Shown: piece by piece, positions 1 through 64,000 of the stretch | How the letters are laid out: the number at the start of each line of letters is the position of its first letter | Numbering within the stretch: position 1 is the stretch's first letter | Assembly: GCF_003337245.1 (NCBI RefSeq) | Contig: NZ_QPJE01000006.1 | Location: 1-64,000 of the forward strand | Direction: 5' to 3' | Length of the DNA: 64,000 nt | DNA from: Halanaerobium sp. MA284_MarDTE_T2 | GTDB lineage: Bacteria > Bacillota > Halanaerobiia > Halanaerobiales > Halanaerobiaceae | Notes under the pieces: generated by a model | Told to the model about the DNA's origin: nothing | The model's input: only the letters and a program-made list of their open reading frames with translations | The model's database searches: none | Position numbers and translations under genes: made by a program

Positions 1-94
1 AATTTTCTGCCGCTCTTGCTGACTGTATTCCATAATAGGCATCTTTCGGCACTTTTTTACTGCCTATTGAATCTTGTTCTTCTCTCATTAGCAT
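1..94 (-). CDS. aspA: Aspartate ammonia-lyase / class II fumarase family protein, N-terminal fragment
   Basis: Only the first 31 codons are in the window; the gene runs off the left edge. The visible protein contains KKVPKDAYYGIQSARAAEN, the conserved N-terminal signature of the aspartase/fumarase superfamily. The IQS/IQT-RA spacing favours aspartase (aspartate to fumarate plus ammonia) over fumarase, but the fragment is too short to be sure. The start is taken at the ATG at 94, eight bases after a GGAGGG ribosome site at 103-108; a second ATG six bases further on would be too far from that site. It follows dnaE by about 20 bases and is probably co-transcribed with it. Confidence 0.75.
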   Translation of the reverse strand, partial: MLMREEQDSIGSKKVPKDAYYGIQSARAAEN

Positions 95-115
95 TGGATA
101 AACCCTCCATTATGT

Positions 116-3100
116 TTATATATATTTATATTTTGAAACATCTATAATTTTACTGAGATTTTTTTGACTTGTTTGATCATCATTAAACCAGAATTTAGAA
201 TTTGATAAAATCAATTTATTATCAAGAACTTTCAGTATAACTGGTATATTTCCTTCTTTTTTGAAGAGAAATTTTTTTAAAGTAAAAATTTTTTTTCGTT
301 CAATATTATTCAAATCTATAATTAATATTTTTCTTTCCATCGGGATAATTTTTGAAGCTATTACTTTTTTGTCATCTCTTCTTCCAACAACAAAAATCTG
401 CCCAGATTTCTCCATATCAAAATCCAGTTCAGACAGCAGATCTGGAAATACAATTACATCTATCTTACCTGACCAATCTTCCAATGTCAAGAAGGCCATT
501 TTGTTGCCTCTTTTTGTTATATGTGAACGATTATTTATTATTTGACCTGCAAAAAAAATCTCCCGATTTTCTTTAATATTTTCAATTTGACTTATTGAAA
601 GATCAACTATTTCGTTTATTTTATTTTTGTATTTATCCAGAGGATGACCGGAAACATAAATTCCCAAAAACTCTTTTTCCTGTTCTAACAGAACGTCTTT
701 TCTCAGTTCCTGTATATCCTGATAAGCAAGATCTTCTTCCATAAAGTCATTACTTTTAGAAAACATATCAAAAAATGATATCTGGCCCTGAGCTCTTTCC
801 TTATACAGCATATTATATTTTTTATACAAATCTTTATAGTTTAATAAAAGCTGAGACCTTTTAGCAGAAAACTGAGAAAATACTCCGCTTTTTATAAAAG
901 CCTCTAAAACCTGAATATTTATTCTGCTCATATCTATTCTCTGCAGAAAATCCGTAAAACTTTCAAATTTTTTTTCTTTACGTGCCTCTATAACAGCTTC
1001 TATGGAACCGCTGCCTACATTTTTAACTGCTTTTAAACCAAATCTTATTTTATCTTCCGCCTCAGGTGTAAAATAAAATCCGCTGATATTTATATCTGGC
1101 GGCAGTACTTCTATATTTATTTCCCGGCATGCTTTAATATAATCCGAAATTTTATCCTGATTACCCATAACAGATGACAGGAGAGCAGACATAAAATCAG
1201 CTGGATAGTGTACTTTTAAGTAAGCTGTCTGATAGGCGAGAAATGCATAAGCAGTACTATGGGATTTATTAAATCCATATCCAGCAAAATATTCCATCTG
1301 ATCAAAAATTTTATTGGCTGTTTTTTTATCTATACCATTTTCTACAGCACCATTTATAAAACGCTTTCTTTCGCCCGCAATTAATTCTAATTTTTTCTTG
1401 CCCATGCCTCTTCGCAAAAGGTCAGCTTCTCCCATAGTATATCCACCGAGCGTACTGGCAATCTCCATAACCTGCTCCTGATAAAGAATCATACCAAAAG
1501 TTTCTTCTAGAATTGGCTTAAGTTTTGGGTGCAGATATTCCGGCTCTTTTTCACCATGTCTACTCTTTATATAATCATCAACCATATCACTACCAAGTGG
1601 TCCGGGCCTTCCCAGAGCCAGCAGAGCTATAAGATCACTAAAGCGGTCAGGTTTTAATCTTCTATTTAAAGATTGAAATAAATATGATTCCATCTGAAAA
1701 ACTCCAGCAGTATTTCCTGACTGAAGAAGACGATATACTTTTTTATCATCAAGTGGAATACTGTCAATATCTATTTCTTTCCCGTGCCTCTGCTTAATCA
1801 AATTTAATGTATTTTCTATAACTGTTAGATTGCGCAGACCTAAAAAATCCATTTTCAGAAGGCCCAGTGCCTCCAGATCACCCATAGGCAGCTGAGTAAT
1901 TATGCTGTCATCCTGTTTCTGCAGAGGAATAATTTCAGTCAGAGGCTGGGCACCAATTATTATGCCGGCAGCATGTGTGGAGATATGTCTGGGCATACCC
2001 TCCACCCCTCTGGCATAATCTATTAATTTTTTAATTTCCGGATCGTTTTTATAATAATCCTGCAGTTCTTTAACAGAACTTAAAGCTTCTTTAATCGTTG
2101 TACCAGGCTGAGTTGGAATAAGCTTTGCAATTTTATCAACCCTTCCGTAGGATATCCCAAGCGCTCTACCTACATCTCTAACAGCTGCACGAGCTGCCAT
2201 TGTTCCAAAAGTACCAATTTGTGCCACTCTCTGTTCTCCATACCTCTTTTTTACATATTCAATAATTTCATCTCTCTGTTCATCAAAATCTATATCTATA
2301 TCAGGCATTGTAGCTCTTTCTGGATTTAAAAATCGTTCGAATAAAAGCCCGTATTTTAAAGGATTGACCTTTGTAATATTTAATAAATAAGCAACAAGAC
2401 TTCCAGCTGCAGAACCTCTACCAGGGCCAACTCTAATACCGTTTTCTTCCGCATATTTAACAAAATCATATACAATCAAAAAATAAGAAGCATAACCCAT
2501 TTTATAAATAATACTAAGCTCATATTCCAACCTTTTTTCTGCTTTTTTAATATCCTGAAATACTTTATTTTTTAATCCTTGACAGCACAATTTTTTGAGA
2601 AAACTTTCAGGATTTTCTCCATTTTCTATATCAGGATAATCAGGAAGATAAAACTTATCAAAATCGAGTTCAACATTACATCTTTCAGCAATTTTTACTG
2701 TATTCTCATAAGCAGTTTTAATATCAGGAAATAATGCTTCCATTTCTTCAGGTGTTTTAAAATAAAATTCCTTTCCTTCAAAGGTCATTCTATTTTTATC
2801 ATCTATTGTTGTTCCTGTCTGCAGTGCCAGCAGAACATCCTGAAGATCTGCATCTGATTTATTTAAATAATGTGCATCATTGGTAATTACAAGAGGAAGA
2901 TCAAGCTCCTGAGAAATCTTTATAATTCCTGAAGCAGCTTCTTTTTCAGACTGAAGATTGTGATCCTGAAGTTCAAGAAAAAAATTATCCCTGCCAAAAA
3001 TCTGTCTGTATTCTGCTGCAGCATTTTTAGCTGCTTTATATCGACCTTTTAAAATAAGCTGAGAAATCTCTCCTTGAATACACGCAGATAGACATATGAG

Positions 3101-3481
3101 ACCATCACTATATTCTGCCAGCAGTTCTTTGTCCACCCGCGGCTTATAATAAAAACCTTCCAGCCATGCTTTGGAAACCAGCTGAATAAGATTATGGTAT
3201 CCTATGTTATTTTCAGTCAGTACAATCAGGTGATACCGTTCTCTAGATTTTTCAAATCTGGAACCTGTGGTCAGATAAAGCTCACACCCTAGAATTGGCT
3301 TAATATTCTCACTTTTTGCATGTCTATAAAATTCTATCATACCATAAAGAACTCCATGGTCTGTCATAGCAACTGCAGGCATATTATTTTCTTTTGCCTT
3401 TTTAACCATATCTTCAATCCTAAGAGCACCATCCAGCAGGCTGTAAGCGGTATGGTTATGAAGGTGTACAAATTTAGACAT
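116..3481 (-). CDS. dnaE: DNA polymerase III subunit alpha (DnaE type)
   Basis: This is the replicative polymerase alpha subunit that extends DNA in 5'-3' direction; in Bacillota carrying both PolC and DnaE it extends primers before hand-off. The 1121 residues match the family length. The N-terminal PHP domain opens with HNHTAYSLLDG near residue 8 and has TDHG near 41. The polymerase active site PDIDIDFD lies near residues 390-400, GRGSAAGSLVAY precedes it, and an OB-fold domain forms the C-terminus. There is no exonuclease insertion, so this is DnaE and not PolC. The ATG at 3481 is preceded by GGAG. The upstream region to the divergent nifU-like gene is occupied by mobile-type repeats, so its promoter is not obvious. 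Confidence 0.97.
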   Translation of the reverse strand: MSKFVHLHNHTAYSLLDGALRIEDMVKKAKENNMPAVAMTDHGVLYGMIEFYRHAKSENIKPILGCELYLTTGSRFEKSRERYHLIVLTENNIGYHNLIQLVSKAWLEGFYYKPRVDKELLAEYSDGLICLSACIQGEISQLILKGRYKAAKNAAAEYRQIFGRDNFFLELQDHNLQSEKEAASGIIKISQELDLPLVITNDAHYLNKSDADLQDVLLALQTGTTIDDKNRMTFEGKEFYFKTPEEMEALFPDIKTAYENTVKIAERCNVELDFDKFYLPDYPDIENGENPESFLKKLCCQGLKNKVFQDIKKAEKRLEYELSIIYKMGYASYFLIVYDFVKYAEENGIRVGPGRGSAAGSLVAYLLNITKVNPLKYGLLFERFLNPERATMPDIDIDFDEQRDEIIEYVKKRYGEQRVAQIGTFGTMAARAAVRDVGRALGISYGRVDKIAKLIPTQPGTTIKEALSSVKELQDYYKNDPEIKKLIDYARGVEGMPRHISTHAAGIIIGAQPLTEIIPLQKQDDSIITQLPMGDLEALGLLKMDFLGLRNLTVIENTLNLIKQRHGKEIDIDSIPLDDKKVYRLLQSGNTAGVFQMESYLFQSLNRRLKPDRFSDLIALLALGRPGPLGSDMVDDYIKSRHGEKEPEYLHPKLKPILEETFGMILYQEQVMEIASTLGGYTMGEADLLRRGMGKKKLELIAGERKRFINGAVENGIDKKTANKIFDQMEYFAGYGFNKSHSTAYAFLAYQTAYLKVHYPADFMSALLSSVMGNQDKISDYIKACREINIEVLPPDINISGFYFTPEAEDKIRFGLKAVKNVGSGSIEAVIEARKEKKFESFTDFLQRIDMSRINIQVLEAFIKSGVFSQFSAKRSQLLLNYKDLYKKYNMLYKERAQGQISFFDMFSKSNDFMEEDLAYQDIQELRKDVLLEQEKEFLGIYVSGHPLDKYKNKINEIVDLSISQIENIKENREIFFAGQIINNRSHITKRGNKMAFLTLEDWSGKIDVIVFPDLLSELDFDMEKSGQIFVVGRRDDKKVIASKIIPMERKILIIDLNNIERKKIFTLKKFLFKKEGNIPVILKVLDNKLILSNSKFWFNDDQTSQKNLSKIIDVSKYKYI

Positions 3482-3511
3482 TTTATCATTCTCCTATTAA
3501 CAAAATCGAAA

Positions 3512-3584
3512 ATATAATTTAGATAGAGTTTCCCCAAAATTATTTTTAGAGTTGCAAAATGGGAAAAGTCTTTATATAATTTAG
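3512..3584. repeat. Mini copy of the repeat family (termini only) with flanking 11-bp direct repeats
   Basis: A core of about 51 bases (3523-3573) begins GAGTTTCCCC and ends GGGAAAAGTC, which are the two outer ends of the long repeat joined directly, with TTATTTTTAGAGTTGCAAAA between. It is bracketed by exact copies of ATATAATTTAG at 3512-3522 and 3574-3584. The second copy also serves as the left flank of the full-length element that follows. It holds no plausible gene. I interpret it as an internally deleted, or independently mobile, micro-form of the same element. Confidence 0.7.
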
Positions 3585-3847
3585 TAGGAGTTTCTCCAAA
3601 ATTTATTTTCAAGCTGCAAAAAGGGGCTTTAGTCATCAACGAAATTTTTAGATTTATCTAAAACACAATTCGGGTGTGAAATAGGGCACACTAATCAATG
3701 AGTCCTCCTGACTCATGATTAGCTCACTCCATCCTGTAGTTCAACCCTATTTCTTCCTTAATTTCGTTAAGATTCATTGACTAAAAATTTCAATATTCCT
3801 GCATCTCCCTTTTTTGCAGCAGTATATAAAAAATGGGGAAAATCCAG
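3585..3847 (-). repeat. Full-length palindromic repeat, copy R1 (inverted orientation), MITE-like
   Basis: This element of about 263 bases fills the divergent intergenic space between dnaE and the nifU-like gene. It is the reverse complement of the copies near 8564, 36543 and 47286, with only scattered differences. It is flanked by exact direct repeats ATAATTTAG at 3576-3584 and 3848-3856. Its ends form an imperfect inverted repeat sharing TTTCCCCA, TTTAT and GCTGCAAAAAGGGG. The interior pairs GAAATTTTTAG with CTAAAAATTTC and GAAATAGGG with CCCTATTTC, around a central hairpin made from CTAATCATGAGTC and GACTCATTGATTAG. No conserved long ORF is present. Confidence 0.85.
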
Positions 3848-3859
3848 ATAATTTAGGTG

Positions 3860-3888
3860 TTGTAAAAAGTTGAGTTTTTTAGTATAAT
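3860..3888 (+). promoter_or_regulatory. Sigma-A type promoter of the nifU-like gene
   Basis: TTGTAA at 3860-3865 and TATAAT at 3883-3888 are separated by 17 bases, about 30 bases before the coding start. The -35 box begins just outside the right direct repeat of element R1, so the promoter is not supplied by the element itself. Confidence 0.7.
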
Positions 3889-3918
3889 ATAATCAAATGT
3901 AAATTAGGAGGTGCAACA

Positions 3919-4140
3919 TTGAAAAAAGAAGTTGAAAAATATATCGATAAAATCAGACCCAGCCTTCAGGCTGATGGTGGTGATGTTGAGCTGGTAGAAG
4001 TCACTGAAGACGGAATTGTAAAAGTTAAATTACTTGGAGCCTGCAGTGGTTGTCCAATGTCAACACTGACCATAAAAAATGGTATTGAACGTACACTGAA
4101 AAATAACATTGACGGTGTAAAAGAAGTACGTCCTGTATAA
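3919..4140 (+). CDS. NifU-like Fe-S cluster scaffold (NifU C-terminal domain)
   Basis: This 73-residue protein consists only of the NifU C-terminal (Nfu) domain, which carries a labile [4Fe-4S] cluster at a CxxC motif and delivers it to apoproteins. The motif is seen as CSGCPMS near residue 41, after the typical LQADGGDVELVEV segment. The start codon is TTG at 3919, five bases after AGGAGGTG; there is no in-frame ATG nearby. It is a single-gene transcription unit with its own promoter and a strong terminator. It would serve the many Fe-S proteins encoded here, including the hydrogenases. Confidence 0.93.
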   Translation: MKKEVEKYIDKIRPSLQADGGDVELVEVTEDGIVKVKLLGACSGCPMSTLTIKNGIERTLKNNIDGVKEVRPV

Positions 4141-4162
4141 CCTGTATAAAATGTATCTTATT

Positions 4163-4193
4163 AAAAGCACCCAGACACTGGGTGCTTTTTTTC
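4163..4193. terminator. Intrinsic terminator after the nifU-like gene
   Basis: The stem AAAAGCACCCAG / CTGGGTGCTTTT has a three-base loop and is followed by a T run. It lies between the convergent nifU-like gene and ylbF, and A/T runs on both sides let it work in both directions. Confidence 0.9.
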
Positions 4194-4203
4194 TGCCTGA
4201 CTT

Positions 4204-4596
4204 TTAATCCTCTTTTTCTGAACTACCTTCTTTTTCTGAACTATCCTCGGCTTCATTATTCTGCGGTATACCAATTTCTATATCTGAAAATATAATTTTC
4301 TGAAGATCATTTAACATAACACTTAATTTATATTCTGCCTCCAGATATTTTTTAACATTGTTATTAATTTCAATAAAATTATTAAGATTATTGAGCTTTT
4401 CTTTTTCTTCTTCACTTATTTCCTGCCCGGAAAGCTGTTTTGTCTGCAGCTCCATCATTAAATTCTGATAGTCTAAAAGCATTTCTCTTGAGCCTTTTTT
4501 TCCCATAACTTTTTTTCTTAATTCAGTGTATTCCTGATATTCATCAGAATCTTTTATTTTTCTTTCCAGCCTTCTTGCAATATCATACACAGACAT
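4204..4596 (-). CDS. YlbF/YmcA family protein
   Basis: This 130-residue, all-helical, charged protein matches the YlbF/YmcA (DUF964) family, recognisable from the pattern IARRLERKIKDSDEYQEY followed by a heptad-rich middle. In Bacillus the family members form the Y-complex that modifies RNase Y specificity and developmental gene expression. No cysteines are present, so the Fe-S clusters reported for some Y-complex members are not supported here. The acidic C-terminus contains a near-duplicate SSEKEGSSEKED. Its start codon overlaps the stop of the upstream phosphodiesterase gene, so the two are translationally coupled. Confidence 0.8.
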   Translation of the reverse strand: MSVYDIARRLERKIKDSDEYQEYTELRKKVMGKKGSREMLLDYQNLMMELQTKQLSGQEISEEEKEKLNNLNNFIEINNNVKKYLEAEYKLSVMLNDLQKIIFSDIEIGIPQNNEAEDSSEKEGSSEKED

Positions 4597-5090
4597 TAAG
4601 ATCCCTCCTTTAGAATTTTTATTTCAGAATTTATATCTTTATTAATATCTATTATACCAAAGGTATAGTTTTTCTCAAATCTTTTATCTGTTGGAGAACC
4701 TGGATTAAAAAATAATTTTTTGTTAATATATTGATTTAACGGTCTGTGTGTGTGGCCAAAAATTATAATATCACAGTCCGGAAAACTGTAATCCAGAGAA
4801 TTAATTAAATCTCCAGCCCTGAATTGATGGCCGTGAGTCAGCCCAATTTTCCTATCATTTATTTCAAATGTTATTTTTTTAGAAAGCTTATTTTTTATTA
4901 AATAATTATCCATATTGCCATAAACAGCGCGAACAGGTTTAATATTTTTTAGTTCATCCAATACTTTTTCTGACACATGATCACCAGCATGTATTATTAA
5001 ATCTACGTTTTTTAATTCTTCCAGCAGTTTTGGAGGGAGTTTTTGCCCCCCCATAGATATATGTGTATCTGAAATTACACCCAGTTTCAT
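4596..5090 (-). CDS. YfcE/MJ0936-family metallophosphodiesterase
   Basis: A 164-residue calcineurin-like phosphoesterase of the small YfcE/MJ0936 family, which hydrolyses phosphodiesters with two divalent metals. The metal-binding motifs appear in order as GVISDTH near residue 4, HAGDH near 35, YGNMDN near 58, HGHQF near 86 and FGHTHRP near 111. It is complete and of normal length. It begins with ATG after GGAGG and lies between a DUF362 protein and ylbF in a tight three-gene run. The physiological substrate cannot be told from sequence. Confidence 0.9.
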   Translation of the reverse strand: MKLGVISDTHISMGGQKLPPKLLEELKNVDLIIHAGDHVSEKVLDELKNIKPVRAVYGNMDNYLIKNKLSKKITFEINDRKIGLTHGHQFRAGDLINSLDYSFPDCDIIIFGHTHRPLNQYINKKLFFNPGSPTDKRFEKNYTFGIIDINKDINSEIKILKEGS

Positions 5091-5107
5091 TAATAAATAT
5101 TCCTCCT

Positions 5108-6250
5108 CTATCTGCTAAAAAAAAGTTTGCCCAGCCAGGGATGTTTAATATTCACTGCATCATAAGGGCATAATTCCTGACAGCAAAAGCAGCGAATACA
5201 TAGATCTAAATCAACTTTTGGAAAGCTGTCAACCATCTCTATTGCTTCAGGAGGACAGTTTTCCGCACAGGTTCTGCAGCTTACACATTTATTTTTATCA
5301 AAAACCGGTTTGGGCCGCAGAAATTTTTCCAGAAGTTCTGCTAAAAAATTAGGCATTTTATCCTTTAGAAGATTTGAATTCCCTTCTATAGAAGGAATTT
5401 TTGCATCTTTATAGCTGTCAAGCTGATCACCCACTATTTGATAATTATCTTCAGCAATTAAACCATCTTCACGAGAGATTTTAATAAGTGGAACTTCCTC
5501 TAGTGGATTAATGCCTAAAATTTCTACTGCCACCCTATCCAGATAAAAAGGGGATTCTGAAGCAAGCAGATATTTAAAATTTCTTGGTTCTCCAGAAGAA
5601 GGTCCATCTCCTTCCATTCCTATTATTCCATCCATAATTGTTAATCCTGGTTTAACAAGTAAGGCAAGATCATTTAACATACGCGAAAAATCATCCACAT
5701 TTGGCATTTTAAGATGATATTCTGCTTTTAAAACACCCGGTATACATCCAAATAAATTTTTTACAGCTCCTGTATACATAGTTAATCCATGTGTTTTTAA
5801 TTTAGGTAGATTTATAATAAAATCTGCATTTAAAACATATTCTCCAAGAACAAAAGACTTGATTATTTTCCCATCTTTAAATTCCACTGTTTTTTCTTCC
5901 GTATTATAATTGAGTTCAAAACCTTCCTCAGCTGCCATTTCATAAATACCGCTTTTTTTATAGGCTCTTTTTAGTAAATTTTCATTAAAAGGTCCTCCAG
6001 GACTATCACCAATAACTACCTCTGCTCCCAGAGATTTTACTTTTATTCCTACAGCTCGCAGAATCTCCGGATGTGTAGTTACAGCCTGATCAGGATCTTT
6101 TCCCATTAAAAGATTTGTTTTTAACAAAACCCTTTTACCTTTTTTAATATATTGCTCCCATCCACCAAGATTATCGATTAGAATATCCAGTGAATTTTTT
6201 ATTTTTTCTCTATTATATGAATCACATTTTTTTAAAGACACTTTTATCAT
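5108..6250 (-). CDS. DUF362 domain protein with C-terminal 2x[4Fe-4S] ferredoxin domain
   Basis: The first 310 residues match DUF362, with the family's TNLLMGKDPDQAVTTHPE and NLPKLKTHGLTMYTGAVKNL segments. The last 70 residues contain two ferredoxin cysteine clusters, CVSCRTCAENCP and CIRCFCCQELCP, sufficient for two [4Fe-4S] clusters. DUF362-ferredoxin fusions are common in anaerobes, and their reaction is not established. There is no signal peptide or membrane helix, so it should be cytoplasmic. It heads a run with the YfcE-like phosphodiesterase and ylbF. A role in electron transfer is inference from the cysteines only. Confidence 0.88.
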   Translation of the reverse strand: MIKVSLKKCDSYNREKIKNSLDILIDNLGGWEQYIKKGKRVLLKTNLLMGKDPDQAVTTHPEILRAVGIKVKSLGAEVVIGDSPGGPFNENLLKRAYKKSGIYEMAAEEGFELNYNTEEKTVEFKDGKIIKSFVLGEYVLNADFIINLPKLKTHGLTMYTGAVKNLFGCIPGVLKAEYHLKMPNVDDFSRMLNDLALLVKPGLTIMDGIIGMEGDGPSSGEPRNFKYLLASESPFYLDRVAVEILGINPLEEVPLIKISREDGLIAEDNYQIVGDQLDSYKDAKIPSIEGNSNLLKDKMPNFLAELLEKFLRPKPVFDKNKCVSCRTCAENCPPEAIEMVDSFPKVDLDLCIRCFCCQELCPYDAVNIKHPWLGKLFFSR

Positions 6251-6344
6251 TTTATTTTACCTGCCTTTATTTTACCTAAAATTAATTATAATTTTATACA
6301 CTTCATCAACTATTATACAGCTCACACAGGAGAACATTTCAAAA

Positions 6345-6375
6345 AAAGCCGGCACTACTAGTGCCGACTTTTATT
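6345..6375 (-). terminator. Intrinsic terminator after the FmdB-type gene
   Basis: Read on the minus strand, AAAGTCGGCAC pairs with GTGCCGGCTTT around a TAGTA loop, followed by a run of T. It begins a few bases past the stop codon of the zinc-ribbon gene. Confidence 0.9.
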
Positions 6376-6379
6376 GTTT

Positions 6380-6607
6380 TTAAGATGCTTTATCAGTATT
6401 TTCCTTATTTTTCTTTTCTTTTTTTTCAGATTTTTTATTTTCCTGATTTACATAAAAATTAGAACCTTTAAAAATAATGCCGGGAGCACCTATAATGCGT
6501 TTTACTTTACCTCCACACTCCGGACATTCTTCCAGAGGCTCATCCTTAATATTTTGAAATTTTTCAAACCTTCCACAGCTTTTACATTCATATAAATATG
6601 TCGGCAT
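6380..6607 (-). CDS. FmdB family zinc-ribbon protein
   Basis: A 75-residue protein with the FmdB zinc-ribbon domain at the N-terminus: MPTYLYECKSCGRFE, then CPECGGKVKR, giving two CxxC knuckles for one zinc. The C-terminal third is a lysine/glutamate-rich tail of low complexity. The family was first linked to formamidase/amidase gene regulation in Methylophilus, but most members have no proven function. The ATG follows GGGAGG. It has its own terminator. Confidence 0.88.
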   Translation of the reverse strand: MPTYLYECKSCGRFEKFQNIKDEPLEECPECGGKVKRIIGAPGIIFKGSNFYVNQENKKSEKKEKKNKENTDKAS

Positions 6608-6703
6608 TTTTATTCCTCCCTATTGTGTTATTTATATTTACTTATTTATTTTTTAGACCCTGTTCAGCAGAATTTTTTACCTGTCTTATTATAATGGGAA
6701 ATA

Positions 6704-6976
6704 TTATTCATGTTCAGCATTTAATAATCCCCAGTAATTATAAAGCTGAATAAAAATGAACAGGGCTGTTATCAGCCATTTTTTTGTATAAATAAAATAG
6801 CCACCACCTATTACTGTCGAAATTAATATTGATATCAAAACAAATTTTTTGTTCAATTTAATTTTCAAAAGCTGCCATGGTATTAATCCAAACCCTATAA
6901 ATATACCTGAATCAACCTGATAAAAAAGGCCTGCAGCCCCAACTAATACAAAAAGAATCAGAAAAAAGATATTCAT
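6704..6976 (-). CDS. Small membrane protein of unknown function
   Basis: I do not recognise this 90-residue protein. It has three predicted membrane segments: residues 2-20 (MNIFFLILFVLVGAAGLFY), about 43-60, and about 64-80 (an aromatic-rich stretch around ITALFIFIQLYNYWGLL). The ATG at 6976 is chosen because AGGAGGAG lies five bases upstream; a longer reading frame from 7003 would include that ribosome site. It stands alone between rlmD and the FmdB-type gene. Nothing in the context suggests its job. Confidence 0.7.
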   Translation of the reverse strand: MNIFFLILFVLVGAAGLFYQVDSGIFIGFGLIPWQLLKIKLNKKFVLISILISTVIGGGYFIYTKKWLITALFIFIQLYNYWGLLNAEHE

Positions 6977-7116
6977 ATTTACTCCTCCTATTTTGTGGAG
7001 CATTTTTTAACTATACTATAATATATCACAAATCACCCTTAATGAGCAAGGAAACAATTTAAAGAAGTTTTTCATATTTAAGCATAAAACTTAATATTTT
7101 ATAAGAGGCAGTTTTC

Positions 7117-8493
7117 TTATGTAAATTTTTTTAATAATGCAACAGACTCAACGTGATATGTCTGTGGAAACATATCAACTGGCTGTATAACTTCAACCTT
7201 ATAATCACTTTTTAAGTTTTTTAAATCCCTTGCCTGTGTGGCTGGATTACAGGAAACATATATAACCTTCTCTATACCACTTTCTTTTACCATTTCAACT
7301 GTTCTATCTTCCAGACCTTTTCTGGGGGGATCAAAAACCAGCAGATCTATCTTATTATCCTTTAATAATTTTCCCAGTTCTTTTTCTACTTCACCTTCAA
7401 TAAATTCAATATTATCCAGAGAATTCAAATGTATATTTACTTTCCCATCTTTAACTGCAGATGCAGAATTTTCTATACAATATATTTTTTCTATATTATT
7501 TTTTTCTTTTTTCATTTTCTGATCCAGGTAAACAGCAATACTTCCTGTGCCAGAAAAGGCATCTACTATTTTTTCGCCTCCATTAAATTCAGCCATTGAA
7601 AAAATCTGCTTATATAATTTTTCTGCCTGAAGTGTATTAACCTGGAAAAAAGATGATGGAGAAATAACAAACTCTGCTTTCCCAATATATTCTTTTATCT
7701 TATTTTCTCCAAATAGATTTATATTTCTGCTGCCCATAATTCTATTTGTATTTTCTATATTTATATTCTGAGTTACGCCTTTTAGTTCTGGAATTCTGTC
7801 AAAAATTCTTTTGGCTATATTTTTAGAATTTGGAAATTCAAGTTCTGATGTTACAAAAGTAAGCAGAGCTTGGTTTGTACATACTCCAGCTCTAATTATT
7901 AAATGCCTCAGCAAACCAACACCTTTCTTCTCGTCATAAACTGATAGTTCTTCCTTGTTCAGCACTTCAAGGGTTTCTCGCAGAATTCTATTTATAAGTG
8001 GGTGCTGGATCAAACAGTTATTATATGGAACTATAGAATGAGATGCTCTCTGATAAAATCCAGCCACTATTTCCTCACCAACTTCTGTGAGTGGAAATTG
8101 AGCTTTATTTCTGTAGCGAAATGGAGGCTGATAGGGAATTATTTCTTTTAAAGGAATATTATCAAGTTCTCCGATTCTTGCCATTAAATCATAAATCATA
8201 TTTTTCTTGAATTCCAGCTGTTTTTTATAATTTATATGCTGAATCTGACAGCCCCCACATATATCAAAAACCGGACACGGAGGTTCTATTCTATCTGGAG
8301 AAGATTCAATTAGCTCTATTAATTCACCCTGTGCAAAATTCTTTTTTTTGTATGTTATTTTAATTTTTACATAATCACCAGGAAGAGTTAGGGGTACAAA
8401 AACTACCAGATTATCCTCTATTCTTCCTACACCATCTCCACCATTGGCAAGATCTTCAATTTTTACTCTATATATATCATTTTTTTTAACCAT
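7117..8493 (-). CDS. rlmD: 23S rRNA (uracil-C5)-methyltransferase, RlmD/RumA type
   Basis: This SAM-dependent enzyme methylates a uracil of 23S rRNA at C5 (U1939 in E. coli; Bacillus homologues may have other targets). It opens with a TRAM RNA-binding domain (residues 1-60, GGDGVGRIEDNLVVFVP), followed by the Fe-S cysteines CPVFDICGGC near residue 72. The methyltransferase domain has DAFSGTGSIAVYL as SAM-binding motif, FDPPRKGL, and YVSCNPATQARDL with the catalytic cysteine near residue 410. The length (458) is normal. Divergent from the AEC transporter, with repeat copy R2 between them. Confidence 0.92.
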   Translation of the reverse strand: MVKKNDIYRVKIEDLANGGDGVGRIEDNLVVFVPLTLPGDYVKIKITYKKKNFAQGELIELIESSPDRIEPPCPVFDICGGCQIQHINYKKQLEFKKNMIYDLMARIGELDNIPLKEIIPYQPPFRYRNKAQFPLTEVGEEIVAGFYQRASHSIVPYNNCLIQHPLINRILRETLEVLNKEELSVYDEKKGVGLLRHLIIRAGVCTNQALLTFVTSELEFPNSKNIAKRIFDRIPELKGVTQNINIENTNRIMGSRNINLFGENKIKEYIGKAEFVISPSSFFQVNTLQAEKLYKQIFSMAEFNGGEKIVDAFSGTGSIAVYLDQKMKKEKNNIEKIYCIENSASAVKDGKVNIHLNSLDNIEFIEGEVEKELGKLLKDNKIDLLVFDPPRKGLEDRTVEMVKESGIEKVIYVSCNPATQARDLKNLKSDYKVEVIQPVDMFPQTYHVESVALLKKFT

Positions 8494-8563
8494 TTTAGCA
8501 GCCCCCTGTAAATCTTATAAGACAATTTTATCAATTAAAACTTAAAATGCAAATATATTTACT

Positions 8564-8828
8564 AAAAGACTTTCCCCATTTTTTTATATACTGCTGCAAA
8601 AAGGGGAGATGCAGGAATATTGAAATTTTTAGTCAATGAATCTTAACGAAATGAAGGAAGAAATAGGGTTGAACTGCAGGATGGAGTGAGCTAATCATGA
8701 GTCAGGAGGACTCATTGATTAGTGTGCCCTATTTCACACCCGAATTGAGTTTTAGATAAATCTAAAAATTTCGTTGATGACTAAAGCCCCCTTTTTGCAG
8801 CTTGAAAATAAATTTTGGGGAAACTCCT
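8564..8828 (+). repeat. Full-length palindromic repeat, copy R2, MITE-like
   Basis: This copy of about 265 bases shares near identity with R3 and R4. It begins within AAAAGACTTTCCCC and ends GGGGAAACTCCT. The flanks carry the direct repeat TATTTACT at 8556-8563 and 8831-8838, the shortest of the four pairs. The central hairpin lies at 8691-8722. It sits in the divergent intergenic region between rlmD and the AEC transporter, and a strong promoter begins 15 bases after its end. Confidence 0.85.
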
Positions 8829-8842
8829 GTTATTTACTGTTT

Positions 8843-8871
8843 TTGACAGCCCACATCTTCTGTGGTAGAAT
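8843..8871 (+). promoter_or_regulatory. Sigma-A type promoter of the AEC transporter
   Basis: A consensus TTGACA at 8843-8848 and TAGAAT at 8866-8871 are 17 bases apart. A second TTGACA at 8875 has no box at usable spacing. The promoter starts immediately downstream of repeat R2. Confidence 0.65.
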
Positions 8872-8928
8872 TACTTGACAGTATTTATTAATATTTTGCC
8901 AGTATAATTTTAAATGGAGGCTAAAATC

Positions 8929-9849
8929 TTGGATTTTCAACTGATTATTGGACAGATAGTCTCACTGTTTATTCTTATTTTTATCGGTTATTATTTGAGA
9001 AAAATCAATTATCTTAATGAAAATAATATGGCAGCAATTTCTAAGCTGCTGATGAATCTTATTTTACCGGCAATGATTATATCATCACTGCAGATGGAAT
9101 TGAATAAAAACTTGATATCTAATATGAAAACTATTTTAATATACTGGTTTATTTTCTATATTTTTCTTATTATTACAGCAAATTTAATCACCAAACTTTT
9201 CTCACTACCTAAAAGTAAAAAAATAATAGTAAAATTTTTACTAATTTTTGGTAATATAGGTTATATGGGGATACCGGTAGCAGATGCACTGCTTCCCGAA
9301 AATGGCCTGGCATATGCTGCCCTTGGTCTAATTCCATTTAATATAATTGTATGGACTTATGGGATCAGACTTTTTATAAATGACAGTGATGAGCTGGATT
9401 TTAATTTTAAAAGCATGTTTAACAATGGATTAATAGCAATATTTATAGGACTATTTTTAATGATTACTGGCCTTAAACTTCCCCTTCCTCTAGAGTCTGC
9501 AGTTGATATGCTGGGAAATGCTACTTTCCCACTTTCTATGCTTGTTATTGGCAGCAGTCTGGAAAAAATACAGTTGAGGGGAATTTTTACTGATATTAAT
9601 TTAATAGTATTTTCTATCATTAAATTACTGATAATTCCGGCAGCAGCTTTTTTGGTGCTTTTTTATTTTGAAGTAGACAATCAAGTTAGAACTATTTTAA
9701 CCTTACAGATGGGTATGCCGGCCGCATCCTATGGAGTTATATTTGCGGAAATATATAATGGCGACTACACCTATGCAGCAAAAAGTTTATTTGTTTCTAC
9801 ACTTTTTTCAGCATTAACAATACCTGTAATATCTTATTTTATCATTTAA
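8929..9849 (+). CDS. AEC family transporter (auxin efflux carrier / malate permease type)
   Basis: An integral membrane protein of 306 residues with about ten hydrophobic segments and the AEC family hallmarks LLMNLILPAMIISSL near residue 38 and GNIGYMGIPVADAL near 106. A second inverted half ends with MGMPAASYGVIFAE. Bacterial members export or exchange organic acids, often malate, but the substrate cannot be read from sequence. The start is taken at TTG 8929, eight bases after GGAGG; an ATG at 8914 overlaps that ribosome site and is unlikely. The MATE gene follows 48 bases downstream on the same strand. Confidence 0.88.
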   Translation: MDFQLIIGQIVSLFILIFIGYYLRKINYLNENNMAAISKLLMNLILPAMIISSLQMELNKNLISNMKTILIYWFIFYIFLIITANLITKLFSLPKSKKIIVKFLLIFGNIGYMGIPVADALLPENGLAYAALGLIPFNIIVWTYGIRLFINDSDELDFNFKSMFNNGLIAIFIGLFLMITGLKLPLPLESAVDMLGNATFPLSMLVIGSSLEKIQLRGIFTDINLIVFSIIKLLIIPAAAFLVLFYFEVDNQVRTILTLQMGMPAASYGVIFAEIYNGDYTYAAKSLFVSTLFSALTIPVISYFII

Positions 9850-9897
9850 TTAATTTTAACAGCATATAATCTATAAGACAGAGGAGGTCTACAGAAA

Positions 9898-11265
9898 ATG
9901 CAGCAGAAAGGTTCAGAAAAACTGGGAACTGAAAAAATAATACCGCTTTTATTGAGGTTGTCTGTACCATCAATAATTGCTATGGCCATTCAGGCCCTCT
10001 ACAATGTAGTTGACAGCATTTATGTTGGCAGACTCAGTACTGAAGCTCTTTCGGCATTGTCACTTGCTTTCCCAATTCAAATTATCTTAATAGGTATTGG
10101 AGTTGGAACAGGTGTAGGTGCAAGTTCTCTTATTTCAAGAAGACTTGGGGAAAATAACAAAAAAGCGGCTGCAAATGCGGCAGAACACAGCATCATGATT
10201 ACCCTAGTATATGGAATAACAGTAGCTGTAATTGGATTTTTTTATGCTGATAAAATCCTGCGTCTCTTTACAAATGATAAGCTTCTCATCCAAATGGGAG
10301 GTGAATATATCAGCATAATTTTAATGGGATCAATCGCCATGTTTTTCCCCATAATCACAAACAATATTCTCCGCGGTGAAGGTAATACATTTACACCAAT
10401 GATTGCAATGCTTATCGGATCTGTAATAAATATTATCCTGGATCCTTTTTTGATTTATGGATGGTGGATCTTCCCTCGTTTGGAAGTTACCGGTGCCGCA
10501 GCTGCTACTGTTTTTTCCAGAGCAGTAAGTGGAATATTCCTTTTCTTTATTTTTTTCGATGAGCGCAATGAACTTCAAATAAAGCTTAGAGATTTTTCTT
10601 TCAGATTTCAGATAATAAAAGAAATTTACAAGGTAGGTTTCCCGGCAATGGTAATGCAGTTTTTGGCCAGTTTTATGCTGGGTGGTATGAATAAAATCCT
10701 GGCTGGTTTTGGCAGTACAGCTATTGCTGCCGCAGGTATTTATTTTAGACTTCAGTCATTTGTCTTTATGCCTGTTTTTGGACTCAATCAGGGATATATG
10801 CCTATTATGGGATATAACTATGGGCATAATAATCCAGCAAGAATGAAAAAAGTATTTAAATCAGCATTAATGATTGCTTTTACCTTTACTTTTATAGGAT
10901 TTATCATCTTCCAGACTGTTCCAGAATTTTTGATTAAATTGTTTAACAGTGATCCAGAACTCATAGATATTGGAACAAATGCACTCAAAAAAATAAGCAC
11001 AGCTTTTCCAATTATAGGTCCGGCAATAATTGTCTCAACTACTTTTCAGGCACTGGGAAACGGATTACCAAGTTTATTCTTTTCTTTCTTGAGACAAATA
11101 ATAGTTCTGCTTCCTTTAATGTATATTTTAGGAAGGACTGTTGGTCTGGAATATCTTTGGTTTGCCTTTCCTATTTCAGAAGTTATAAGTGGTATACCGG
11201 CAGCACTCTGGTTAAAATTTAAACTTAATAAAATATTTTTCCAGATGAAAAATAAAGGCAGTTGA
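9898..11265 (+). CDS. MATE family multidrug/cation antiporter
   Basis: A complete 455-residue transporter of the multidrug and toxic compound extrusion family, which uses Na+ or H+ gradients to expel organic cations. It has twelve predicted helices arranged as two halves. The first contains LSVPSIIAMAIQALYNVVDS near residue 21 and GVGTGVGASSLISRRLGE near 75; the second repeats the pattern around VGFPAMVMQF and MPIMGYNYG. AGGAGG precedes the ATG. It is convergent with the ArsR-type regulator, with a terminator between them. A regulatory link to that ArsR protein is possible but not shown. Confidence 0.93.
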   Translation: MQQKGSEKLGTEKIIPLLLRLSVPSIIAMAIQALYNVVDSIYVGRLSTEALSALSLAFPIQIILIGIGVGTGVGASSLISRRLGENNKKAAANAAEHSIMITLVYGITVAVIGFFYADKILRLFTNDKLLIQMGGEYISIILMGSIAMFFPIITNNILRGEGNTFTPMIAMLIGSVINIILDPFLIYGWWIFPRLEVTGAAAATVFSRAVSGIFLFFIFFDERNELQIKLRDFSFRFQIIKEIYKVGFPAMVMQFLASFMLGGMNKILAGFGSTAIAAAGIYFRLQSFVFMPVFGLNQGYMPIMGYNYGHNNPARMKKVFKSALMIAFTFTFIGFIIFQTVPEFLIKLFNSDPELIDIGTNALKKISTAFPIIGPAIIVSTTFQALGNGLPSLFFSFLRQIIVLLPLMYILGRTVGLEYLWFAFPISEVISGIPAALWLKFKLNKIFFQMKNKGS

Positions 11266-11287
11266 TATTTTCAATCAGACTGCCTTT
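11254..11287. terminator. Terminator after the MATE gene, overlapping its stop codon
   Basis: AAAGGCAGT at 11254-11262 pairs with ACTGCCTTT at 11279-11287 around a 16-base loop. It overlaps the last codons of the MATE gene and ends ten bases from the convergent arsR-type stop codon, so it can serve both genes. Confidence 0.7.
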
Positions 11288-11297
11288 AATATTATCT

Positions 11298-11612
11298 TCA
11301 ATCATCTAAGGACATTACGATTTTCTTAGCTTTATCACTGATAACATAATAATTTCTTTCCAAACCATTTCTTTTGCTCGAAAGTATACCTGCATCTCTT
11401 AATTTTGCTAGATGCTGTGACAGAGTTGACTGAGGTATATCCAGACACTGCTGCATCTTCGAAACATTACATCCTTCAACATCCAGCAGCCCTCTTACAA
11501 TACAGAGCCTCACCGGATGTGCAAGCGCCTTTAAAATTTCAGCTTCTGACTCAAAATTAGAAAAATTATCTTCCAATAAATTTCCCGTTTCTGAATCTGT
11601 AAAAAAGGGCAT
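11298..11612 (-). CDS. ArsR family winged-helix transcriptional regulator
   Basis: A 104-residue ArsR/SmtB-type repressor. The winged helix is clear: ILKALAHPVRLCIVRGLL near residue 29, recognition helix DIPQSTLSQHLAKLRDAG near 60, then the wing SSKRNGLERNYYVI. Cysteines occur at LCIV and GCNVSKMQQC, in positions where some family members bind metal, persulfide or oxidants; which signal applies is unknown. Its promoter overlaps an inverted repeat, as expected for autorepression. The convergent MATE gene is a possible second target. Confidence 0.9.
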   Translation of the reverse strand: MPFFTDSETGNLLEDNFSNFESEAEILKALAHPVRLCIVRGLLDVEGCNVSKMQQCLDIPQSTLSQHLAKLRDAGILSSKRNGLERNYYVISDKAKKIVMSLDD

Positions 11613-11639
11613 TTTATTTCCTCCCAGCCTTTAATATTA

Positions 11640-11658
11640 TTGTATTCAAATAATACGA
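11640..11658. promoter_or_regulatory. Probable ArsR-type operator
   Basis: TTGTATTCAAATAATACGA is a 19-base inverted repeat with half-sites TTGTATT and AATACGA (one mismatch) and a five-base centre. It covers the -10 box of the arsR-type gene, the usual place for an autorepressor site. Confidence 0.6.
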
Positions 11659-11678
11659 TATATAGAATAGAATGTCAA
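11650..11678 (-). promoter_or_regulatory. Sigma-A type promoter of the arsR-type gene
   Basis: On the minus strand TTGACA (11678-11673) and TATTAT (11655-11650) are 17 bases apart, about 40 bases before the ATG. The -10 box lies inside the inverted repeat at 11640-11658. Confidence 0.7.
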
Positions 11679-11681
11679 GCT

Positions 11682-12302
11682 TTATACTCTGTTTTTTAAG
11701 ATATCAATAAAGTTTTTACTTATTTCTGCTGTTATTCCCCATATTATTCTATCTTCATACCTGTAAAAATAAACTGTATAGCTGCTTCTGCGGTGGTTGT
11801 ACTCCTCTCCCCCTGGAATTAAATGATAGGGGAAATTATTATCCATTTCACTTTTCAGCTCTGCTCTGTATTCTTCTGGCTTATGGATCATAAGATAATC
11901 AACAGGAACTTTAAATATTTCTTTTACTTCATTTTTGTTAACTTCAATCCCATATAAATTATCAATATCAATTTGAGCAACAAACGCATATATTATAAAA
12001 TTAAATGGGGTAATTAAATAATCTATTTCTCCCAGAACATCTATTTTTTCTTCAGCAATGTTTAATTCTTCTGAACACTCTCTTACAGCACCCTGACAGA
12101 ATGTTTCTCCTCTTTCCACACGTCCGCCAGGAAAAGATATTTCTCCCGGCTGTGTGGAAAGATGATCTGCTCTCACCTCATACAGAATATAAGTTTTATT
12201 ATTTATCTCAATCACTGGTATTAATACAGAATAATATCTTTCTATCCTCATCGGTCCTGGAATTCTGTTTTTTATTTTATTTTTTATTTTATCAATTTTC
12301 AT
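11682..12302 (-). CDS. Nudix hydrolase, CoA-diphosphatase (NudL/YeaB) type
   Basis: A 206-residue Nudix protein. The Nudix box is complete: GGRVERGE, then REC-SEEL at the correct spacing, giving the metal-binding glutamates. The preceding PGEISFPGG segment and the overall length match the NudL/YeaB group, which cleaves coenzyme A to phosphopantetheine and adenosine 3',5'-bisphosphate. The family is seen directly; the substrate is inferred. It follows gatB by about 60 bases with a GC-rich hairpin between. The ATG follows GAGGTG. Confidence 0.82.
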   Translation of the reverse strand: MKIDKIKNKIKNRIPGPMRIERYYSVLIPVIEINNKTYILYEVRADHLSTQPGEISFPGGRVERGETFCQGAVRECSEELNIAEEKIDVLGEIDYLITPFNFIIYAFVAQIDIDNLYGIEVNKNEVKEIFKVPVDYLMIHKPEEYRAELKSEMDNNFPYHLIPGGEEYNHRRSSYTVYFYRYEDRIIWGITAEISKNFIDILKNRV

Positions 12303-12319
12303 TTCACCTCATCCTTATT

Positions 12320-12349
12320 TTGAACCCGCCTTTTCTGCGGCGGGTTCAA
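12320..12349 (-). terminator. GC-rich hairpin between gatB and the Nudix gene
   Basis: TTGAACCCGCC pairs perfectly with GGCGGGTTCAA around an eight-base loop, just after the gatB stop. The minus-strand transcript has no clear U run after it, so it may be a weak terminator or an mRNA-stabilising structure separating the two genes. Confidence 0.5.
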
Positions 12350-12361
12350 TTGGTACTTATT

Positions 12362-13807
12362 TTATTCAGCAACTTTTTTCCTCAACATCTGATTTACCAG
12401 TCCAGGATTGGCTTTTCCTTTTGTCTCTTTCATTACCTGACCAACCAGAAATCCAATAGCCCTATCTTTTCCGTTCTTTATATCTTCCACTGCTGATGGA
12501 TTATCTGCTATTATTTTATCAACGATTTTTTCTAGTTCATCCTCATCACTTATCTGCTTCAGTCCTTCTTCTTCAACAATTTTTTCAGCACTTTCTCCAC
12601 TGCTGTACATCTTTTCAAATACTTTTTTAGCTATTTTCCCACTTATTACTCCTTCATCAATTAGTCCAAGCATTTCAGCAAAGTTTTTAGCCGAAATCCC
12701 AGTCTCATCTACACAGTCATTATTTTCATTAAGCAGGCGGAGAAACTCACCCATCATCCAGTTGCTGATTGTTTTAGCATCAGAGTAAGATTTTAAAGTT
12801 TCTTCGAAAAGTTCAGCCATTGCTCTATCTCCTATTAATACACCTGCATCATATTCCGGCAGTCCTAATTCAGAAACAAATCTTTTGTATTTTTCACGCG
12901 GGAGTTCCGGTATTTTTTTGCTCATTTCTTTTTTCCAGCCCTCATCTATTTCTAGAGGTACCAAATCCGGTTCAGGAAAATATCTGTAATCATGAGCTTC
13001 TTCTTTACCGCGCATAGATATTGTTTTATTTAAAGATTCATCCCAAGTTCTTGTTTCCTGAATAATCTCTCCTCCCTCTTCCAGTATCTGCTGCTGTCTT
13101 TTTATTTCATATTCCAATCCTTTTTCTACTGCACTAAAAGAGTTCATGTTTTTAAGTTCAGCTTTTGTACCAAATTCTTTTTGTCCTGCAGGGCGCAGAG
13201 AAATATTGGCATCACAGCGCAGAGAACCTTCTTCCATATTACAATCTGATATATCAAGATATTCCATAATAAGTTTCAGCTGTGTTAGATAAGCTTTAGC
13301 CTGAGCTGGAGTTCTTATATCCGGCTCACTAACTATTTCTATCAGCGGAACTCCGGTTCTATTATAATCTATTAGACTTCCTTCAGATTTATCAATACTA
13401 CCTTCGTGAATTAATTTTCCGGCATCTTCTTCTAAATGAACTCTGGTAACACCTATGTTAAAAACTCCTTTATCTGTCTCAACTTCAATATTTCCATGTT
13501 CTGCAATTGGAAGATCAAACTGTGAAATCTGATAGGCTTTCGGCAGATCAGGATAAAAATAATTTTTTCTGTCAAATTTAGAATACTCTGCAATTCTGCA
13601 GTTTAAGGCAAGTCCTGCCATAATTGCATAATCCACTGCTTTTTTATTTAAAACCGGCAGTGTTCCTGGTAGACCCAAGCAGACAGGACAAGTATTTTCG
13701 TTTGGTTCTTTTCCAAATTCTGTACTGCAGCCGCAGAAAATTTTAGATTCTGTAGCCAGCTGTACATGGACTTCAAGTCCAATTACTGTTTCATATTTAG
13801 TAGCCAT
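12362..13807 (-). CDS. gatB: Asp-tRNA(Asn)/Glu-tRNA(Gln) amidotransferase subunit B
   Basis: GatB phosphorylates and transamidates mischarged Glu-tRNA(Gln) or Asp-tRNA(Asn) with ammonia supplied by GatA. The 481 residues begin with the diagnostic ETVIGLEVHVQLATESKIFC, followed by CPVCLGLPGTLPVLN, in which two cysteines of the zinc site are seen. The helical tail domain ends with GKANPGLVNQMLRKKV, which binds tRNA. It is the last of gatC-gatA-gatB, all co-directional and 21-30 bases apart. It is complete, with its ATG preceded by GAGAGAGGTG. Confidence 0.98.
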   Translation of the reverse strand: MATKYETVIGLEVHVQLATESKIFCGCSTEFGKEPNENTCPVCLGLPGTLPVLNKKAVDYAIMAGLALNCRIAEYSKFDRKNYFYPDLPKAYQISQFDLPIAEHGNIEVETDKGVFNIGVTRVHLEEDAGKLIHEGSIDKSEGSLIDYNRTGVPLIEIVSEPDIRTPAQAKAYLTQLKLIMEYLDISDCNMEEGSLRCDANISLRPAGQKEFGTKAELKNMNSFSAVEKGLEYEIKRQQQILEEGGEIIQETRTWDESLNKTISMRGKEEAHDYRYFPEPDLVPLEIDEGWKKEMSKKIPELPREKYKRFVSELGLPEYDAGVLIGDRAMAELFEETLKSYSDAKTISNWMMGEFLRLLNENNDCVDETGISAKNFAEMLGLIDEGVISGKIAKKVFEKMYSSGESAEKIVEEEGLKQISDEDELEKIVDKIIADNPSAVEDIKNGKDRAIGFLVGQVMKETKGKANPGLVNQMLRKKVAE

Positions 13808-13828
13808 TTTTTCACCTCTCTCAATGAT

Positions 13829-15271
13829 TTATAATTCTGCTCTTCTATCTTTAATATTCAGCAGTTTTTCTAGGGTATATGCTGCCTGTATAATTTTACC
13901 TTCACCAAAATGTGGTCCAATCAACTGCAGTCCAATTGGCATATTACTGGAGTCAAAACCACAGGGAACAGACATTGCAGGGACACCGGCTATATTTACT
14001 GGTACTGTAAAAATATCTGAATGATACATTGTTAAAGGATCACTTTTTGAGTCCAGTTCAATAGCTGTTGAAGGCGCAGTTGGAGTTATGATTAGGTCAA
14101 AATCATTAAAGATTCGGTCAAAATCATCCTTGATTAGAGTTCTAACCTTCTGTGCCTTAAGGTAATAAGCATCATAATATCCTGAACTTAATACATAAGT
14201 TCCAATCACAATTCTTCTTTTAACTTCATCACCAAAACCTTCATATCTGGTGTTTGTAAACATTTCTTCCACATCTGAAGCATGCTCACTGCGCAGACCA
14301 TAACGCACTCCATCATACCGGGCCAGATTGGAACTTGCCTCAGCTGGAGCAATTACATAATAAGCTGCAAGAGCATAGGATGCATCTGTCATATGTACTG
14401 TTTCTACTTCTGCACCTGCTTTTTTTAGCTTTTCTACTGCTGACATTACACTGTTTTTAACTTCCTGATCAAAATCTAAGTTAAAATATTCTTCGGGAAT
14501 ACCTATTTTCATGCCGCTGACATCTTCTTTTAAGTATTCTGTATAATCTTCTTTTTTTCTCTCAACTGAAGTGGTATCTTTTGGATCATGACCTGCAATT
14601 ACATTCATCATAACGGCACTATCTTCCACATCTTTGGTAAGAGGGCCTATCTGATCTAAAGAAGATGCAAAAGCAACCAGACCATAGCGGGATACCAGTC
14701 CATAGGTAGGTTTTAGTCCAACCACACCACAGTATGAAGCCGGCTGTCTAATTGACCCACCTGTATCAGAACCAAGAGCAGCTGCACATTCTCCGGCTGC
14801 CACAGCTGCTGCTGAACCACCACTAGATCCTCCTGGTGCACGATTTAAATTCCAGGGATTGTGGGTATTAAAAAAAGCTGAATTTTCTGTGGTTGAACCC
14901 ATGGCAAATTCATCCATATTGGTTTTACCTAAAATTAATGCTCCAGCATCATTTAGATTTTCAACTACTGCAGCATTATAAGGTGGTTTATAATTTTCCA
15001 GTATTTTGGATGCACAGCTGGTTTTTATTCCATCAGTTGACATATTATCTTTTACTGCTATTGGAATTCCAGCCAGCAGGCCATCCTTATTTTCTTCATA
15101 GTTATTTAGCTGACGATTAACCAGCTTATCAATAACAGTAATATATGATTTGACTTTATCTTCAACGTCATTAATTCTATCTAAAAAAGCATTTTTTATC
15201 TCTGCTGCAGTCAATTCTCCATCAGAAAGTTTATCCTTTAATTCATGGATCGTTAGATCATAAATGTTCAT
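13829..15271 (-). CDS. gatA: Asp-tRNA(Asn)/Glu-tRNA(Gln) amidotransferase subunit A
   Basis: GatA is the glutaminase of the GatCAB complex and releases ammonia from glutamine. It belongs to the amidase-signature family: the Lys-Ser-Ser triad is seen as IAVKDN near residue 72, and [15 protein letters not shown] plus [16 protein letters not shown] near residues 148-180. The 480-residue length is normal. It lies between gatC and gatB. The presence of GatCAB indicates that at least one of Gln-tRNA or Asn-tRNA is made by the indirect route in this organism. Confidence 0.98.
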
Positions 15272-15301
15272 TTTATTAATTACCTCTCTTTCTGCCTATA
15301 T

Positions 15302-15589
15302 TTAGTCTGACATTATTTTGGGTGCTCTAAACTGACCATCTTTTTGATCAGGTGCATTTGCAAGTGATCTTTCTCGTGGAAGTGATTTTTCCACCTTATC
15401 CTCACGCAGAACATTTTTCATTGGTACTGTATAAGCTGTCGGCACAACACCATCTGTATTCAGTTCATTCAGCTTATCTACATAATTTAATATTTCACCA
15501 ATCTGTTCTGTGTATTTTTCTTTTTCTTCTTTATTAAGTTTAAGCTTTGCTAAAGCAGCTGCGTGTTCCACATCTTTTCTTTTAATCAT
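15302..15589 (-). CDS. gatC: Asp-tRNA(Asn)/Glu-tRNA(Gln) amidotransferase subunit C
   Basis: GatC is the small structural subunit that wraps around and stabilises GatA. The 95-residue protein shows the family pattern: N-terminal helices VEHAAALAKLKLNKEEKEKY, a middle YVDKLNELNTDGVVPT, and the C-terminal strand LREDKVEKSLPRE leading to APDQKDGQFRAPKIM. It starts at ATG after GAGGAGG. It is the first gene of gatCAB, 76 bases after ligA, so it is probably in one transcript with pcrA and ligA. Confidence 0.96.
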   Translation of the reverse strand: MIKRKDVEHAAALAKLKLNKEEKEKYTEQIGEILNYVDKLNELNTDGVVPTAYTVPMKNVLREDKVEKSLPRERSLANAPDQKDGQFRAPKIMSD

Positions 15590-15665
15590 TAAATTTCCTC
15601 CTCACATATATAATTCATTTAATTTTTAGTATAAAATATCAGTTTCTTATCCTATCTTAGTGTTT

Positions 15666-17684
<2,019 letters not shown>

Positions 17685-19832
17685 CTATACTTTCTGAATT
17701 GGAGCATATTCTGCGAGAAGAGTCCTTATTCCACCATTATGAAAACTTATTTTTAATTCTGTCCCTTTATTCTCTTTGATAGAAATGACAATACCAATTC
17801 CCCAGCGTGGATGTACAATTTTCTGGCCTATTACATATTCTGCAGGAGGATTTTTAGCGGTATAGTTTTCTTTTTTATCTTCTATATCTGTTTTTTGATC
17901 TTCTCCTGTTTTTAATAGTTCAGAAGGTATTTCTGCAAGGAATTGAGATGGTGGATTCATTTCTCTTTCTCCAAAGCGAAGCCGCAATTTTGCTCTGCTC
18001 AGATAAAGTTTGTCTTCAGCTCTTGTCATACCAACATAACATAATCTCCGTTCTTCTTCCAGACCATCACGTTCATAAAGTGAATTGGAATGAGGGAAAA
18101 TACCATCTTCCATACCAACTAAAAAGACAACAGGAAATTCCAGACCTTTAGCAGAATGTATGGTCATCAATGTTAATGTACTTTTCTCATCTTCCATAGA
18201 ATCCACATCTGACATAAGTGTCACTTCTTCCAGAAAACCACCCAGATTATTATCAGAACTCTGCTTCATGTATTCATCAATTACTGAAAATAGTTCTTCT
18301 ATATTTTCCAGACGCGATTCTGCATCTGCAGTATTTTCTTCCTGCAAATTTTTTCTGTATCCACTTCTATCAAGCACTTTATCCACCAGCATTGAAAGTG
18401 CCATCTTATCCTGTTTTTTACGGAGTTCTTCCATTAATTCAAAAAAAGTTTTTATCCTTTTTAAGTACACTCCTGTAAGTGCTGTTATATTATCTGCCTG
18501 TAGTCCTGCTTCGTAAAGGCTAATATTTTCTTTTTCTGCATAATCACGCAGCTTAGAAACTGTTCCTTCACCAATTCCCCTTCTGGGCCTGTTGATAATC
18601 CTGAGCAGATTAATATTATCAGAAGGATTATATATAACTCTCAAATAAGCCATTAAATCTTTTATTTCCATTCTTTCATAAAAGCGAACTCCTCCAACTA
18701 TCTGATAGGGAATTCCATATTTCATAAGCATATCTTCAAATGGTCTGGACTGAGAATTTGTCCTGTAAAGCACTGCTATATCATTGTAATTATAACTGCC
18801 TTCTTTTTTTAATTCTTCTACCTTTTTGCAGATAAAATCTGCTTCATCTTTTTCGTTTTCTGCTTCATAAAGTTCCAGTTTTGACCCCTCACCTCTGTCT
18901 GTCCACAGATTTTTCTCTTTTCGAGAAAGATTGTTTTTTATTACAGATTGAGCGGCCTTTAATATGTTTTCTTTGGAGCGGTAATTTTGCTCTAATTTTA
19001 TTACCTCTGCCTCAGGATAATCAACTTCAAAATTTAAAATATTTCTTATATCTGCACCTCTAAAACCATAAATACCCTGATCCGGATCTCCAACAACACA
19101 TATATTTTTATATTTATCTGATAGGAGTTTTACCAGTTCATATTGAGCTGTATTAACATCTTGATACTCATCAACAAGAATATATTTAAACCTCTGCTGA
19201 TAATATTCCAGAACTGCCGGATAATTTTCGAATAATTTTACTGTAAGCATAATTAAATCATCAAAGTCTACTGCATTATTATTTTTTAATCTTTTTTGAT
19301 ATTCTTTATAAATATCTGCTGAAAGTTTAGCAAAAAAACTATCAGCAGTTAAAAGTGCTTTTTCCGGACTTTTTAATTCATTTTTGGAACCGCTTATATT
19401 ATTTAAAACCGCTGCTGGTTTTGTCTTCTTTGTATCTAAATTTTTATCTTTTATTATCTCTTTTAAAAGCTTTTTTTGATCAAGTGTATCAAAAATAACA
19501 AAGTTGTTTTTATAACCCAGTTTTTCCGCTTCTCTGCGCAGTATTTGCACACAAAAGGAATGAAATGTACTGACAAGAAGTCTTTTATTTTTCTGACCCA
19601 CAATTTTTTTAACTCTTTCTTTCATCTCATCTGCAGCTTTATTTGTAAAAGTTACTGCAAGAATATTTTCTGCAGGTACCCTGTATTTATCAATCAAATA
19701 GGCAATTCTATGTGTCAGAACTCGTGTTTTTCCACTACCTGCACCTGCAAGAATAAGTAGAGGACCATCTTTATATTTAACTGCTCTTTTTTGTTCTTTA
19801 TTTAAACCAGCAAGTATATCATTATCTTCCAT
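17685..19832 (-). CDS. pcrA: ATP-dependent DNA helicase PcrA/UvrD
   Basis: This superfamily 1A 3'-5' helicase acts in nucleotide excision repair, plasmid rolling-circle replication and removal of RecA filaments. Its motifs run in order: Q motif LNKEQKRAV, Walker A LAGAGSGKTRVLTHR near residue 28, VDEYQDVN, GDPDQGIYGFRGA, QNYRS, TIHSAKGLEF, and YVGMTRAEDKLYLS. The C-terminus has the PcrA Tudor-like element IGQKIVHPRWGIGIV, which binds RNA polymerase in Bacillus. I use the ATG at 19832 (715 residues) because AAGGAG precedes it. It overlaps the upstream DUF123 gene by 11 bases. Confidence 0.97.
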   Translation of the reverse strand: MEDNDILAGLNKEQKRAVKYKDGPLLILAGAGSGKTRVLTHRIAYLIDKYRVPAENILAVTFTNKAADEMKERVKKIVGQKNKRLLVSTFHSFCVQILRREAEKLGYKNNFVIFDTLDQKKLLKEIIKDKNLDTKKTKPAAVLNNISGSKNELKSPEKALLTADSFFAKLSADIYKEYQKRLKNNNAVDFDDLIMLTVKLFENYPAVLEYYQQRFKYILVDEYQDVNTAQYELVKLLSDKYKNICVVGDPDQGIYGFRGADIRNILNFEVDYPEAEVIKLEQNYRSKENILKAAQSVIKNNLSRKEKNLWTDRGEGSKLELYEAENEKDEADFICKKVEELKKEGSYNYNDIAVLYRTNSQSRPFEDMLMKYGIPYQIVGGVRFYERMEIKDLMAYLRVIYNPSDNINLLRIINRPRRGIGEGTVSKLRDYAEKENISLYEAGLQADNITALTGVYLKRIKTFFELMEELRKKQDKMALSMLVDKVLDRSGYRKNLQEENTADAESRLENIEELFSVIDEYMKQSSDNNLGGFLEEVTLMSDVDSMEDEKSTLTLMTIHSAKGLEFPVVFLVGMEDGIFPHSNSLYERDGLEEERRLCYVGMTRAEDKLYLSRAKLRLRFGEREMNPPSQFLAEIPSELLKTGEDQKTDIEDKKENYTAKNPPAEYVIGQKIVHPRWGIGIVISIKENKGTELKISFHNGGIRTLLAEYAPIQKV

Positions 19833-20271
19833 ATAACCACTCCTTAAATTCTGAATTAACATCTATATTATATAATAACTCATTGACAAACACTTTCGCA
19901 AAGTTTTTTTGAAAAAAAACAAGATGACTCCTGCAGCTGCAGTCTCCTGCACCAAATGTGGGCACAACTATTCTGCCATTATTATTAATCATTAAATCAG
20001 TTAAAAAACACTCCCCCTTTTTAGGCAGCTCAAAAGCAAAATCATCTATCAGTTCTGCTTCTCCCAGCAGATAATCAATATGCCAGTGATATTTCTTCTC
20101 CTCAGAATAATGTCTTCTAACTCTAGCCGGTAAGTTTCTCTGTGCTGATCCAGCATAAAAATAATATCCTTGTGGAAATTCACATTCTCCTAAGGCTCCA
20201 ATTTTGATGATCTTATTTTGAGATAAATATATTTTGAGAAGATAAACACCTTTTTTAATTTCTTTCTGCAT
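19822..20271 (-). CDS. DUF123 / GIY-YIG-like nuclease-family protein
   Basis: A 149-residue protein of the DUF123 family, which is distantly GIY-YIG-like and in archaea is often fused to endonuclease III. Visible elements are the GVYLLKIYL opening strand, GYYFYAGSAQRNLPARVRRH near residue 36, KYHWHIDYLL near 60, and the C-terminal FGAGDCSCRSHLVFF. The family's activity is not firmly established. Its position directly before pcrA and ligA supports a role in DNA maintenance. ATG follows AAAGGA. Confidence 0.82.
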   Translation of the reverse strand: MQKEIKKGVYLLKIYLSQNKIIKIGALGECEFPQGYYFYAGSAQRNLPARVRRHYSEEKKYHWHIDYLLGEAELIDDFAFELPKKGECFLTDLMINNNGRIVVPTFGAGDCSCRSHLVFFQKNFAKVFVNELLYNIDVNSEFKEWLYGR

Positions 20272-20393
20272 ATATATTCCTTTCTACAGTGTAAATAATT
20301 AAAATATTTCCTGATAAATACCCATATTTTTTCTAAAAATTGCTCCAACATTTATTATTCTTGATAAAGTGGTGAGAATCCTTTATTTATAAG

Positions 20394-20424
20394 CAAAAAG
20401 AAAAATGCCTAAAAACGGCATTTT
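20394..20424 (-). terminator. Intrinsic terminator of the hydrogenase operon
   Basis: On the minus strand AAAATGCC pairs with GGCATTTT around a seven-base loop and is followed by TTCTTTTT. It lies about 20 bases past the stop of the last hydrogenase gene. Confidence 0.88.
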
Positions 20425-20442
20425 GTTAAAGTTGTATTATAT

Positions 20443-21879
20443 TTATTTTAATTTCAGATTTGATCTTTCAGCAAAATTTTCTATTAACTTTCTGGCAGCT
20501 TTTGGATTTATCATACTTCCAGGGCCACCTATACATCCATCTTTACAGGCCATTCCTTCAAGAAAGTCAAAATTACTTTTTCCTGCCTTTAAATTAGTCA
20601 ATTTTTTTATACATTTTGCCAGGCCTTCAGCATTATCAGCTTTTATTTTTCCTTCAGATAATTCTTCTATTACACCTTTCAAACCCCCAGAATAAGCAAA
20701 TTGTCTGCCGAATTTTGAAGCATCTCTAATTTCTCTTCTTTCAATGACTTTTTCAAGATTAATCTCAAATCCAGTAATAAGAGCTATGAGTTCTTCAAAT
20801 GTAAGCACATAATCTACCACTTCACTATCTGCTGCCTCCTCTTTTTTAGCAGTACAGGGTCCAATAAATACAGTATTTATGTCTGAATTATATCTCTTTA
20901 ATTTTTCTGCAGTTGTTAACATTGGTGAATCAGTATGTGAGAGATTATCTTTTAGATCAGGAAAGTCATTTACTATCATCTTCTTAAAAGCAGGACAGCA
21001 GGAACTAAGCAATATTCTATCATTTTCTAAACTCTCTATAGCTTCTCTGCTTTCTTCTAATGCAACTCTATCTGCTCCTTCTGCAACTTCAATAACTTCA
21101 TCAAAGCCTATTTCTAATAAAACATATTTTACTGTTTCAGGGCTTACTTTAAATCCAAATTGTCCTACAAAAGAAGGTGCAATTAAAGCAGCAGTTTTTT
21201 CATCTTTTTTTAATATTTTATCGGTAACCTGCACAATACTTGACTTATCAGCGATTGCTCCAAATGGACATGCTACTATACATCTTCCACAGACTACACA
21301 TTTTTCTTTATTAATTCTCGCCTGTCTTTTAGCATCAGATTTTATGGCATCTACCTCACAGACTCTGACACATGGTCTGCTGTTTTCTAATATTGCTCCA
21401 TAAGGGCATTCTCTTGCACATTTTCCACATTCCAGACATTTGTTCTGATCAATAAATGCTTTGTTCTGGATAATTACAATTGCATCTGCTGGACAGGAGT
21501 TAAGACATTTATGAGCCACACAGTTTCTACAGGCATCAGTTACTATATATTTATCAATGGGACAGCTGTCACATGCCTGTTCAATAACTTCAACAATATT
21601 ATTTATATTATCAGCCTTATAGAGATCTGAAGCTAACTCATGTAACTCTATATTTTTATTATTTAAAGTACTATATCCAAGAGCCATTTTTATTCTCTCT
21701 GAAAAAATCGCCCTCTCTTTAAATTCACAGCATCTGTATCTTGGTGTGTCGTCTCTGATCATTTTTTTGGGAAGATAATCTATTTCTTCTACCAAATTTT
21801 CTTTTATCATCATTTTGACCAATTCTACATATAGCTTTCTTTTTAATTTAACTACCTCAGAGATGGTATTATTGGACAC
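20443..21879 (-). CDS. Monomeric group B [FeFe]-hydrogenase with multiple [4Fe-4S] domains
   Basis: A 478-residue hydrogenase-family protein. The N-terminal quarter is the helical region typical of group B enzymes, then CRNCVAHKCLNSCP, CLECGKCARECP and CVVCGRCIVACP bind [4Fe-4S] clusters between residues 140 and 230. The H-cluster motifs follow: SSCCPAF (about 291), IGPCTAKKEE (about 338) and EGMACKDGCIGGPG (about 438), so all four H-cluster cysteines are present. L1 has SSCCP in place of TSCCP. Group B enzymes are poorly characterised in vivo. The start is the GTG at 21879, eight bases after AGGAG; an upstream GTG overlaps the ribosome site. Last gene of the Rex-operator operon. Confidence 0.9.
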   Translation of the reverse strand: MSNNTISEVVKLKRKLYVELVKMMIKENLVEEIDYLPKKMIRDDTPRYRCCEFKERAIFSERIKMALGYSTLNNKNIELHELASDLYKADNINNIVEVIEQACDSCPIDKYIVTDACRNCVAHKCLNSCPADAIVIIQNKAFIDQNKCLECGKCARECPYGAILENSRPCVRVCEVDAIKSDAKRQARINKEKCVVCGRCIVACPFGAIADKSSIVQVTDKILKKDEKTAALIAPSFVGQFGFKVSPETVKYVLLEIGFDEVIEVAEGADRVALEESREAIESLENDRILLSSCCPAFKKMIVNDFPDLKDNLSHTDSPMLTTAEKLKRYNSDINTVFIGPCTAKKEEAADSEVVDYVLTFEELIALITGFEINLEKVIERREIRDASKFGRQFAYSGGLKGVIEELSEGKIKADNAEGLAKCIKKLTNLKAGKSNFDFLEGMACKDGCIGGPGSMINPKAARKLIENFAERSNLKLK

Positions 21880-21890
21880 TTCTATCACTC

Positions 21891-22130
21891 CTATTGTGTT
21901 TTTTTTCTTATAATCTTACTCAATCTCTCAGGGGTAACATCAAAATATAATTTATCATCAAATTTTATTACAGGTCCTTTTTCACATTTATCCTCTAAAC
22001 AGTGGGATGTCCTCAACTCAATCTTATCTTTTATTCTACTTTCAAGATTATTGTAGTATTCTATTAACTCTGAGGCTCCCATCAGATAACAGGGTGTTCC
22101 TATGCATATTTCCAGTATTTTTTTAGTCAA
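21891..22130 (-). CDS. Thioredoxin-like [2Fe-2S] ferredoxin (NuoE/HydC-like small protein)
   Basis: A 79-residue protein with a thioredoxin-like [2Fe-2S] fold, as in NuoE. Cluster cysteines are seen as CIGTPC near residue 9 and CLEDKC near 44. It is shorter than a NuoE subunit and lacks that protein's N-terminal helical domain. It starts with TTG after GGAGG and ends two bases before the RBS-overlapping start region of the group B hydrogenase, so it is a likely electron partner of that enzyme. A paralogue opens the operon at 25078. Confidence 0.85.
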   Translation of the reverse strand: MTKKILEICIGTPCYLMGASELIEYYNNLESRIKDKIELRTSHCLEDKCEKGPVIKFDDKLYFDVTPERLSKIIRKKTQ

Positions 22131-22199
22131 TTAAAGACCTCCTCAAAATTTATTTGCAGTTATTATATATTATAAATATGTTGAATTGAGTTTGTGGTT

Positions 22200-23354
22200 T
22201 TAATACCATTCAATATAAATCTCTTTTTTTAGCTTTTTTAAATGGGTTGCTATCAAACTTATTATCTGGCTTCTTATTCCAAGCTCAAGTGGCAGGTTAA
22301 GACTCTGATGTGATTCATTGACTGCTCTGCCAACAAGAAATGTTATTTTATCACTTTCTAATAAGAGTTTTAATAATTTTGAAGCACCATCTTCCTTTTT
22401 AATAATTATCTGTCCAGGTTTATAAGTTTCTAATTTATCAAGTACTTTATTTAATGTCAAAAGACCTTCTGTTAATAAATCAATACCTTCCATCTCACTA
22501 ATCGGCGGTACACTTTTATCTTCATATTTTAGGCTTGTTTTCAATTCTCTATCAAGCTCTCTAGCTGCAATATGAGCTGTTGTTCCTCCACTAATAACTT
22601 TTTTGCCATCTGATTTAATCAATTTTTTTACAATACGGCTGTCGTCCTGCTTTTTTAGAGGTGGGCCTGACCAGAGAGTAAGTTTTCTTTTTTCTCTATA
22701 TCTCATACCTATTATTGTAAAATCATCTCCTGGCTTATCTTCATAAAAAGCCATAAAAATCTTTACCAGCTTTTCAATAATTTCTTTTAGATCAAAATCA
22801 TTATAATTGATTACTCTAGTAATTTGTTCTGCTGTTCCATCCCACCCTAAACCAAAACTTAAAAGACCACCTAAACCGGCATGTATTACTCCATCACTAA
22901 CTAAAAACAACTTATCATTTTTGTGAAAGTGAAAACTACTTTCTCTAATATTTTTTCCTTCCAGCACATATTCTTTATAATTTAATTTTTCTATTTTTCC
23001 ATTTCTATACAAAAAAGCTGCTGGGGTATCTATTTCTACCAGTTTAGCATCTTTATTATGGTCAATTACCATAAAAGCCAGAGTAGCATATGCAATACCT
23101 CTAACTTCACAGACAGGCAGAGCAGCTAAAATTGTTGAAAGTATTTCTTTAAGTGGAAGCTCTTTTTCTAGCAAACCAGATGCAATTTTTGAGGTTAGAG
23201 TTGATAATATATTGGCTTTAATACCACTTCCCAACCCATCAGAAAGAACAATAATTGTCTTATCGTTTTTCTTAATTATTTCTACATTGTCTCCACATAC
23301 TTCTTGACTATATTTAGGAACTGATTGATAAAACTCTTCAAATACTATATCCAA
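22200..23354 (-). CDS. SpoIIE/PP2C-type serine phosphatase in hydrogenase operon
   Basis: A 384-residue protein whose first 230 residues form a PP2C phosphatase of the SpoIIE group. The metal-binding aspartates are seen in IVLSDGLGSGIKAN near residue 34, FLVSDGVIHAG near 150 and GDDFTIIGMRY near 206. The last 150 residues form an extra domain I cannot name. The protein has no membrane segments, unlike SpoIIE itself. It starts at TTG two bases after the sensory hydrogenase gene, so the two are translationally linked. I infer that the sensor's state is passed to this phosphatase, which would dephosphorylate an unknown regulator. Comparable hydS-phosphatase pairs are known in clostridia. Confidence 0.87.
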   Translation of the reverse strand: MDIVFEEFYQSVPKYSQEVCGDNVEIIKKNDKTIIVLSDGLGSGIKANILSTLTSKIASGLLEKELPLKEILSTILAALPVCEVRGIAYATLAFMVIDHNKDAKLVEIDTPAAFLYRNGKIEKLNYKEYVLEGKNIRESSFHFHKNDKLFLVSDGVIHAGLGGLLSFGLGWDGTAEQITRVINYNDFDLKEIIEKLVKIFMAFYEDKPGDDFTIIGMRYREKRKLTLWSGPPLKKQDDSRIVKKLIKSDGKKVISGGTTAHIAARELDRELKTSLKYEDKSVPPISEMEGIDLLTEGLLTLNKVLDKLETYKPGQIIIKKEDGASKLLKLLLESDKITFLVGRAVNESHQSLNLPLELGIRSQIISLIATHLKKLKKEIYIEWY

Positions 23355-23356
23355 GG

Positions 23357-24868
23357 CTATTCACCCACCTGAAGCAGGTCTGACAGCTCTGAAAGTGCTG
23401 CTTTTGTTTCCACAGTTGTTTCTCCTAATAAACCTGCTATTTCCTGTACTATCTGCATCTGTTTATTTATTACAATATTTGTTTTTTCTACAGCAAGTTT
23501 TTTCATTTCCTGTACTTCTTCTCTCTGTTTTTCCTGTTCTGTTATATCTGTCAGTATACCTATTACAACTTTGTGTTCTGGAAGAGGAAATATTGTTTGA
23601 TCAACTACAGTACTTCCGTCGAAATATGAATATTTATGATGTGAAATTATCTGCTGATTTAACCAGGCTTTTTTGAATATAGAACTATCTATTATTTTAC
23701 CCAGCTTTAAATTTTTTATTTTTCTATTATTTTTATTAAACAATTTATTTGCTACCGGATTAAATTCCTGAATTTCCATTTTCTCATTGACAACTATTAT
23801 AGCATTGTGCGAGGATTCCACTATGATTTGAGAGAGTGATTCTGCTCTTGATTTCATATATGGTATACACATTTTCTTTTCTGCAAATCCATAATAAACT
23901 GCTGCTGCCTTTTCTCTACAGGTAGAATAACCACAGCCTCCGCAGTTTTTTTCATCTTCTTTAGAATATTTACCTATTGAAACAAGTATTTCTCTTATTG
24001 CTTGTTCGGGTGGTTCTTCACGAATTTTTTTCTTATCTTTATGAATACGGTTTAAATCAATCTTTTCTCTAACAGCAGTTTTGCTTTTCTCCGGATCATA
24101 ACTTTGGGATTTTTGCAGATAATTGTTAACTAATATTTCCTTTACCGGTATACTGAGGTCATTTTCTATTGCTGGTCCGGAGATACATCCTCCATCACAG
24201 GCCAGCAGCTCTACAATATCTGTATTTAATTTCTCTTTTTTTATATCCTCAAGCACTTCAACAATATTATCTATTCCACTTATGTAAACTGAAGTTATTT
24301 TATTATCAATTCCATCAGCACTTAAGCCAGCTGCCTTTACCGCTCCACCTGAAAGTGGATAATCAGCAATTTGTGGGCCAGCCACCAGATCTGGTTCAGA
24401 TTCCTCAAAGTCTTCCGGGAAAATACCATTTTCCTCAAATAAAACTCTCAGCTGTTTAAAATTAATAACAATATCAGGTCTTAATAATCTATCTTCAACC
24501 CGATTCATTTCCTCTATTTTCGATAGGCACGGTCCGATAAAAATTACTCTTGCCTTTTTATACTTTCTTTTTAATTCTCTGACCTGCAGCATCATTGGTG
24601 ATAAAACCGGGGCCAGCTGTGGAATTAATTCTGGATAATGTTTTTCAATCAAATTAACAACAGTAGGACAGCAGGAAGTAATTAAAGATTTGTTCATATT
24701 ATGAGCATGATAATTAAACATTGCAGCAACCCTTTTTGCAGCTTCAGCTGTCTCTGCAATATACTCAAAACCAAGTTTCTTTAGAGCTGTAATAATCTGA
24801 CCACTTTTATATTCAGGAAAAGCAGCTGCAAATGACGGGGCAAGTGAGGCAATAATAAAACTGTCAGA
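23357..24868 (-). CDS. HydS-type sensory [FeFe]-hydrogenase, catalytic-like domain, Fe-S domain and PAS (after an in-frame TAG)
   Basis: This open frame encodes the larger part of a group C (sensory) hydrogenase. The H-cluster-like motifs are SLAPSFAAAF just after the stop codon, ITSCCPTVV, IGPCLSKIEE and LLACDGGCISGP. Next come a [4Fe-4S] domain CGGCGYSTC plus a further cysteine, a PAS domain (ESSHNAIIVVNEKMEIQEF onward) and a coiled-coil tail ending at a TAG stop. It is continuous in frame with the ferredoxin piece at 24869-25081, with only one TAG between. The first in-frame ATG is 24721; a restart there would lose SLAPSFAAAF. In a full protein this would be residues 72-574. Its job is inferred to be H2 or redox sensing that controls the neighbouring phosphatase. 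Confidence 0.8.
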   Translation of the reverse strand, partial: SDSFIIASLAPSFAAAFPEYKSGQIITALKKLGFEYIAETAEAAKRVAAMFNYHAHNMNKSLITSCCPTVVNLIEKHYPELIPQLAPVLSPMMLQVRELKRKYKKARVIFIGPCLSKIEEMNRVEDRLLRPDIVINFKQLRVLFEENGIFPEDFEESEPDLVAGPQIADYPLSGGAVKAAGLSADGIDNKITSVYISGIDNIVEVLEDIKKEKLNTDIVELLACDGGCISGPAIENDLSIPVKEILVNNYLQKSQSYDPEKSKTAVREKIDLNRIHKDKKKIREEPPEQAIREILVSIGKYSKEDEKNCGGCGYSTCREKAAAVYYGFAEKKMCIPYMKSRAESLSQIIVESSHNAIIVVNEKMEIQEFNPVANKLFNKNNRKIKNLKLGKIIDSSIFKKAWLNQQIISHHKYSYFDGSTVVDQTIFPLPEHKVVIGILTDITEQEKQREEVQEMKKLAVEKTNIVINKQMQIVQEIAGLLGETTVETKAALSELSDLLQVGE

Positions 24869-25081
24869 CTAAAGAAAAGACTCCACTTTCTTTTTTTCAA
24901 ATAATGCCTCCTTTGCCCCCTGGGGACAGGTTTTAATACAATTACCACAGTATATACATTTATCTTCTATAATCCAGACCTGATTATCTTTAAAACCAAT
25001 TGCACCAACACCGCATTCCCTGAGGCATTTATGACAGTCTTTACAGCTTGCTGGATGAACTATTAGAGGTTCTACCATCAT
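24869..25081 (-). CDS. N-terminal ferredoxin domain of the HydS-type hydrogenase, ended by an in-frame TAG
   Basis: This 70-residue piece is a 2x[4Fe-4S] ferredoxin domain with CKDCHKCLRECG near residue 12 and CIYCGNCIKTCPQGAK near 41. That is the usual N-terminus of group C hydrogenases. It ends VESFL and then TAG at 24871-24869. The very next in-frame codons read SDSFIIASLAPSF, the conserved beginning of the hydrogenase domain. It starts with ATG ATG at 25081, overlapping the upstream ferredoxin's TGA. Either the gene is inactivated by a nonsense mutation, or it is split, or the amber codon is read through. Confidence 0.8.
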   Translation of the reverse strand: MMVEPLIVHPASCKDCHKCLRECGVGAIGFKDNQVWIIEDKCIYCGNCIKTCPQGAKEALFEKKKVESFL

Positions 25082-25323
25082 AAACACTCACTTATTTTTT
25101 CTCTAAATATTTTCTCAGCATTTTCCGGGCCAACATCTGGAATGATTTTACCATCAATAACTACATTAACCCCATTTGTACAATTTCCCTGACAAAAACT
25201 TGCACTGAGCTCCACTTTGTTATCTAAACCTAATTTTTTATGTAAATTTTTAAAAATATCAACAACTTCTGCAGCTCCTTTTAAGTGACAGCTGCTTCCT
25301 ACACAAATAGAAACGTTTTTCAT
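25078..25323 (-). CDS. Thioredoxin-like [2Fe-2S] ferredoxin, first gene of the hydrogenase operon
   Basis: An 81-residue NuoE-like [2Fe-2S] protein with cysteines at CVGSSC near residue 6 and FCQGNC near 45, then the C-terminal VNVVIDGKIIPDVGPENAEK. It is about 40% like the second small ferredoxin in overall pattern by eye, so the operon carries two of these. The ATG at 25323 is preceded by GAGGTGAT. Its stop overlaps the start of the HydS ferredoxin domain by four bases (ATGA). It is probably an electron carrier between the hydrogenase proteins and NAD(H) or another partner. Confidence 0.85.
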   Translation of the reverse strand: MKNVSICVGSSCHLKGAAEVVDIFKNLHKKLGLDNKVELSASFCQGNCTNGVNVVIDGKIIPDVGPENAEKIFREKISECL

Positions 25324-25349
25324 TATCATCACCTCTATTTTTTCTATTT

Positions 25350-25367
25350 TTGTGAATATCTTCACAA
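25350..25367. promoter_or_regulatory. Rex operator (perfect palindrome)
   Basis: TTGTGAATATCTTCACAA is a perfect inverted repeat of TTGTGAA with a four-base centre, the consensus for the NADH-responsive repressor Rex in Bacillota. It lies four bases past the -10 box, over the expected transcription start of the hydrogenase operon. Repression should be relieved at high NADH/NAD+. Confidence 0.9.
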
Positions 25368-25370
25368 ATA

Positions 25371-25399
25371 ATTTTAACGCAAAATCATCTCTCTGTCAA
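25371..25399 (-). promoter_or_regulatory. Sigma-A type promoter of the hydrogenase operon
   Basis: On the minus strand TTGACA (25399-25394) and TAAAAT (25376-25371) are exactly 17 bases apart. The Rex-type palindrome follows directly. Confidence 0.8.
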
Positions 25400-25587
25400 G
25401 ATGGTTTGAGGGTGATTTTTATTATAAATTTACCCTTAGAGATATTTTAACCTATCAACAAAAATGCTATAATATATTTACATAGAGTTGAAAACTACAG
25501 ACATGAATTTACTGAAAAGATAAACTTAATTGAAAGAGGGAGGTAATATCTATTAATAATAATTTTAAAGTCTCAAATGAAGATAAA

Positions 25588-26820
25588 ATGTATAACCTTA
25601 ACCAGCTTAAAGAAAAGGCTGTGCTTGTGGGTTTAAATGAGAGTGATTTAAATGAATTGGAACAGCTTGTTTATACTGCTGGTGCTGAAACCATTTTAAA
25701 AATGTCATATCATAATAGAAAAATAGATCCTGCTTTTTACATCGGTACAGGTAAAGTACATGAAATTAAAAAAGCTGTCAGCACAGTATCAGCAAACCTG
25801 GTTGTTTTTGATAGTGAATTAACTCCTGTACAGCAGAGAAATCTTGAAGAGGAAATTGATGTTAAAGTAGTAGACAGAGCCCAGATTATACTTGATATTT
25901 TTGCCAGACATGCCCACAGCAGGGAAAGTAAAATACAGGTCGAGCTGGCTCAACTGGAGTACAGACTACCCCGTCTAAGGGGAAGAGGTATAGAAATGTC
26001 AAGGCTGGCAGGTGGAATTGGCACTCGAGGCCCTGGAGAGACAAAACTGGAAGTAGATAGAAGGCGTATTGAAAAACGAATTTATCGATTAAAAGAGAAT
26101 TTAAAGAAAATAAAAGGAACACGCAGTCTGCAGAGGTCAAATAGAACTGATCCCCTTATTTCTCTAGTTGGATATACAAATGCAGGCAAGTCAACACTCA
26201 TGAACCTTTTAACTAATGCGAAAACCTTTGTGGCAGACCAGCTTTTTGCAACACTTGAGTCTACAATGAGAAAAATAACTTTACCTGTGGGCAGACAAAT
26301 AATTTTAAATGATACTGTTGGTTTTATAGATAAACTTCCACATCAACTTGTGGCTTCCTTTAGAGCCACCCTGGAAGAAATTAAAGAGGCGGATATTTTA
26401 ATACATGTAATCGATGCATCTCATGAAGATATGGAACGGCATATTAGAGTCGTGCAGGAGGAGCTGCGTAATTTGCAGGTTGTTGATAATACTGAAATAA
26501 TTAAAGTATTTAACAAAATAGATTTAATTTCTAAAGATCGTCTGAAAAATCTCGAATTAATCTATCCAGATGCAGTTTTTATTTCCGCCCATACTTCGCA
26601 GAGAAAAGATGATCTGCTTAATTTATTAAATAGCATAATAAAAGAACAGATGATTGAACTGGAAATTGACCTTCCTTATTCTGCTGCTGACTGGATAGAA
26701 AAAATATACAATAGTGGGCAGGTTAAGACAGAAAAATATGAACAGGAATATATCCACTTAAAAGCACTTCTTCCATCTCCACTTGCAGCTAGATTAAATA
26801 AATACAGCAGCAGGAATTAA
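25588..26820 (+). CDS. hflX: GTPase HflX
   Basis: HflX is a ribosome-associated GTPase that splits stalled or hibernating 70S ribosomes. The N-terminal HflX domain carries FDSELTPVQQRNLEE and DRAQIILDIFARHAHSRESKIQVELAQ in separate parts, then GGIGTRGPGETKLE. The G domain has GYTNAGKSTLMN (G1) near residue 190, a T for G2, DTVGF (G3) and NKID (G4). The length of 410 is normal. The ATG at 25588 has no clear ribosome site, whereas a strong GGGAGG at 25538 is spaced eight bases from an in-frame ATT at 25552. The true start may therefore be AUU, adding 12 residues. Confidence 0.95.
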   Translation: MYNLNQLKEKAVLVGLNESDLNELEQLVYTAGAETILKMSYHNRKIDPAFYIGTGKVHEIKKAVSTVSANLVVFDSELTPVQQRNLEEEIDVKVVDRAQIILDIFARHAHSRESKIQVELAQLEYRLPRLRGRGIEMSRLAGGIGTRGPGETKLEVDRRRIEKRIYRLKENLKKIKGTRSLQRSNRTDPLISLVGYTNAGKSTLMNLLTNAKTFVADQLFATLESTMRKITLPVGRQIILNDTVGFIDKLPHQLVASFRATLEEIKEADILIHVIDASHEDMERHIRVVQEELRNLQVVDNTEIIKVFNKIDLISKDRLKNLELIYPDAVFISAHTSQRKDDLLNLLNSIIKEQMIELEIDLPYSAADWIEKIYNSGQVKTEKYEQEYIHLKALLPSPLAARLNKYSSRN

Positions 26821-26837
26821 TTATCCTCTGCTGTATT
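26801..26837. terminator. Bidirectional terminator inside the 3' ends of hflX and hslO
   Basis: AATACAGCAG (26801-26810) pairs with CTGCTGTATT (26828-26837), with T runs on both outer sides. The stem is made of the last codons of both convergent genes, whose stop codons overlap at 26817-26820. Confidence 0.8.
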
Positions 26838-27701
26838 TTTAAGCAGCTCTTCTATTTCTTCTCTGGAAAAACTATATACACTGTTGCAGAAATGACATTT
26901 TACCTCAACCTTACCCTGTTCTGCAAGTGTTTCTGTTAATTCCTCTTTTCCCAGACCAGAAACCAAATTATAGATCCTATCTCTACTGCACCTGCATTTA
27001 AATTCAACTTTTTTACTGGTCATTACTCTAAAATCAAATCCATCCAATACTTTCTCCAGCAGCTCTTCGGGCTGCATGCCTGATTCTATTAGTCTGCTGA
27101 CAGAGTTAATTTGTTTTATATTTTTTTCCAATCTATCCACTGTTTCCTCTGATGCATCCGGCATAAGCTGTACTATAAATCCTCCTGCTGCCCTAACAGT
27201 TAAGTCTTTTTCGACAAGCACACCCAGTCCAACAGCTGATGGTATCTGTTCAGATGCTGTAAAATAATAACTTAAATCCTCACCTATTTCGCCAGAAACA
27301 AGTGGTACACTGCCAGTATATGGTTCTTTTAGCTTCATCTTTTTTGTTACAGAGAGCTTTCCATTCCCAACTGCTTTTGCAACATTCAGTTTTCCTTCAG
27401 GAGTTCTGTAAAATTCCAAATCAGGATTAGAAATATACCCTCTAACTTCTCCATACTGATTTGCTTCTGCAACAATATTTCCTGCAGGGCCATCCCCTTC
27501 TACTTTTATGGAAATTTCATCACCAGATTTGACCATTGAACCAACCAAAACTGCTGCTGTAATTACTCTTCCCAGAGCAGCTGTTGCCACAGGTGTCGTA
27601 TTATGAAGTTTCTGTGCAGTTGAAACGGTATATGTAGATTTTACTGCCAGAGCTCTAATTTCTTTATTTGTAGTAATTGCCCTTATAAGATAATCTTCCA
27701 T
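26817..27701 (-). CDS. hslO: Hsp33 redox-regulated chaperone
   Basis: Hsp33 is a holdase activated when oxidation of four zinc-binding cysteines unfolds its C-terminal linker. Those cysteines are seen as FKCRCSRD near residue 235 and VKCHFCNS near 268. The N-terminal domain carries TTPVATAALGRVITAA near 36 and GDGPAGNIVAEANQYGEVRG near 68. The length of 294 is normal. It is convergent with hflX, and their stop codons overlap. An oxidative-stress chaperone in an apparently anaerobic organism fits with the nearby peroxiredoxin. Confidence 0.96.
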   Translation of the reverse strand: MEDYLIRAITTNKEIRALAVKSTYTVSTAQKLHNTTPVATAALGRVITAAVLVGSMVKSGDEISIKVEGDGPAGNIVAEANQYGEVRGYISNPDLEFYRTPEGKLNVAKAVGNGKLSVTKKMKLKEPYTGSVPLVSGEIGEDLSYYFTASEQIPSAVGLGVLVEKDLTVRAAGGFIVQLMPDASEETVDRLEKNIKQINSVSRLIESGMQPEELLEKVLDGFDFRVMTSKKVEFKCRCSRDRIYNLVSGLGKEELTETLAEQGKVEVKCHFCNSVYSFSREEIEELLKNTAEDN

Positions 27702-27900
27702 ATATAAATTCCTCCATCTTTAAATTAAAATTAGTTATCAAACTGATAAAATTTATTTAAAATACCAAGATATTTATTTTGATGATCAGATTTTTTTAAA
27801 GTAAATATACTGTTTTAGAAGGATTGCTTGCAGCTGCTGCCAGCAGCACAGTCATTTCAATAAATATAATTATCAGTATTTTTTTATCAATTTTCTCTTT
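27702..27900. other. Intergenic space between hslO and comB
   Basis: On the minus strand the frame of comB stays open for 34 codons after its TGA, to a TAA at 27796-27798. The translation includes a hydrophobic stretch followed by MTVLLAAAASNPSKTVYLL. No ribosome site precedes the only ATG, so I do not call a gene. Nothing else is visible apart from A/T-rich sequence upstream of hslO. Confidence 0.4.
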
Positions 27901-28596
27901 TCAAAGAGATATTTTTGTTAGTTCAAAAATATCTTCACCCTGTTTTTCAGCTTTTAAAACAAAATCGAATTTATCAAAATCCAGTGAATAATAAAAATCT
28001 TCTTCCGGCATATCAGCCTGTGTATCATCTGCAAAAAATCTTCTGCCTGTACTTTTCTGCAGCCGATCAATCAATTCTTTTCTTTCAATTACTTTATTTC
28101 CAAGCAGCAAGTTTTTTAAATGTACAGCACAGCTAAGATCTTCTTCAGCTCTTTTTTCCCCACCGATTCCCATTGCAACTAGTGATACCTCTTCTGGTGA
28201 AATTTTTTTAATATATTGAGCCACTGAAGCTGAATTAACAAAACTACCTGTTATTATCTGTTCGGCATTTTCAGCACTGATAATTCCTTTAGTACCAGAA
28301 CTTGTAGTCAGAACAATTTCTTTTTTGCTAAAATCATGCTGATCAATTAAATAAGGAGAATTGCCAAAATCAAATCCTTTAAGTTTTTTCCCACCTCTTT
28401 CTCCAACTAAAACCGGCCTATCTAATTTACTTTTTAATTTTAAAGCTGTTTCTATTTTGCTGACAGTATAAACATTTTCGGCACCATTTGCAAAAAGGTA
28501 ACAGGCTGTAGTAAATGCTCTAAAAACATCTATTATTACTGCAAGCCCTTCAGCTTTTTTGGCCCCGGCAATCAGCTCATATATATTTATTTTCAA
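27901..28596 (-). CDS. 2-phosphosulfolactate phosphatase (ComB) family protein
   Basis: A 231-residue ComB-family protein. In methanogens ComB dephosphorylates 2-phosphosulfolactate during coenzyme M synthesis, but the family is widespread in bacteria that make no coenzyme M, where the substrate is unknown. Motifs include VIIDVFRAFTTACYLFANGA near residue 20, LVGERGGKKLKGFDFGNSP near 60 and LTTSSGTKGI near 95. The start is TTG after GGGAG. It follows recJ closely on the same strand. I keep the family name and do not claim the methanogen reaction. Confidence 0.85.
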   Translation of the reverse strand: MKINIYELIAGAKKAEGLAVIIDVFRAFTTACYLFANGAENVYTVSKIETALKLKSKLDRPVLVGERGGKKLKGFDFGNSPYLIDQHDFSKKEIVLTTSSGTKGIISAENAEQIITGSFVNSASVAQYIKKISPEEVSLVAMGIGGEKRAEEDLSCAVHLKNLLLGNKVIERKELIDRLQKSTGRRFFADDTQADMPEEDFYYSLDFDKFDFVLKAEKQGEDIFELTKISL

Positions 28597-28631
28597 TATT
28601 AACTCTCCCTAATTATTTTATTTTTCATTAT

Positions 28632-30932
28632 TTATTTTCTTTCTTCGTTCAGTTTGCTGATAATTAAATTCTTTATATCTTCTGTATCAGCACTAAGAAT
28701 ATATCTGCGGAAAGCACGGCTTTCCTCAAGCAGTTTATTTAAATATTTCCAGGCAATTCTAGTTTTAGAAGGTCTTTCTATTCCATTTTTGGAGACTACT
28801 AGATTGTTATAATCCAAATATTCATAATCTATAAACCCTCTGCCTGACAAATAATCTATTCCCCTTCTCACTGTATTTTCTTGTTCAGAGAGAAATAATG
28901 CAGCTTTTTCAATAGAGAAAATTCTATTTTCGTTTACAAAAACATATTTAATCATAGCAGTCAATTTTTTTATAAACTCCTCAATATTTTTAATATTTTC
29001 AGCAGCAGAATAAATTTCAATATATTCTGCACCGGTCATTACTACAGCTTCTGCCAAAATATCGGCTGATGGTGGAATACTGAGAAAAGCTATACATTTT
29101 GCCTTTTTATAGTAGAAACGGTTAATGAGTGGATAAATATTTTCCTCGGTTCTACCTTCTAAAAAATAAGCTGTTCCTTCTTTACCAGCTTCAGCATCTT
29201 TAATATTTTTATTTCTAAAATCTCTTACTTCCAGCTTTATATCAGCTGATTTTTCCTTTTTTATCTTTTCAGTTTCAGTCTCAATAAGTGATTTGATTTC
29301 CAGCTGCAGACTTCTACTGCCATTATAAATATTTTCATTCAGTGTATATAAAACCCTTATTTTTTCCTTAATTTTAACTTCATCTGCCCACCACCACAGA
29401 GCAGTAAAATGATTTAAACCATCACTCAAAACAAATTTTTTATGATTTTCTGCAATTATTCTAGAACTAATTATCTTTATTCCATTAACTGAAAAAATAG
29501 GTTCAGGATTTGCCTCACCAAAAGGAGCCATCATTCTCAATTTGCTGTAAAAATCTTCATCAATTTCATTAAATTTAAGTTCTATATCTGCTTTAGGTTT
29601 ATAGCTGCTGCTTAAATTTATCATACTGCAGTTCAGCAGCTGATTTAATCTAATTTTTAATTTCTCCAGTTGAGATGGTTTTAAAGAAAATCCGGCTGCT
29701 GCCGCATGTCCTCCATATTTGACCAGCAGATCTGAACACTGCTTTATTATTTCATTTATATTTACACCCTCTACAGATCTGGCAGAGGCTGTTATTAATT
29801 CTCCTGTTTTATTTTTAGTCATCAGTACAGTAGGAATATTATAGTTTTCACTTATCCTACCTGCAGCTATGCCGATAACCCCCTGGTGCCAGTCAGGATT
29901 ATATCTGATCAAAGCTCTCTGCTCAGTTGACATATTATTTTCCAAATCTTTGACAATTTCTGAAGTTATTGTTTTTCTTCTTCTATTTATATCTATTAAT
30001 TCTGCAGTAAGTTCAGCTGCTTCTATTTTACTATCTGTCAGCAGAAGTTTCAATCCTTTAGCTGCATCATCCATTCTACCAGGTGAATTTAATACAGGAC
30101 CAAGCTGAAACCCCAGCACCTGTTCATTTATATCACCTGCAGAAATATTCAGTTCTTTATAAAGTGTTTTTAAACCAATTCGATCCGTATTTTTTAAATA
30201 TTTAAGACCTATCTGATATAAATATCTATTTTCTCCAACAAGTGGAACAACATCTGCAATTATAGCAAGCAGAAGAAGATCATAATATTCCTTCTCTTTG
30301 CCGGACAGTCCTAATTTTTTGTAAAGTGCTTTCAGCAGAAAAAATGCCATTCCCGCACCAGGAAGCCAGTAAGCCCTATGATTTTCTGGCAGCAGTCTTG
30401 GAGAAAGAACATAATCTGCATTTGGGAGTTTTTCCGGCAGTTCATGATGATCTGTAATAACTATTTCTAAACCCATTTTCCTGGCAAATTCTACTTCTTT
30501 ATGGTTTGTAATACCACAATCACAACTTATAATTAAATCAACTCTGTCACTATATGCTTCTATCACATCTCGATTTAAGCCATATCCTTCTTTAAATCTA
30601 TCAGGAATATGATAATATACATTTTCGGTTAAATCAGATAGTCCACCTGTTAATATAGATGTAGATGTAATTCCATCAACATCATAATCTCCATAAATAA
30701 GTATTTTTTTATTTTTCTCTATTCTGTCAATTATAAATTGAGCGGCATTCATTAGATCTGGAAATTCTTCACAGTCAGCCGCATCATAGTATTCTGGATT
30801 AATATAACTTTTTACATCACTTAAACTGCTGAAACCCCTTTTAATTAAAAGAGAAGCAATCTTTTTATTCCCAATATATCTCTCAATCTGTTTTCTTTTA
30901 AAATCCCTATTACTGGAAACTTTAGATTTCAT
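28632..30932 (-). CDS. recJ: Single-stranded-DNA exonuclease RecJ
   Basis: RecJ degrades single-stranded DNA 5'-3' in recombination and repair. The DHH phosphoesterase motifs are visible: YGDYDVDGITSTSIL near residue 100, ISCDCGITNH near 152, and ITDHHELPE near 176. The DHHA1 part has GGHAAAAGFSL near 410. The C-terminal 250 residues include an OB fold and a winged-helix-like region, giving 766 residues, as usual in Bacillota. It lies 15 bases after the Fe-S nuclease gene of the AddAB-like cluster, so it probably belongs to the same repair operon. Confidence 0.96.
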   Translation of the reverse strand: MKSKVSSNRDFKRKQIERYIGNKKIASLLIKRGFSSLSDVKSYINPEYYDAADCEEFPDLMNAAQFIIDRIEKNKKILIYGDYDVDGITSTSILTGGLSDLTENVYYHIPDRFKEGYGLNRDVIEAYSDRVDLIISCDCGITNHKEVEFARKMGLEIVITDHHELPEKLPNADYVLSPRLLPENHRAYWLPGAGMAFFLLKALYKKLGLSGKEKEYYDLLLLAIIADVVPLVGENRYLYQIGLKYLKNTDRIGLKTLYKELNISAGDINEQVLGFQLGPVLNSPGRMDDAAKGLKLLLTDSKIEAAELTAELIDINRRRKTITSEIVKDLENNMSTEQRALIRYNPDWHQGVIGIAAGRISENYNIPTVLMTKNKTGELITASARSVEGVNINEIIKQCSDLLVKYGGHAAAAGFSLKPSQLEKLKIRLNQLLNCSMINLSSSYKPKADIELKFNEIDEDFYSKLRMMAPFGEANPEPIFSVNGIKIISSRIIAENHKKFVLSDGLNHFTALWWWADEVKIKEKIRVLYTLNENIYNGSRSLQLEIKSLIETETEKIKKEKSADIKLEVRDFRNKNIKDAEAGKEGTAYFLEGRTEENIYPLINRFYYKKAKCIAFLSIPPSADILAEAVVMTGAEYIEIYSAAENIKNIEEFIKKLTAMIKYVFVNENRIFSIEKAALFLSEQENTVRRGIDYLSGRGFIDYEYLDYNNLVVSKNGIERPSKTRIAWKYLNKLLEESRAFRRYILSADTEDIKNLIISKLNEERK

Positions 30933-30947
30933 AATTACACCTCAAAA

Positions 30948-31748
30948 CTAAAATTCTAATTCTTCTATCTCCTCCCAATTTAAATCCATATCTAAATCTT
31001 CTTCAAAAATCTCTTTTTCTTCAGTTTGTTTACTGCGGCAGATAGGTCTGTACTCACAGTAGCGGCAAATATTGAGGTTATCGGTCATTGGAAACTCATC
31101 TTCCATTAAAATTTTTTCAACCAGTTCTTCAAAATAAATGCTGTCATTAAAGAAATTTTTATCACTATAATTAACAATTTTTTTTTCTTCAGGAAAACGC
31201 GGATTCCAGAATATTAAATCCGGATTGTTCTGAATATCAAATTTATCTGAATAATATTTCTGACCTACTTTTTTAAACAGATAAAGATAAAATCTACTCT
31301 GAGTAGAATTTTCCAGTTCTTTTTTCAGCAGGCTTTTTTTATCTGTTTTCCAGTCATATAGTTCTATCAGCTTTTTACCTTTATTGTAATAAAGGAGATC
31401 ATATTTTGCCAAAAATTTAAATTGTTTTTGACGATAGCGAAGTTCCTGTTCAGCCGAAATAATATATTGAGAATAAGGCAGAAAACGCTTTAATCTTTTT
31501 AACCATACATTTAATTCTGGATCCTCAACAATCTGATGCTGTATACTGCCACCTAAATAATACCTTTCAGCCAGCAGATGAAATTTCCTCCCTTTTTCCA
31601 GCTCTTTTTCTGTCTCTGCATCTATTCCCCATTCAGCAGGCCAGTAAAGACCATCAATATATCTATACTGAAATCTCTTCCTGCATTTTTGAAAGATATC
31701 CAGAGCAGACTGACTAAAATACAAATCATGCAGTTTATTATCAGACAT
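30948..31748 (-). CDS. PD-(D/E)XK nuclease with probable Fe-S cluster (AddB/Cas4-like nuclease domain)
   Basis: A 266-residue stand-alone RecB-type nuclease. The N-terminus has YFSQSALDIFQKCRKRFQYR, the active-site segment is YDLLYYNKGKKLIELYDWKT, giving the D...D-x-K core, and the C-terminus has CRYCEYRPIC. One cysteine near residue 20 plus CxxC-x5-C at the end match the [4Fe-4S] staple of AddB and Cas4 nucleases. The ATG at 31748 follows GGAGG. It overlaps the upstream helicase by eight bases. With the two ATPase genes upstream it looks like the nuclease part of a split AddAB-type enzyme. Confidence 0.85.
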   Translation of the reverse strand: MSDNKLHDLYFSQSALDIFQKCRKRFQYRYIDGLYWPAEWGIDAETEKELEKGRKFHLLAERYYLGGSIQHQIVEDPELNVWLKRLKRFLPYSQYIISAEQELRYRQKQFKFLAKYDLLYYNKGKKLIELYDWKTDKKSLLKKELENSTQSRFYLYLFKKVGQKYYSDKFDIQNNPDLIFWNPRFPEEKKIVNYSDKNFFNDSIYFEELVEKILMEDEFPMTDNLNICRYCEYRPICRSKQTEEKEIFEEDLDMDLNWEEIEELEF

Positions 31749-33951
31749 TTTTATTCCTCCAGTTTTTTTCCGCATTATCAATAAATTGATCCAGAATATT
31801 AAATGCTGCAGCTGCTTCTTTTTCCCATTTTTTACCCTGCTTCTGATGAGCTGATAAATAAAGATTTTCTTTAGCTCTGCTTATACCAACATATATGAGC
31901 CTGATTCTTTCCGCAATTATTTCCTGCCTGGCCTTTACTTCAGGATTTTTTGCGAATTTATCTTTCAGTATTTCCTCCAGCTGTGCCTTTGCTGCTGCTT
32001 CTGGGTTTTTAATTTCTTCACTGAGGTAAAATTTTTCACTGCGAAAATAGTCTTCTTCAGTATGCTGAAACTGGTCTGAAGTCAATGCACCTAAAAATAC
32101 AGTGTCCCACTCCATACCTTTTGCTTTGTGAATTGTTGAAAGGGTGACTTTGTCAGCTGCAGGTTCAAAACCATCCAGATCATTTAAAGTTACTATAAAG
32201 TGCTTTAATCTATCTTTTAAAGAAGGCATTTCTCCCAGCAGCTGATCAAGCCGCCAGGCAGGATGCTGATTTAAAAGGCGGCTGAACTGAAGTGCTAAAT
32301 TTTGAACTACAGCAAGTTTTTTCCCTTCCAGTTTTATTCTTTCAGCAATAAACAGAAGGAGTTCATCAGGGGGGATTTCTGATGCTGCTTCCAGCCATCC
32401 CTGTATTCTATTTAAATTTTTATAAAACTCATTAAAAAATTTATTTCTTCTTATTTCTCCTGAAAAATTATTGCAGCTCAAACCTGCATCAGGATAGATC
32501 AAACTTCTGACATCATTACTATCAATTATATTTTTGCTGAATAAATATTTTTCCTCTTCCTCTTTATAAAAAATTTCCCTAAATAACATCTTTAATTTAT
32601 CTTTTTGATGAGGGTAGGTCAAAAAATTAAGTATTACTTCTATTTCATTAAAATAATTATCCCCACTGCTGCTGCCTGTAATTTGATATTCAAACCCCAT
32701 TGAATTTATCTCGGCTCCTATCTTTTCCAGCTGATATCCGGCCGGCATAAGTACTGCCACAGTTTTGCCGTCATTTTTTTCTGCCATGCGGACAGAATTG
32801 CGTGCCAAAAATTTAGCCTCCATCTCCCAGGTCTTAAATAATCTTGATCCTATTTTATAGCTGTCTGGTACTGGATTGGGCATCGGGTCATCTTCTGGCA
32901 CAGGTCTTATATATCTTTCTTCTAACGGAGAAAACCCTTTATCTGAAAATTCTTCTGTACTCCAGCGGACAAGATAATTAGCCAGATCTATAATGTCTCT
33001 GCTGCTTCTGCCGGACATTGTTAATTTCTGTACAGAAACATCATCCTTACTACAGAATGATCTAAAAATCTCTGGATCTGACATGGTAAAGGTACCTGTA
33101 ATAGCCTGATTGCTATCTCCCACTCTCACAAAATTTTTTTCACTGCCTGCCAGCAGGTAAAGCATCTCTTCCTGTGCTCTATTGGAATCCTGTGCTTCAT
33201 CTTCGAAAATATATTTATAATCTTCTGCCATTCTCTGACAGAAGTCGCTGTCTTCTTTCAGCAGCTTCAGGCTGTGCTGAACAAGGTCATCAAAATCAAG
33301 CAGTCCATCTGCAGCCAGTCTATCTGAATATTCTTCATATATTTCTGCCAGCCAGCTTAAAAGTTTAAATTTTTTGTTATCTATTTGATCTGTAATTTGT
33401 TTTAGCTTTCTACTGGAAATTAAGTTTAATTTAAAATAAGAAATCATTGTAGAAACAAAATCAGGAAAATCATTCTGTCTCCATTTATCAGCATATTCGT
33501 TAAATCTATAATAATTTTGATCTAAATCAAAAAAATCCATCAGGCGGTCGCGATTTTTCCCTGCCCATATACCGGATATTCTTCTGATAAGTGAATATCT
33601 CTGTCCACCATCTACCAGCTCAAATTCCTTATTGATTAGCCTTGCTTCGGGTTTTTCTTTAATAATTCCTAAGGCCAGGGAATGAAGAGTTTTAACAGTA
33701 TATCCTCTGCTGCGAGGGCGACCTCTATCTGCCAAAAAATCTCCAATTTTTTTACGAAAATTTGCTGCGGCAGAATTCATATAAGTAACAATTAATACTT
33801 TTTGATTTCCATTAATTTTCTCGTCAATCAATTTTGCCGCCAGATAGGCAAGTACTGTAGTCTTTCCTGCCCCAGGTACCGCCGGAATTGCCAGCATACC
33901 ACCGCTGTAGTTCAAAATCTTCTTCTGTTCTGGTCTGGGTTTAAACTTCAT
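31741..33951 (-). CDS. UvrD/Rep-type superfamily 1 helicase
   Basis: A 736-residue SF1A helicase, distinct from PcrA. Motifs in order: AIPAVPGAGKTTVLAYL (Walker A) near residue 20, MNSAAANFRKKI (Ia), FEDEAQDSNRAQEEM (II), VGDSNQAITGTFTMSDPE (III, divergent from the usual YGFRGA), STIHKAKGMEWDTVFLGA (V) and LIYVGISRAKENLYLS (VI). All catalytic motifs are intact, so it should be an active translocase. There is no nuclease domain; that is encoded by the next gene. Both neighbours overlap it by 8-11 bases. The ATG at 33951 follows AGGAGAG. Confidence 0.9.
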   Translation of the reverse strand: MKFKPRPEQKKILNYSGGMLAIPAVPGAGKTTVLAYLAAKLIDEKINGNQKVLIVTYMNSAAANFRKKIGDFLADRGRPRSRGYTVKTLHSLALGIIKEKPEARLINKEFELVDGGQRYSLIRRISGIWAGKNRDRLMDFFDLDQNYYRFNEYADKWRQNDFPDFVSTMISYFKLNLISSRKLKQITDQIDNKKFKLLSWLAEIYEEYSDRLAADGLLDFDDLVQHSLKLLKEDSDFCQRMAEDYKYIFEDEAQDSNRAQEEMLYLLAGSEKNFVRVGDSNQAITGTFTMSDPEIFRSFCSKDDVSVQKLTMSGRSSRDIIDLANYLVRWSTEEFSDKGFSPLEERYIRPVPEDDPMPNPVPDSYKIGSRLFKTWEMEAKFLARNSVRMAEKNDGKTVAVLMPAGYQLEKIGAEINSMGFEYQITGSSSGDNYFNEIEVILNFLTYPHQKDKLKMLFREIFYKEEEEKYLFSKNIIDSNDVRSLIYPDAGLSCNNFSGEIRRNKFFNEFYKNLNRIQGWLEAASEIPPDELLLFIAERIKLEGKKLAVVQNLALQFSRLLNQHPAWRLDQLLGEMPSLKDRLKHFIVTLNDLDGFEPAADKVTLSTIHKAKGMEWDTVFLGALTSDQFQHTEEDYFRSEKFYLSEEIKNPEAAAKAQLEEILKDKFAKNPEVKARQEIIAERIRLIYVGISRAKENLYLSAHQKQGKKWEKEAAAAFNILDQFIDNAEKNWRNKNV

Positions 33952-35932
33952 TATTTTCTCTCCTAACCATAATCCATTTATATAATGGGCCATCCTGTTC
34001 CCATCCCATGCTGTTTAAAAAACTATCAGTAAATATAATTCCATTATTGACTTTATTGACTAAATTTATTAAAAAATCACTCAACTGCCTCCTCCTTATA
34101 TTTTGATCAATTTTGTCATTCCATTCTTTTTTAATTTTCCACTGATCGGTAAATATATAAGGATTAACCAGCTCTTTTGCAATACTTCTCAACCAGTTTT
34201 CACTAGAAATATCAATTAAAAACATATATTCTACCCCATCGGTTTCTGGTGAAAAAAGAAATTTATAGGGAGTTGAAAGAATGATTCTCTCTTTTTTTTC
34301 CTCTTCCAGAAAAAGGGTGTCGGCTGCAAGTGTACCCTCATAAATCATATCAATATATCTGCCGCTGAGGTCATCATTCTGCATATGAAAGTTGCTGACT
34401 GCTTCTCTAAATCTAGCCACAGATTCAATCATCTGTTTGCAGGCAAAAATATCCTCTCGTGATGGATTGAGGGGAGATAAAAGCTGGCTGAATACCGCCT
34501 GGAAAAAATGCTCTATTTCCAGTTCTTCATTTTCTTTTTCCTTCAGCCATTTTTTTAAGTAATCATATCTTTCACTGCCTGCAAAACCAATTTTTTCTCT
34601 AATGTTTTTATCATCAAGATCTATCAGCCTCATGCCGGCAGCTGCTATTTCTTCTGCCAGCAGTGAACTCCTCACAGGATCCAATTCCAGGAGCAGAGAA
34701 AATGTCTGCTGCAGAGCCGATATGCCTATCATTTCTGTTCTATTTTTATAAAAAAGATATAGTATAACTAAAGCTCGGGCAAATGGTATATCTACAAGTT
34801 TTTTCGATTTATTTAAATTATTTAATTTATAGCCATGTTTTTCTAAAATATGGTTTAAACTAAACAGAAGAACCTTATCTATCTGGGGAGAAATTACAGC
34901 GATATCTTCAGCTTTAACACCCTGTTCAATTAAAAAAATAATTTTTCTGCCCAGCTTTATAAGCATATCACCTCTAAGTTCACTATCTATTTCACCTTTA
35001 AACAGAGGTGATTCAACAAACTTTTTCTTCCCCATTTCTATTACTGATTTTATTTCCTGTTCTAAATTATCACTTTCAGCTGGCGAAGTAAAATTGTTTT
35101 CTAAATCAATAATACTTTCTGCATCTTCTAAAAATAACTTTTTAGAAAGCTGGGGATTACCCCCAAAAAACCTATTGAATCCTCCATGCTCATTATATGT
35201 AAGATATCCATCTGTACCCATGTCGATTATTTTTTTTATAAACTTCTGTCCTGATGGAACCATTTTTTCCAGATCATCAACTAAAATGTGTTTATAATTT
35301 TTTTCTAAAAAACTATAGTAATCTTTATTTTTAAGCATATTATTATTAAACAGGCTTACTGATAGTGAATAATCCAGCAGCCTATATTTTATGCAAAAAG
35401 CCCGAAAAATTTCCATAATCTCTAAAGATTCTTCAATATATTTTTTCTTCTCCATATCACCATTAGTAGAATAAATCAGTCTGTTTTTCAAGTCATCTAA
35501 TGACAGAAGATTAAATGCAGCCAGGTTTAGATTATCAATTAGCTGAACAGCTATCTGAACTGATTTAGCTTTTATGTTTTTAAAAAAATTTTTTTTGCTG
35601 CGAAATTTTTCTACATAATTACTCATCAAAAAATGAGAAGTTTCTATAGTCATAAAAGTTGGTTCAATAACTGATCTGTCATCCTTAATGTTTTCCTCAA
35701 GCAGCGGCCAGTGTTTTTTTATTTCTGAGTTAACAAAACCAAAATAAGTGTATATATTTAGATTTCCAGCAGTCATTAAGTTAATGTTTTCTCTAAAATT
35801 TCTTACATTCTGAGCACTGCTGAGAAAAACAAGTATATCTTCTGTACCATTATTTTTAGCTATACTGTGATATTTTTTTAATAATTCAGTAGTTTTTCCA
35901 CTACCACCTGACCCTCTATAAATTGTGTGCAT
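33941..35932 (-). CDS. Degenerate helicase-like ATPase, AddB-like
   Basis: A 663-residue P-loop protein I cannot match to a named gene. Walker A is RGSGGSGKTTELLKK near residue 6; a motif Ia-like LSSAQNVRNFRENI follows. Motif II is reduced to HILVDDLEKM, and the motif III position reads YLTYNEHGGFNRFFGGNP. A later EDIAVISPQ resembles helicase motif IV. The overall plan, with an intact Walker A and weak downstream motifs, resembles the N-terminal helicase-like half of AddB. It heads an overlapping trio with the helicase and Fe-S nuclease. I infer it is the scanning or structural partner. Confidence 0.7.
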   Translation of the reverse strand: MHTIYRGSGGSGKTTELLKKYHSIAKNNGTEDILVFLSSAQNVRNFRENINLMTAGNLNIYTYFGFVNSEIKKHWPLLEENIKDDRSVIEPTFMTIETSHFLMSNYVEKFRSKKNFFKNIKAKSVQIAVQLIDNLNLAAFNLLSLDDLKNRLIYSTNGDMEKKKYIEESLEIMEIFRAFCIKYRLLDYSLSVSLFNNNMLKNKDYYSFLEKNYKHILVDDLEKMVPSGQKFIKKIIDMGTDGYLTYNEHGGFNRFFGGNPQLSKKLFLEDAESIIDLENNFTSPAESDNLEQEIKSVIEMGKKKFVESPLFKGEIDSELRGDMLIKLGRKIIFLIEQGVKAEDIAVISPQIDKVLLFSLNHILEKHGYKLNNLNKSKKLVDIPFARALVILYLFYKNRTEMIGISALQQTFSLLLELDPVRSSLLAEEIAAAGMRLIDLDDKNIREKIGFAGSERYDYLKKWLKEKENEELEIEHFFQAVFSQLLSPLNPSREDIFACKQMIESVARFREAVSNFHMQNDDLSGRYIDMIYEGTLAADTLFLEEEKKERIILSTPYKFLFSPETDGVEYMFLIDISSENWLRSIAKELVNPYIFTDQWKIKKEWNDKIDQNIRRRQLSDFLINLVNKVNNGIIFTDSFLNSMGWEQDGPLYKWIMVRRENNEV

Positions 35933-35942
35933 TTTAACCACC

Positions 35943-36422
35943 TTAAGTTATCTCAATAATAAACCAAATAATTAAAATAATCTGCAGGAAAAATCTTGCT
36001 GCAGTTCCTGCAAAAAATCCCATAATAGCACTCAAAGCCAGTTTAAAAGAGTTTTCTCTATCTCTGCTTTTCCAGTACTCTAAAGCAAAGATAAACAAAA
36101 AAGGAGCTACAGCAATACCAACTGGTCCCAGAAAAATTATCCCAACCACCAGCCCCACAGCTGCTGCAAGCATTGTATCTCTGCCGCCACCCCTTTTTTT
36201 GATAAAATAAATATTTGCCAGATAATCGGCAGAAAATATCAGCAGTGTCAGCAGTATAGAAGCAGTCCAAAAATAAGGGGAATATAAGGTTCCAGACATT
36301 ACAAATCTATAAAGAAGTATAGCAATCCAGAAAAACAATGAATCTGGAAGTGCCGGAATAAAAACTCCTATAATATTAAAAATAAGCAGTACAGCAGTTA
36401 AAAAAATTATAAATAATTCCAA
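35943..36422 (-). CDS. DUF456 family membrane protein
   Basis: A 159-residue integral membrane protein of the DUF456 family, with two glycine-rich repeats that could each form a helical hairpin. Segments are seen at residues 3-24 (NIIGVFIPALPDS follows), 30-45, 50-70, 85-110 and 130-157. RGGGRDTMLAAAVGLVVG and FKLALSAIMGFFAGTAARF resemble each other and are probably an internal duplication. The start is TTG nine bases after GAGGGG. The function is unknown. It lies ten bases before the AddB-like gene and may only share its promoter. Confidence 0.8.
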   Translation of the reverse strand: MELFIIFLTAVLLIFNIIGVFIPALPDSLFFWIAILLYRFVMSGTLYSPYFWTASILLTLLIFSADYLANIYFIKKRGGGRDTMLAAAVGLVVGIIFLGPVGIAVAPFLFIFALEYWKSRDRENSFKLALSAIMGFFAGTAARFFLQIILIIWFIIEIT

Positions 36423-36542
36423 TATTTATTTCCCCTCGTATAATATGATTAGTGACATTAAATAAAGTCACTTTATATTAATTTCTTTTCATTTAAGTTA
36501 ATTTTAACCCCTTGTAAATGGACTGTCAAGCTAATTACATAA

Positions 36543-36805
36543 ATAGACTTTCCCCATTTTTTATATACTGCTGCAAAAAGGGGAGATGCAGGAATATTGA
36601 AATTTTTAGTCAATGAATCTTAACGAAATGAAGGAAGAAACAGGGTTGAACTGCAGGATGGAGTGAGCTAATCATGAGTCAGGAGGACTCATTGATTAGT
36701 GTGCCCTATTTCACACCCGAATTGAGTTTTAGATAAATCTAAAAATTTCGTTGATGACTAAAGCCCCCTTTTTGCAGCTTGAAAATAAATTTTGGGGAAA
36801 CTCCT
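36543..36805 (+). repeat. Full-length palindromic repeat, copy R3, MITE-like
   Basis: This 263-base copy begins ATAGACTTTCCCC and ends GGGGAAACTCCT. It is flanked by exact direct repeats TAATTACATAA at 36532-36542 and 36806-36816. It differs from R2 and R4 at only a few bases, for example AACAGGG where they have AATAGGG. It lies upstream of the DUF456 gene, which is transcribed leftwards away from it. A decayed mini copy begins at the first base after the right direct repeat. Confidence 0.87.
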
Positions 36806-36816
36806 TAATTACATAA

Positions 36817-36877
36817 GGAGTTCTCCCTAAATTATTTTTAAAGTTATAAAAAAATTCGTAATAAATGAAATTTATAC
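36817..36877. repeat. Decayed mini copy abutting R3
   Basis: The sequence starts GGAGTTCTCCCTAAATTATTTTTAAAG and continues through an A/T-rich tail with TTCGTAATAAATGAAATTT. It aligns with the outer end of the long repeat and with the mini copies at 3523 and 53629. It directly touches the right direct repeat of R3. Together with R3 and the terminator at 36940 it accounts for most of the 650-base gap before the peroxiredoxin gene. Confidence 0.5.
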
Positions 36878-36939
36878 ATGTTTATTCTTAAGTGACCTTA
36901 TTACCCAGAAATTAAAATTAAATTTGGAAGATATTCTCT

Positions 36940-37003
36940 TTTAAAAAAAATACCTCCAAATAGACAGCCTAATTAATTAGGCTGTCCACTTTGGAAGTAT
37001 CCA
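36940..37003 (-). terminator. Large terminator hairpin downstream of the peroxiredoxin gene
   Basis: The core GACAGCCTAAT / ATTAGGCTGTC is a perfect palindrome, extended outwards by TCCAAA / TTTGGA and TAC / GTA. On the minus strand it is followed by a run of eight T. It lies about 75 bases past the stop of the peroxiredoxin gene. Confidence 0.85.
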
Positions 37004-37076
37004 TAAGATCAGTATTATCTTTAAAAACTATATTATTATATTTCAATATTCGTATTTGTACTACAAAGAATTATCT

Positions 37077-37538
37077 TTAACTATTGTCTTCAACTGCAGC
37101 TATAACTTCCTCAATATCAGGAAGTTCAGGTATATCATAAACCTTAAACCAGAGAATCTCACCACTGTCATCTACCAAAATATTTACCCGACCTGAAATT
37201 CCTTTTTCTTCAATAAATATTCCCAGCTGATCAGCAAACCCACCATGCGGCCAGAAATCTGACAGTATCTTTAGTTTTTCAAGTCCCATATCTCCAGCCC
37301 AGGCTTTTTTAGATGGAACAGGATCAACACTTAAACCAACTGCAGCTGTATTATTTTCTGCAAACTTATCATAATTTTTCTCAAGTGCCTTCATCTGCTT
37401 GGTGCAGACACCTGTCCAGGCCAGTGGATGAAAAGAAAGAAGAACATTAGTTCCTTTAAAATCAGATAGACTTACTTCCTCACCATTTTGATCATTTAAC
37501 TTAAATTCTGGAATTTTGTCTCCTACATTCAATTTCAT
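37077..37538 (-). CDS. 1-Cys peroxiredoxin (AhpC/TSA family)
   Basis: A 153-residue peroxiredoxin that reduces peroxides with a thiol. The active site PLAWTGVC near residue 38 fits the PxxxTxxC motif, so the peroxidatic cysteine is present. It is the only cysteine in the protein, so this is a 1-Cys type needing an external thiol, as in AhpE. The peroxiredoxin fold is otherwise complete, with SVDPVPSKKAWA and RVNILVDDSGEI. GGAGGAG precedes the ATG. It is a single-gene unit. A partial repeat-like segment lies upstream near 37660. Confidence 0.92.
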   Translation of the reverse strand: MKLNVGDKIPEFKLNDQNGEEVSLSDFKGTNVLLSFHPLAWTGVCTKQMKALEKNYDKFAENNTAAVGLSVDPVPSKKAWAGDMGLEKLKILSDFWPHGGFADQLGIFIEEKGISGRVNILVDDSGEILWFKVYDIPELPDIEEVIAAVEDNS

Positions 37539-37657
37539 ACTATCTCCTCCTGTTTTAAATTACGTTACGTCAAATCTAAAAAATTATCTTTAGTAATTAA
37601 CTATAGTTTACTTCAATTTTTTATTAATAGCAAGTTAATATTTTACAAAAATGCAGA

Positions 37658-37704
37658 TATTATTATTTTTAGAGTTGCAAAAATGTTGAACTCCTTTTAT
37701 AATA
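37658..37704. repeat. Partial repeat-family remnant
   Basis: TTATTATTTTTAGAGTTGCA followed by AAAATGTTGAACTCC resembles the inner and one outer part of the mini copy at 3523. The other outer end is not recognisable. It lies in the divergent gap between the peroxiredoxin and AlaX genes. Confidence 0.4.
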
Positions 37705-37774
37705 TACATTAAATCTGGATAGACCTACTGTTGAAGCAGTATATAAAAATAGGTTTAAAATAGGAGCAAATAAA

Positions 37775-38983
37775 ATGACAAAAAAACTTTATTATCAAAA
37801 TCCATATCTTACTGAATTTCAGGCAAAAATACTGGATATTAAAGAAAAAGATAATTTTTTTCATCTTTTACTTGATCAAACAGCATTTTATCCTGGAGGT
37901 GGTGGACAACCCGCAGATAAAGGCACTATAAATGATATTGAGGTAAAAGAAATTTATACTGAAAAAGACAAAATATTTCATGTAATAACAAAAATGCCTG
38001 ATACAAATTTAATTAAAGGTGTAATTAACAAAAAATTTCGCCTGGAAATGATGCAGCAGCATTTAGGTCAGCACCTTTTATCTGCTGTCCTATACAAAAA
38101 TTTTTCTGCCAGAACCGTTGGCTTTCACCTCAGTGAAAACAATCTAACAATTGATATAGATAAAGTTCTCAATCCTGCACAGATTGAAAAAACAGAAAAA
38201 ATAGCAAATGATATAATTTACAGTAATCTGGATGTAAAAAAAATTTATCCAGGAGAAGAAGAATTAAAAAATATGCCTCTGAGAAAAAAACCCTCTGTTT
38301 CAGATAACATTAGAATTATAGCAGTGGGTAATTATGATTTTTCTCCCTGTGGAGGGACACATCCAGAAACTACAGCAGAAGTAGGAATTATAAAGATCAA
38401 TGAATTTGAAAACTATAAAAATGGATTGAGAATACATTTTTCCTGTGGTATAAGAGCTTTAAAAAATTATGCTAAAAAAGAAAAAATTCTTCAAAAAACA
38501 GTTGAAATTTTATCTGTACCTGAAGAACAAATTACTAAACGAGTAAATAAATTGCTGACAGAAAATAAAAATCTGCAGAAGGAAAAAAAATTTATTAAAA
38601 ATAGACTTCTTAAATTTTTAGCAGAAAAACTGCTCAGTGAAAGTGAGGATTATGCAGGAATTAAATTTATTTCTAAAATATTTTCCGACCAAAAAATCAT
38701 TACACAAAATGAACTCTCATACTTAGCTTCAGAGCTAACTAAAAACAAAGATGTTGTATTTATCTCTTCTCTTAATATAAATGGAATATGCAGATTTATT
38801 TTTAGCCGCTCCAAAAATATTAACAGCCTTAATATGCAGCAGATACTGAATCAGGCACTGGAAATAACTGGTGGAGGAGGTGGAGGCAGCAGCCTTACTG
38901 CACAGGGGGGTGGTGGTGATGCATCTAAAGTTAAAACAGCCTTTGCAGAAGTTAAAAACAGCATCTTAGAAAAGATATCTTAA
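37775..38983 (+). CDS. Alanyl-tRNA editing protein AlaX-L with DHHA1 domain
   Basis: A 402-residue trans-editing protein that hydrolyses Ser-tRNA(Ala) or Gly-tRNA(Ala). The N-terminal part resembles the AlaRS editing region: DQTAFYPGGGGQPADKG near residue 31, the zinc motif QQHLGQHLLSA near 90, and SPCGGTHPETTAEVG near 190, giving the second zinc half. The C-terminal 150 residues form the DHHA1 domain with GGGGGGSSLTAQGGGG. The DHHA1 domain and length identify the long form, AlaX-L. It is monocistronic, followed by a tRNA-Pro gene. Confidence 0.92.
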   Translation: MTKKLYYQNPYLTEFQAKILDIKEKDNFFHLLLDQTAFYPGGGGQPADKGTINDIEVKEIYTEKDKIFHVITKMPDTNLIKGVINKKFRLEMMQQHLGQHLLSAVLYKNFSARTVGFHLSENNLTIDIDKVLNPAQIEKTEKIANDIIYSNLDVKKIYPGEEELKNMPLRKKPSVSDNIRIIAVGNYDFSPCGGTHPETTAEVGIIKINEFENYKNGLRIHFSCGIRALKNYAKKEKILQKTVEILSVPEEQITKRVNKLLTENKNLQKEKKFIKNRLLKFLAEKLLSESEDYAGIKFISKIFSDQKIITQNELSYLASELTKNKDVVFISSLNINGICRFIFSRSKNINSLNMQQILNQALEITGGGGGGSSLTAQGGGGDASKVKTAFAEVKNSILEKIS

Positions 38984-39078
38984 TGAACCTCCCCCTAAAT
39001 CACAATTAAATTTAGCAGAAATTCATTTTTACCATTTTTTAATAAAATTGCAATTTAAAAATTTATCACTGCTGGAAC

Positions 39079-39107
39079 TTTACTTATTAACTTTATTGTG
39101 CTATAAT
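39079..39107 (+). promoter_or_regulatory. Promoter of the tRNA-Pro gene
   Basis: TTTACT (39079-39084) and TATAAT (39102-39107) are 17 bases apart, with the tRNA beginning 20 bases after the -10 box. Confidence 0.6.
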
Positions 39108-39126
39108 ATTTTTTGTTGATAATTAA

Positions 39127-39203
<77 letters not shown>

Positions 39204-39227
39204 TTTCATTTTATATACTTTAAGAAC

Positions 39228-39256
39228 AAAACCGACCTGATCAGGTCGGTTTTTAG
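39228..39256. terminator. Terminator after tRNA-Pro
   Basis: AAAACCGACCTGATCAGGTCGGTTTTT is a perfect palindrome ending in a T run. It begins 24 bases past the tRNA and lies before the convergent FAD-dehydrogenase gene, so it could also serve that gene. Confidence 0.92.
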
Positions 39257-39308
39257 TATTTATTCTGCTAAAAATATTTTTTTATACTTATAGTGGTTAT
39301 AATAGTGC

Positions 39309-40700
39309 TTATAATTTTTTTATAATTGAATCTGCAATAACAATACCAGATACAGATGCCTGCATTAAACCTCTTGTAATGCCTGCTCCATCACCACCGG
39401 TATAAAAATTTTTAATTTTTGTTTCCAGATTTTGATCTACTTCAAGTCTGGAAGAATAAAATTTCACTTCAACACCATAAAGAAGAGTATCTCGGGAATA
39501 AAGACCTGGAGCAAGGTTATCCAGAGCTTCAAGCATTTCCATAATTCCGGTTAAATGTCTGTGCGGCAGAACAAGTGACAGATCCCCTGGAGTAGCGCCT
39601 TTAAGAGTGGGATCAACTATACTCCTGGCCAGCCGTGTACTGGTAGATCTCCGGCCCTGCAGCAGGTCCCCCAGTCTCTGAACCAGAACACCTCCTGCCA
39701 GCAGATTTGCAAGCTTTGCTATATCTTTACCATATGTAATAGGTTCATGAAATGGTTCAGTAAATGTTTTACTAACAAGCAGAGCAAAATTTGTATTTTC
39801 AGTTTTTATATCAGAATGACTGTGTCCGTTAACTGTAATAAGCCCCTGATTATTTTCACTGACTACTTCTCCATAAGGAGACATACAGAAAGTCCTCACT
39901 TTATCATCAAAAGTAGGTGTCTGATATATTAATTTTGATTCATAAATATTATCGGTTAGATATTCTGTTATGACAGCAGGACATTCAACCCGCACACCTA
40001 TGTCAACTGGATTTATAGCCGTATTTATGCCCATTTTTTTCGCTTCACTGCTCAGCCATTCTGCATTTTCTCTCCCAGCTCCTACAACAACAAAATCTGC
40101 ATAAATTACTTTTCCGGATGCAGTTTTCACTCCTTTTATTTCATTTTTTTCTGTAATAATTTTTTTAACATTTTCTCCAAATCTAATTTCTACTCCTTTA
40201 CTGGCAAGATAGTCCTGCATATTCTGCAGTACTACTTTACTGTAACCTGTTCCAAGATGACGCAGTTTAGCCGGTATAAATTTAAGGCTTGATTTAATAG
40301 CCTTTTTCTTTATTTCATCTAATTTATCTCCTTTAACTCCAAAAACTCTTTCTGGTGCACCAAATTCCATATAAATATCATCAGCATATTCTATATGTTC
40401 AATTAATGATTTTTCTCCAATATATTTTTCTAGATTACCGCCAATTCTTGGTGAAAGGGACAGTTTTCCATCACTAAAAGCTCCAGCTCCTCCCCAGCCT
40501 GAAACGACTGCGCAGCTGGGACAATTGACACATCCAGTGCCAGGATTTTCTTTCATTGGACAAACTCTGTGTTCAAGATCTGTACCTTTTTCTAAAATTA
40601 GAATATCAATATTTTTTTCTTTTTTTACAAATTCAATTGCAGTAAATATTCCTGTTGGACCAGCACCAATAATTATTACATCATATTTTTGGCTGTTCAT
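39309..40700 (-). CDS. NAD(P)/FAD-dependent dehydrogenase of unknown substrate (COG2509-like)
   Basis: A 463-residue flavoprotein with an N-terminal FAD dinucleotide-binding motif IIIGAGPTGIFTAIEF near residue 9. A cysteine cluster CPMKENPGTGCVNCPSC near residue 48 and GWGGAGAFSDGKLSLSPRIGG near 70 characterise a family of uncharacterised FAD dehydrogenases. The C-terminal motif NFYTGGDGAGITRGLMQAS closes the FAD site. The cysteines could bind an Fe-S cluster or be redox-active. GGAGGG precedes the ATG. It is not in an evident operon. The substrate is unknown. Confidence 0.88.
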   Translation of the reverse strand: MNSQKYDVIIIGAGPTGIFTAIEFVKKEKNIDILILEKGTDLEHRVCPMKENPGTGCVNCPSCAVVSGWGGAGAFSDGKLSLSPRIGGNLEKYIGEKSLIEHIEYADDIYMEFGAPERVFGVKGDKLDEIKKKAIKSSLKFIPAKLRHLGTGYSKVVLQNMQDYLASKGVEIRFGENVKKIITEKNEIKGVKTASGKVIYADFVVVGAGRENAEWLSSEAKKMGINTAINPVDIGVRVECPAVITEYLTDNIYESKLIYQTPTFDDKVRTFCMSPYGEVVSENNQGLITVNGHSHSDIKTENTNFALLVSKTFTEPFHEPITYGKDIAKLANLLAGGVLVQRLGDLLQGRRSTSTRLARSIVDPTLKGATPGDLSLVLPHRHLTGIMEMLEALDNLAPGLYSRDTLLYGVEVKFYSSRLEVDQNLETKIKNFYTGGDGAGITRGLMQASVSGIVIADSIIKKL

Positions 40701-40869
40701 ACGATTAATACCCTCCAGATTTTAACTATTCTTTACCATAGTCCATCAATAATATTCTATATTATTAATACAAATCCTTTATTTTTTATAATTCTATTTT
40801 AAAGCATATATATTTGCCTCAATTTGTGTAAACAGCAGAAGCAGATCTTATTTATTTAAAATTAAAAAT

Positions 40870-40908
40870 TCCCTGCAGACTGATATGCTGAAACACATCT
40901 GCAGGGAG
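40870..40908 (-). terminator. Terminator of the guaA-yerC unit
   Basis: On the minus strand TCCCTGCAGA pairs with TCTGCAGGGA around a 19-base loop and is followed by ATTTTTAATTTT. It begins just past the yerC-type stop codon. Confidence 0.88.
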
Positions 40909-40914
40909 CATAAT

Positions 40915-41205
40915 TTATTCACTTTCAAGTCGATTTAAAATTAAATTATATCCATCTTCTCCATATTCTAAAGAACGTTTTACCCGACTTATTGTTGCAG
41001 TACTTACTCCTGTCTCCTCAACAATATGGTCATAGGTATACCCGTTTTTTAACATTCGAGCTACCTCTAGCCGCTGTCCCAAAGCTTTTATTTCACCAAT
41101 TGTAGCAATATCACAAAAAAAACGATAACATTCATCTACATTTTCCAGCTTTAATACAGCTTTAAATAACTGTTCTGTAAATCTATCTCTAATCTCTTTA
41201 GACAA
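40915..41205 (-). CDS. YerC/YecD family TrpR-like DNA-binding protein
   Basis: A 96-residue member of the YerC/YecD family, related in fold to the Trp repressor. The helix-turn-helix is seen as GYTYDHIVEETGVSTATISR near residue 54, preceded by EIKALGQRLEVARML. The family is common in Bacillota, usually near purine or ligA/pcrA genes; its regulon is not established. It starts with TTG after AAGGGGTG and lies 23 bases downstream of guaA, sharing its terminator. Confidence 0.88.
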   Translation of the reverse strand: MSKEIRDRFTEQLFKAVLKLENVDECYRFFCDIATIGEIKALGQRLEVARMLKNGYTYDHIVEETGVSTATISRVKRSLEYGEDGYNLILNRLESE

Positions 41206-41228
41206 GTACTACACCCCTTTTCTTTTAT

Positions 41229-42764
41229 TTACTCCCATTCGATAGTTCCAGGGGGTTTAGAAGTAATATCATATACAACCCGATTTACTTCTTTTACCTG
41301 ATTTACTATTTTAACTGATATAGACTGCAGTAAATCATAAGGTAATTTCGCCCAGTCAGCTGTCATAGCATCATCACTTGTCACAGCTCTAAGAATCACT
41401 GGATAGCCATAGGTTCTCTCATCCCCCATAACACCAACACTCCGCAAATCCGGAAGAACAGCAAAGGACTGCCATATTTCTTTATATAAACCTGCTTCTT
41501 TAATTTCTTCCTGTATTACAGCATCTGCATCTCTTAGGATTTTTAATTTTGCTTCATCTATTTCTCCAATTATTCTGATAGCAAGTCCCGGGCCTGGAAA
41601 TGGCTGCCTCCAGACGATTTCTTCCGGAAGTCCAACTACCTCACCAATTTTCCTTACCTCATCCTTAAACAAAAAGCGCAGTGGTTCTACCAGATCAAAT
41701 TCCATATCTTCAGGCAGTCCCCCAACATTATGGTGGCTTTTTATTGTAGCAGCCTTATCTGTACCACTTTCTATAACATCAGAATAAATTGTTCCCTGAA
41801 CAAGGTATTTCACATCTTCAAGTTTAGATGCTTCTTCTTCAAATACACGGATAAATTCGTTTCCAATAATTTTTCTTTTTGTTTCTGGATCACTTACACC
41901 GATGAGTCGGTTTAAAAATCTCTCTCGTGCATCCACATATACTAATGGTATATTAAACTCTTCACCAAAAGTTCTCCTCACCTGTTCTGCTTCCCCTTTA
42001 CGCAGCAGTCCATGATCAACAAAAATACAGGTCAACTGATCCCCAATAGCTTTATGCACGATTGCAGAAGCTACAGCAGAATCTACCCCACCAGAAAGAC
42101 CGCAAATTACTCTGCCTGTTCCAACCTGATTCTGAATTCTATCCACTTCTTCATTTATATAATCCGCCATATTCCAGCTGGCTCTAACCTTACAAATTTT
42201 AAAAAGAAAATTATGAAGAATAGTTTTTCCCTGTACAGTATGTAGTACTTCTGGATGAAACTGAACACCATAAAAATCTCTCTCATTATCTGACATTGCT
42301 GCTACTGGAGTCAGATCTGTTCTGCCAATAATTTCAAAACCTTCGGGTACTTTCTGTACGTGGTCTCCATGGCTCATCCAGACCTGTTTTTTATTATCCA
42401 GCCCATCAAAAAGACTTTTATTAGTAAAAATTTCTAATTCAGCTTTTCCATATTCACCATGTTCGGCCTTTTCTACAACTCCCCCTTCAAGCAGCTGAGC
42501 CATAAGCTGCATACCATAACAGATTCCCAAAATAGGAATTCCCAGCTCAAATACAGCGCTGTTTACACCAGGTGCACCTTCTGATGTAACACTATCCGGA
42601 CCTCCAGAAAAAATTATTCCATCTGGATTTATTTCTTTTATTTCATCTAAAGCAATATCATGTGGTTTAATTACAGAATAAACATTAAATTCTCTCACTC
42701 GACGTGCAATAAGCTGACTGTACTGCCCGCCAAAATCGAGAATAAGTATTTTATTGTATTCCAT
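41229..42764 (-). CDS. guaA: GMP synthase (glutamine-hydrolysing)
   Basis: GuaA converts XMP to GMP with glutamine and ATP. The N-terminal class I glutamine amidotransferase domain has GICYGMQLM with the catalytic cysteine near residue 82 and GVQFHPEV for the histidine and glutamate. The ATP-pyrophosphatase P-loop is [15 protein letters not shown] near residue 224, and the dimerisation domain ends with [11 protein letters not shown]. The length of 511 is normal. Its promoter lies directly upstream; no guanine riboswitch is visible in the roughly 60-base leader. Confidence 0.98.
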
Positions 42765-42824
42765 TCAAATCTCCTTTCCAACTCTTTTTACTTTCCTGCT
42801 TTTTTTAACTAAAGTATTTTTTAA

Positions 42825-42854
42825 AGTATACAGTCAATTATAGTTAATTGTCAA
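42825..42854 (-). promoter_or_regulatory. Promoter of guaA
   Basis: On the minus strand TTGACA (42854-42849) and TATACT (42830-42825) are 18 bases apart, about 60 bases before the guaA start. Confidence 0.7.
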
Positions 42855-42855
42855 G

Positions 42856-42912
42856 AAAAAACTCTTCAGATAAGGAATCAAGGAATCTCTCCTTCACCTG
42901 AAGAGTTTTTAA
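42856..42912 (-). terminator. Terminator of ppdK
   Basis: On the minus strand AAAAACTCTTCAG pairs with CTGAAGAGTTTTT across a 28-base centre that can form a smaller hairpin, and ends in a T run. It lies 27 bases past the ppdK stop and touches the guaA -35 box. Confidence 0.85.
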
Positions 42913-42938
42913 AATTAATCTTTTTTTATTCTCAAAAA

Positions 42939-45563
42939 TTACTCATTATCTATAGCTGATTGAGCAGCTGCAAGTCGGGCAATAGGAACTCTATAAGGTG
43001 AACAGGAAACATAATTTAGACCTGTTCTATGGCAGAAATCTATAGAAGCTGGCTCACCACCATGTTCTCCACAGATACCTACTTTAAGATCCTTATTGCT
43101 TTTTCTTCCCATCTTAACAGCCATTTCCATTAACTTACCTACACCTTCCTGATCAAGAACAGAAAAAGGATCTTTGGGTAATATCTCTTCATCTACATAT
43201 TCACCTATAAATTTACCAGCATCATCACGAGAAAATCCAAACGTCATTTGAGTAAGATCATTAGTTCCAAAGGAGAAGAAATCTGCATGTTTTGCTATTT
43301 TATCAGCAAGCAGGGCAGCTCGCGGCACTTCTATCATTGTACCAACTGAGTAATTTATATCAACTCCTGCTTCAGAGATTAGCTCTTCAGCAATCTCTAC
43401 TGCCATTTTTCTTAAAATAACCAGCTCTTTTTCAGTACCAATAAGTGGGATCATAATATCAGGTTTAACATCATATCCTTCTTCCTGTTTAACTTCTACA
43501 GCAGCAGATATAATTGCTCTAACCTGCATTTCATAAATTTCTGGATAAGTTATACCCAAACGACATCCTCTGTGACCGAGCATTGGATTCATTTCTTTTA
43601 GATCTTCTACTGTTCTCTTCAGCTCATCTGCAGTAATACTTAATTCTTTTGCCAGAGCTTTTATATCTTTCTCAGTGTTGGGCAAAAATTCATGTAGAGG
43701 TGGATCCAGCAGACGGATAGTAACATTTAAATCTTTCATTACTTTAAATATACCTTTAAAATCTTCTTTTTGATACGGGAATAATTTATCCAGTGCTTTC
43801 ATTCTCTTACTTTTACTGCTGGAAACAATCATTTCTCTTACAGCCATAATTCTTTCACTGTCAAAGAACATATGCTCTGTCCGACAGAGGCCTATACCTT
43901 CTGCTCCAAAATCTAAAGCTACTTCAGCATCATGTGGAGTATCAGCATTTGTCCAGACACCAAGTTTTCTGTATTCATCTGACCATTCCATCAGTATCTT
44001 AAAGTTTTCTGTTAAAAATGCATCGGTTGTTTCCACGATTCCAGCGTAAACCTCTCCAGTAGTTCCGTTAAGAGAAACAAAATCTCCTTCTTTAAAGACT
44101 CTATCATCAACAGTAAACTGCTTATTTGCTTCATCTACCTTTATTTCACCGGCACCAGCTACACAGCATTTGCCCATTCCACGAGCTACAACAGCTGCGT
44201 GTGAGGTCATTCCACCACGTGATGTAAGAATACCCTCAGCCTTAACCATTCCTTCTATATCTTCAGGTGAAGTCTCCTTACGTACTAAAATTACTTTTTC
44301 TCCATCTTCTGCTGCTTCTGCTGCTTCTTCAGAAGTAAAATATACTTTACCTGTTGCTGCTCCAGGTGAAGCTGCCAGTCCTTTTGCAAGTATATCAGCT
44401 TTTTCTAGTTCTTCATCTTTAAAGTTAGGATGTAAAAGCTGGCTAATATCTTCAGGATCTATCCTCATTATAGCTGTCTCTTTATCAATCAAGCCTTCTT
44501 CTTCCATATCTACGGCTATGTTAACTGCAGCATCTGCAGTACGTTTTCCTGTTCTTGTCTGCAGGAGGAATAAATTACCTTCCTGAATAGTAAACTCTAT
44601 ATCCTGCATATCCTTATAATGCTGTTCTAATGTCTCAGTAACATCCATAAATTCTTCATATACTTCAGGCATCAGTTCTTTTAACTCACTAATGTCTTTT
44701 GGAGTCCTTATACCAGCAACAACATCTTCTCCCTGAGCATTAAGCAAAAATTCTCCAAATACTTTATTTTCCCCTGTAGCAGGATTTCTGGTAAATGCAA
44801 CTCCGGTTCCAGAGTTTTCTCCAATATTACCAAAAACCATTGCCTGAATATTAACAGCTGTTCCTAAATCGTGTGGAATATCATTAATGTTTCTATATGA
44901 TATTGCACGAGAATTATTCCAGGAACTAAAAACAGCTTTTACTGCCATTAAGAGCTGTTCATTTGGGTCCTGTGGAAACTCTATGTTAGTTTTCTTTTTA
45001 ATTAATTTCTTATAATCATCAATTATATCTTTTAAATCTTCTACTGTCAGTTCAGTATCATTGTCATATCCATTCTTCTCTTTTTTCTTTTCCAGAAAAT
45101 TATCAAACTGATAACCCGGTATTCCCAGCACAACATTACCAAACATCTGAATCAATCTTCTGTAGCTGTCATAAGCAAATCTCGGATTATTTGTTCTTTC
45201 TGCCAGTGCTTCAACACTCTTATCATTAAGGCCGAGGTTGAGCACTGTATCCATCATACCGGGCATAGAAATTACGGCACCGGATCTAACGGATACCAGT
45301 AAGGGGTCTTCTAGATCACCAAAATTCTTACCGATCTTTTCTTCAAGTTCTTTCATGTGTTCAAAGATACCTTCTTTTATACTTTCCTCCAGAGTTTCAT
45401 CCATTTCAAGATATCTTATACAGGCCTCAGTGGTTATTGTAAAACCTGGGGGTACAGGTAATCCTATATTGGTCATCTCCGCCAGATTTGCACCTTTACC
45501 ACCTAATAATGACTTCATTTCCTTTTTGCCTTCTTCAAAAGAATAGATATACTTTTTCAACAA
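42939..45563 (-). CDS. ppdK: Pyruvate, phosphate dikinase
   Basis: PpdK interconverts pyruvate, ATP and phosphate with PEP, AMP and pyrophosphate, either gluconeogenically or as an energy-saving glycolytic step in anaerobes. The 874 residues comprise the ATP-grasp nucleotide domain (GGKGANLAEMTNIGLPVPPG near residue 22), the phosphohistidine domain (GGMTSHAAVVARGMGK near 455), and the TIM-barrel PEP domain ending GICGEHGGEPASIDFC with the catalytic cysteine near 840. The start is TTG TTG after AAAGGAGG. The gene 14 bases upstream encodes its regulatory kinase/phosphorylase. Confidence 0.98.
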   Translation of the reverse strand: MLKKYIYSFEEGKKEMKSLLGGKGANLAEMTNIGLPVPPGFTITTEACIRYLEMDETLEESIKEGIFEHMKELEEKIGKNFGDLEDPLLVSVRSGAVISMPGMMDTVLNLGLNDKSVEALAERTNNPRFAYDSYRRLIQMFGNVVLGIPGYQFDNFLEKKKEKNGYDNDTELTVEDLKDIIDDYKKLIKKKTNIEFPQDPNEQLLMAVKAVFSSWNNSRAISYRNINDIPHDLGTAVNIQAMVFGNIGENSGTGVAFTRNPATGENKVFGEFLLNAQGEDVVAGIRTPKDISELKELMPEVYEEFMDVTETLEQHYKDMQDIEFTIQEGNLFLLQTRTGKRTADAAVNIAVDMEEEGLIDKETAIMRIDPEDISQLLHPNFKDEELEKADILAKGLAASPGAATGKVYFTSEEAAEAAEDGEKVILVRKETSPEDIEGMVKAEGILTSRGGMTSHAAVVARGMGKCCVAGAGEIKVDEANKQFTVDDRVFKEGDFVSLNGTTGEVYAGIVETTDAFLTENFKILMEWSDEYRKLGVWTNADTPHDAEVALDFGAEGIGLCRTEHMFFDSERIMAVREMIVSSSKSKRMKALDKLFPYQKEDFKGIFKVMKDLNVTIRLLDPPLHEFLPNTEKDIKALAKELSITADELKRTVEDLKEMNPMLGHRGCRLGITYPEIYEMQVRAIISAAVEVKQEEGYDVKPDIMIPLIGTEKELVILRKMAVEIAEELISEAGVDINYSVGTMIEVPRAALLADKIAKHADFFSFGTNDLTQMTFGFSRDDAGKFIGEYVDEEILPKDPFSVLDQEGVGKLMEMAVKMGRKSNKDLKVGICGEHGGEPASIDFCHRTGLNYVSCSPYRVPIARLAAAQSAIDNE

Positions 45564-45577
45564 AACCCCTCCTTTAA

Positions 45578-46387
45578 TTAATTCAAGTCATTGACAATAT
45601 CAATAATAATACTTGCTGCTTCTTCCACAGCTTTTGTAGTCATATCAATAACTGGACATCCAATTCTCTTCATTACGTTTTCTGCATAATTTAATTCTTC
45701 CATTATTTTTTCCAGTGAAACATAATCTACACTGTTGTCCAGTCCTAAAACCTTTATCCGTTCTTTGCGTATTTCAATTAAATCAACTGGGTCTATCGTT
45801 AAACCAACAATTTTTTTCTTGGGAATTTGAAATATTTGCTCAGGAACTTTTGCATCTTTAACCAGGGGAATATTTACTACTTTATAGTTTTTGTGAGCAA
45901 GATACATGCTGAGTGGTGTTTTTGAGGAACGGGAAACACCGATTAAAACAATATCTGCCTTTAATATCCCTCTTGGATCTTTACCATCATCATATTTTAC
46001 TGCAAATTCTACTGCTTCAACTCGTTTGAAATAATTTTCATCCAGTTCTCTAATCAGTCCAGGCTGGCGAATCGGGTCACTGTTGAGAAATTCACTAAAA
46101 ACTTTTAAAGCAGGAGTCATGATATCAATATATGGTATATCTTCTTCAGAACAAACCTTTATTAAATATTCATAAATATCGTCATTTACCATAGTGAATA
46201 TTACAATAGATTTACTATTTTTAACTTCAACAATAATATCATCTATTGATTCTCTGCTTTCTACATAGGGGTATTTTTTTATTTCATAATCAATGTCTCT
46301 AAATTGTTCGGCTGCAGCTCTTGCAACCTGTTCTGCTGTATCTCCTATTGAATCAGATATTATATAAATCTGATAATTGTTTATCAT
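45578..46387 (-). CDS. PPDK regulatory protein (bifunctional kinase/pyrophosphorylase, DUF299)
   Basis: This protein inactivates PpdK by ADP-dependent threonine phosphorylation and reactivates it by phosphate-dependent dephosphorylation. The family P-loop-like motif is GVSRSSKTPLSMYLAHKNY near residue 146; the N-terminus has IYIISDSIGDTAEQVARAA. I place the start at ATG 46387 (269 residues, the family length), since the longer frame adds a non-conserved leader. It lies immediately upstream of ppdK, confirming the target as PpdK and not PEP synthase. Confidence 0.93.
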   Translation of the reverse strand: MINNYQIYIISDSIGDTAEQVARAAAEQFRDIDYEIKKYPYVESRESIDDIIVEVKNSKSIVIFTMVNDDIYEYLIKVCSEEDIPYIDIMTPALKVFSEFLNSDPIRQPGLIRELDENYFKRVEAVEFAVKYDDGKDPRGILKADIVLIGVSRSSKTPLSMYLAHKNYKVVNIPLVKDAKVPEQIFQIPKKKIVGLTIDPVDLIEIRKERIKVLGLDNSVDYVSLEKIMEELNYAENVMKRIGCPVIDMTTKAVEEAASIIIDIVNDLN

Positions 46388-46467
46388 GATATCACCAAAC
46401 CTCAGCATATTTATTTTTAACTTTATCATTAATTATTATACCATTTTAAAGGAAAAAACTCAATGTT

Positions 46468-47259
46468 TTACTCTCTTCGAGAAGTTTCCGTATTTTTATT
46501 AAAATCATCTTCTGCAGACAAACGTTCCAGCAGTTTTTCTCGGTAATCGACAAATACTTTATCGGTTCTGCAGCGGGGAGGTTGAAGGTCAATCTTTAAT
46601 TTGTCAGTTATTCGCCCTGGACGCCCGTTTAAAATAATAATTCTATCTGCCAAAAGAATTGCTTCTTCAATATCATGAGTAATAAATAAAATAGTCTTAT
46701 CCAATTTTTCCTGAATTGATAAAATCCATTCCTGCATGGTAGTTCTTGTCAGTGCATCCAGAGCTCCAAAAGGCTCATCCAGGGCTAGAATATCATTATG
46801 TGTTAGCACTGTCCTCAAAAGAGCCGCCCGCTGACGCATACCTCCAGAAAGTTGATCAGGATAATGATTTTCAAATCCTTTCAGGCCAAAGAGGGGAATT
46901 AATTTTTCTGCTTCCTGATAAGCTTTTTGAAGATTTTCTTTTTTTATTTCAACTCCGAGCAGCACATTTTCCATTACAGTTCTCCAGGGAAACAGAAGAT
47001 CTCTCTGCGGCATATAAGCAATATGTCCCCGGGTTCCAGTTATATCTTCACCTTTCAGAAATATTCTTCCTTTATCAGGTTTTTCTAAACCAACTAATAT
47101 ATTAAAGAGGGTACTTTTTCCACAGCCGCTCGGTCCTATTATACAGATAAATTCTCCTCTTTTAACAGATATATTTATTTCAGCCAGCACAGGCAGTAAA
47201 TCATTGTTTTCTTTATAATCATAATAAATATTTTCTATTTTAAGCAGCATTTTTTCCAT
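46468..47259 (-). CDS. thiZ: ABC transporter ATPase of a thiamine-precursor importer (ThiZ type)
   Basis: A 263-residue ABC ATPase. Walker A is GPSGCGKSTLFNIL near residue 41, the Q loop is MPQRDLLFPWRT, the signature is LSGGMRQRAALLR and Walker B LALDEPFGALDA. It resembles the TauB/SsuB/ThiZ group. It should energise the ThiX permease encoded upstream. The start is ATG 47259, six bases after GAGGGTG; a longer frame from 47316 would begin inside the inserted repeat R4. R4 separates it from thiY by about 300 bases, while the other genes of this operon nearly touch. Confidence 0.88.
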   Translation of the reverse strand: MEKMLLKIENIYYDYKENNDLLPVLAEINISVKRGEFICIIGPSGCGKSTLFNILVGLEKPDKGRIFLKGEDITGTRGHIAYMPQRDLLFPWRTVMENVLLGVEIKKENLQKAYQEAEKLIPLFGLKGFENHYPDQLSGGMRQRAALLRTVLTHNDILALDEPFGALDALTRTTMQEWILSIQEKLDKTILFITHDIEEAILLADRIIILNGRPGRITDKLKIDLQPPRCRTDKVFVDYREKLLERLSAEDDFNKNTETSRRE

Positions 47260-47285
47260 AATGACACCCTCTATTTTATTTACTG

Positions 47286-47546
47286 GACTTTCCCCATTTT
47301 TTATATACTGCTGCAAAAAGGGGAGATGCAGGAATATTGAAATTTTTAGTCAATGAATCTTAACGAAATGAAGGAAGAAATAGGGTTGAACTGCAGGATG
47401 GAGTGAGCTAATCATGAGTCAGGAGGACTCATTGATTAGTGTGCCCTATTTCACACCCGAATTGAGTTTTAGCTAAATCTAAAAATTTCGTTGATGACTA
47501 AAGCTCCCTTTTTGCAGCTTGAAAATAAATTTTGGGGAAACTCCTA
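47286..47546 (+). repeat. Full-length palindromic repeat, copy R4, inserted between thiY and thiZ
   Basis: This copy of about 261 bases begins GACTTTCCCC and ends GGGGAAACTCCTA. It is flanked by the longest exact direct repeat of the family, ATTTTATTTACTG, at 47273-47285 and 47547-47559. It sits inside an operon, one base upstream of the thiZ ribosome site, and in antisense orientation relative to the transcript. Transcription of thiZ from the riboswitch promoter must run through its hairpins unless R4 supplies a promoter. Confidence 0.88.
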
Positions 47547-47576
47547 ATTTTATTTACTGTTTATTTTTAAAATTTT

Positions 47577-48548
47577 CTATTTGCTGTCAGGCAAAAATTG
47601 ATTTGTAAAAGCTTTTTCTGCACTGAATTCTTCATCTATTAAGTCATTTTCCAGCATCCAGTCAGCAAATTCTTTCCAAATCTCCAGCTTTTGATAACCC
47701 CAGTAAGGCGCATCATCTATATAGCGTGGACTCAGCCAGTTTTGGCTTTTTACAATAAATTCTCGGCTGCTTTCTGGAATTTTTTTATACAAAATTTCTG
47801 CAGCTTTATCAGGATTTTCTGCTGCAAAAATGTACCCTCTGCTCACTGCTTTCATAAATTTCTCCAAAAGCTGAGGTTTTTCTGCAGCCATTTTTTCTGA
47901 AGTAATTATAACTGGTGTATAGTAATCAGGAACTAATTCCTGATAATCTTCAAGCATAAAGATATCAATATCAATATCTCTCATTTCTGCCTGAATTCCA
48001 TCAACCGCATAAAATATCCAGGTAAAGTCAAATTTATTGCTGTTTAACATAGCAAGCAGATCCCCACTCCCAATATTAATAAATTTAACTTCTGAAAATT
48101 CTCCTCCTGAACCTTCAACTAGAGATTTTATTATTGCCTTTTCTATTGGCATTCCCCAGCCTCCATATCTTAAACCACTTAAATCAGCCGGAGTCTCCAC
48201 ATTTTTTTCAGAAAGTACAGCAAATCCAGAAGTGTTATGCTGAATAATTGCAGCTATGGATATAATAGGTACTCCTTCTATTCTGGCAGGTGTTACCCAT
48301 TCCTGAAAGCTAATTCCTAAATCTGCTTTTCCGGCACCAACAACTTGTTCAACTGACATATTACTTCCTGGTTCAATAAAATTAACCTTAATATTTTCCT
48401 GCTCAAACCATCCCATCTCTTCTGCAACAAATAGCCCAGTATGATTAGTATTGGGAACCCAGTCCAGCAGAAAATCAACCTCTTCTGCAGCAGTATTTGC
48501 TGACAGTAAAAGCATCAACACAGCTGTAAAAATAATTATTTTTCTCAT
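47577..48548 (-). CDS. thiY: Substrate-binding protein of a thiamine-precursor ABC transporter (ThiY/NMT1 type)
   Basis: A 323-residue periplasmic-type binding protein of the NMT1/THI5-like family, with an N-terminal signal peptide (residues 1-21, IIIFTAVLMLLLSANTAAEE). The mature part begins VDFLLDWVPNTNHTGLFVAE, the family's pyrimidine-binding opening, with GADL-type GKADLGISFQEWVTPAR near residue 75. No lipobox cysteine is seen. ThiY of Bacillus binds formylaminopyrimidine, a breakdown product of thiamine; the same ligand is inferred here because of the TPP riboswitch. It abuts thiX with no gap. Confidence 0.9.
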   Translation of the reverse strand: MRKIIIFTAVLMLLLSANTAAEEVDFLLDWVPNTNHTGLFVAEEMGWFEQENIKVNFIEPGSNMSVEQVVGAGKADLGISFQEWVTPARIEGVPIISIAAIIQHNTSGFAVLSEKNVETPADLSGLRYGGWGMPIEKAIIKSLVEGSGGEFSEVKFINIGSGDLLAMLNSNKFDFTWIFYAVDGIQAEMRDIDIDIFMLEDYQELVPDYYTPVIITSEKMAAEKPQLLEKFMKAVSRGYIFAAENPDKAAEILYKKIPESSREFIVKSQNWLSPRYIDDAPYWGYQKLEIWKEFADWMLENDLIDEEFSAEKAFTNQFLPDSK

Positions 48549-49316
48549 TTAAATTTCCTCCCTTTTTTGTTCTTTCCAGGGAATTAAAATCTTTTCTAAA
48601 AAATCAATAGATTTGAATAATATTATAGAAAAAAAAGATACAAACACTATTCCAGCAAAAACTCTTGCGGTTAGATAAGAATTGGAAGACCTTACTATAA
48701 ATACACCCAGACCCATATCACTGCCCATCCACTCTGCTACTACTGCCGCCATAACAGAATATGTTGCTGAAATTCTCATGCCGCTAAAAATCATCGGTAG
48801 TGCTGCAGGAACTCTTACTTTAGTAAATACCTGCCAATTTGTTGCCCCCATTGATTTTAAAAGACTTATCATATCATTATCTGCTGTAGAAAGACCATCA
48901 ATTGTATTTACAGCAGCAGGAAAAAAACAGGCAAGTATTACTATTAAAATTTTTGGTAAAATACCAAATCCAAACCAGATAACCAGCAGGGGTATTAAAA
49001 TAACTATTGGAACAGTCTGAGAAATAACAAGTAATGGATAAAAAGTCCTTTTTAAAATATCAAAATGGAAAATAACGACACCTGTAATAATTCCTGTAAT
49101 AAAGGAAATAAGCAGCCCTACTATTGATTCAAAAAGTGTTCTCAGAGAATGTCTTAAAAGAAGTGATCTGGTTTTAATTATTTCTTTGATTATTCTATGG
49201 GGAGCTGGCAGTATCCAGCTTTCTATATCAAAAAATGCAACAGCTAATTCCCAAACTAAAATAAGCAGGAAGAAGAAAACAAGTACAGGCAGATGGTTTT
49301 TAATTTTCTTTATCAT
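48549..49316 (-). CDS. thiX: Permease of a thiamine-precursor ABC transporter (ThiX type)
   Basis: A 255-residue inner-membrane permease of the BPD_transp_1/SsuC group with about six helices, starting after a short basic N-terminus. The ATPase-contact loop appears as LLKSMGATNWQVFTKVRVPAALP near residues 150-172 in split form, with the EAA-like glycine. It pairs with the ThiZ ATPase and ThiY binding protein. GAGGG precedes the ATG. It starts two bases after the thiamine-binding small protein gene. Confidence 0.92.
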   Translation of the reverse strand: MIKKIKNHLPVLVFFFLLILVWELAVAFFDIESWILPAPHRIIKEIIKTRSLLLRHSLRTLFESIVGLLISFITGIITGVVIFHFDILKRTFYPLLVISQTVPIVILIPLLVIWFGFGILPKILIVILACFFPAAVNTIDGLSTADNDMISLLKSMGATNWQVFTKVRVPAALPMIFSGMRISATYSVMAAVVAEWMGSDMGLGVFIVRSSNSYLTARVFAGIVFVSFFSIILFKSIDFLEKILIPWKEQKREEI

Positions 49317-49318
49317 TT

Positions 49319-49618
49319 TTAATTTCCCTCATTTTGCCGTTTAAGCTTTTCTGTAGTTGAACCAAGATTGTTTCCTGTAGCAAGCTTTATATAGCTTATA
49401 ACATTTCCACTGGAAGCATTCTGAACTGCTTTGTGAGCTTTTAAGGCAGTATTCCAAATTTCTTCCAGTTCTCCCTCTATAGTAGTTGAAAAAGCTGCAA
49501 CAGTGTAATCATGACCAGATTTTTCTATTATATCTATAGCTATATCAACCAGTTTATACAATTCTTCTTTTTCTGCAACTCCCAGAGGAAGACACTGAAT
49601 ATCTACTGCTGATTTCAT
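49319..49618 (-). CDS. MTH1187/YkoF-type thiamine-binding small protein (DUF77)
   Basis: A 99-residue protein of the MTH1187/YkoF-like thiamine-binding superfamily, recognised from SAVDIQCLPLG at the N-terminus, YTVAAFSTTIEGELEEIW in the middle, and the ferredoxin-like alpha/beta pattern. Bacillus YkoF binds the thiamine HMP moiety. Position directly after a TPP riboswitch and before thiX supports a role as cytoplasmic binder of thiamine or its pyrimidine. The ATG at 49618 follows AAAGGAGTG; a longer frame from a TTG overlaps the riboswitch terminator and is unlikely. Confidence 0.85.
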   Translation of the reverse strand: MKSAVDIQCLPLGVAEKEELYKLVDIAIDIIEKSGHDYTVAAFSTTIEGELEEIWNTALKAHKAVQNASSGNVISYIKLATGNNLGSTTEKLKRQNEGN

Positions 49619-49637
49619 AATATCACTCCTTTCATTA

Positions 49638-49666
49638 AAATACAAAAGCTCCCCAAATGGGAAGCT
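49638..49666 (-). terminator. Riboswitch expression-platform terminator
   Basis: On the minus strand AGCTTCCC pairs with GGGGAGCT around a four-base loop and is followed by TTTGTATTTT. It lies between the TPP aptamer and the first gene, as expected for attenuation when TPP is bound. Confidence 0.85.
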
Positions 49667-49675
49667 AAATTTTAT

Positions 49676-49750
49676 TCTTCCCTACACTGGAATTATCCAG
49701 ACCAGGTTCTAAGGGTTGAAATTTATCTCTCAGCCTTTTGGCACCCCTGA
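49676..49750 (-). promoter_or_regulatory. TPP riboswitch (THI element)
   Basis: The minus strand contains the conserved THI-box parts in order: CAGGGGTGCC, GGCTGAGAGA, ACCCTTAGAACCTG, TCTGGATAATTCCAG and GTAGGGAAG. Only small deviations from consensus occur. It controls the downstream thiamine-precursor transporter operon by a terminator placed ten bases after the aptamer. Confidence 0.96.
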
Positions 49751-49752
49751 AA

Positions 49753-49942
49753 ACTATATTTCTTATAATATTATATTTCGAGATTAAATATTAAAATCCT
49801 CTTATTCAAGCAGGATCTTTTTGAACAAAATATCTTTCGGACTTTTTTATTATAGTAAGGTTAAATTTTGTTGATGTCTAAAATTATGAATCCACAAATT
49901 TTATTCACAATAAACCATCTGATATAATTTTTTAGACATTTT
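49753..49942. other. Intergenic space between the TPP riboswitch and groEL
   Basis: This stretch is very A/T-rich and has no ORF. It must contain the promoter of the thiamine operon; a TATAAT-like box near 49765-49775 on the minus strand is a candidate, without a good -35 box. A weak five-base-pair hairpin at 49800-49822 may be incidental. Confidence 0.5.
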
Positions 49943-49980
49943 AAAAAGGCATATCTGTAAAAAAACAGACATGCCTTTTA
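49943..49980 (-). terminator. Terminator of groESL
   Basis: On the minus strand AAAAGGCATGTCTG pairs with CAGATATGCCTTTT with one mismatch around an A/T loop, ending in a T run. It lies about 40 bases beyond the groEL stop. Confidence 0.88.
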
Positions 49981-50019
49981 AATATCTATATTAAATTAAA
50001 CTATTGGGGGCGTTTGGGC

Positions 50020-51690
<1,671 letters not shown>

Positions 51691-51747
51691 CTATATAGGT
51701 TAAATATCTTTATTTTCTAATTTTCAATCCATAAAAAACAAAATTGT

Positions 51748-52038
51748 TTATCCAATAACAGCTAAAACATCTTCAATTGAAAGAATAATATATTCTTCAT
51801 CATCAATTTCGACTTTTGTTCCAGCATACTTATCAAATACAACCATGTCTCCGACTTTTACTTCTGCTTCTTCATCTTCAGGTGCTATATTCTTACCTAC
51901 AGCTACAATTTCACCTTTTTGTGGTTTTTCATCCTTTTTGGCTGTGTCCGGTAAAACAATACCACCCTGTGTTTTTTCTTTTTCTTCTTCTTTCACAAAT
52001 TTTACAGCAACTCTGTTGTCTAAAGGTTTGATATTCAT
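51748..52038 (-). CDS. groES: Co-chaperonin GroES (10 kDa)
   Basis: GroES is the heptameric lid of the GroEL chamber. The 96 residues contain PLDNRVAVKFVKEEEKEKTQ, the mobile loop GGIVLPDTA and the C-terminal DKYAGTKVEIDDEEYIILS. I use the ATG at 52038 after AAAGGGGG; the longer frame reaches into the CIRCE region and cannot be translated in full. It is the first gene of groESL, with a promoter and perfect CIRCE 40-110 bases upstream. Confidence 0.98.
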   Translation of the reverse strand: MNIKPLDNRVAVKFVKEEEKEKTQGGIVLPDTAKKDEKPQKGEIVAVGKNIAPEDEEAEVKVGDMVVFDKYAGTKVEIDDEEYIILSIEDVLAVIG

Positions 52039-52078
52039 ACAAAAATAACCCCCTTTTATTTTTTTTCTTATATAATTA

Positions 52079-52105
52079 TTAGCACTCATTAGCATCGAGT
52101 GCTAA
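52079..52105. promoter_or_regulatory. CIRCE element (HrcA operator)
   Basis: TTAGCACTC, nine bases and GAGTGCTAA form a perfect CIRCE inverted repeat. It lies 15 bases past the -10 box and 40 bases before groES, so HrcA should repress groESL here. Confidence 0.97.
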
Positions 52106-52119
52106 TAAGCACTATAGAT

Positions 52120-52148
52120 ATAATATCTAAGACTAAATTTAAAATCAA
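52120..52148 (-). promoter_or_regulatory. Sigma-A type promoter of groESL
   Basis: On the minus strand TTGATT (52148-52143) and TATTAT (52125-52120) are 17 bases apart, directly upstream of the CIRCE element. Confidence 0.75.
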
Positions 52149-52230
52149 GTCTCTTTAATAACTCTACAGCGCTATTAGAGGTTATTAATAACTTTCTTAA
52201 CTATTTAGCTTTCAAATTCTTCGATTTTCT

Positions 52231-53565
52231 TTATATTAATATTATTTTTGATTTATATATTTTTTCAAGTTCTGTATAAGAACTCATACTAAGATCATAA
52301 CCGTAATAGTCATACATTATTTCCGGCAAAATCATTCTTTTAAAAGAAAAATTGTTCTTTTCCAGCACAGAAACTATATCACTATTTAAAAGCAGACCGG
52401 CTGACATAATAGAACCTCCAAAAAATTTATTTTTTGCTTTAACAAGTTTTAATTTATAATTATCTTTACTGTTATTATGGACTAAATATTTCAGCATTGG
52501 ATATGCAAGCTCTGAAGTGATGATAACAGTGCTGACATTTATGCACTGTTTTAAATATCCCAAAAATTTTTCTTTTATATAAGGTGAAATATCATAAGAC
52601 ATTATCAATCCTGATTTTTCTCCTTCTTTTTTAATAATTTTTAAATTTATTATTTCATTACCTCTTACTATCCTTAAATTTGGATTTTCAGCTTTTTTTA
52701 TTCTATAAAATGCATCTACCCTTGATTCTGATTTATCTCCATCAATTTCTTCAATTAGATCATCTTTTTTAATACCGGCTTTATAAGCAGGTGATTTATC
52801 GATTATCCCTGCTATTACTGCATCCAGATTACTTATTATCTGAGGTTCAAGAATTACTGGATAACTGTAATTCTCACTGATCTTATCTATAAAATCATTT
52901 AATTCATTATAGATATTACCACTAAAGGTTAAATTATCAGGTGCATGTCTGCTAAATCCGGGCAAAAAAATTCTGAGGCTTTCCGGACTATATAATTCCA
53001 TTCTATCCAGGGTCTTTTTAATAAAACCAAGCCCGGTAATATGGTGCATGGAAACTATACTTGCCTGAAAAAATATGCCGTATTTTTTTAACTTTGAAAG
53101 AAGTATAAATACATTTTCCGCATTTTTGTCATTCATTAAAATTTTTCTGGCTTCAGCATCTGGTCCATTAACAGAAACATTTAATTCAAGATTTTTAAAT
53201 CTCTGCAGCTGATAAAGTTCTTCATCTCCAATATGAGAACCGTTTGTTGTTATTTTTAAATTTATCTCCGGATATTTTTTGTAAAGCAGCTCTAATACTG
53301 TATTGATCTGCGGATGTAAAAAGGGTTCTCCTTCTATTATGCGTGTTGCTGACTCACCAATAATAAGTGGTTTTTTAGGATCAATAAATTCTATTAATTG
53401 TTTAATAACTTTTAAACTAAGATCTCCAAAAGAAAAGGTTTCAATTTCTGGCGGATTATTTTTATGACTGCAGAAAATACAGTTCAGGCTGCATTTAGAG
53501 GTTATGGGAAGAATATTATCACGCTGTACTGTGTCAAATAATAGTTTTTCTCTGCTGTAATTCAC
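52231..53565 (-). CDS. Radical SAM protein with C-terminal PDZ domain, function unknown
   Basis: A 444-residue protein with the radical SAM motif CSLNCIFC near residue 24 (CxxxCxxC), followed by an elongator/MoaA-like TIM barrel with IIEGEPFLHPQ and LKITTNGSHIGD. After the barrel, around residues 240-310, lies a PDZ-like domain: AVIAGIIDKSPAYKAGIKKD, then LIEEIDG. The remaining 130 residues match nothing I recognise. PDZ plus radical SAM occurs in DUF512 proteins, but there the PDZ is N-terminal, so this order is different. No partner gene adjoins. The start is GTG after GGAGG. The substrate is unknown. Confidence 0.8.
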   Translation of the reverse strand: MNYSREKLLFDTVQRDNILPITSKCSLNCIFCSHKNNPPEIETFSFGDLSLKVIKQLIEFIDPKKPLIIGESATRIIEGEPFLHPQINTVLELLYKKYPEINLKITTNGSHIGDEELYQLQRFKNLELNVSVNGPDAEARKILMNDKNAENVFILLSKLKKYGIFFQASIVSMHHITGLGFIKKTLDRMELYSPESLRIFLPGFSRHAPDNLTFSGNIYNELNDFIDKISENYSYPVILEPQIISNLDAVIAGIIDKSPAYKAGIKKDDLIEEIDGDKSESRVDAFYRIKKAENPNLRIVRGNEIINLKIIKKEGEKSGLIMSYDISPYIKEKFLGYLKQCINVSTVIITSELAYPMLKYLVHNNSKDNYKLKLVKAKNKFFGGSIMSAGLLLNSDIVSVLEKNNFSFKRMILPEIMYDYYGYDLSMSSYTELEKIYKSKIILI

Positions 53566-53617
53566 TTTTTCCTCCTTCTATTGTGTTATTCTAAATTATA
53601 AAAACTGATCAAACTAA

Positions 53618-53705
53618 ATAATTTAAGAAGATTCCCCAAGATTATTTCTAGAGTTATAAAAAAGAGATTTCGTCATAAATGTAATTTTTATACTATAATT
53701 TAAGA
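53618..53705. repeat. Decayed repeat copy at the 3' end of tsaD with 11-bp direct repeats
   Basis: A 66-base core (53629-53694) starts AGATTCCCCAAGATTATTTC and later reads TTTCGTCATAAATGTAATTTT, resembling one end and the subterminal part of the long repeat. It is bracketed by exact copies of ATAATTTAAGA at 53618-53628 and 53695-53705. The right copy lies in the last codons of tsaD, whose TAG stop is at the boundary. Confidence 0.6.
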
Positions 53706-54733
53706 GAAGGATCTGCACTTAAGCTCAAATCTGAAAAATCTCTGTTTAAATACTGATAATATGCAACAGCTGCTATCATGGCAGCATTATCCGTACAAAA
53801 CTGTAGAGGAGGATAGTAAAAGTCCAAACCATATTTTTCTATTTCTTTTTTTACAGCTGTTCTCAACCTCTTATTAGCAGCAACTCCTCCTGACAAAACA
53901 ACACTTTTTATATCGTATTTTTCCACTGCCTGCATCAATTTAATCTTTAAACTATCAACCACAGCTTCCTGAAAGCTCGCGGCTATATCTGCTTTATTTA
54001 TTTCTTCATTTTTCTGTTTTTTGTTATTGATATAGTTCATTACTGCTGTTTTTAAACCACTAAAACTGAAATCAAAACTCTCATTATCACTTATAGCTCT
54101 GGGAAAATTAGCAGCTTCAGGATTGCCATTCATGGCTGCTTTTTCTATTGCCGGCCCGCCAGGATAACCAAGATTCATAAAACGCGCAATTTTATCAAAA
54201 GCCTCCCCGGCAGCATCATCTCTTGTCCTCCCAAGAATCTTGTAGTCTTTTAAGTCTTCAAAATAAAGAAGATCTGTATGTCCACCAGAAATAGTTAAAC
54301 AAATAAGAGGTTTTTCTATAGCTGGATTTTCAATAAAATTAGCATAAATATGACCTGCAATATGATTAACTCCGATTAAAGGTATATTTAAAAAAAGTGA
54401 CACCGTTTTTGCTGCTGTAAGCCCTACCAGAAGTCCTCCAACCAGACCCGGTCCATAGGTTGCTGCCACAGCATCAATGTCCGAAAATGAAAGCTGTGCT
54501 TTTTCTAATGATTCATCAATAACAGGCAGGAGAAACTCTAAGTGTTTCCGTGAAGCTATTTCTGGAACTACACCTCCAAATTTTTTGTGGAGATCAACCT
54601 GTGACGAAACAGTATTAGAAAGTATTTCCAGCCCATTTTTACTAACAGCAGCTGCTGTCTCATCACATGAAGTTTCAAATGCCAGTATGTAAATATCTTC
54701 ATCTTTATTTTTTAATTCATATTCTGAGTTCAA
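53693..54733 (-). CDS. tsaD: tRNA N6-adenosine threonylcarbamoyltransferase TsaD
   Basis: TsaD transfers threonylcarbamoyl to A37 of ANN-decoding tRNAs, working with TsaB and TsaE. The ASKHA-fold motifs are AFETSCDETAAAV near residue 19, the metal-binding GVNHIAGHIYANF near 120, CLTISGGHTDLLYF near 145 and VLSGGVAANKRLR near 277. The start is uncertain: I take TTG 54733 just after the rimI stop, with AAGGAG 11 bases before; a GTG at 54754 overlaps that site. Its 3' end abuts a decayed repeat. It is the last gene of the tsaE-tsaB-rimI-tsaD run. Confidence 0.96.
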   Translation of the reverse strand: MNSEYELKNKDEDIYILAFETSCDETAAAVSKNGLEILSNTVSSQVDLHKKFGGVVPEIASRKHLEFLLPVIDESLEKAQLSFSDIDAVAATYGPGLVGGLLVGLTAAKTVSLFLNIPLIGVNHIAGHIYANFIENPAIEKPLICLTISGGHTDLLYFEDLKDYKILGRTRDDAAGEAFDKIARFMNLGYPGGPAIEKAAMNGNPEAANFPRAISDNESFDFSFSGLKTAVMNYINNKKQKNEEINKADIAASFQEAVVDSLKIKLMQAVEKYDIKSVVLSGGVAANKRLRTAVKKEIEKYGLDFYYPPLQFCTDNAAMIAAVAYYQYLNRDFSDLSLSADPSLKL

Positions 54734-54735
54734 TT

Positions 54736-55179
54736 CTAATCTAACTCCTTCCACATTATTAGTGCATCACAGCCTGGACCATAATAATCCAGTCTAACTC
54801 CTTCAGCTGTAAAATTAAATTTTTTGTACAGATTTACTGCAGCAGTATTTTCTGTTCGCACTTCTAAAGTTGCTCTATTTGCACCAATACTTCTGCCGTA
54901 ATTCAATGCCTCATCGAGTATTCTGCTGGCAATTCCCTGCCTTCTATAAAGAGGTAGAACAGCCAGATTAACTATGTGCAGTACATCTAAAATAAGCCAG
55001 CACCCTATAAAAGCAGCTATATTGTTATCAACAGTCATTTTAAGATAAAAAGCTCTTTTATTATGTTCAAGATCTCTCAAAAAAGCATTTCTGGTCCACG
55101 GTGAATCAAATGATGATTTTTCTATTTTTATAATTTCCTCCAAATCTTTAGAAGTTAATTTAGAAATTTTAACTTTCAC
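54736..55179 (-). CDS. rimI: Ribosomal-protein-alanine N-acetyltransferase RimI
   Basis: A GNAT acetyltransferase that in E. coli acetylates the N-terminus of ribosomal protein S18 and can modify other proteins. The acetyl-CoA motif is LYRRQGIASRILDEALNYGR near residue 75, and the C-terminal VNLYKKFNFTAEGVRLDYY completes the fold. I take the start at GTG 55179 after GGGAG (147 residues); an ATG at 55194 overlaps that site. It lies between tsaB and tsaD, the usual arrangement in Bacillota, and overlaps the end of tsaB. Confidence 0.92.
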   Translation of the reverse strand: MKVKISKLTSKDLEEIIKIEKSSFDSPWTRNAFLRDLEHNKRAFYLKMTVDNNIAAFIGCWLILDVLHIVNLAVLPLYRRQGIASRILDEALNYGRSIGANRATLEVRTENTAAVNLYKKFNFTAEGVRLDYYGPGCDALIMWKELD

Positions 55180-55888
55180 TTTTTTGGCTCCCATATTTTT
55201 TAAGCCAGTTAATTTCTGCCTGTGGTTTTTTTAAATATTTCGGCTTTATTTTATATAAGTCATCTTCACGTTTCTGTTCAATGTACTCATGACCCAAAAC
55301 AGCCAGGATAGATGACTGCGGGTAATCAAATTCCCTTCCAGGATAAATAATATTATTATCCAGCTCGGCAGCCAGGATATCAGCTGCTTTTTTGCTTTTT
55401 TCTCCTACCACATATATATCTTTACTGCCGACTGCTGCAGCCTTTTTTGAAATAATGTCCAGCTGAGCAGCTTCAGGGTCAGATATTAATTTGAGGTTAT
55501 TATCTTCTCTAAGATAGATAGAAAAATAGAACCTGTTTCTTCCCGCATCAATTAAAGGAATAATTATACCATTGTTTTTTACAGATGATGCTGTGATTTC
55601 AAGAGTAGAAACACCTTTTATAGGAATATTATTAATTCTGGAGATTATTTTGGCAGCAGTTATACCTATCCTTAACCCTGTAAAAGAACCTGGGCCGGTC
55701 GAAACGGCCACAGCCTCAATTTCTGAAGGCTCAATTTCTAAAACTGCAAACATTTCTTTAATTAAAGGCAGCAGTTTTTCGCTGTGCTGCCTCCTCAATC
55801 TAAGATTATATTCTGCCTTAATTTTATTTTCATCTGCCAGGGCCAGCCCCAGCACCTCAGTAGATGTATCAATTCCTAATATCAGCAT
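55169..55888 (-). CDS. tsaB: TsaB, partner protein of TsaD in t6A synthesis
   Basis: TsaB is a catalytically inactive relative of TsaD that forms the TsaB-TsaD core of the t6A37 machinery. It shows the opening MLILGIDTSTEVLGLALAD, the conserved VSTGPGSFTGLRIGITAAK near residue 63, and lacks the metal-binding histidines of TsaD. The length of 239 is normal. Its ATG lies within the last codons of tsaE (20-base overlap), so translation is coupled. Confidence 0.95.
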   Translation of the reverse strand: MLILGIDTSTEVLGLALADENKIKAEYNLRLRRQHSEKLLPLIKEMFAVLEIEPSEIEAVAVSTGPGSFTGLRIGITAAKIISRINNIPIKGVSTLEITASSVKNNGIIIPLIDAGRNRFYFSIYLREDNNLKLISDPEAAQLDIISKKAAAVGSKDIYVVGEKSKKAADILAAELDNNIIYPGREFDYPQSSILAVLGHEYIEQKREDDLYKIKPKYLKKPQAEINWLKKYGSQKSES

Positions 55889-56354
55889 TATTATTCAGCC
55901 TTTCCATTATAATTTCTTTCTGCTTACCTTCTCCAAAAATAATTATCTCTCTTTTATTATCAGTTAATTTTTTTATCTCAATAAATACAAAATCAGCCGG
56001 AAGAAGAGAAAAAGCTAATTCCGGCCATTCTATAATAACAATATTATCTTTATCCAGATATTCTTCAAAACCTATTTCTATCAGCTCTTCTTCAGTATTG
56101 AGCCTGTATAAATCCATATGAATAATATTTTTGCTGCCACTATTATATTCCTGTATTATGCTAAAAGTTGGACTGGTAACTTCGTTTTTATACCCAGCTC
56201 CTTCAGCAATCCCTTTTGCAAGCAGTGTTTTACCACTACCTAAATCACCCAGCAGTAAAAGCAAAAATCCTTTTTCTATAAATCTGCCGAGCAAAACACC
56301 AAAATTAAATGTTTCTTCAGGTGAGTTCGATATTTTTCTATATTTTTCAGTCAA
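55869..56354 (-). CDS. tsaE: TsaE, ATPase for t6A synthesis
   Basis: TsaE is the small P-loop ATPase that drives turnover of the TsaB-TsaD complex. Walker A is LLGDLGSGKTLLAKGIAEG near residue 38, the switch region SPTFSIIQEY near 62, and Walker B HMDLYRL near 80. At 161 residues it is complete. The start is TTG after GAGGTG. It begins 11 bases after proC, so proBAC and the tsa genes may form one long transcript. Confidence 0.95.
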   Translation of the reverse strand: MTEKYRKISNSPEETFNFGVLLGRFIEKGFLLLLLGDLGSGKTLLAKGIAEGAGYKNEVTSPTFSIIQEYNSGSKNIIHMDLYRLNTEEELIEIGFEEYLDKDNIVIIEWPELAFSLLPADFVFIEIKKLTDNKREIIIFGEGKQKEIIMERLNNNADIRN

Positions 56355-56365
56355 ATTTATTCACC

Positions 56366-57175
56366 TCAATCACTGCTCCCCAGCTCTTCTGACCGTTCTA
56401 CTGCCCTATTCACAGCCTTAATAATGGAAGCTCTAAAAGCTCTGTCCTCAAGTACAGAAAGACCGGCAATAGTTGTACCTGCAGGAGAAGTAACCATATC
56501 TTTAAGCTCCGCTGGATGTCTGCCTGTTTTAAGCACCATCTCAGCACTGCCTTTTACTGTCTGAGCAGCAAGTTTTAATGCTGTTTCTCTAGTTAAACCA
56601 TTTAAAACGCCAGCATCAGACATTGCTTCAATAAGTATATAAATAAAAGCCGGGCCACTGCCGCTTAGCCCTGTAACAGCATCCATATATTCTTCTTCGA
56701 TAACAGCAGTTTCTCCCACAGCAGAGAATATTTTTTTGGCTGTTTTAAGCTCTTTACTGGTAATACTGCTGTCAGGAGAAAGAGCAGCTGCACCTGAATT
56801 TATTAAAGCGGGAGTATTCGGCATTACCCTAATAATTTTCGCATCATTACCAAGCTTCTGTTTTAAATAATCTATTTTTATACCCGCAGCAATAGATATA
56901 AAAAGCTTTCCACTGCTTAAATCACTTATTTCTTCAAGTACATGTTCAATAATTTGCGGTTTTACAGACAGCAGCACTACATCTGCCTCTTTAACACCAC
57001 TCCGGTTATCATCTGTAAACCTGACCTGCCTAAAAACTTCATCAGGCTTATTATCAGGATCAGAAAATTTTTTATCACAGGCAATTATATCCTCTGCTTT
57101 AAAAATTCCCGCTTCTCTAATTCCTTTCAAAATAGCTGTCCCCATATTACCTAAACCAATAACTGCTAATTTCAT
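56366..57175 (-). CDS. proC: Pyrroline-5-carboxylate reductase
   Basis: ProC reduces pyrroline-5-carboxylate to proline with NAD(P)H, the last step of proline synthesis. The Rossmann motif is LAVIGLGNMGTAILKG at the N-terminus, and the signature MPNTPALINSGAAAL lies near residue 115, with GLSGSGPAFIYILIEA near 160. The ATG at 57175 follows CAGGAGG. Its 269 residues match the family. It completes proB-proA-proC on one strand. Proline is a common osmolyte precursor, which would fit a halophile, but that is only a suggestion. Confidence 0.96.
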   Translation of the reverse strand: MKLAVIGLGNMGTAILKGIREAGIFKAEDIIACDKKFSDPDNKPDEVFRQVRFTDDNRSGVKEADVVLLSVKPQIIEHVLEEISDLSSGKLFISIAAGIKIDYLKQKLGNDAKIIRVMPNTPALINSGAAALSPDSSITSKELKTAKKIFSAVGETAVIEEEYMDAVTGLSGSGPAFIYILIEAMSDAGVLNGLTRETALKLAAQTVKGSAEMVLKTGRHPAELKDMVTSPAGTTIAGLSVLEDRAFRASIIKAVNRAVERSEELGSSD

Positions 57176-57202
57176 AATAACCTCCTGCATTCAGATACCA
57201 TT

Positions 57203-58459
57203 TTATTCGCGTATCTGTCCATCTCCCATGATAATATATTTTGTTGTTGTAAGTTCCTTTATACCCATTGGACCTCTTGCATGCAGTTTTTGGGTACTTA
57301 TACCAGTCTCAGCTCCAAGTCCAAATTCGCCACCATCAGTGAATCTTGTAGACGCATTGACATAAACTGCGGCTGCATCAATATCATTCAAAAAATTTCT
57401 GGCAGTTGTATAATTTTCGGTTACAATAGCTTCAGAATGTTTTGTTCCATATTTATATATATGTTCCACTGCCTCATCATAATTTTTAACAACCTTAACC
57501 GAAATTATATAATCAAGATATTCCCTGCCAAAATCTTCTTCAGTTGCTTCAGCTGCATATGGTACAATTGCTCTAGTCTTCTCACATCCTCTTAACTCAA
57601 CATTATTTTCCGAAAAAATACGTGCCATCTCAGGTAAAAATTTTTCGGATATTTCTTCATCAACCAGCAGACTTTCTGCTGAATTGCAGACAGCCGGTCT
57701 GCTGTATTTAGCATTAAAAACTATTTTTTTGGCTTTATTTAAATCTGCATCTTTATTAACATAAACATGACAGTTTCCTACCCCGGTTTCTATAACAGGT
57801 ACCCTGGATTCGTTAACTACTTTCTGAATCAGACCTCTTCCACCTCTAGGGATAAGTACATCCAAATATTGATTTAATGTAAATAATATATCTACTGCTT
57901 TTCTGTCAGTTGTACCTATAAGCTGAACAGAATCCTCTGGAAGATTAGCCTCCTTTAGACCACCCTGTATAATATTTGTCAATATCTTATTTGAGTTAAA
58001 TGCATTTGAACCACCTCGTAAAAGAACTGTATTCCCCGACTTTAGGCATAAACCTGCTACATCAACTGTAACATTTGGTCTCGCCTCATAGATTATTCCA
58101 ATTACTCCAAGTGGGACTCTAACTTTTCCGATCTGCAGACCATTTGGTCTTTTCCACATATGAAGCACTTCACCAATTGGGTCTTCCTGAGCTGCAACCT
58201 GTCTTAACCCTTCTGCCATAGATATTATTCTATCTTCATTAAGTTTAAGACGGTCTAAAAGTGCCTCTGATAATCCCTCCTTTTTTCCCTTTTTCATATC
58301 TTCTTTGTTTATTTTTAGTATCTCTTCTTTTCTGGCAATTAGTTTATCAGCTACTAACATAAGTGCTTTATCCTTATCTTTACTTGATAAATTGGCCAAT
58401 TCTCTTGCAGCTTGTTTAGCCTTTTTAGCCTGCGAAATAAGATTTTCTCTAATACTCAT
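57203..58459 (-). CDS. proA: Gamma-glutamyl phosphate reductase
   Basis: ProA reduces gamma-glutamyl phosphate to glutamate semialdehyde with NADPH. It is a 418-residue aldehyde-dehydrogenase-fold enzyme with VPLGVIGIIYEARPNVTVD near residue 116, LIPRGGRGLIQKV near 205 and the catalytic cysteine in YSRPAVCNSAESLLV near 257. The start overlaps the proB stop codon, so the two enzymes, which channel the unstable acyl phosphate, are translationally coupled. Confidence 0.97.
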   Translation of the reverse strand: MSIRENLISQAKKAKQAARELANLSSKDKDKALMLVADKLIARKEEILKINKEDMKKGKKEGLSEALLDRLKLNEDRIISMAEGLRQVAAQEDPIGEVLHMWKRPNGLQIGKVRVPLGVIGIIYEARPNVTVDVAGLCLKSGNTVLLRGGSNAFNSNKILTNIIQGGLKEANLPEDSVQLIGTTDRKAVDILFTLNQYLDVLIPRGGRGLIQKVVNESRVPVIETGVGNCHVYVNKDADLNKAKKIVFNAKYSRPAVCNSAESLLVDEEISEKFLPEMARIFSENNVELRGCEKTRAIVPYAAEATEEDFGREYLDYIISVKVVKNYDEAVEHIYKYGTKHSEAIVTENYTTARNFLNDIDAAAVYVNASTRFTDGGEFGLGAETGISTQKLHARGPMGIKELTTTKYIIMGDGQIRE

Positions 58460-59586
58460 TATTTATCTCCTCCTAATACCATATTATCCCGATGAACTAC
58501 CTCAGCCTGATTATAGTAACCAAGCACCTCACTTATTTTATTAGAATGCCTTCCCTTAATTTGTTGGATCTCATCAGAACTATAATTTACTAAACCTCTG
58601 GCAAATTCTCCTGTGAAATCCTCTATGATGACAAGCTCTCCTGCATTAAATTCCCCTTCAACATCCTTTATTCCCCCTGGAAGAAGACTTTTCCCTCTTT
58701 TTTTGAGAGCCTCTGCTGCTCCTTCATCTACTATTAATTTCCCAGCAGGTGTTATATTATAATTAAGCCACTGCTTGCGCTTACATAAACTATCACTGCA
58801 GGGCATAAATGTTGTCCCAATATTAGTTTTTTCTTTTTCAGCCATTTCCACCAGTTTAAGAATAATATTTCTATCATGTCCAGGTCCAATTATCATCATT
58901 ATCCCTGAATTTACAGCAATTTTAGCAGCAGCAATTTTGGTCATCATCCCACCAGTTCCAATTTTACTGCCTTTACCTCCAGCCATTTTTTCAATTTCTT
59001 CTGTAATTTTTTCTACTTTAGAAATTAGTTTTAACTTATCACTTTTTTCACTTGGATTACCATTATACAGGCCTGGAACATCAGATAAATTAATTAATAA
59101 ATCAGCTTCTACTAATCCAGCAACTCTTGCAGCTAACCTGTCATTATCTCCTACCTTGATTTCATTAGTAACAACCGTATCATTTTCATTAATTACTGGA
59201 ATAATGCCATAATCAATTAAAGTTTTTAAAGTATTAAAAGCATTTAAATAACGATTTCTATTCTCTAAATCACTTGAAGTCAATAAAATTTGAGCACATT
59301 TTGCCCCATACTCTCTAAAAAATTTGTTATAGATTCCGATTAAAACTCCCTGACCAACAGCTGCACATGCCTGTTGTTCTGGAATAGATACTGGTTTTTT
59401 TGCATAACCCAGCTCTCCCATGCCAGCTGCTATCGCTCCTGAACTAACCAATATCATTTCTCGACCCTGATTTTCTAAATCAACTAACTGCCTAGTCAGA
59501 GCCTCAATTTGACTAAAGTTTAGCTTGGCGTTTTGATTGCTTATTGAACTGCTGCCTACCTTTACTACAATTCTTTTGAAATCCAT
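58459..59586 (-). CDS. proB: Glutamate 5-kinase with PUA domain
   Basis: ProB phosphorylates glutamate to gamma-glutamyl phosphate, the committed and proline-inhibited step. The kinase domain has VKVGSSSISNQNAKL near residue 7, LVSSGAIAAGMGELG near 44, NENDTVVTNEIKVGDNDRLA near 147 and GTGGMMTKIAAAKIA near 212. A PUA domain follows from about residue 278, as in E. coli ProB. The length of 375 is normal. It is the first gene of proBAC; a mini repeat copy lies between it and the PTS locus. Confidence 0.97.
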   Translation of the reverse strand: MDFKRIVVKVGSSSISNQNAKLNFSQIEALTRQLVDLENQGREMILVSSGAIAAGMGELGYAKKPVSIPEQQACAAVGQGVLIGIYNKFFREYGAKCAQILLTSSDLENRNRYLNAFNTLKTLIDYGIIPVINENDTVVTNEIKVGDNDRLAARVAGLVEADLLINLSDVPGLYNGNPSEKSDKLKLISKVEKITEEIEKMAGGKGSKIGTGGMMTKIAAAKIAVNSGIMMIIGPGHDRNIILKLVEMAEKEKTNIGTTFMPCSDSLCKRKQWLNYNITPAGKLIVDEGAAEALKKRGKSLLPGGIKDVEGEFNAGELVIIEDFTGEFARGLVNYSSDEIQQIKGRHSNKISEVLGYYNQAEVVHRDNMVLGGDK

Positions 59587-59708
59587 TATTAATCATCCCG
59601 TTTTTAATATTAGATAAAAGTGTTTTTTTTATTATATCAAATTTATCTAAATATAAAAAGGGAAATAACTAAGTAGCAGATATCTCCCTTATTAAACATA
59701 CTATTTAA

Positions 59709-59756
59709 GGAATTTCCCCCAAAATTACTTTTATAGTTAAAAAAGGGAGAAACTCC
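59709..59756. repeat. Mini copy of the repeat family with both ends preserved
   Basis: These 48 bases run from GGAATTTCCCCC to GGGAGAAACTCC, giving 12-base terminal inverted repeats with two mismatches. The middle reads AAAATTACTTTTATAGTTAA, as in the mini copy at 3523. The flanks have CTATTTAA on the left and CTATTAAA on the right, a possible imperfect target duplication. It lies between proB and the EIIA gene and could form a hairpin in either transcript. Confidence 0.6.
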
Positions 59757-59788
59757 TTTTCTATTAAATATTTAAATAAATTATTTAA

Positions 59789-60268
59789 TTAAGCTAATTC
59801 TATTTTAAGAACTTTTGTTCCAGCCTTAACTTTACCTGTTTTAACCAAATCCATGCTTTTAACTTTTTCCATATTGGTAATAATAACAGGAGTTAAAATA
59901 GAAGGAGCGTTATTTTTTATATACTCTAAATCTATTTCTATTAAAGGTGTTCCCACCTCTACTTGATCTCCATTTTTAACTAATTTTTCGAATCCTTCTC
60001 CATCCAATTTTATAGTATCTATACCGATATGAACTAGTACTTCTAGCCCTTTTTTAGTTTTGATTCCAACTGCATGTCCTGTTGAAAAAATCTGTACAAT
60101 TTCTCCAGCACAGGGTGACTTAACTACATTTTCTTCTGGAGTTATAGCAAAACCATCTCCCACCATTTTTTGGGCAAAGGCTTCATCTGGTACCTGTTTT
60201 AAATCAGTAACATCTCCGGCAAAAGGTGCAGTCAGATATTCTTCTTTTTTCTTAAATATATTGAACAT
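59789..60268 (-). CDS. PTS glucose-type EIIA protein
   Basis: A 159-residue EIIA(Glc)-family protein that passes phosphate from HPr to EIIB. Features are APFAGDVTDLKQVPDEAFAQ near residue 15, VGDGFAI, SPCAGEIVQIFSTGHAVG with the first conserved histidine, and EVLVHIGIDTIKLDG with the phosphorylated histidine near residue 88. The ATG at 60268 follows GGAGG. It is the last gene of the PTS locus and should phosphorylate both the free EIIB and the EIIB domain of EIICB. Confidence 0.92.
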   Translation of the reverse strand: MFNIFKKKEEYLTAPFAGDVTDLKQVPDEAFAQKMVGDGFAITPEENVVKSPCAGEIVQIFSTGHAVGIKTKKGLEVLVHIGIDTIKLDGEGFEKLVKNGDQVEVGTPLIEIDLEYIKNNAPSILTPVIITNMEKVKSMDLVKTGKVKAGTKVLKIELA

Positions 60269-60355
60269 TAGATCTCCTCCTAAAATCATCATAATATATT
60301 TATTTTAATTTAGACAAGCTAATTCATTTAACCAATTTAACCAAATATACTTTAT

Positions 60356-60613
60356 TTACATTAAACTCTTTATTTTATCCTTTAAAGCATCAGATCCTGG
60401 GCCAAATACTACTTGAACACTGTTCCCTGATTTCATAATACCTGACGCCCCTAATTTTTTCAGCTCTTTTTCATCAATTACTGCATTATCTACAACTTCT
60501 AACCTCAATCTTGTTATACAGGCATCTACACTTTCTAAGTTTTTGCTGCCTCCTAAAGCAGCTAATGTCACTAGAGCTTTACCAATCTTTTGTAATTTCT
60601 TAAAACCTTTCAT
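60356..60613 (-). CDS. Stand-alone PTS EIIB domain (glucose/GlcNAc type)
   Basis: An 85-residue single EIIB domain. The phosphocysteine motif is DACITRLRLEV near residue 31, after LAALGGSKNLESV. The ending VQVVFGPGSDALKDKIKSLM fits the family. A second EIIB domain is fused to the EIIC gene two genes upstream, so this locus has two EIIB copies with about half their positions alike by eye. It may serve another EIIC encoded elsewhere or act in regulation. GAGGAAT precedes the ATG. Confidence 0.88.
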   Translation of the reverse strand: MKGFKKLQKIGKALVTLAALGGSKNLESVDACITRLRLEVVDNAVIDEKELKKLGASGIMKSGNSVQVVFGPGSDALKDKIKSLM

Positions 60614-60649
60614 TAAAATAATTCCTCATATTTATGTTGTAAATAAAAT

Positions 60650-61555
60650 TTATCGATTAATTGAAAGTGCCATCCGGCGATAGGTATGTCTTTTTCCTCG
60701 AATTGTTTTAGATAAAGTTAAAATATTTTCAGGTAAAGCTATCCCTGCATATCCGGCATCTCCTATATGCTGAATATCAGCTCCTGCCATTTTACTCATC
60801 ATAGCTATATCTCTTATTGTCTGCTGATCAGAACTTTCCTGTGAAGTTCCAATTGCAGTTAAAGCCAATTTACCACGATTATGAATCAATTGAATTATTT
60901 CTTTAAGGGAATTTAAATCAATTCCGGGAACTGTACCGGGAGCAGGTAATAAAATTATATCTGTGCCTGCAGAAATTAAAGAATCTATATATTTAGCTGC
61001 TAAATAATCTTCATTTATACCTGACATATGCATTTTTCCAGCTGCTATAATTATTTGACCACCAAAATTTTCGTCAGCAGCTTTAACTGCTTCAATAATT
61101 GCCTGATTACTAACTCCAACTGAAGGATTTCCTGTAAAAGTTATCATATTAAAACCTGCTTTGACAGCCTTTTCTATATTATTTAAAGTTGCTTTGCGGC
61201 CAGAACTCAATTTTATAAAACGTTCAGATTGAAGTTCATCTGTACTAACCGGTTCTAGGTTAATTGCTAAAGGACGACCACATAATTTTTTTATTTCTTT
61301 AACTATCTCAAAAGCTGTCTCCTTTGCTATGTTTTTGAATTTTGCCTGTTCAAGATCAAATAAATTTAAAAGTAAAATATCAGCTCCAAAAGCAGCGGCT
61401 ATTTCTGCATTGCTGACATCGCGAAAAAGAGATGTTTTACCAATTACTTCACTCAAAACAGTTCTCCCTTCAGAAAGTTTAATGCTTTCTAAAAGTTCTT
61501 CTGCATTATAGTTTAAAATCTCTTTAGGAGTAGAACTCAACAGTCTCTTTAACAT
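60650..61555 (-). CDS. TIM-barrel protein of a PTS-associated family, function unknown
   Basis: A 301-residue protein of a family often found in PTS operons of Bacillota and variously labelled haloacid-dehalogenase-like or phosphonomutase-like without proof. Typical segments are LLESIKLSEGRTVLSEVIG near residue 23, AAFGADILLLNLFDLEQ near 52, GRPLAINLEPVSTDEL near 92, FTGNPSVGVSNQAIIEAV near 138, and GKMHMSGINEDY near 172. The strand-loop pattern is that of a TIM barrel. No HAD motif is visible. Its place between EIICB and the free EIIB suggests a step in metabolism of the imported sugar phosphate. Confidence 0.75.
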   Translation of the reverse strand: MLKRLLSSTPKEILNYNAEELLESIKLSEGRTVLSEVIGKTSLFRDVSNAEIAAAFGADILLLNLFDLEQAKFKNIAKETAFEIVKEIKKLCGRPLAINLEPVSTDELQSERFIKLSSGRKATLNNIEKAVKAGFNMITFTGNPSVGVSNQAIIEAVKAADENFGGQIIIAAGKMHMSGINEDYLAAKYIDSLISAGTDIILLPAPGTVPGIDLNSLKEIIQLIHNRGKLALTAIGTSQESSDQQTIRDIAMMSKMAGADIQHIGDAGYAGIALPENILTLSKTIRGKRHTYRRMALSINR

Positions 61556-61617
61556 TTTTAATCTCTCCTATCATTTTAATTCTAAAATTTTTAAAGATGG
61601 ATATAGCCCCTAGTTTC

Positions 61618-61653
61618 GGTCATTTACACAACTTATTATATAACTGCTAGTAA
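61618..61653. promoter_or_regulatory. Inverted repeat upstream of the TIM-barrel gene
   Basis: CATTTAC and GTAAATG face each other across 22 bases, with the arms about three helical turns apart centre to centre. A TATAAT-like box on the minus strand lies between them. It may be an operator for a dimeric regulator, but no known site type is recognised. Confidence 0.35.
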
Positions 61654-61734
61654 ATGTTTTTTTATCATTAATCTTAAAACAAATGACACTTTTTTTGAAA
61701 AAAAATTTTAATACTTATGTATTAACTCAAATAT

Positions 61735-61764
61735 AAAAGGTAGGTAGGTCCTACCTCCCTTTTA
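61735..61764 (-). terminator. Terminator after the EIICB gene
   Basis: AAAAGG-TAGGTAGG on one arm pairs with CCTACCT-CCCTTTT on the other, and T-rich sequence follows on the minus strand. It starts nine bases past the EIICB stop, separating this gene from the TIM-barrel gene. Confidence 0.8.
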
Positions 61765-61772
61765 TAGTCATA

Positions 61773-63200
61773 TTATCTGGATAGCTCTTTTTTTATTTTA
61801 TCAGCAATTAATTCTGCTTTTGTTCCAACAACAACCTGAGCATTGTTTTTATTTGCTTTTAATACCCCGGCAGCTCCCAGACTCCTAAGAGCATTTTCAT
61901 CTATTTTATCCGAATCTTCTACTTCAAGTCGCAAACGTGTAATACAGGATTCAACTTTATTAATATTATTTTTTCCACCAAGAGCTGCTACATATTTTGC
62001 AGCATCACTTTCTTCTTCTGCTGTTTCAGAAGAAGATTTTTTCTTCTGTGATTCTGGCATAATATTCATTCCTGCACTGACTGCTGCTTCTTCTTCTAAA
62101 CGCCCTGGTGTTGGAATATCAAATTTTTCTATCACAAAGCGAAATAAAAAATAATAAACAACAAATGTAACTAGCCCAATAGGTATAATCAAAAATGGTT
62201 TTGTGGCAAGTCCATAATTTAAAAAGTAATCTATTGCCCCTGCCGAAAAGCCAAAACCATGTTTAATACCCAAAATATATGTTACAACAAGCAAACCTCC
62301 AGTTAAAAGTGCATGAATTACATATAAAACTGGTGCCAGGAACATAAAGCTGAATTCTATCGGTTCAGTTATACCTGTCAAAAAGGAAGTTAAAGCAACA
62401 CTTAAAAAAATACCTGCAACTGCTTTTTTATTTTCCTCTTTAGCTGAATTATACATTGCTAGAGCAGCAGCTGGCAGTCCAAACATCATCATTGGGAAAA
62501 ATCCAGCCATAAATATACCTGCAGATGGATCACCAGCAAAAAATCTTGATAAATCTCCTGTAACTACCTCTCCTGCAGCATTTGTAAATTCGCCAAATAA
62601 AAACCAGATAAAACTGTTCATTACATGATGTAAACCAACCGGTATTAATAATCTATTTAGAAATCCATAAACTCCAACTCCAAGAGCTCCAGCATCAATA
62701 ATCCACTGTCCAGCTGCCTGAATTGCCTCCTGTATTGGCGGCCATATAAATCCAAATATACCAGCCAGTATAACACTGGCAGCTCCAGTTACAATTGGCA
62801 CAAAACGGCGTCCGCCAAAAAATCCTAAAAAATCAGGTAGTTCAATATCATGAAAGCGATTATAAAGAGCTCCCGCCATCAATCCACCAATTATACCAGC
62901 TAAAACTCCCATATTAATATCAGAATTAATTGCCTGTGTACCTCTGGTTAACACAAAATATCCAACTGCACCTGCAAGTCCAGCAGCACCTGAACTGTCA
63001 AAAGCAATTCCTACAGCAACACCAATACCAAATAATAAAGCAAGATTATCAAATATTGCTGAACCTGCTGCCATTACAAAAGGAATATCAAAGACATCTG
63101 GTGCTCCTAATCTTAAAAGAAGAGCTGCTGCCGGTAAAACTGCAATAGGCAGCATAAGTGATTTACCAATTCTCTGAAGCTGTGAAAAAAAATTTCTCAT
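61773..63200 (-). CDS. PTS EIICB, glucose/N-acetylglucosamine type
   Basis: A 475-residue sugar transporter subunit. The EIIC domain (residues 1-365) spans the membrane about ten times, with RIGKSLMLPIAVLPAAALLLR near residue 11 in two parts, PVGLHHVMNSFIWFLFGEF near 190, and the substrate motif LTSFLTGITEPIEFSFMF near 275. The EIIB domain follows a low-complexity linker rich in Ser/Glu and carries VESCITRLRLEVED near residue 410, with the phosphocysteine. It resembles NagE and PtsG; glucose or GlcNAc cannot be told apart by eye. It lies 73 bases after the antiterminator gene. Confidence 0.92.
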   Translation of the reverse strand: MRNFFSQLQRIGKSLMLPIAVLPAAALLLRLGAPDVFDIPFVMAAGSAIFDNLALLFGIGVAVGIAFDSSGAAGLAGAVGYFVLTRGTQAINSDINMGVLAGIIGGLMAGALYNRFHDIELPDFLGFFGGRRFVPIVTGAASVILAGIFGFIWPPIQEAIQAAGQWIIDAGALGVGVYGFLNRLLIPVGLHHVMNSFIWFLFGEFTNAAGEVVTGDLSRFFAGDPSAGIFMAGFFPMMMFGLPAAALAMYNSAKEENKKAVAGIFLSVALTSFLTGITEPIEFSFMFLAPVLYVIHALLTGGLLVVTYILGIKHGFGFSAGAIDYFLNYGLATKPFLIIPIGLVTFVVYYFLFRFVIEKFDIPTPGRLEEEAAVSAGMNIMPESQKKKSSSETAEEESDAAKYVAALGGKNNINKVESCITRLRLEVEDSDKIDENALRSLGAAGVLKANKNNAQVVVGTKAELIADKIKKELSR

Positions 63201-63273
63201 TTTATTTTCCTCCTATCTATTAATGGTTTCCTGACAGTTAGAAGAGATTAATCCCCCCTTTCCAATATTATAT

Positions 63274-64000
63274 TTATTTTCCAACCTGCAGCCTCTGCAG
63301 GTGTAAAGCAAGATAACCGACTTCATCTATGGGCAAAGATTTACCTGTACGCTTTTCAATAATTTCTGACAGATTTAATGCCAGCTGAAAACTCTGTACA
63401 AATTCTTCTTTAATTTTATCTATTAGAGGATTTTTAATGGTTTTTTTATTTTCAAGCCTCTGCAGTGAAAATCTTAAATGATTGATCAATCTCATATACG
63501 AAAGATCTTCTTTAGAAAAATCAATTTTCAGTTCTGCTTTTACACATTCGACCAGTTCCTTAATTAATGAGGTCTGTTTAACTGTTTTTGAAACATCTTT
63601 ATTTAATCTTGCTGCATGAATATGCATCGCAATAAAACCAATCTCAGATTCTGGAATTTTAACATTTAATTTTGACTCAATAATTTTTTTTCCCTCTTCT
63701 GCTACCTGATATTCTTCAGTATAAAGTGCTTTTATTTCTTCAATAAATGGATTGGCAACTTCCATATTATTAGCAATTCTTTCCACGGAAAAACCAATGT
63801 GGTCTGTTAGAGCTATATGTATATGAGGATTTAACGAACCAAATTTATCTACAGCTAAATCAATAATTTCTTCACTTACACCTATAACAGAATCGTCAAG
63901 CTGATTAATTAATTGATGATATTTTTCTCTATCTCCACTTTTATATGCCAGAAAATATTTTTCTATTTCTCTGGCAGGAATTTCTACATTACTGCCAACT
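63274..64000 (-). CDS. Transcription antiterminator of the BglG/GlcT/LicT family, C-terminal part
   Basis: About 241 codons are in the window and the frame is open to the right edge; the N-terminal RNA-binding part is mostly missing. The visible protein has two PRD domains. PRD1 has HIHIALTDHIGFSVERI with a phosphorylatable histidine near the right edge and GFIAMHIHAARL near its end. PRD2 has YMRLINHLRFSLQRLE and DEVGYLALHLQRL. PTS-dependent phosphorylation controls such proteins. The neighbouring EIICB is the likely target operon and kinase source. An apparent internal start at 63786 is not the true start. Confidence 0.92.
   Translation of the reverse strand, partial: VGSNVEIPAREIEKYFLAYKSGDREKYHQLINQLDDSVIGVSEEIIDLAVDKFGSLNPHIHIALTDHIGFSVERIANNMEVANPFIEEIKALYTEEYQVAEEGKKIIESKLNVKIPESEIGFIAMHIHAARLNKDVSKTVKQTSLIKELVECVKAELKIDFSKEDLSYMRLINHLRFSLQRLENKKTIKNPLIDKIKEEFVQSFQLALNLSEIIEKRTGKSLPIDEVGYLALHLQRLQVGK

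Follow-up and report, generated by a model that had tools for sequence, protein, structure and literature searches.

Group C (M2f) sensory [FeFe]-hydrogenases, such as HydS of Thermotoga maritima (TmHydS), are reported with an N-terminal 2[4Fe-4S] domain, an H-domain, a C-terminal FeS cluster and PAS-like domains, and TmHydS shares its operon with a second [FeFe]-hydrogenase gene (PMC13104023, PMC10055695). The gene described here, from the salt-loving Halanaerobium sp. MA284_MarDTE_T2, has this published layout and likewise a further [FeFe]-hydrogenase gene in its operon. It differs from TmHydS by an in-frame TAG that interrupts it between the ferredoxin and H domains.

Two other kinds of genes are comparable. 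The pyrrolysine-decoded genes of other Halanaerobiia (MttB/MtbB/MtmB type) also carry an in-frame TAG. Unlike those, the TAG of HydS falls in a variable linker rather than at a catalytic position, and our searches of its genome returned no PylS, MttB or CUA tRNA. The second kind are nonsense pseudogenes as met in bacterial draft genomes, with one premature stop codon in an otherwise intact, dispensable regulatory gene and with intact relatives. Nothing was seen to set the HydS case apart from these.

The interrupted gene and its operon

The window is the whole stretch of 64,000 nucleotides that was analysed, and the HydS gene lies on its minus strand. The N-terminal part (24872..25078) encodes 69 aminoacids with the 2[4Fe-4S] ferredoxin domain (Pfam Fer4_10/Fer4). 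It is followed by the in-frame TAG (24869..24871, read from 24871 to 24869), in the codon series ...GAG TCT TTT CTT TAG TCT GAC AGT TTT ATT ATT GCC TCA CTT GCC CCG.... The translation runs ...KKKVESFL, then TAG, then in the same frame SDSFIIASLAPSF. The remainder (23357..24868), with the H-domain, the C-terminal FeS cluster domain and the PAS-like region, stays open for 503 codons and ends in a TAG at 23359-23357, which makes the interruption the sole stop ahead of the terminal one. It is codon 70 out of 573, counted from the ATG at 25078; the original prediction placed it at codon 71, a number that holds if an ATG three bases upstream is used.

The H-domain matches PF02906 (E=3.7e-48) and the C-terminal FeS domain matches PF04060 (E=7.3e-8), with the spacing C-x2-C-x4-C-x16-C. 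The PAS match is weak (E=8e-4, below the cut-off of Pfam). The H-cluster cysteines C137, C184, C294 and C298 are invariant in 24/24 aligned sequences, and all 17 cysteines of HydS are present and in register with the orthologues. This order of domains (ferredoxin, H-domain, C-terminal FeS cluster, PAS) is the one reported for group C sensory hydrogenases, T. maritima HydS among them (PMC13104023, PMC10055695), and supports the predicted assignment as a group C-type HydS. With the TAG at codon 70, and with all orthologues continuous, this is therefore a HydS gene that is either broken or recoded, and it does not count as an intact member of the group.

A chance junction of two ORFs is ruled out, as the halves jointly match single-gene orthologues over 573 residues; the best match of the joined halves outside their own genome goes down to E=2.9e-246. 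An RF2-like frameshift at CTT-TAG was rejected because the H-domain continues in the frame of the TAG itself. Past the TAG come 49 codons without a start, with strongly coding-like codon usage, and a reading of the frame found no ATG, GTG or TTG between the TAG and the ATG at 24721 (codon 120, 24719..24721, minus strand). The original prediction described a single in-frame TAG splitting a HydS-type gene that was otherwise free of frameshifts and other lesions, with intact cysteine motifs, no start ahead of the SLAPSF segment and a first ATG that removes it. Codon reading on the minus strand and the alignment, with 17/17 cysteines in place, bear out each of these points; a start at 24721 would lose 49 residues of the H-domain.

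The neighbours of HydS in the operon, all on the minus strand, are intact. Upstream, and overlapping the HydS start, is a [2Fe-2S] thioredoxin-like ferredoxin (25078..25365, PF01257), found in the same order in relatives. Downstream are a SpoIIE/PP2C-type phosphatase (22200..23354, PF07228, E=2.9e-19), a second [2Fe-2S] thioredoxin-like ferredoxin (21891..22130, PF01257) and a monomeric group B1 [FeFe]-hydrogenase (20443..21888, TIGR04105, 539 bits for a cut-off of 450). The gene order is conserved in Halanaerobium.

Relatives at the position of the TAG

Orthologs were searched in 61 genomes. One group of these (g3) we infer to be Halanaerobium, as named Halanaerobium records, in which a scan of genome contigs found orthologues, match the same loci. 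The alignment holds 23 relatives that cover almost the full length of the protein (40-67% identity), and in every one of them the frame stays open across the position of the TAG. Among the orthologues covering this region in the 61 genomes, the stop is present solely in the gene under study.

Seven of the eight g3 orthologues have Glu there and the remaining one has Ala. Outside this group the residue is S, T, K, Q, N, D, A, E or L, and none of the 14 columns in residues 61-75 is invariant. These mixed residues in open relatives argue for a variable linker in which a sense codon turned into TAG. As the residue was ancestrally most often Glu, the codon was probably GAG or GAA; GAG to TAG, a single base change, would be the likeliest path. 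The original prediction had pointed to the orthologues for the residue at this codon, and had also considered two separate genes with a start at this point. The residue is most often Glu and never a stop, and in the 61 genomes no orthologue was found to be divided into two genes with a new start at the TAG.

HydS is dispensable in the family, because four of the twelve g3 genomes have no orthologue (G004, G006, G011 and G012, three of these being 99% complete). On another contig (C7) of the genome, an 855-aa protein (L108:15710-18277, minus strand) combines a ferredoxin, a divergent H-domain, an FeS domain and PAS with a sigma-54 activator ATPase and HTH, and may feed a HydS-like signal into an NtrC-type regulator. 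Homologues of similar length occur in relatives without HydS, which makes it a possible partial substitute.

In terms of constraint, HydS differs at one of the 92 columns that are invariant in the other sequences (G to N, residue 456), inside the range of 0 to 6 such deviations in intact orthologues. Identity to Halanaerobium is 80-81% for the ferredoxin domain, 58-59% for the H-domain and 66-68% for the C-terminal part. These values are comparable to those of the phosphatase (68-70%) and the second hydrogenase (55-57%), so HydS is not evolving unusually fast, and by these comparisons the remainder of the gene is not decaying.

In the part after the TAG, 5.4% of single-base changes would give a stop. 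This limits the neutral substitutions since the loss to about 54 at most, at 95% (3.2% of sites), when all substitution types are equally likely, and to about 200 when only transitions occur. With no further stop or decay, three options follow: a recent lesion, one that is not real, or a gene that remains in use.

Mutation, sequencing error or decoding

We consider a recent nonsense mutation in a group C-type HydS gene the best reading, and a probable one. The premature stop is absent from relatives and the gene is dispensable, as in nonsense pseudogenes. The counterpoint is that the remainder looks fully constrained, as it would be in a functional read-through gene.

The main rival, possible though rather unlikely, is a mistake in base calling or assembly, the true codon being a sense codon, probably GAG (Glu), in an intact HydS. 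The assembly is a draft of 69 contigs, and apart from the TAG the gene is intact and normally constrained. Among 60 domain matches surveyed for ABC ATPases, a single gene is clearly broken. This ecfA-like gene, on the HydS contig (C6 about 90,675-91,117, L091), has a frameshift at about 90,960, apparently at an A7 run; the second ATPase gene adjoining it is intact. This frameshift is either an assembly error or a real lesion, and the assembly thus has at least one other lesion, real or error. Homopolymer slips are, however, a different type of error from substitutions, and a substitution in unique, non-repetitive coding sequence is an atypical assembly error. No further nonsense codon of this kind was found in 458 kb.

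These 458 kb correspond to the window plus 20 stretches. Scanning them for stops with coding-like flanks and no nearby start turned up another three candidates, all unconvincing: two look like antisense noise, and the third is the normal end of alaS followed by a separate gene. A scan for ORFs without a start found four, and the missing start was confirmed by homology in HydS alone. A 577-codon, probable NhaC-like ORF (L098, about 18,755, minus strand) has 23 coding-like codons ahead of its first usual start, possibly owing to a rare start codon. From this sample, recoding appears not to be widespread in the genome.

As for pyrrolysine, a search of the genome with TIGR03912 (N-terminal part of PylS) gave no match, and with TIGR02367 (C-terminal part) the best score was 29.7 bits vs a cut-off of 178. 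The search does work, as six relatives of the order or class exceed the curated cut-off (G023, G026, G029, G048, G052 and G055), so that the pyrrolysine system is scattered through the class and absent from this genome. There is also no match in it to MttB (PF06253), a methylamine methyltransferase of the type with an in-frame TAG.

ARAGORN read 49 tRNA matches, 48 canonical and one tRNA-Sec (contig C35:14334-14427, L083); with the latter, some UGA codons of the organism are probably read as selenocysteine. None of the 49 has a CTA anticodon, although an unusual tRNA-Pyl below the reach of the model is conceivable. The list is incomplete, because tRNA-Ile(GAU) and tRNA-Ala(UGC) were not seen; both usually lie within rRNA operons, often missed by drafts.

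The RF1 gene (prfA) has an intact ORF of 360 aa. A TAA flagged in it falls outside the open frame, which discards a loss of RF1. TAG is a normal stop that ends 41 of the 253 long ORFs. Pyrrolysine recoding (no PylS, MttB or CUA tRNA), a suppressor tRNA (no CUA anticodon among the 49) and reassignment of TAG (RF1 intact, TAG terminating normally) were all rejected. The original prediction held routine reassignment unlikely, from several genes ending in TAG, and the count and the intact RF1 agree with it; the pyrrolysine genes it named as worth looking for gave neither PylS nor a CUA-anticodon tRNA. Its three choices (nonsense mutation, base-call error, read-through) were the right ones, with pyrrolysine or suppressor read-through now largely removed.

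What remains for decoding at the TAG is trace read-through by a near-cognate tRNA. That this yields a useful full-length sensor, with a variable linker tolerating any residue, is unlikely. The orthologues do accept E, A, S, T, K, Q, N, D and L at the position, the 503 codons downstream look constrained, and a sensor may need few copies. On the other side, RF1 is intact, no suppressor tRNA or pyrrolysine system was found in the genome, and the TAG is shared by no relative. The base after the TAG (+4) is U, a strong termination context; in E. coli, U at +4 lowers read-through (PMC5289835). Lastly, no stimulatory RNA structure was found 3' of the TAG, the region being no more structured than its shuffles (z=+0.5).

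A split into two products, with the ferredoxin on its own and an H-domain/PAS protein started anew past the TAG, is highly improbable: a AAAAAGGG stretch does lie about 9 nt upstream of ATG 24721 and all H-cluster cysteines are 3' of it, but this ATG is not conserved (the aligned residue is mostly E/Q/K or other, with M in one distant relative), its use would drop the conserved SLAPSF strand with the other residues ahead of it, no ATG, GTG or TTG is nearer to the TAG, and a two-gene form with a restart here occurs in none of the orthologues. The evidence for read-through and for restart is permissive only. It is also very doubtful that the sensor is held low by UAG read-through, or made as a stub together with an H-domain protein that starts anew, with the stop acting as a dosage control of H2 sensing in this lineage.

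Overall, the evidence favours a recent and ordinary mutation that abolished the function of the gene, or an error of sequencing, over a novel reading of the code. Among the papers listed for Halanaerobium and pseudogenes, none was evidently about this HydS gene.

Probable consequences for hydrogen sensing

If the recent nonsense mutation is real, the linker codon would have turned into TAG and RF1 would end translation there, leaving a stub of 69 aa with the ferredoxin domain. The H-domain/FeS/PAS part would be unmade, made in traces, or made in a shortened form that starts at ATG 24721 and does not fold. Because termination by RF1 would leave this part unmade or non-folding, the cell would be without its H2 sensor HydS. 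The downstream phosphatase and hydrogenase genes would stay intact, possibly with lower expression.

The TAG in HydS thus gives no ground to propose a new decoding, and the finding is correct but ordinary. If the mutation is true, this species would naturally lack HydS in an operon that is otherwise conserved, composed of a [2Fe-2S] protein, HydS, a SpoIIE-type phosphatase, a [2Fe-2S] protein and a group B1 hydrogenase. Such a natural null would be useful for asking which targets HydS controls.
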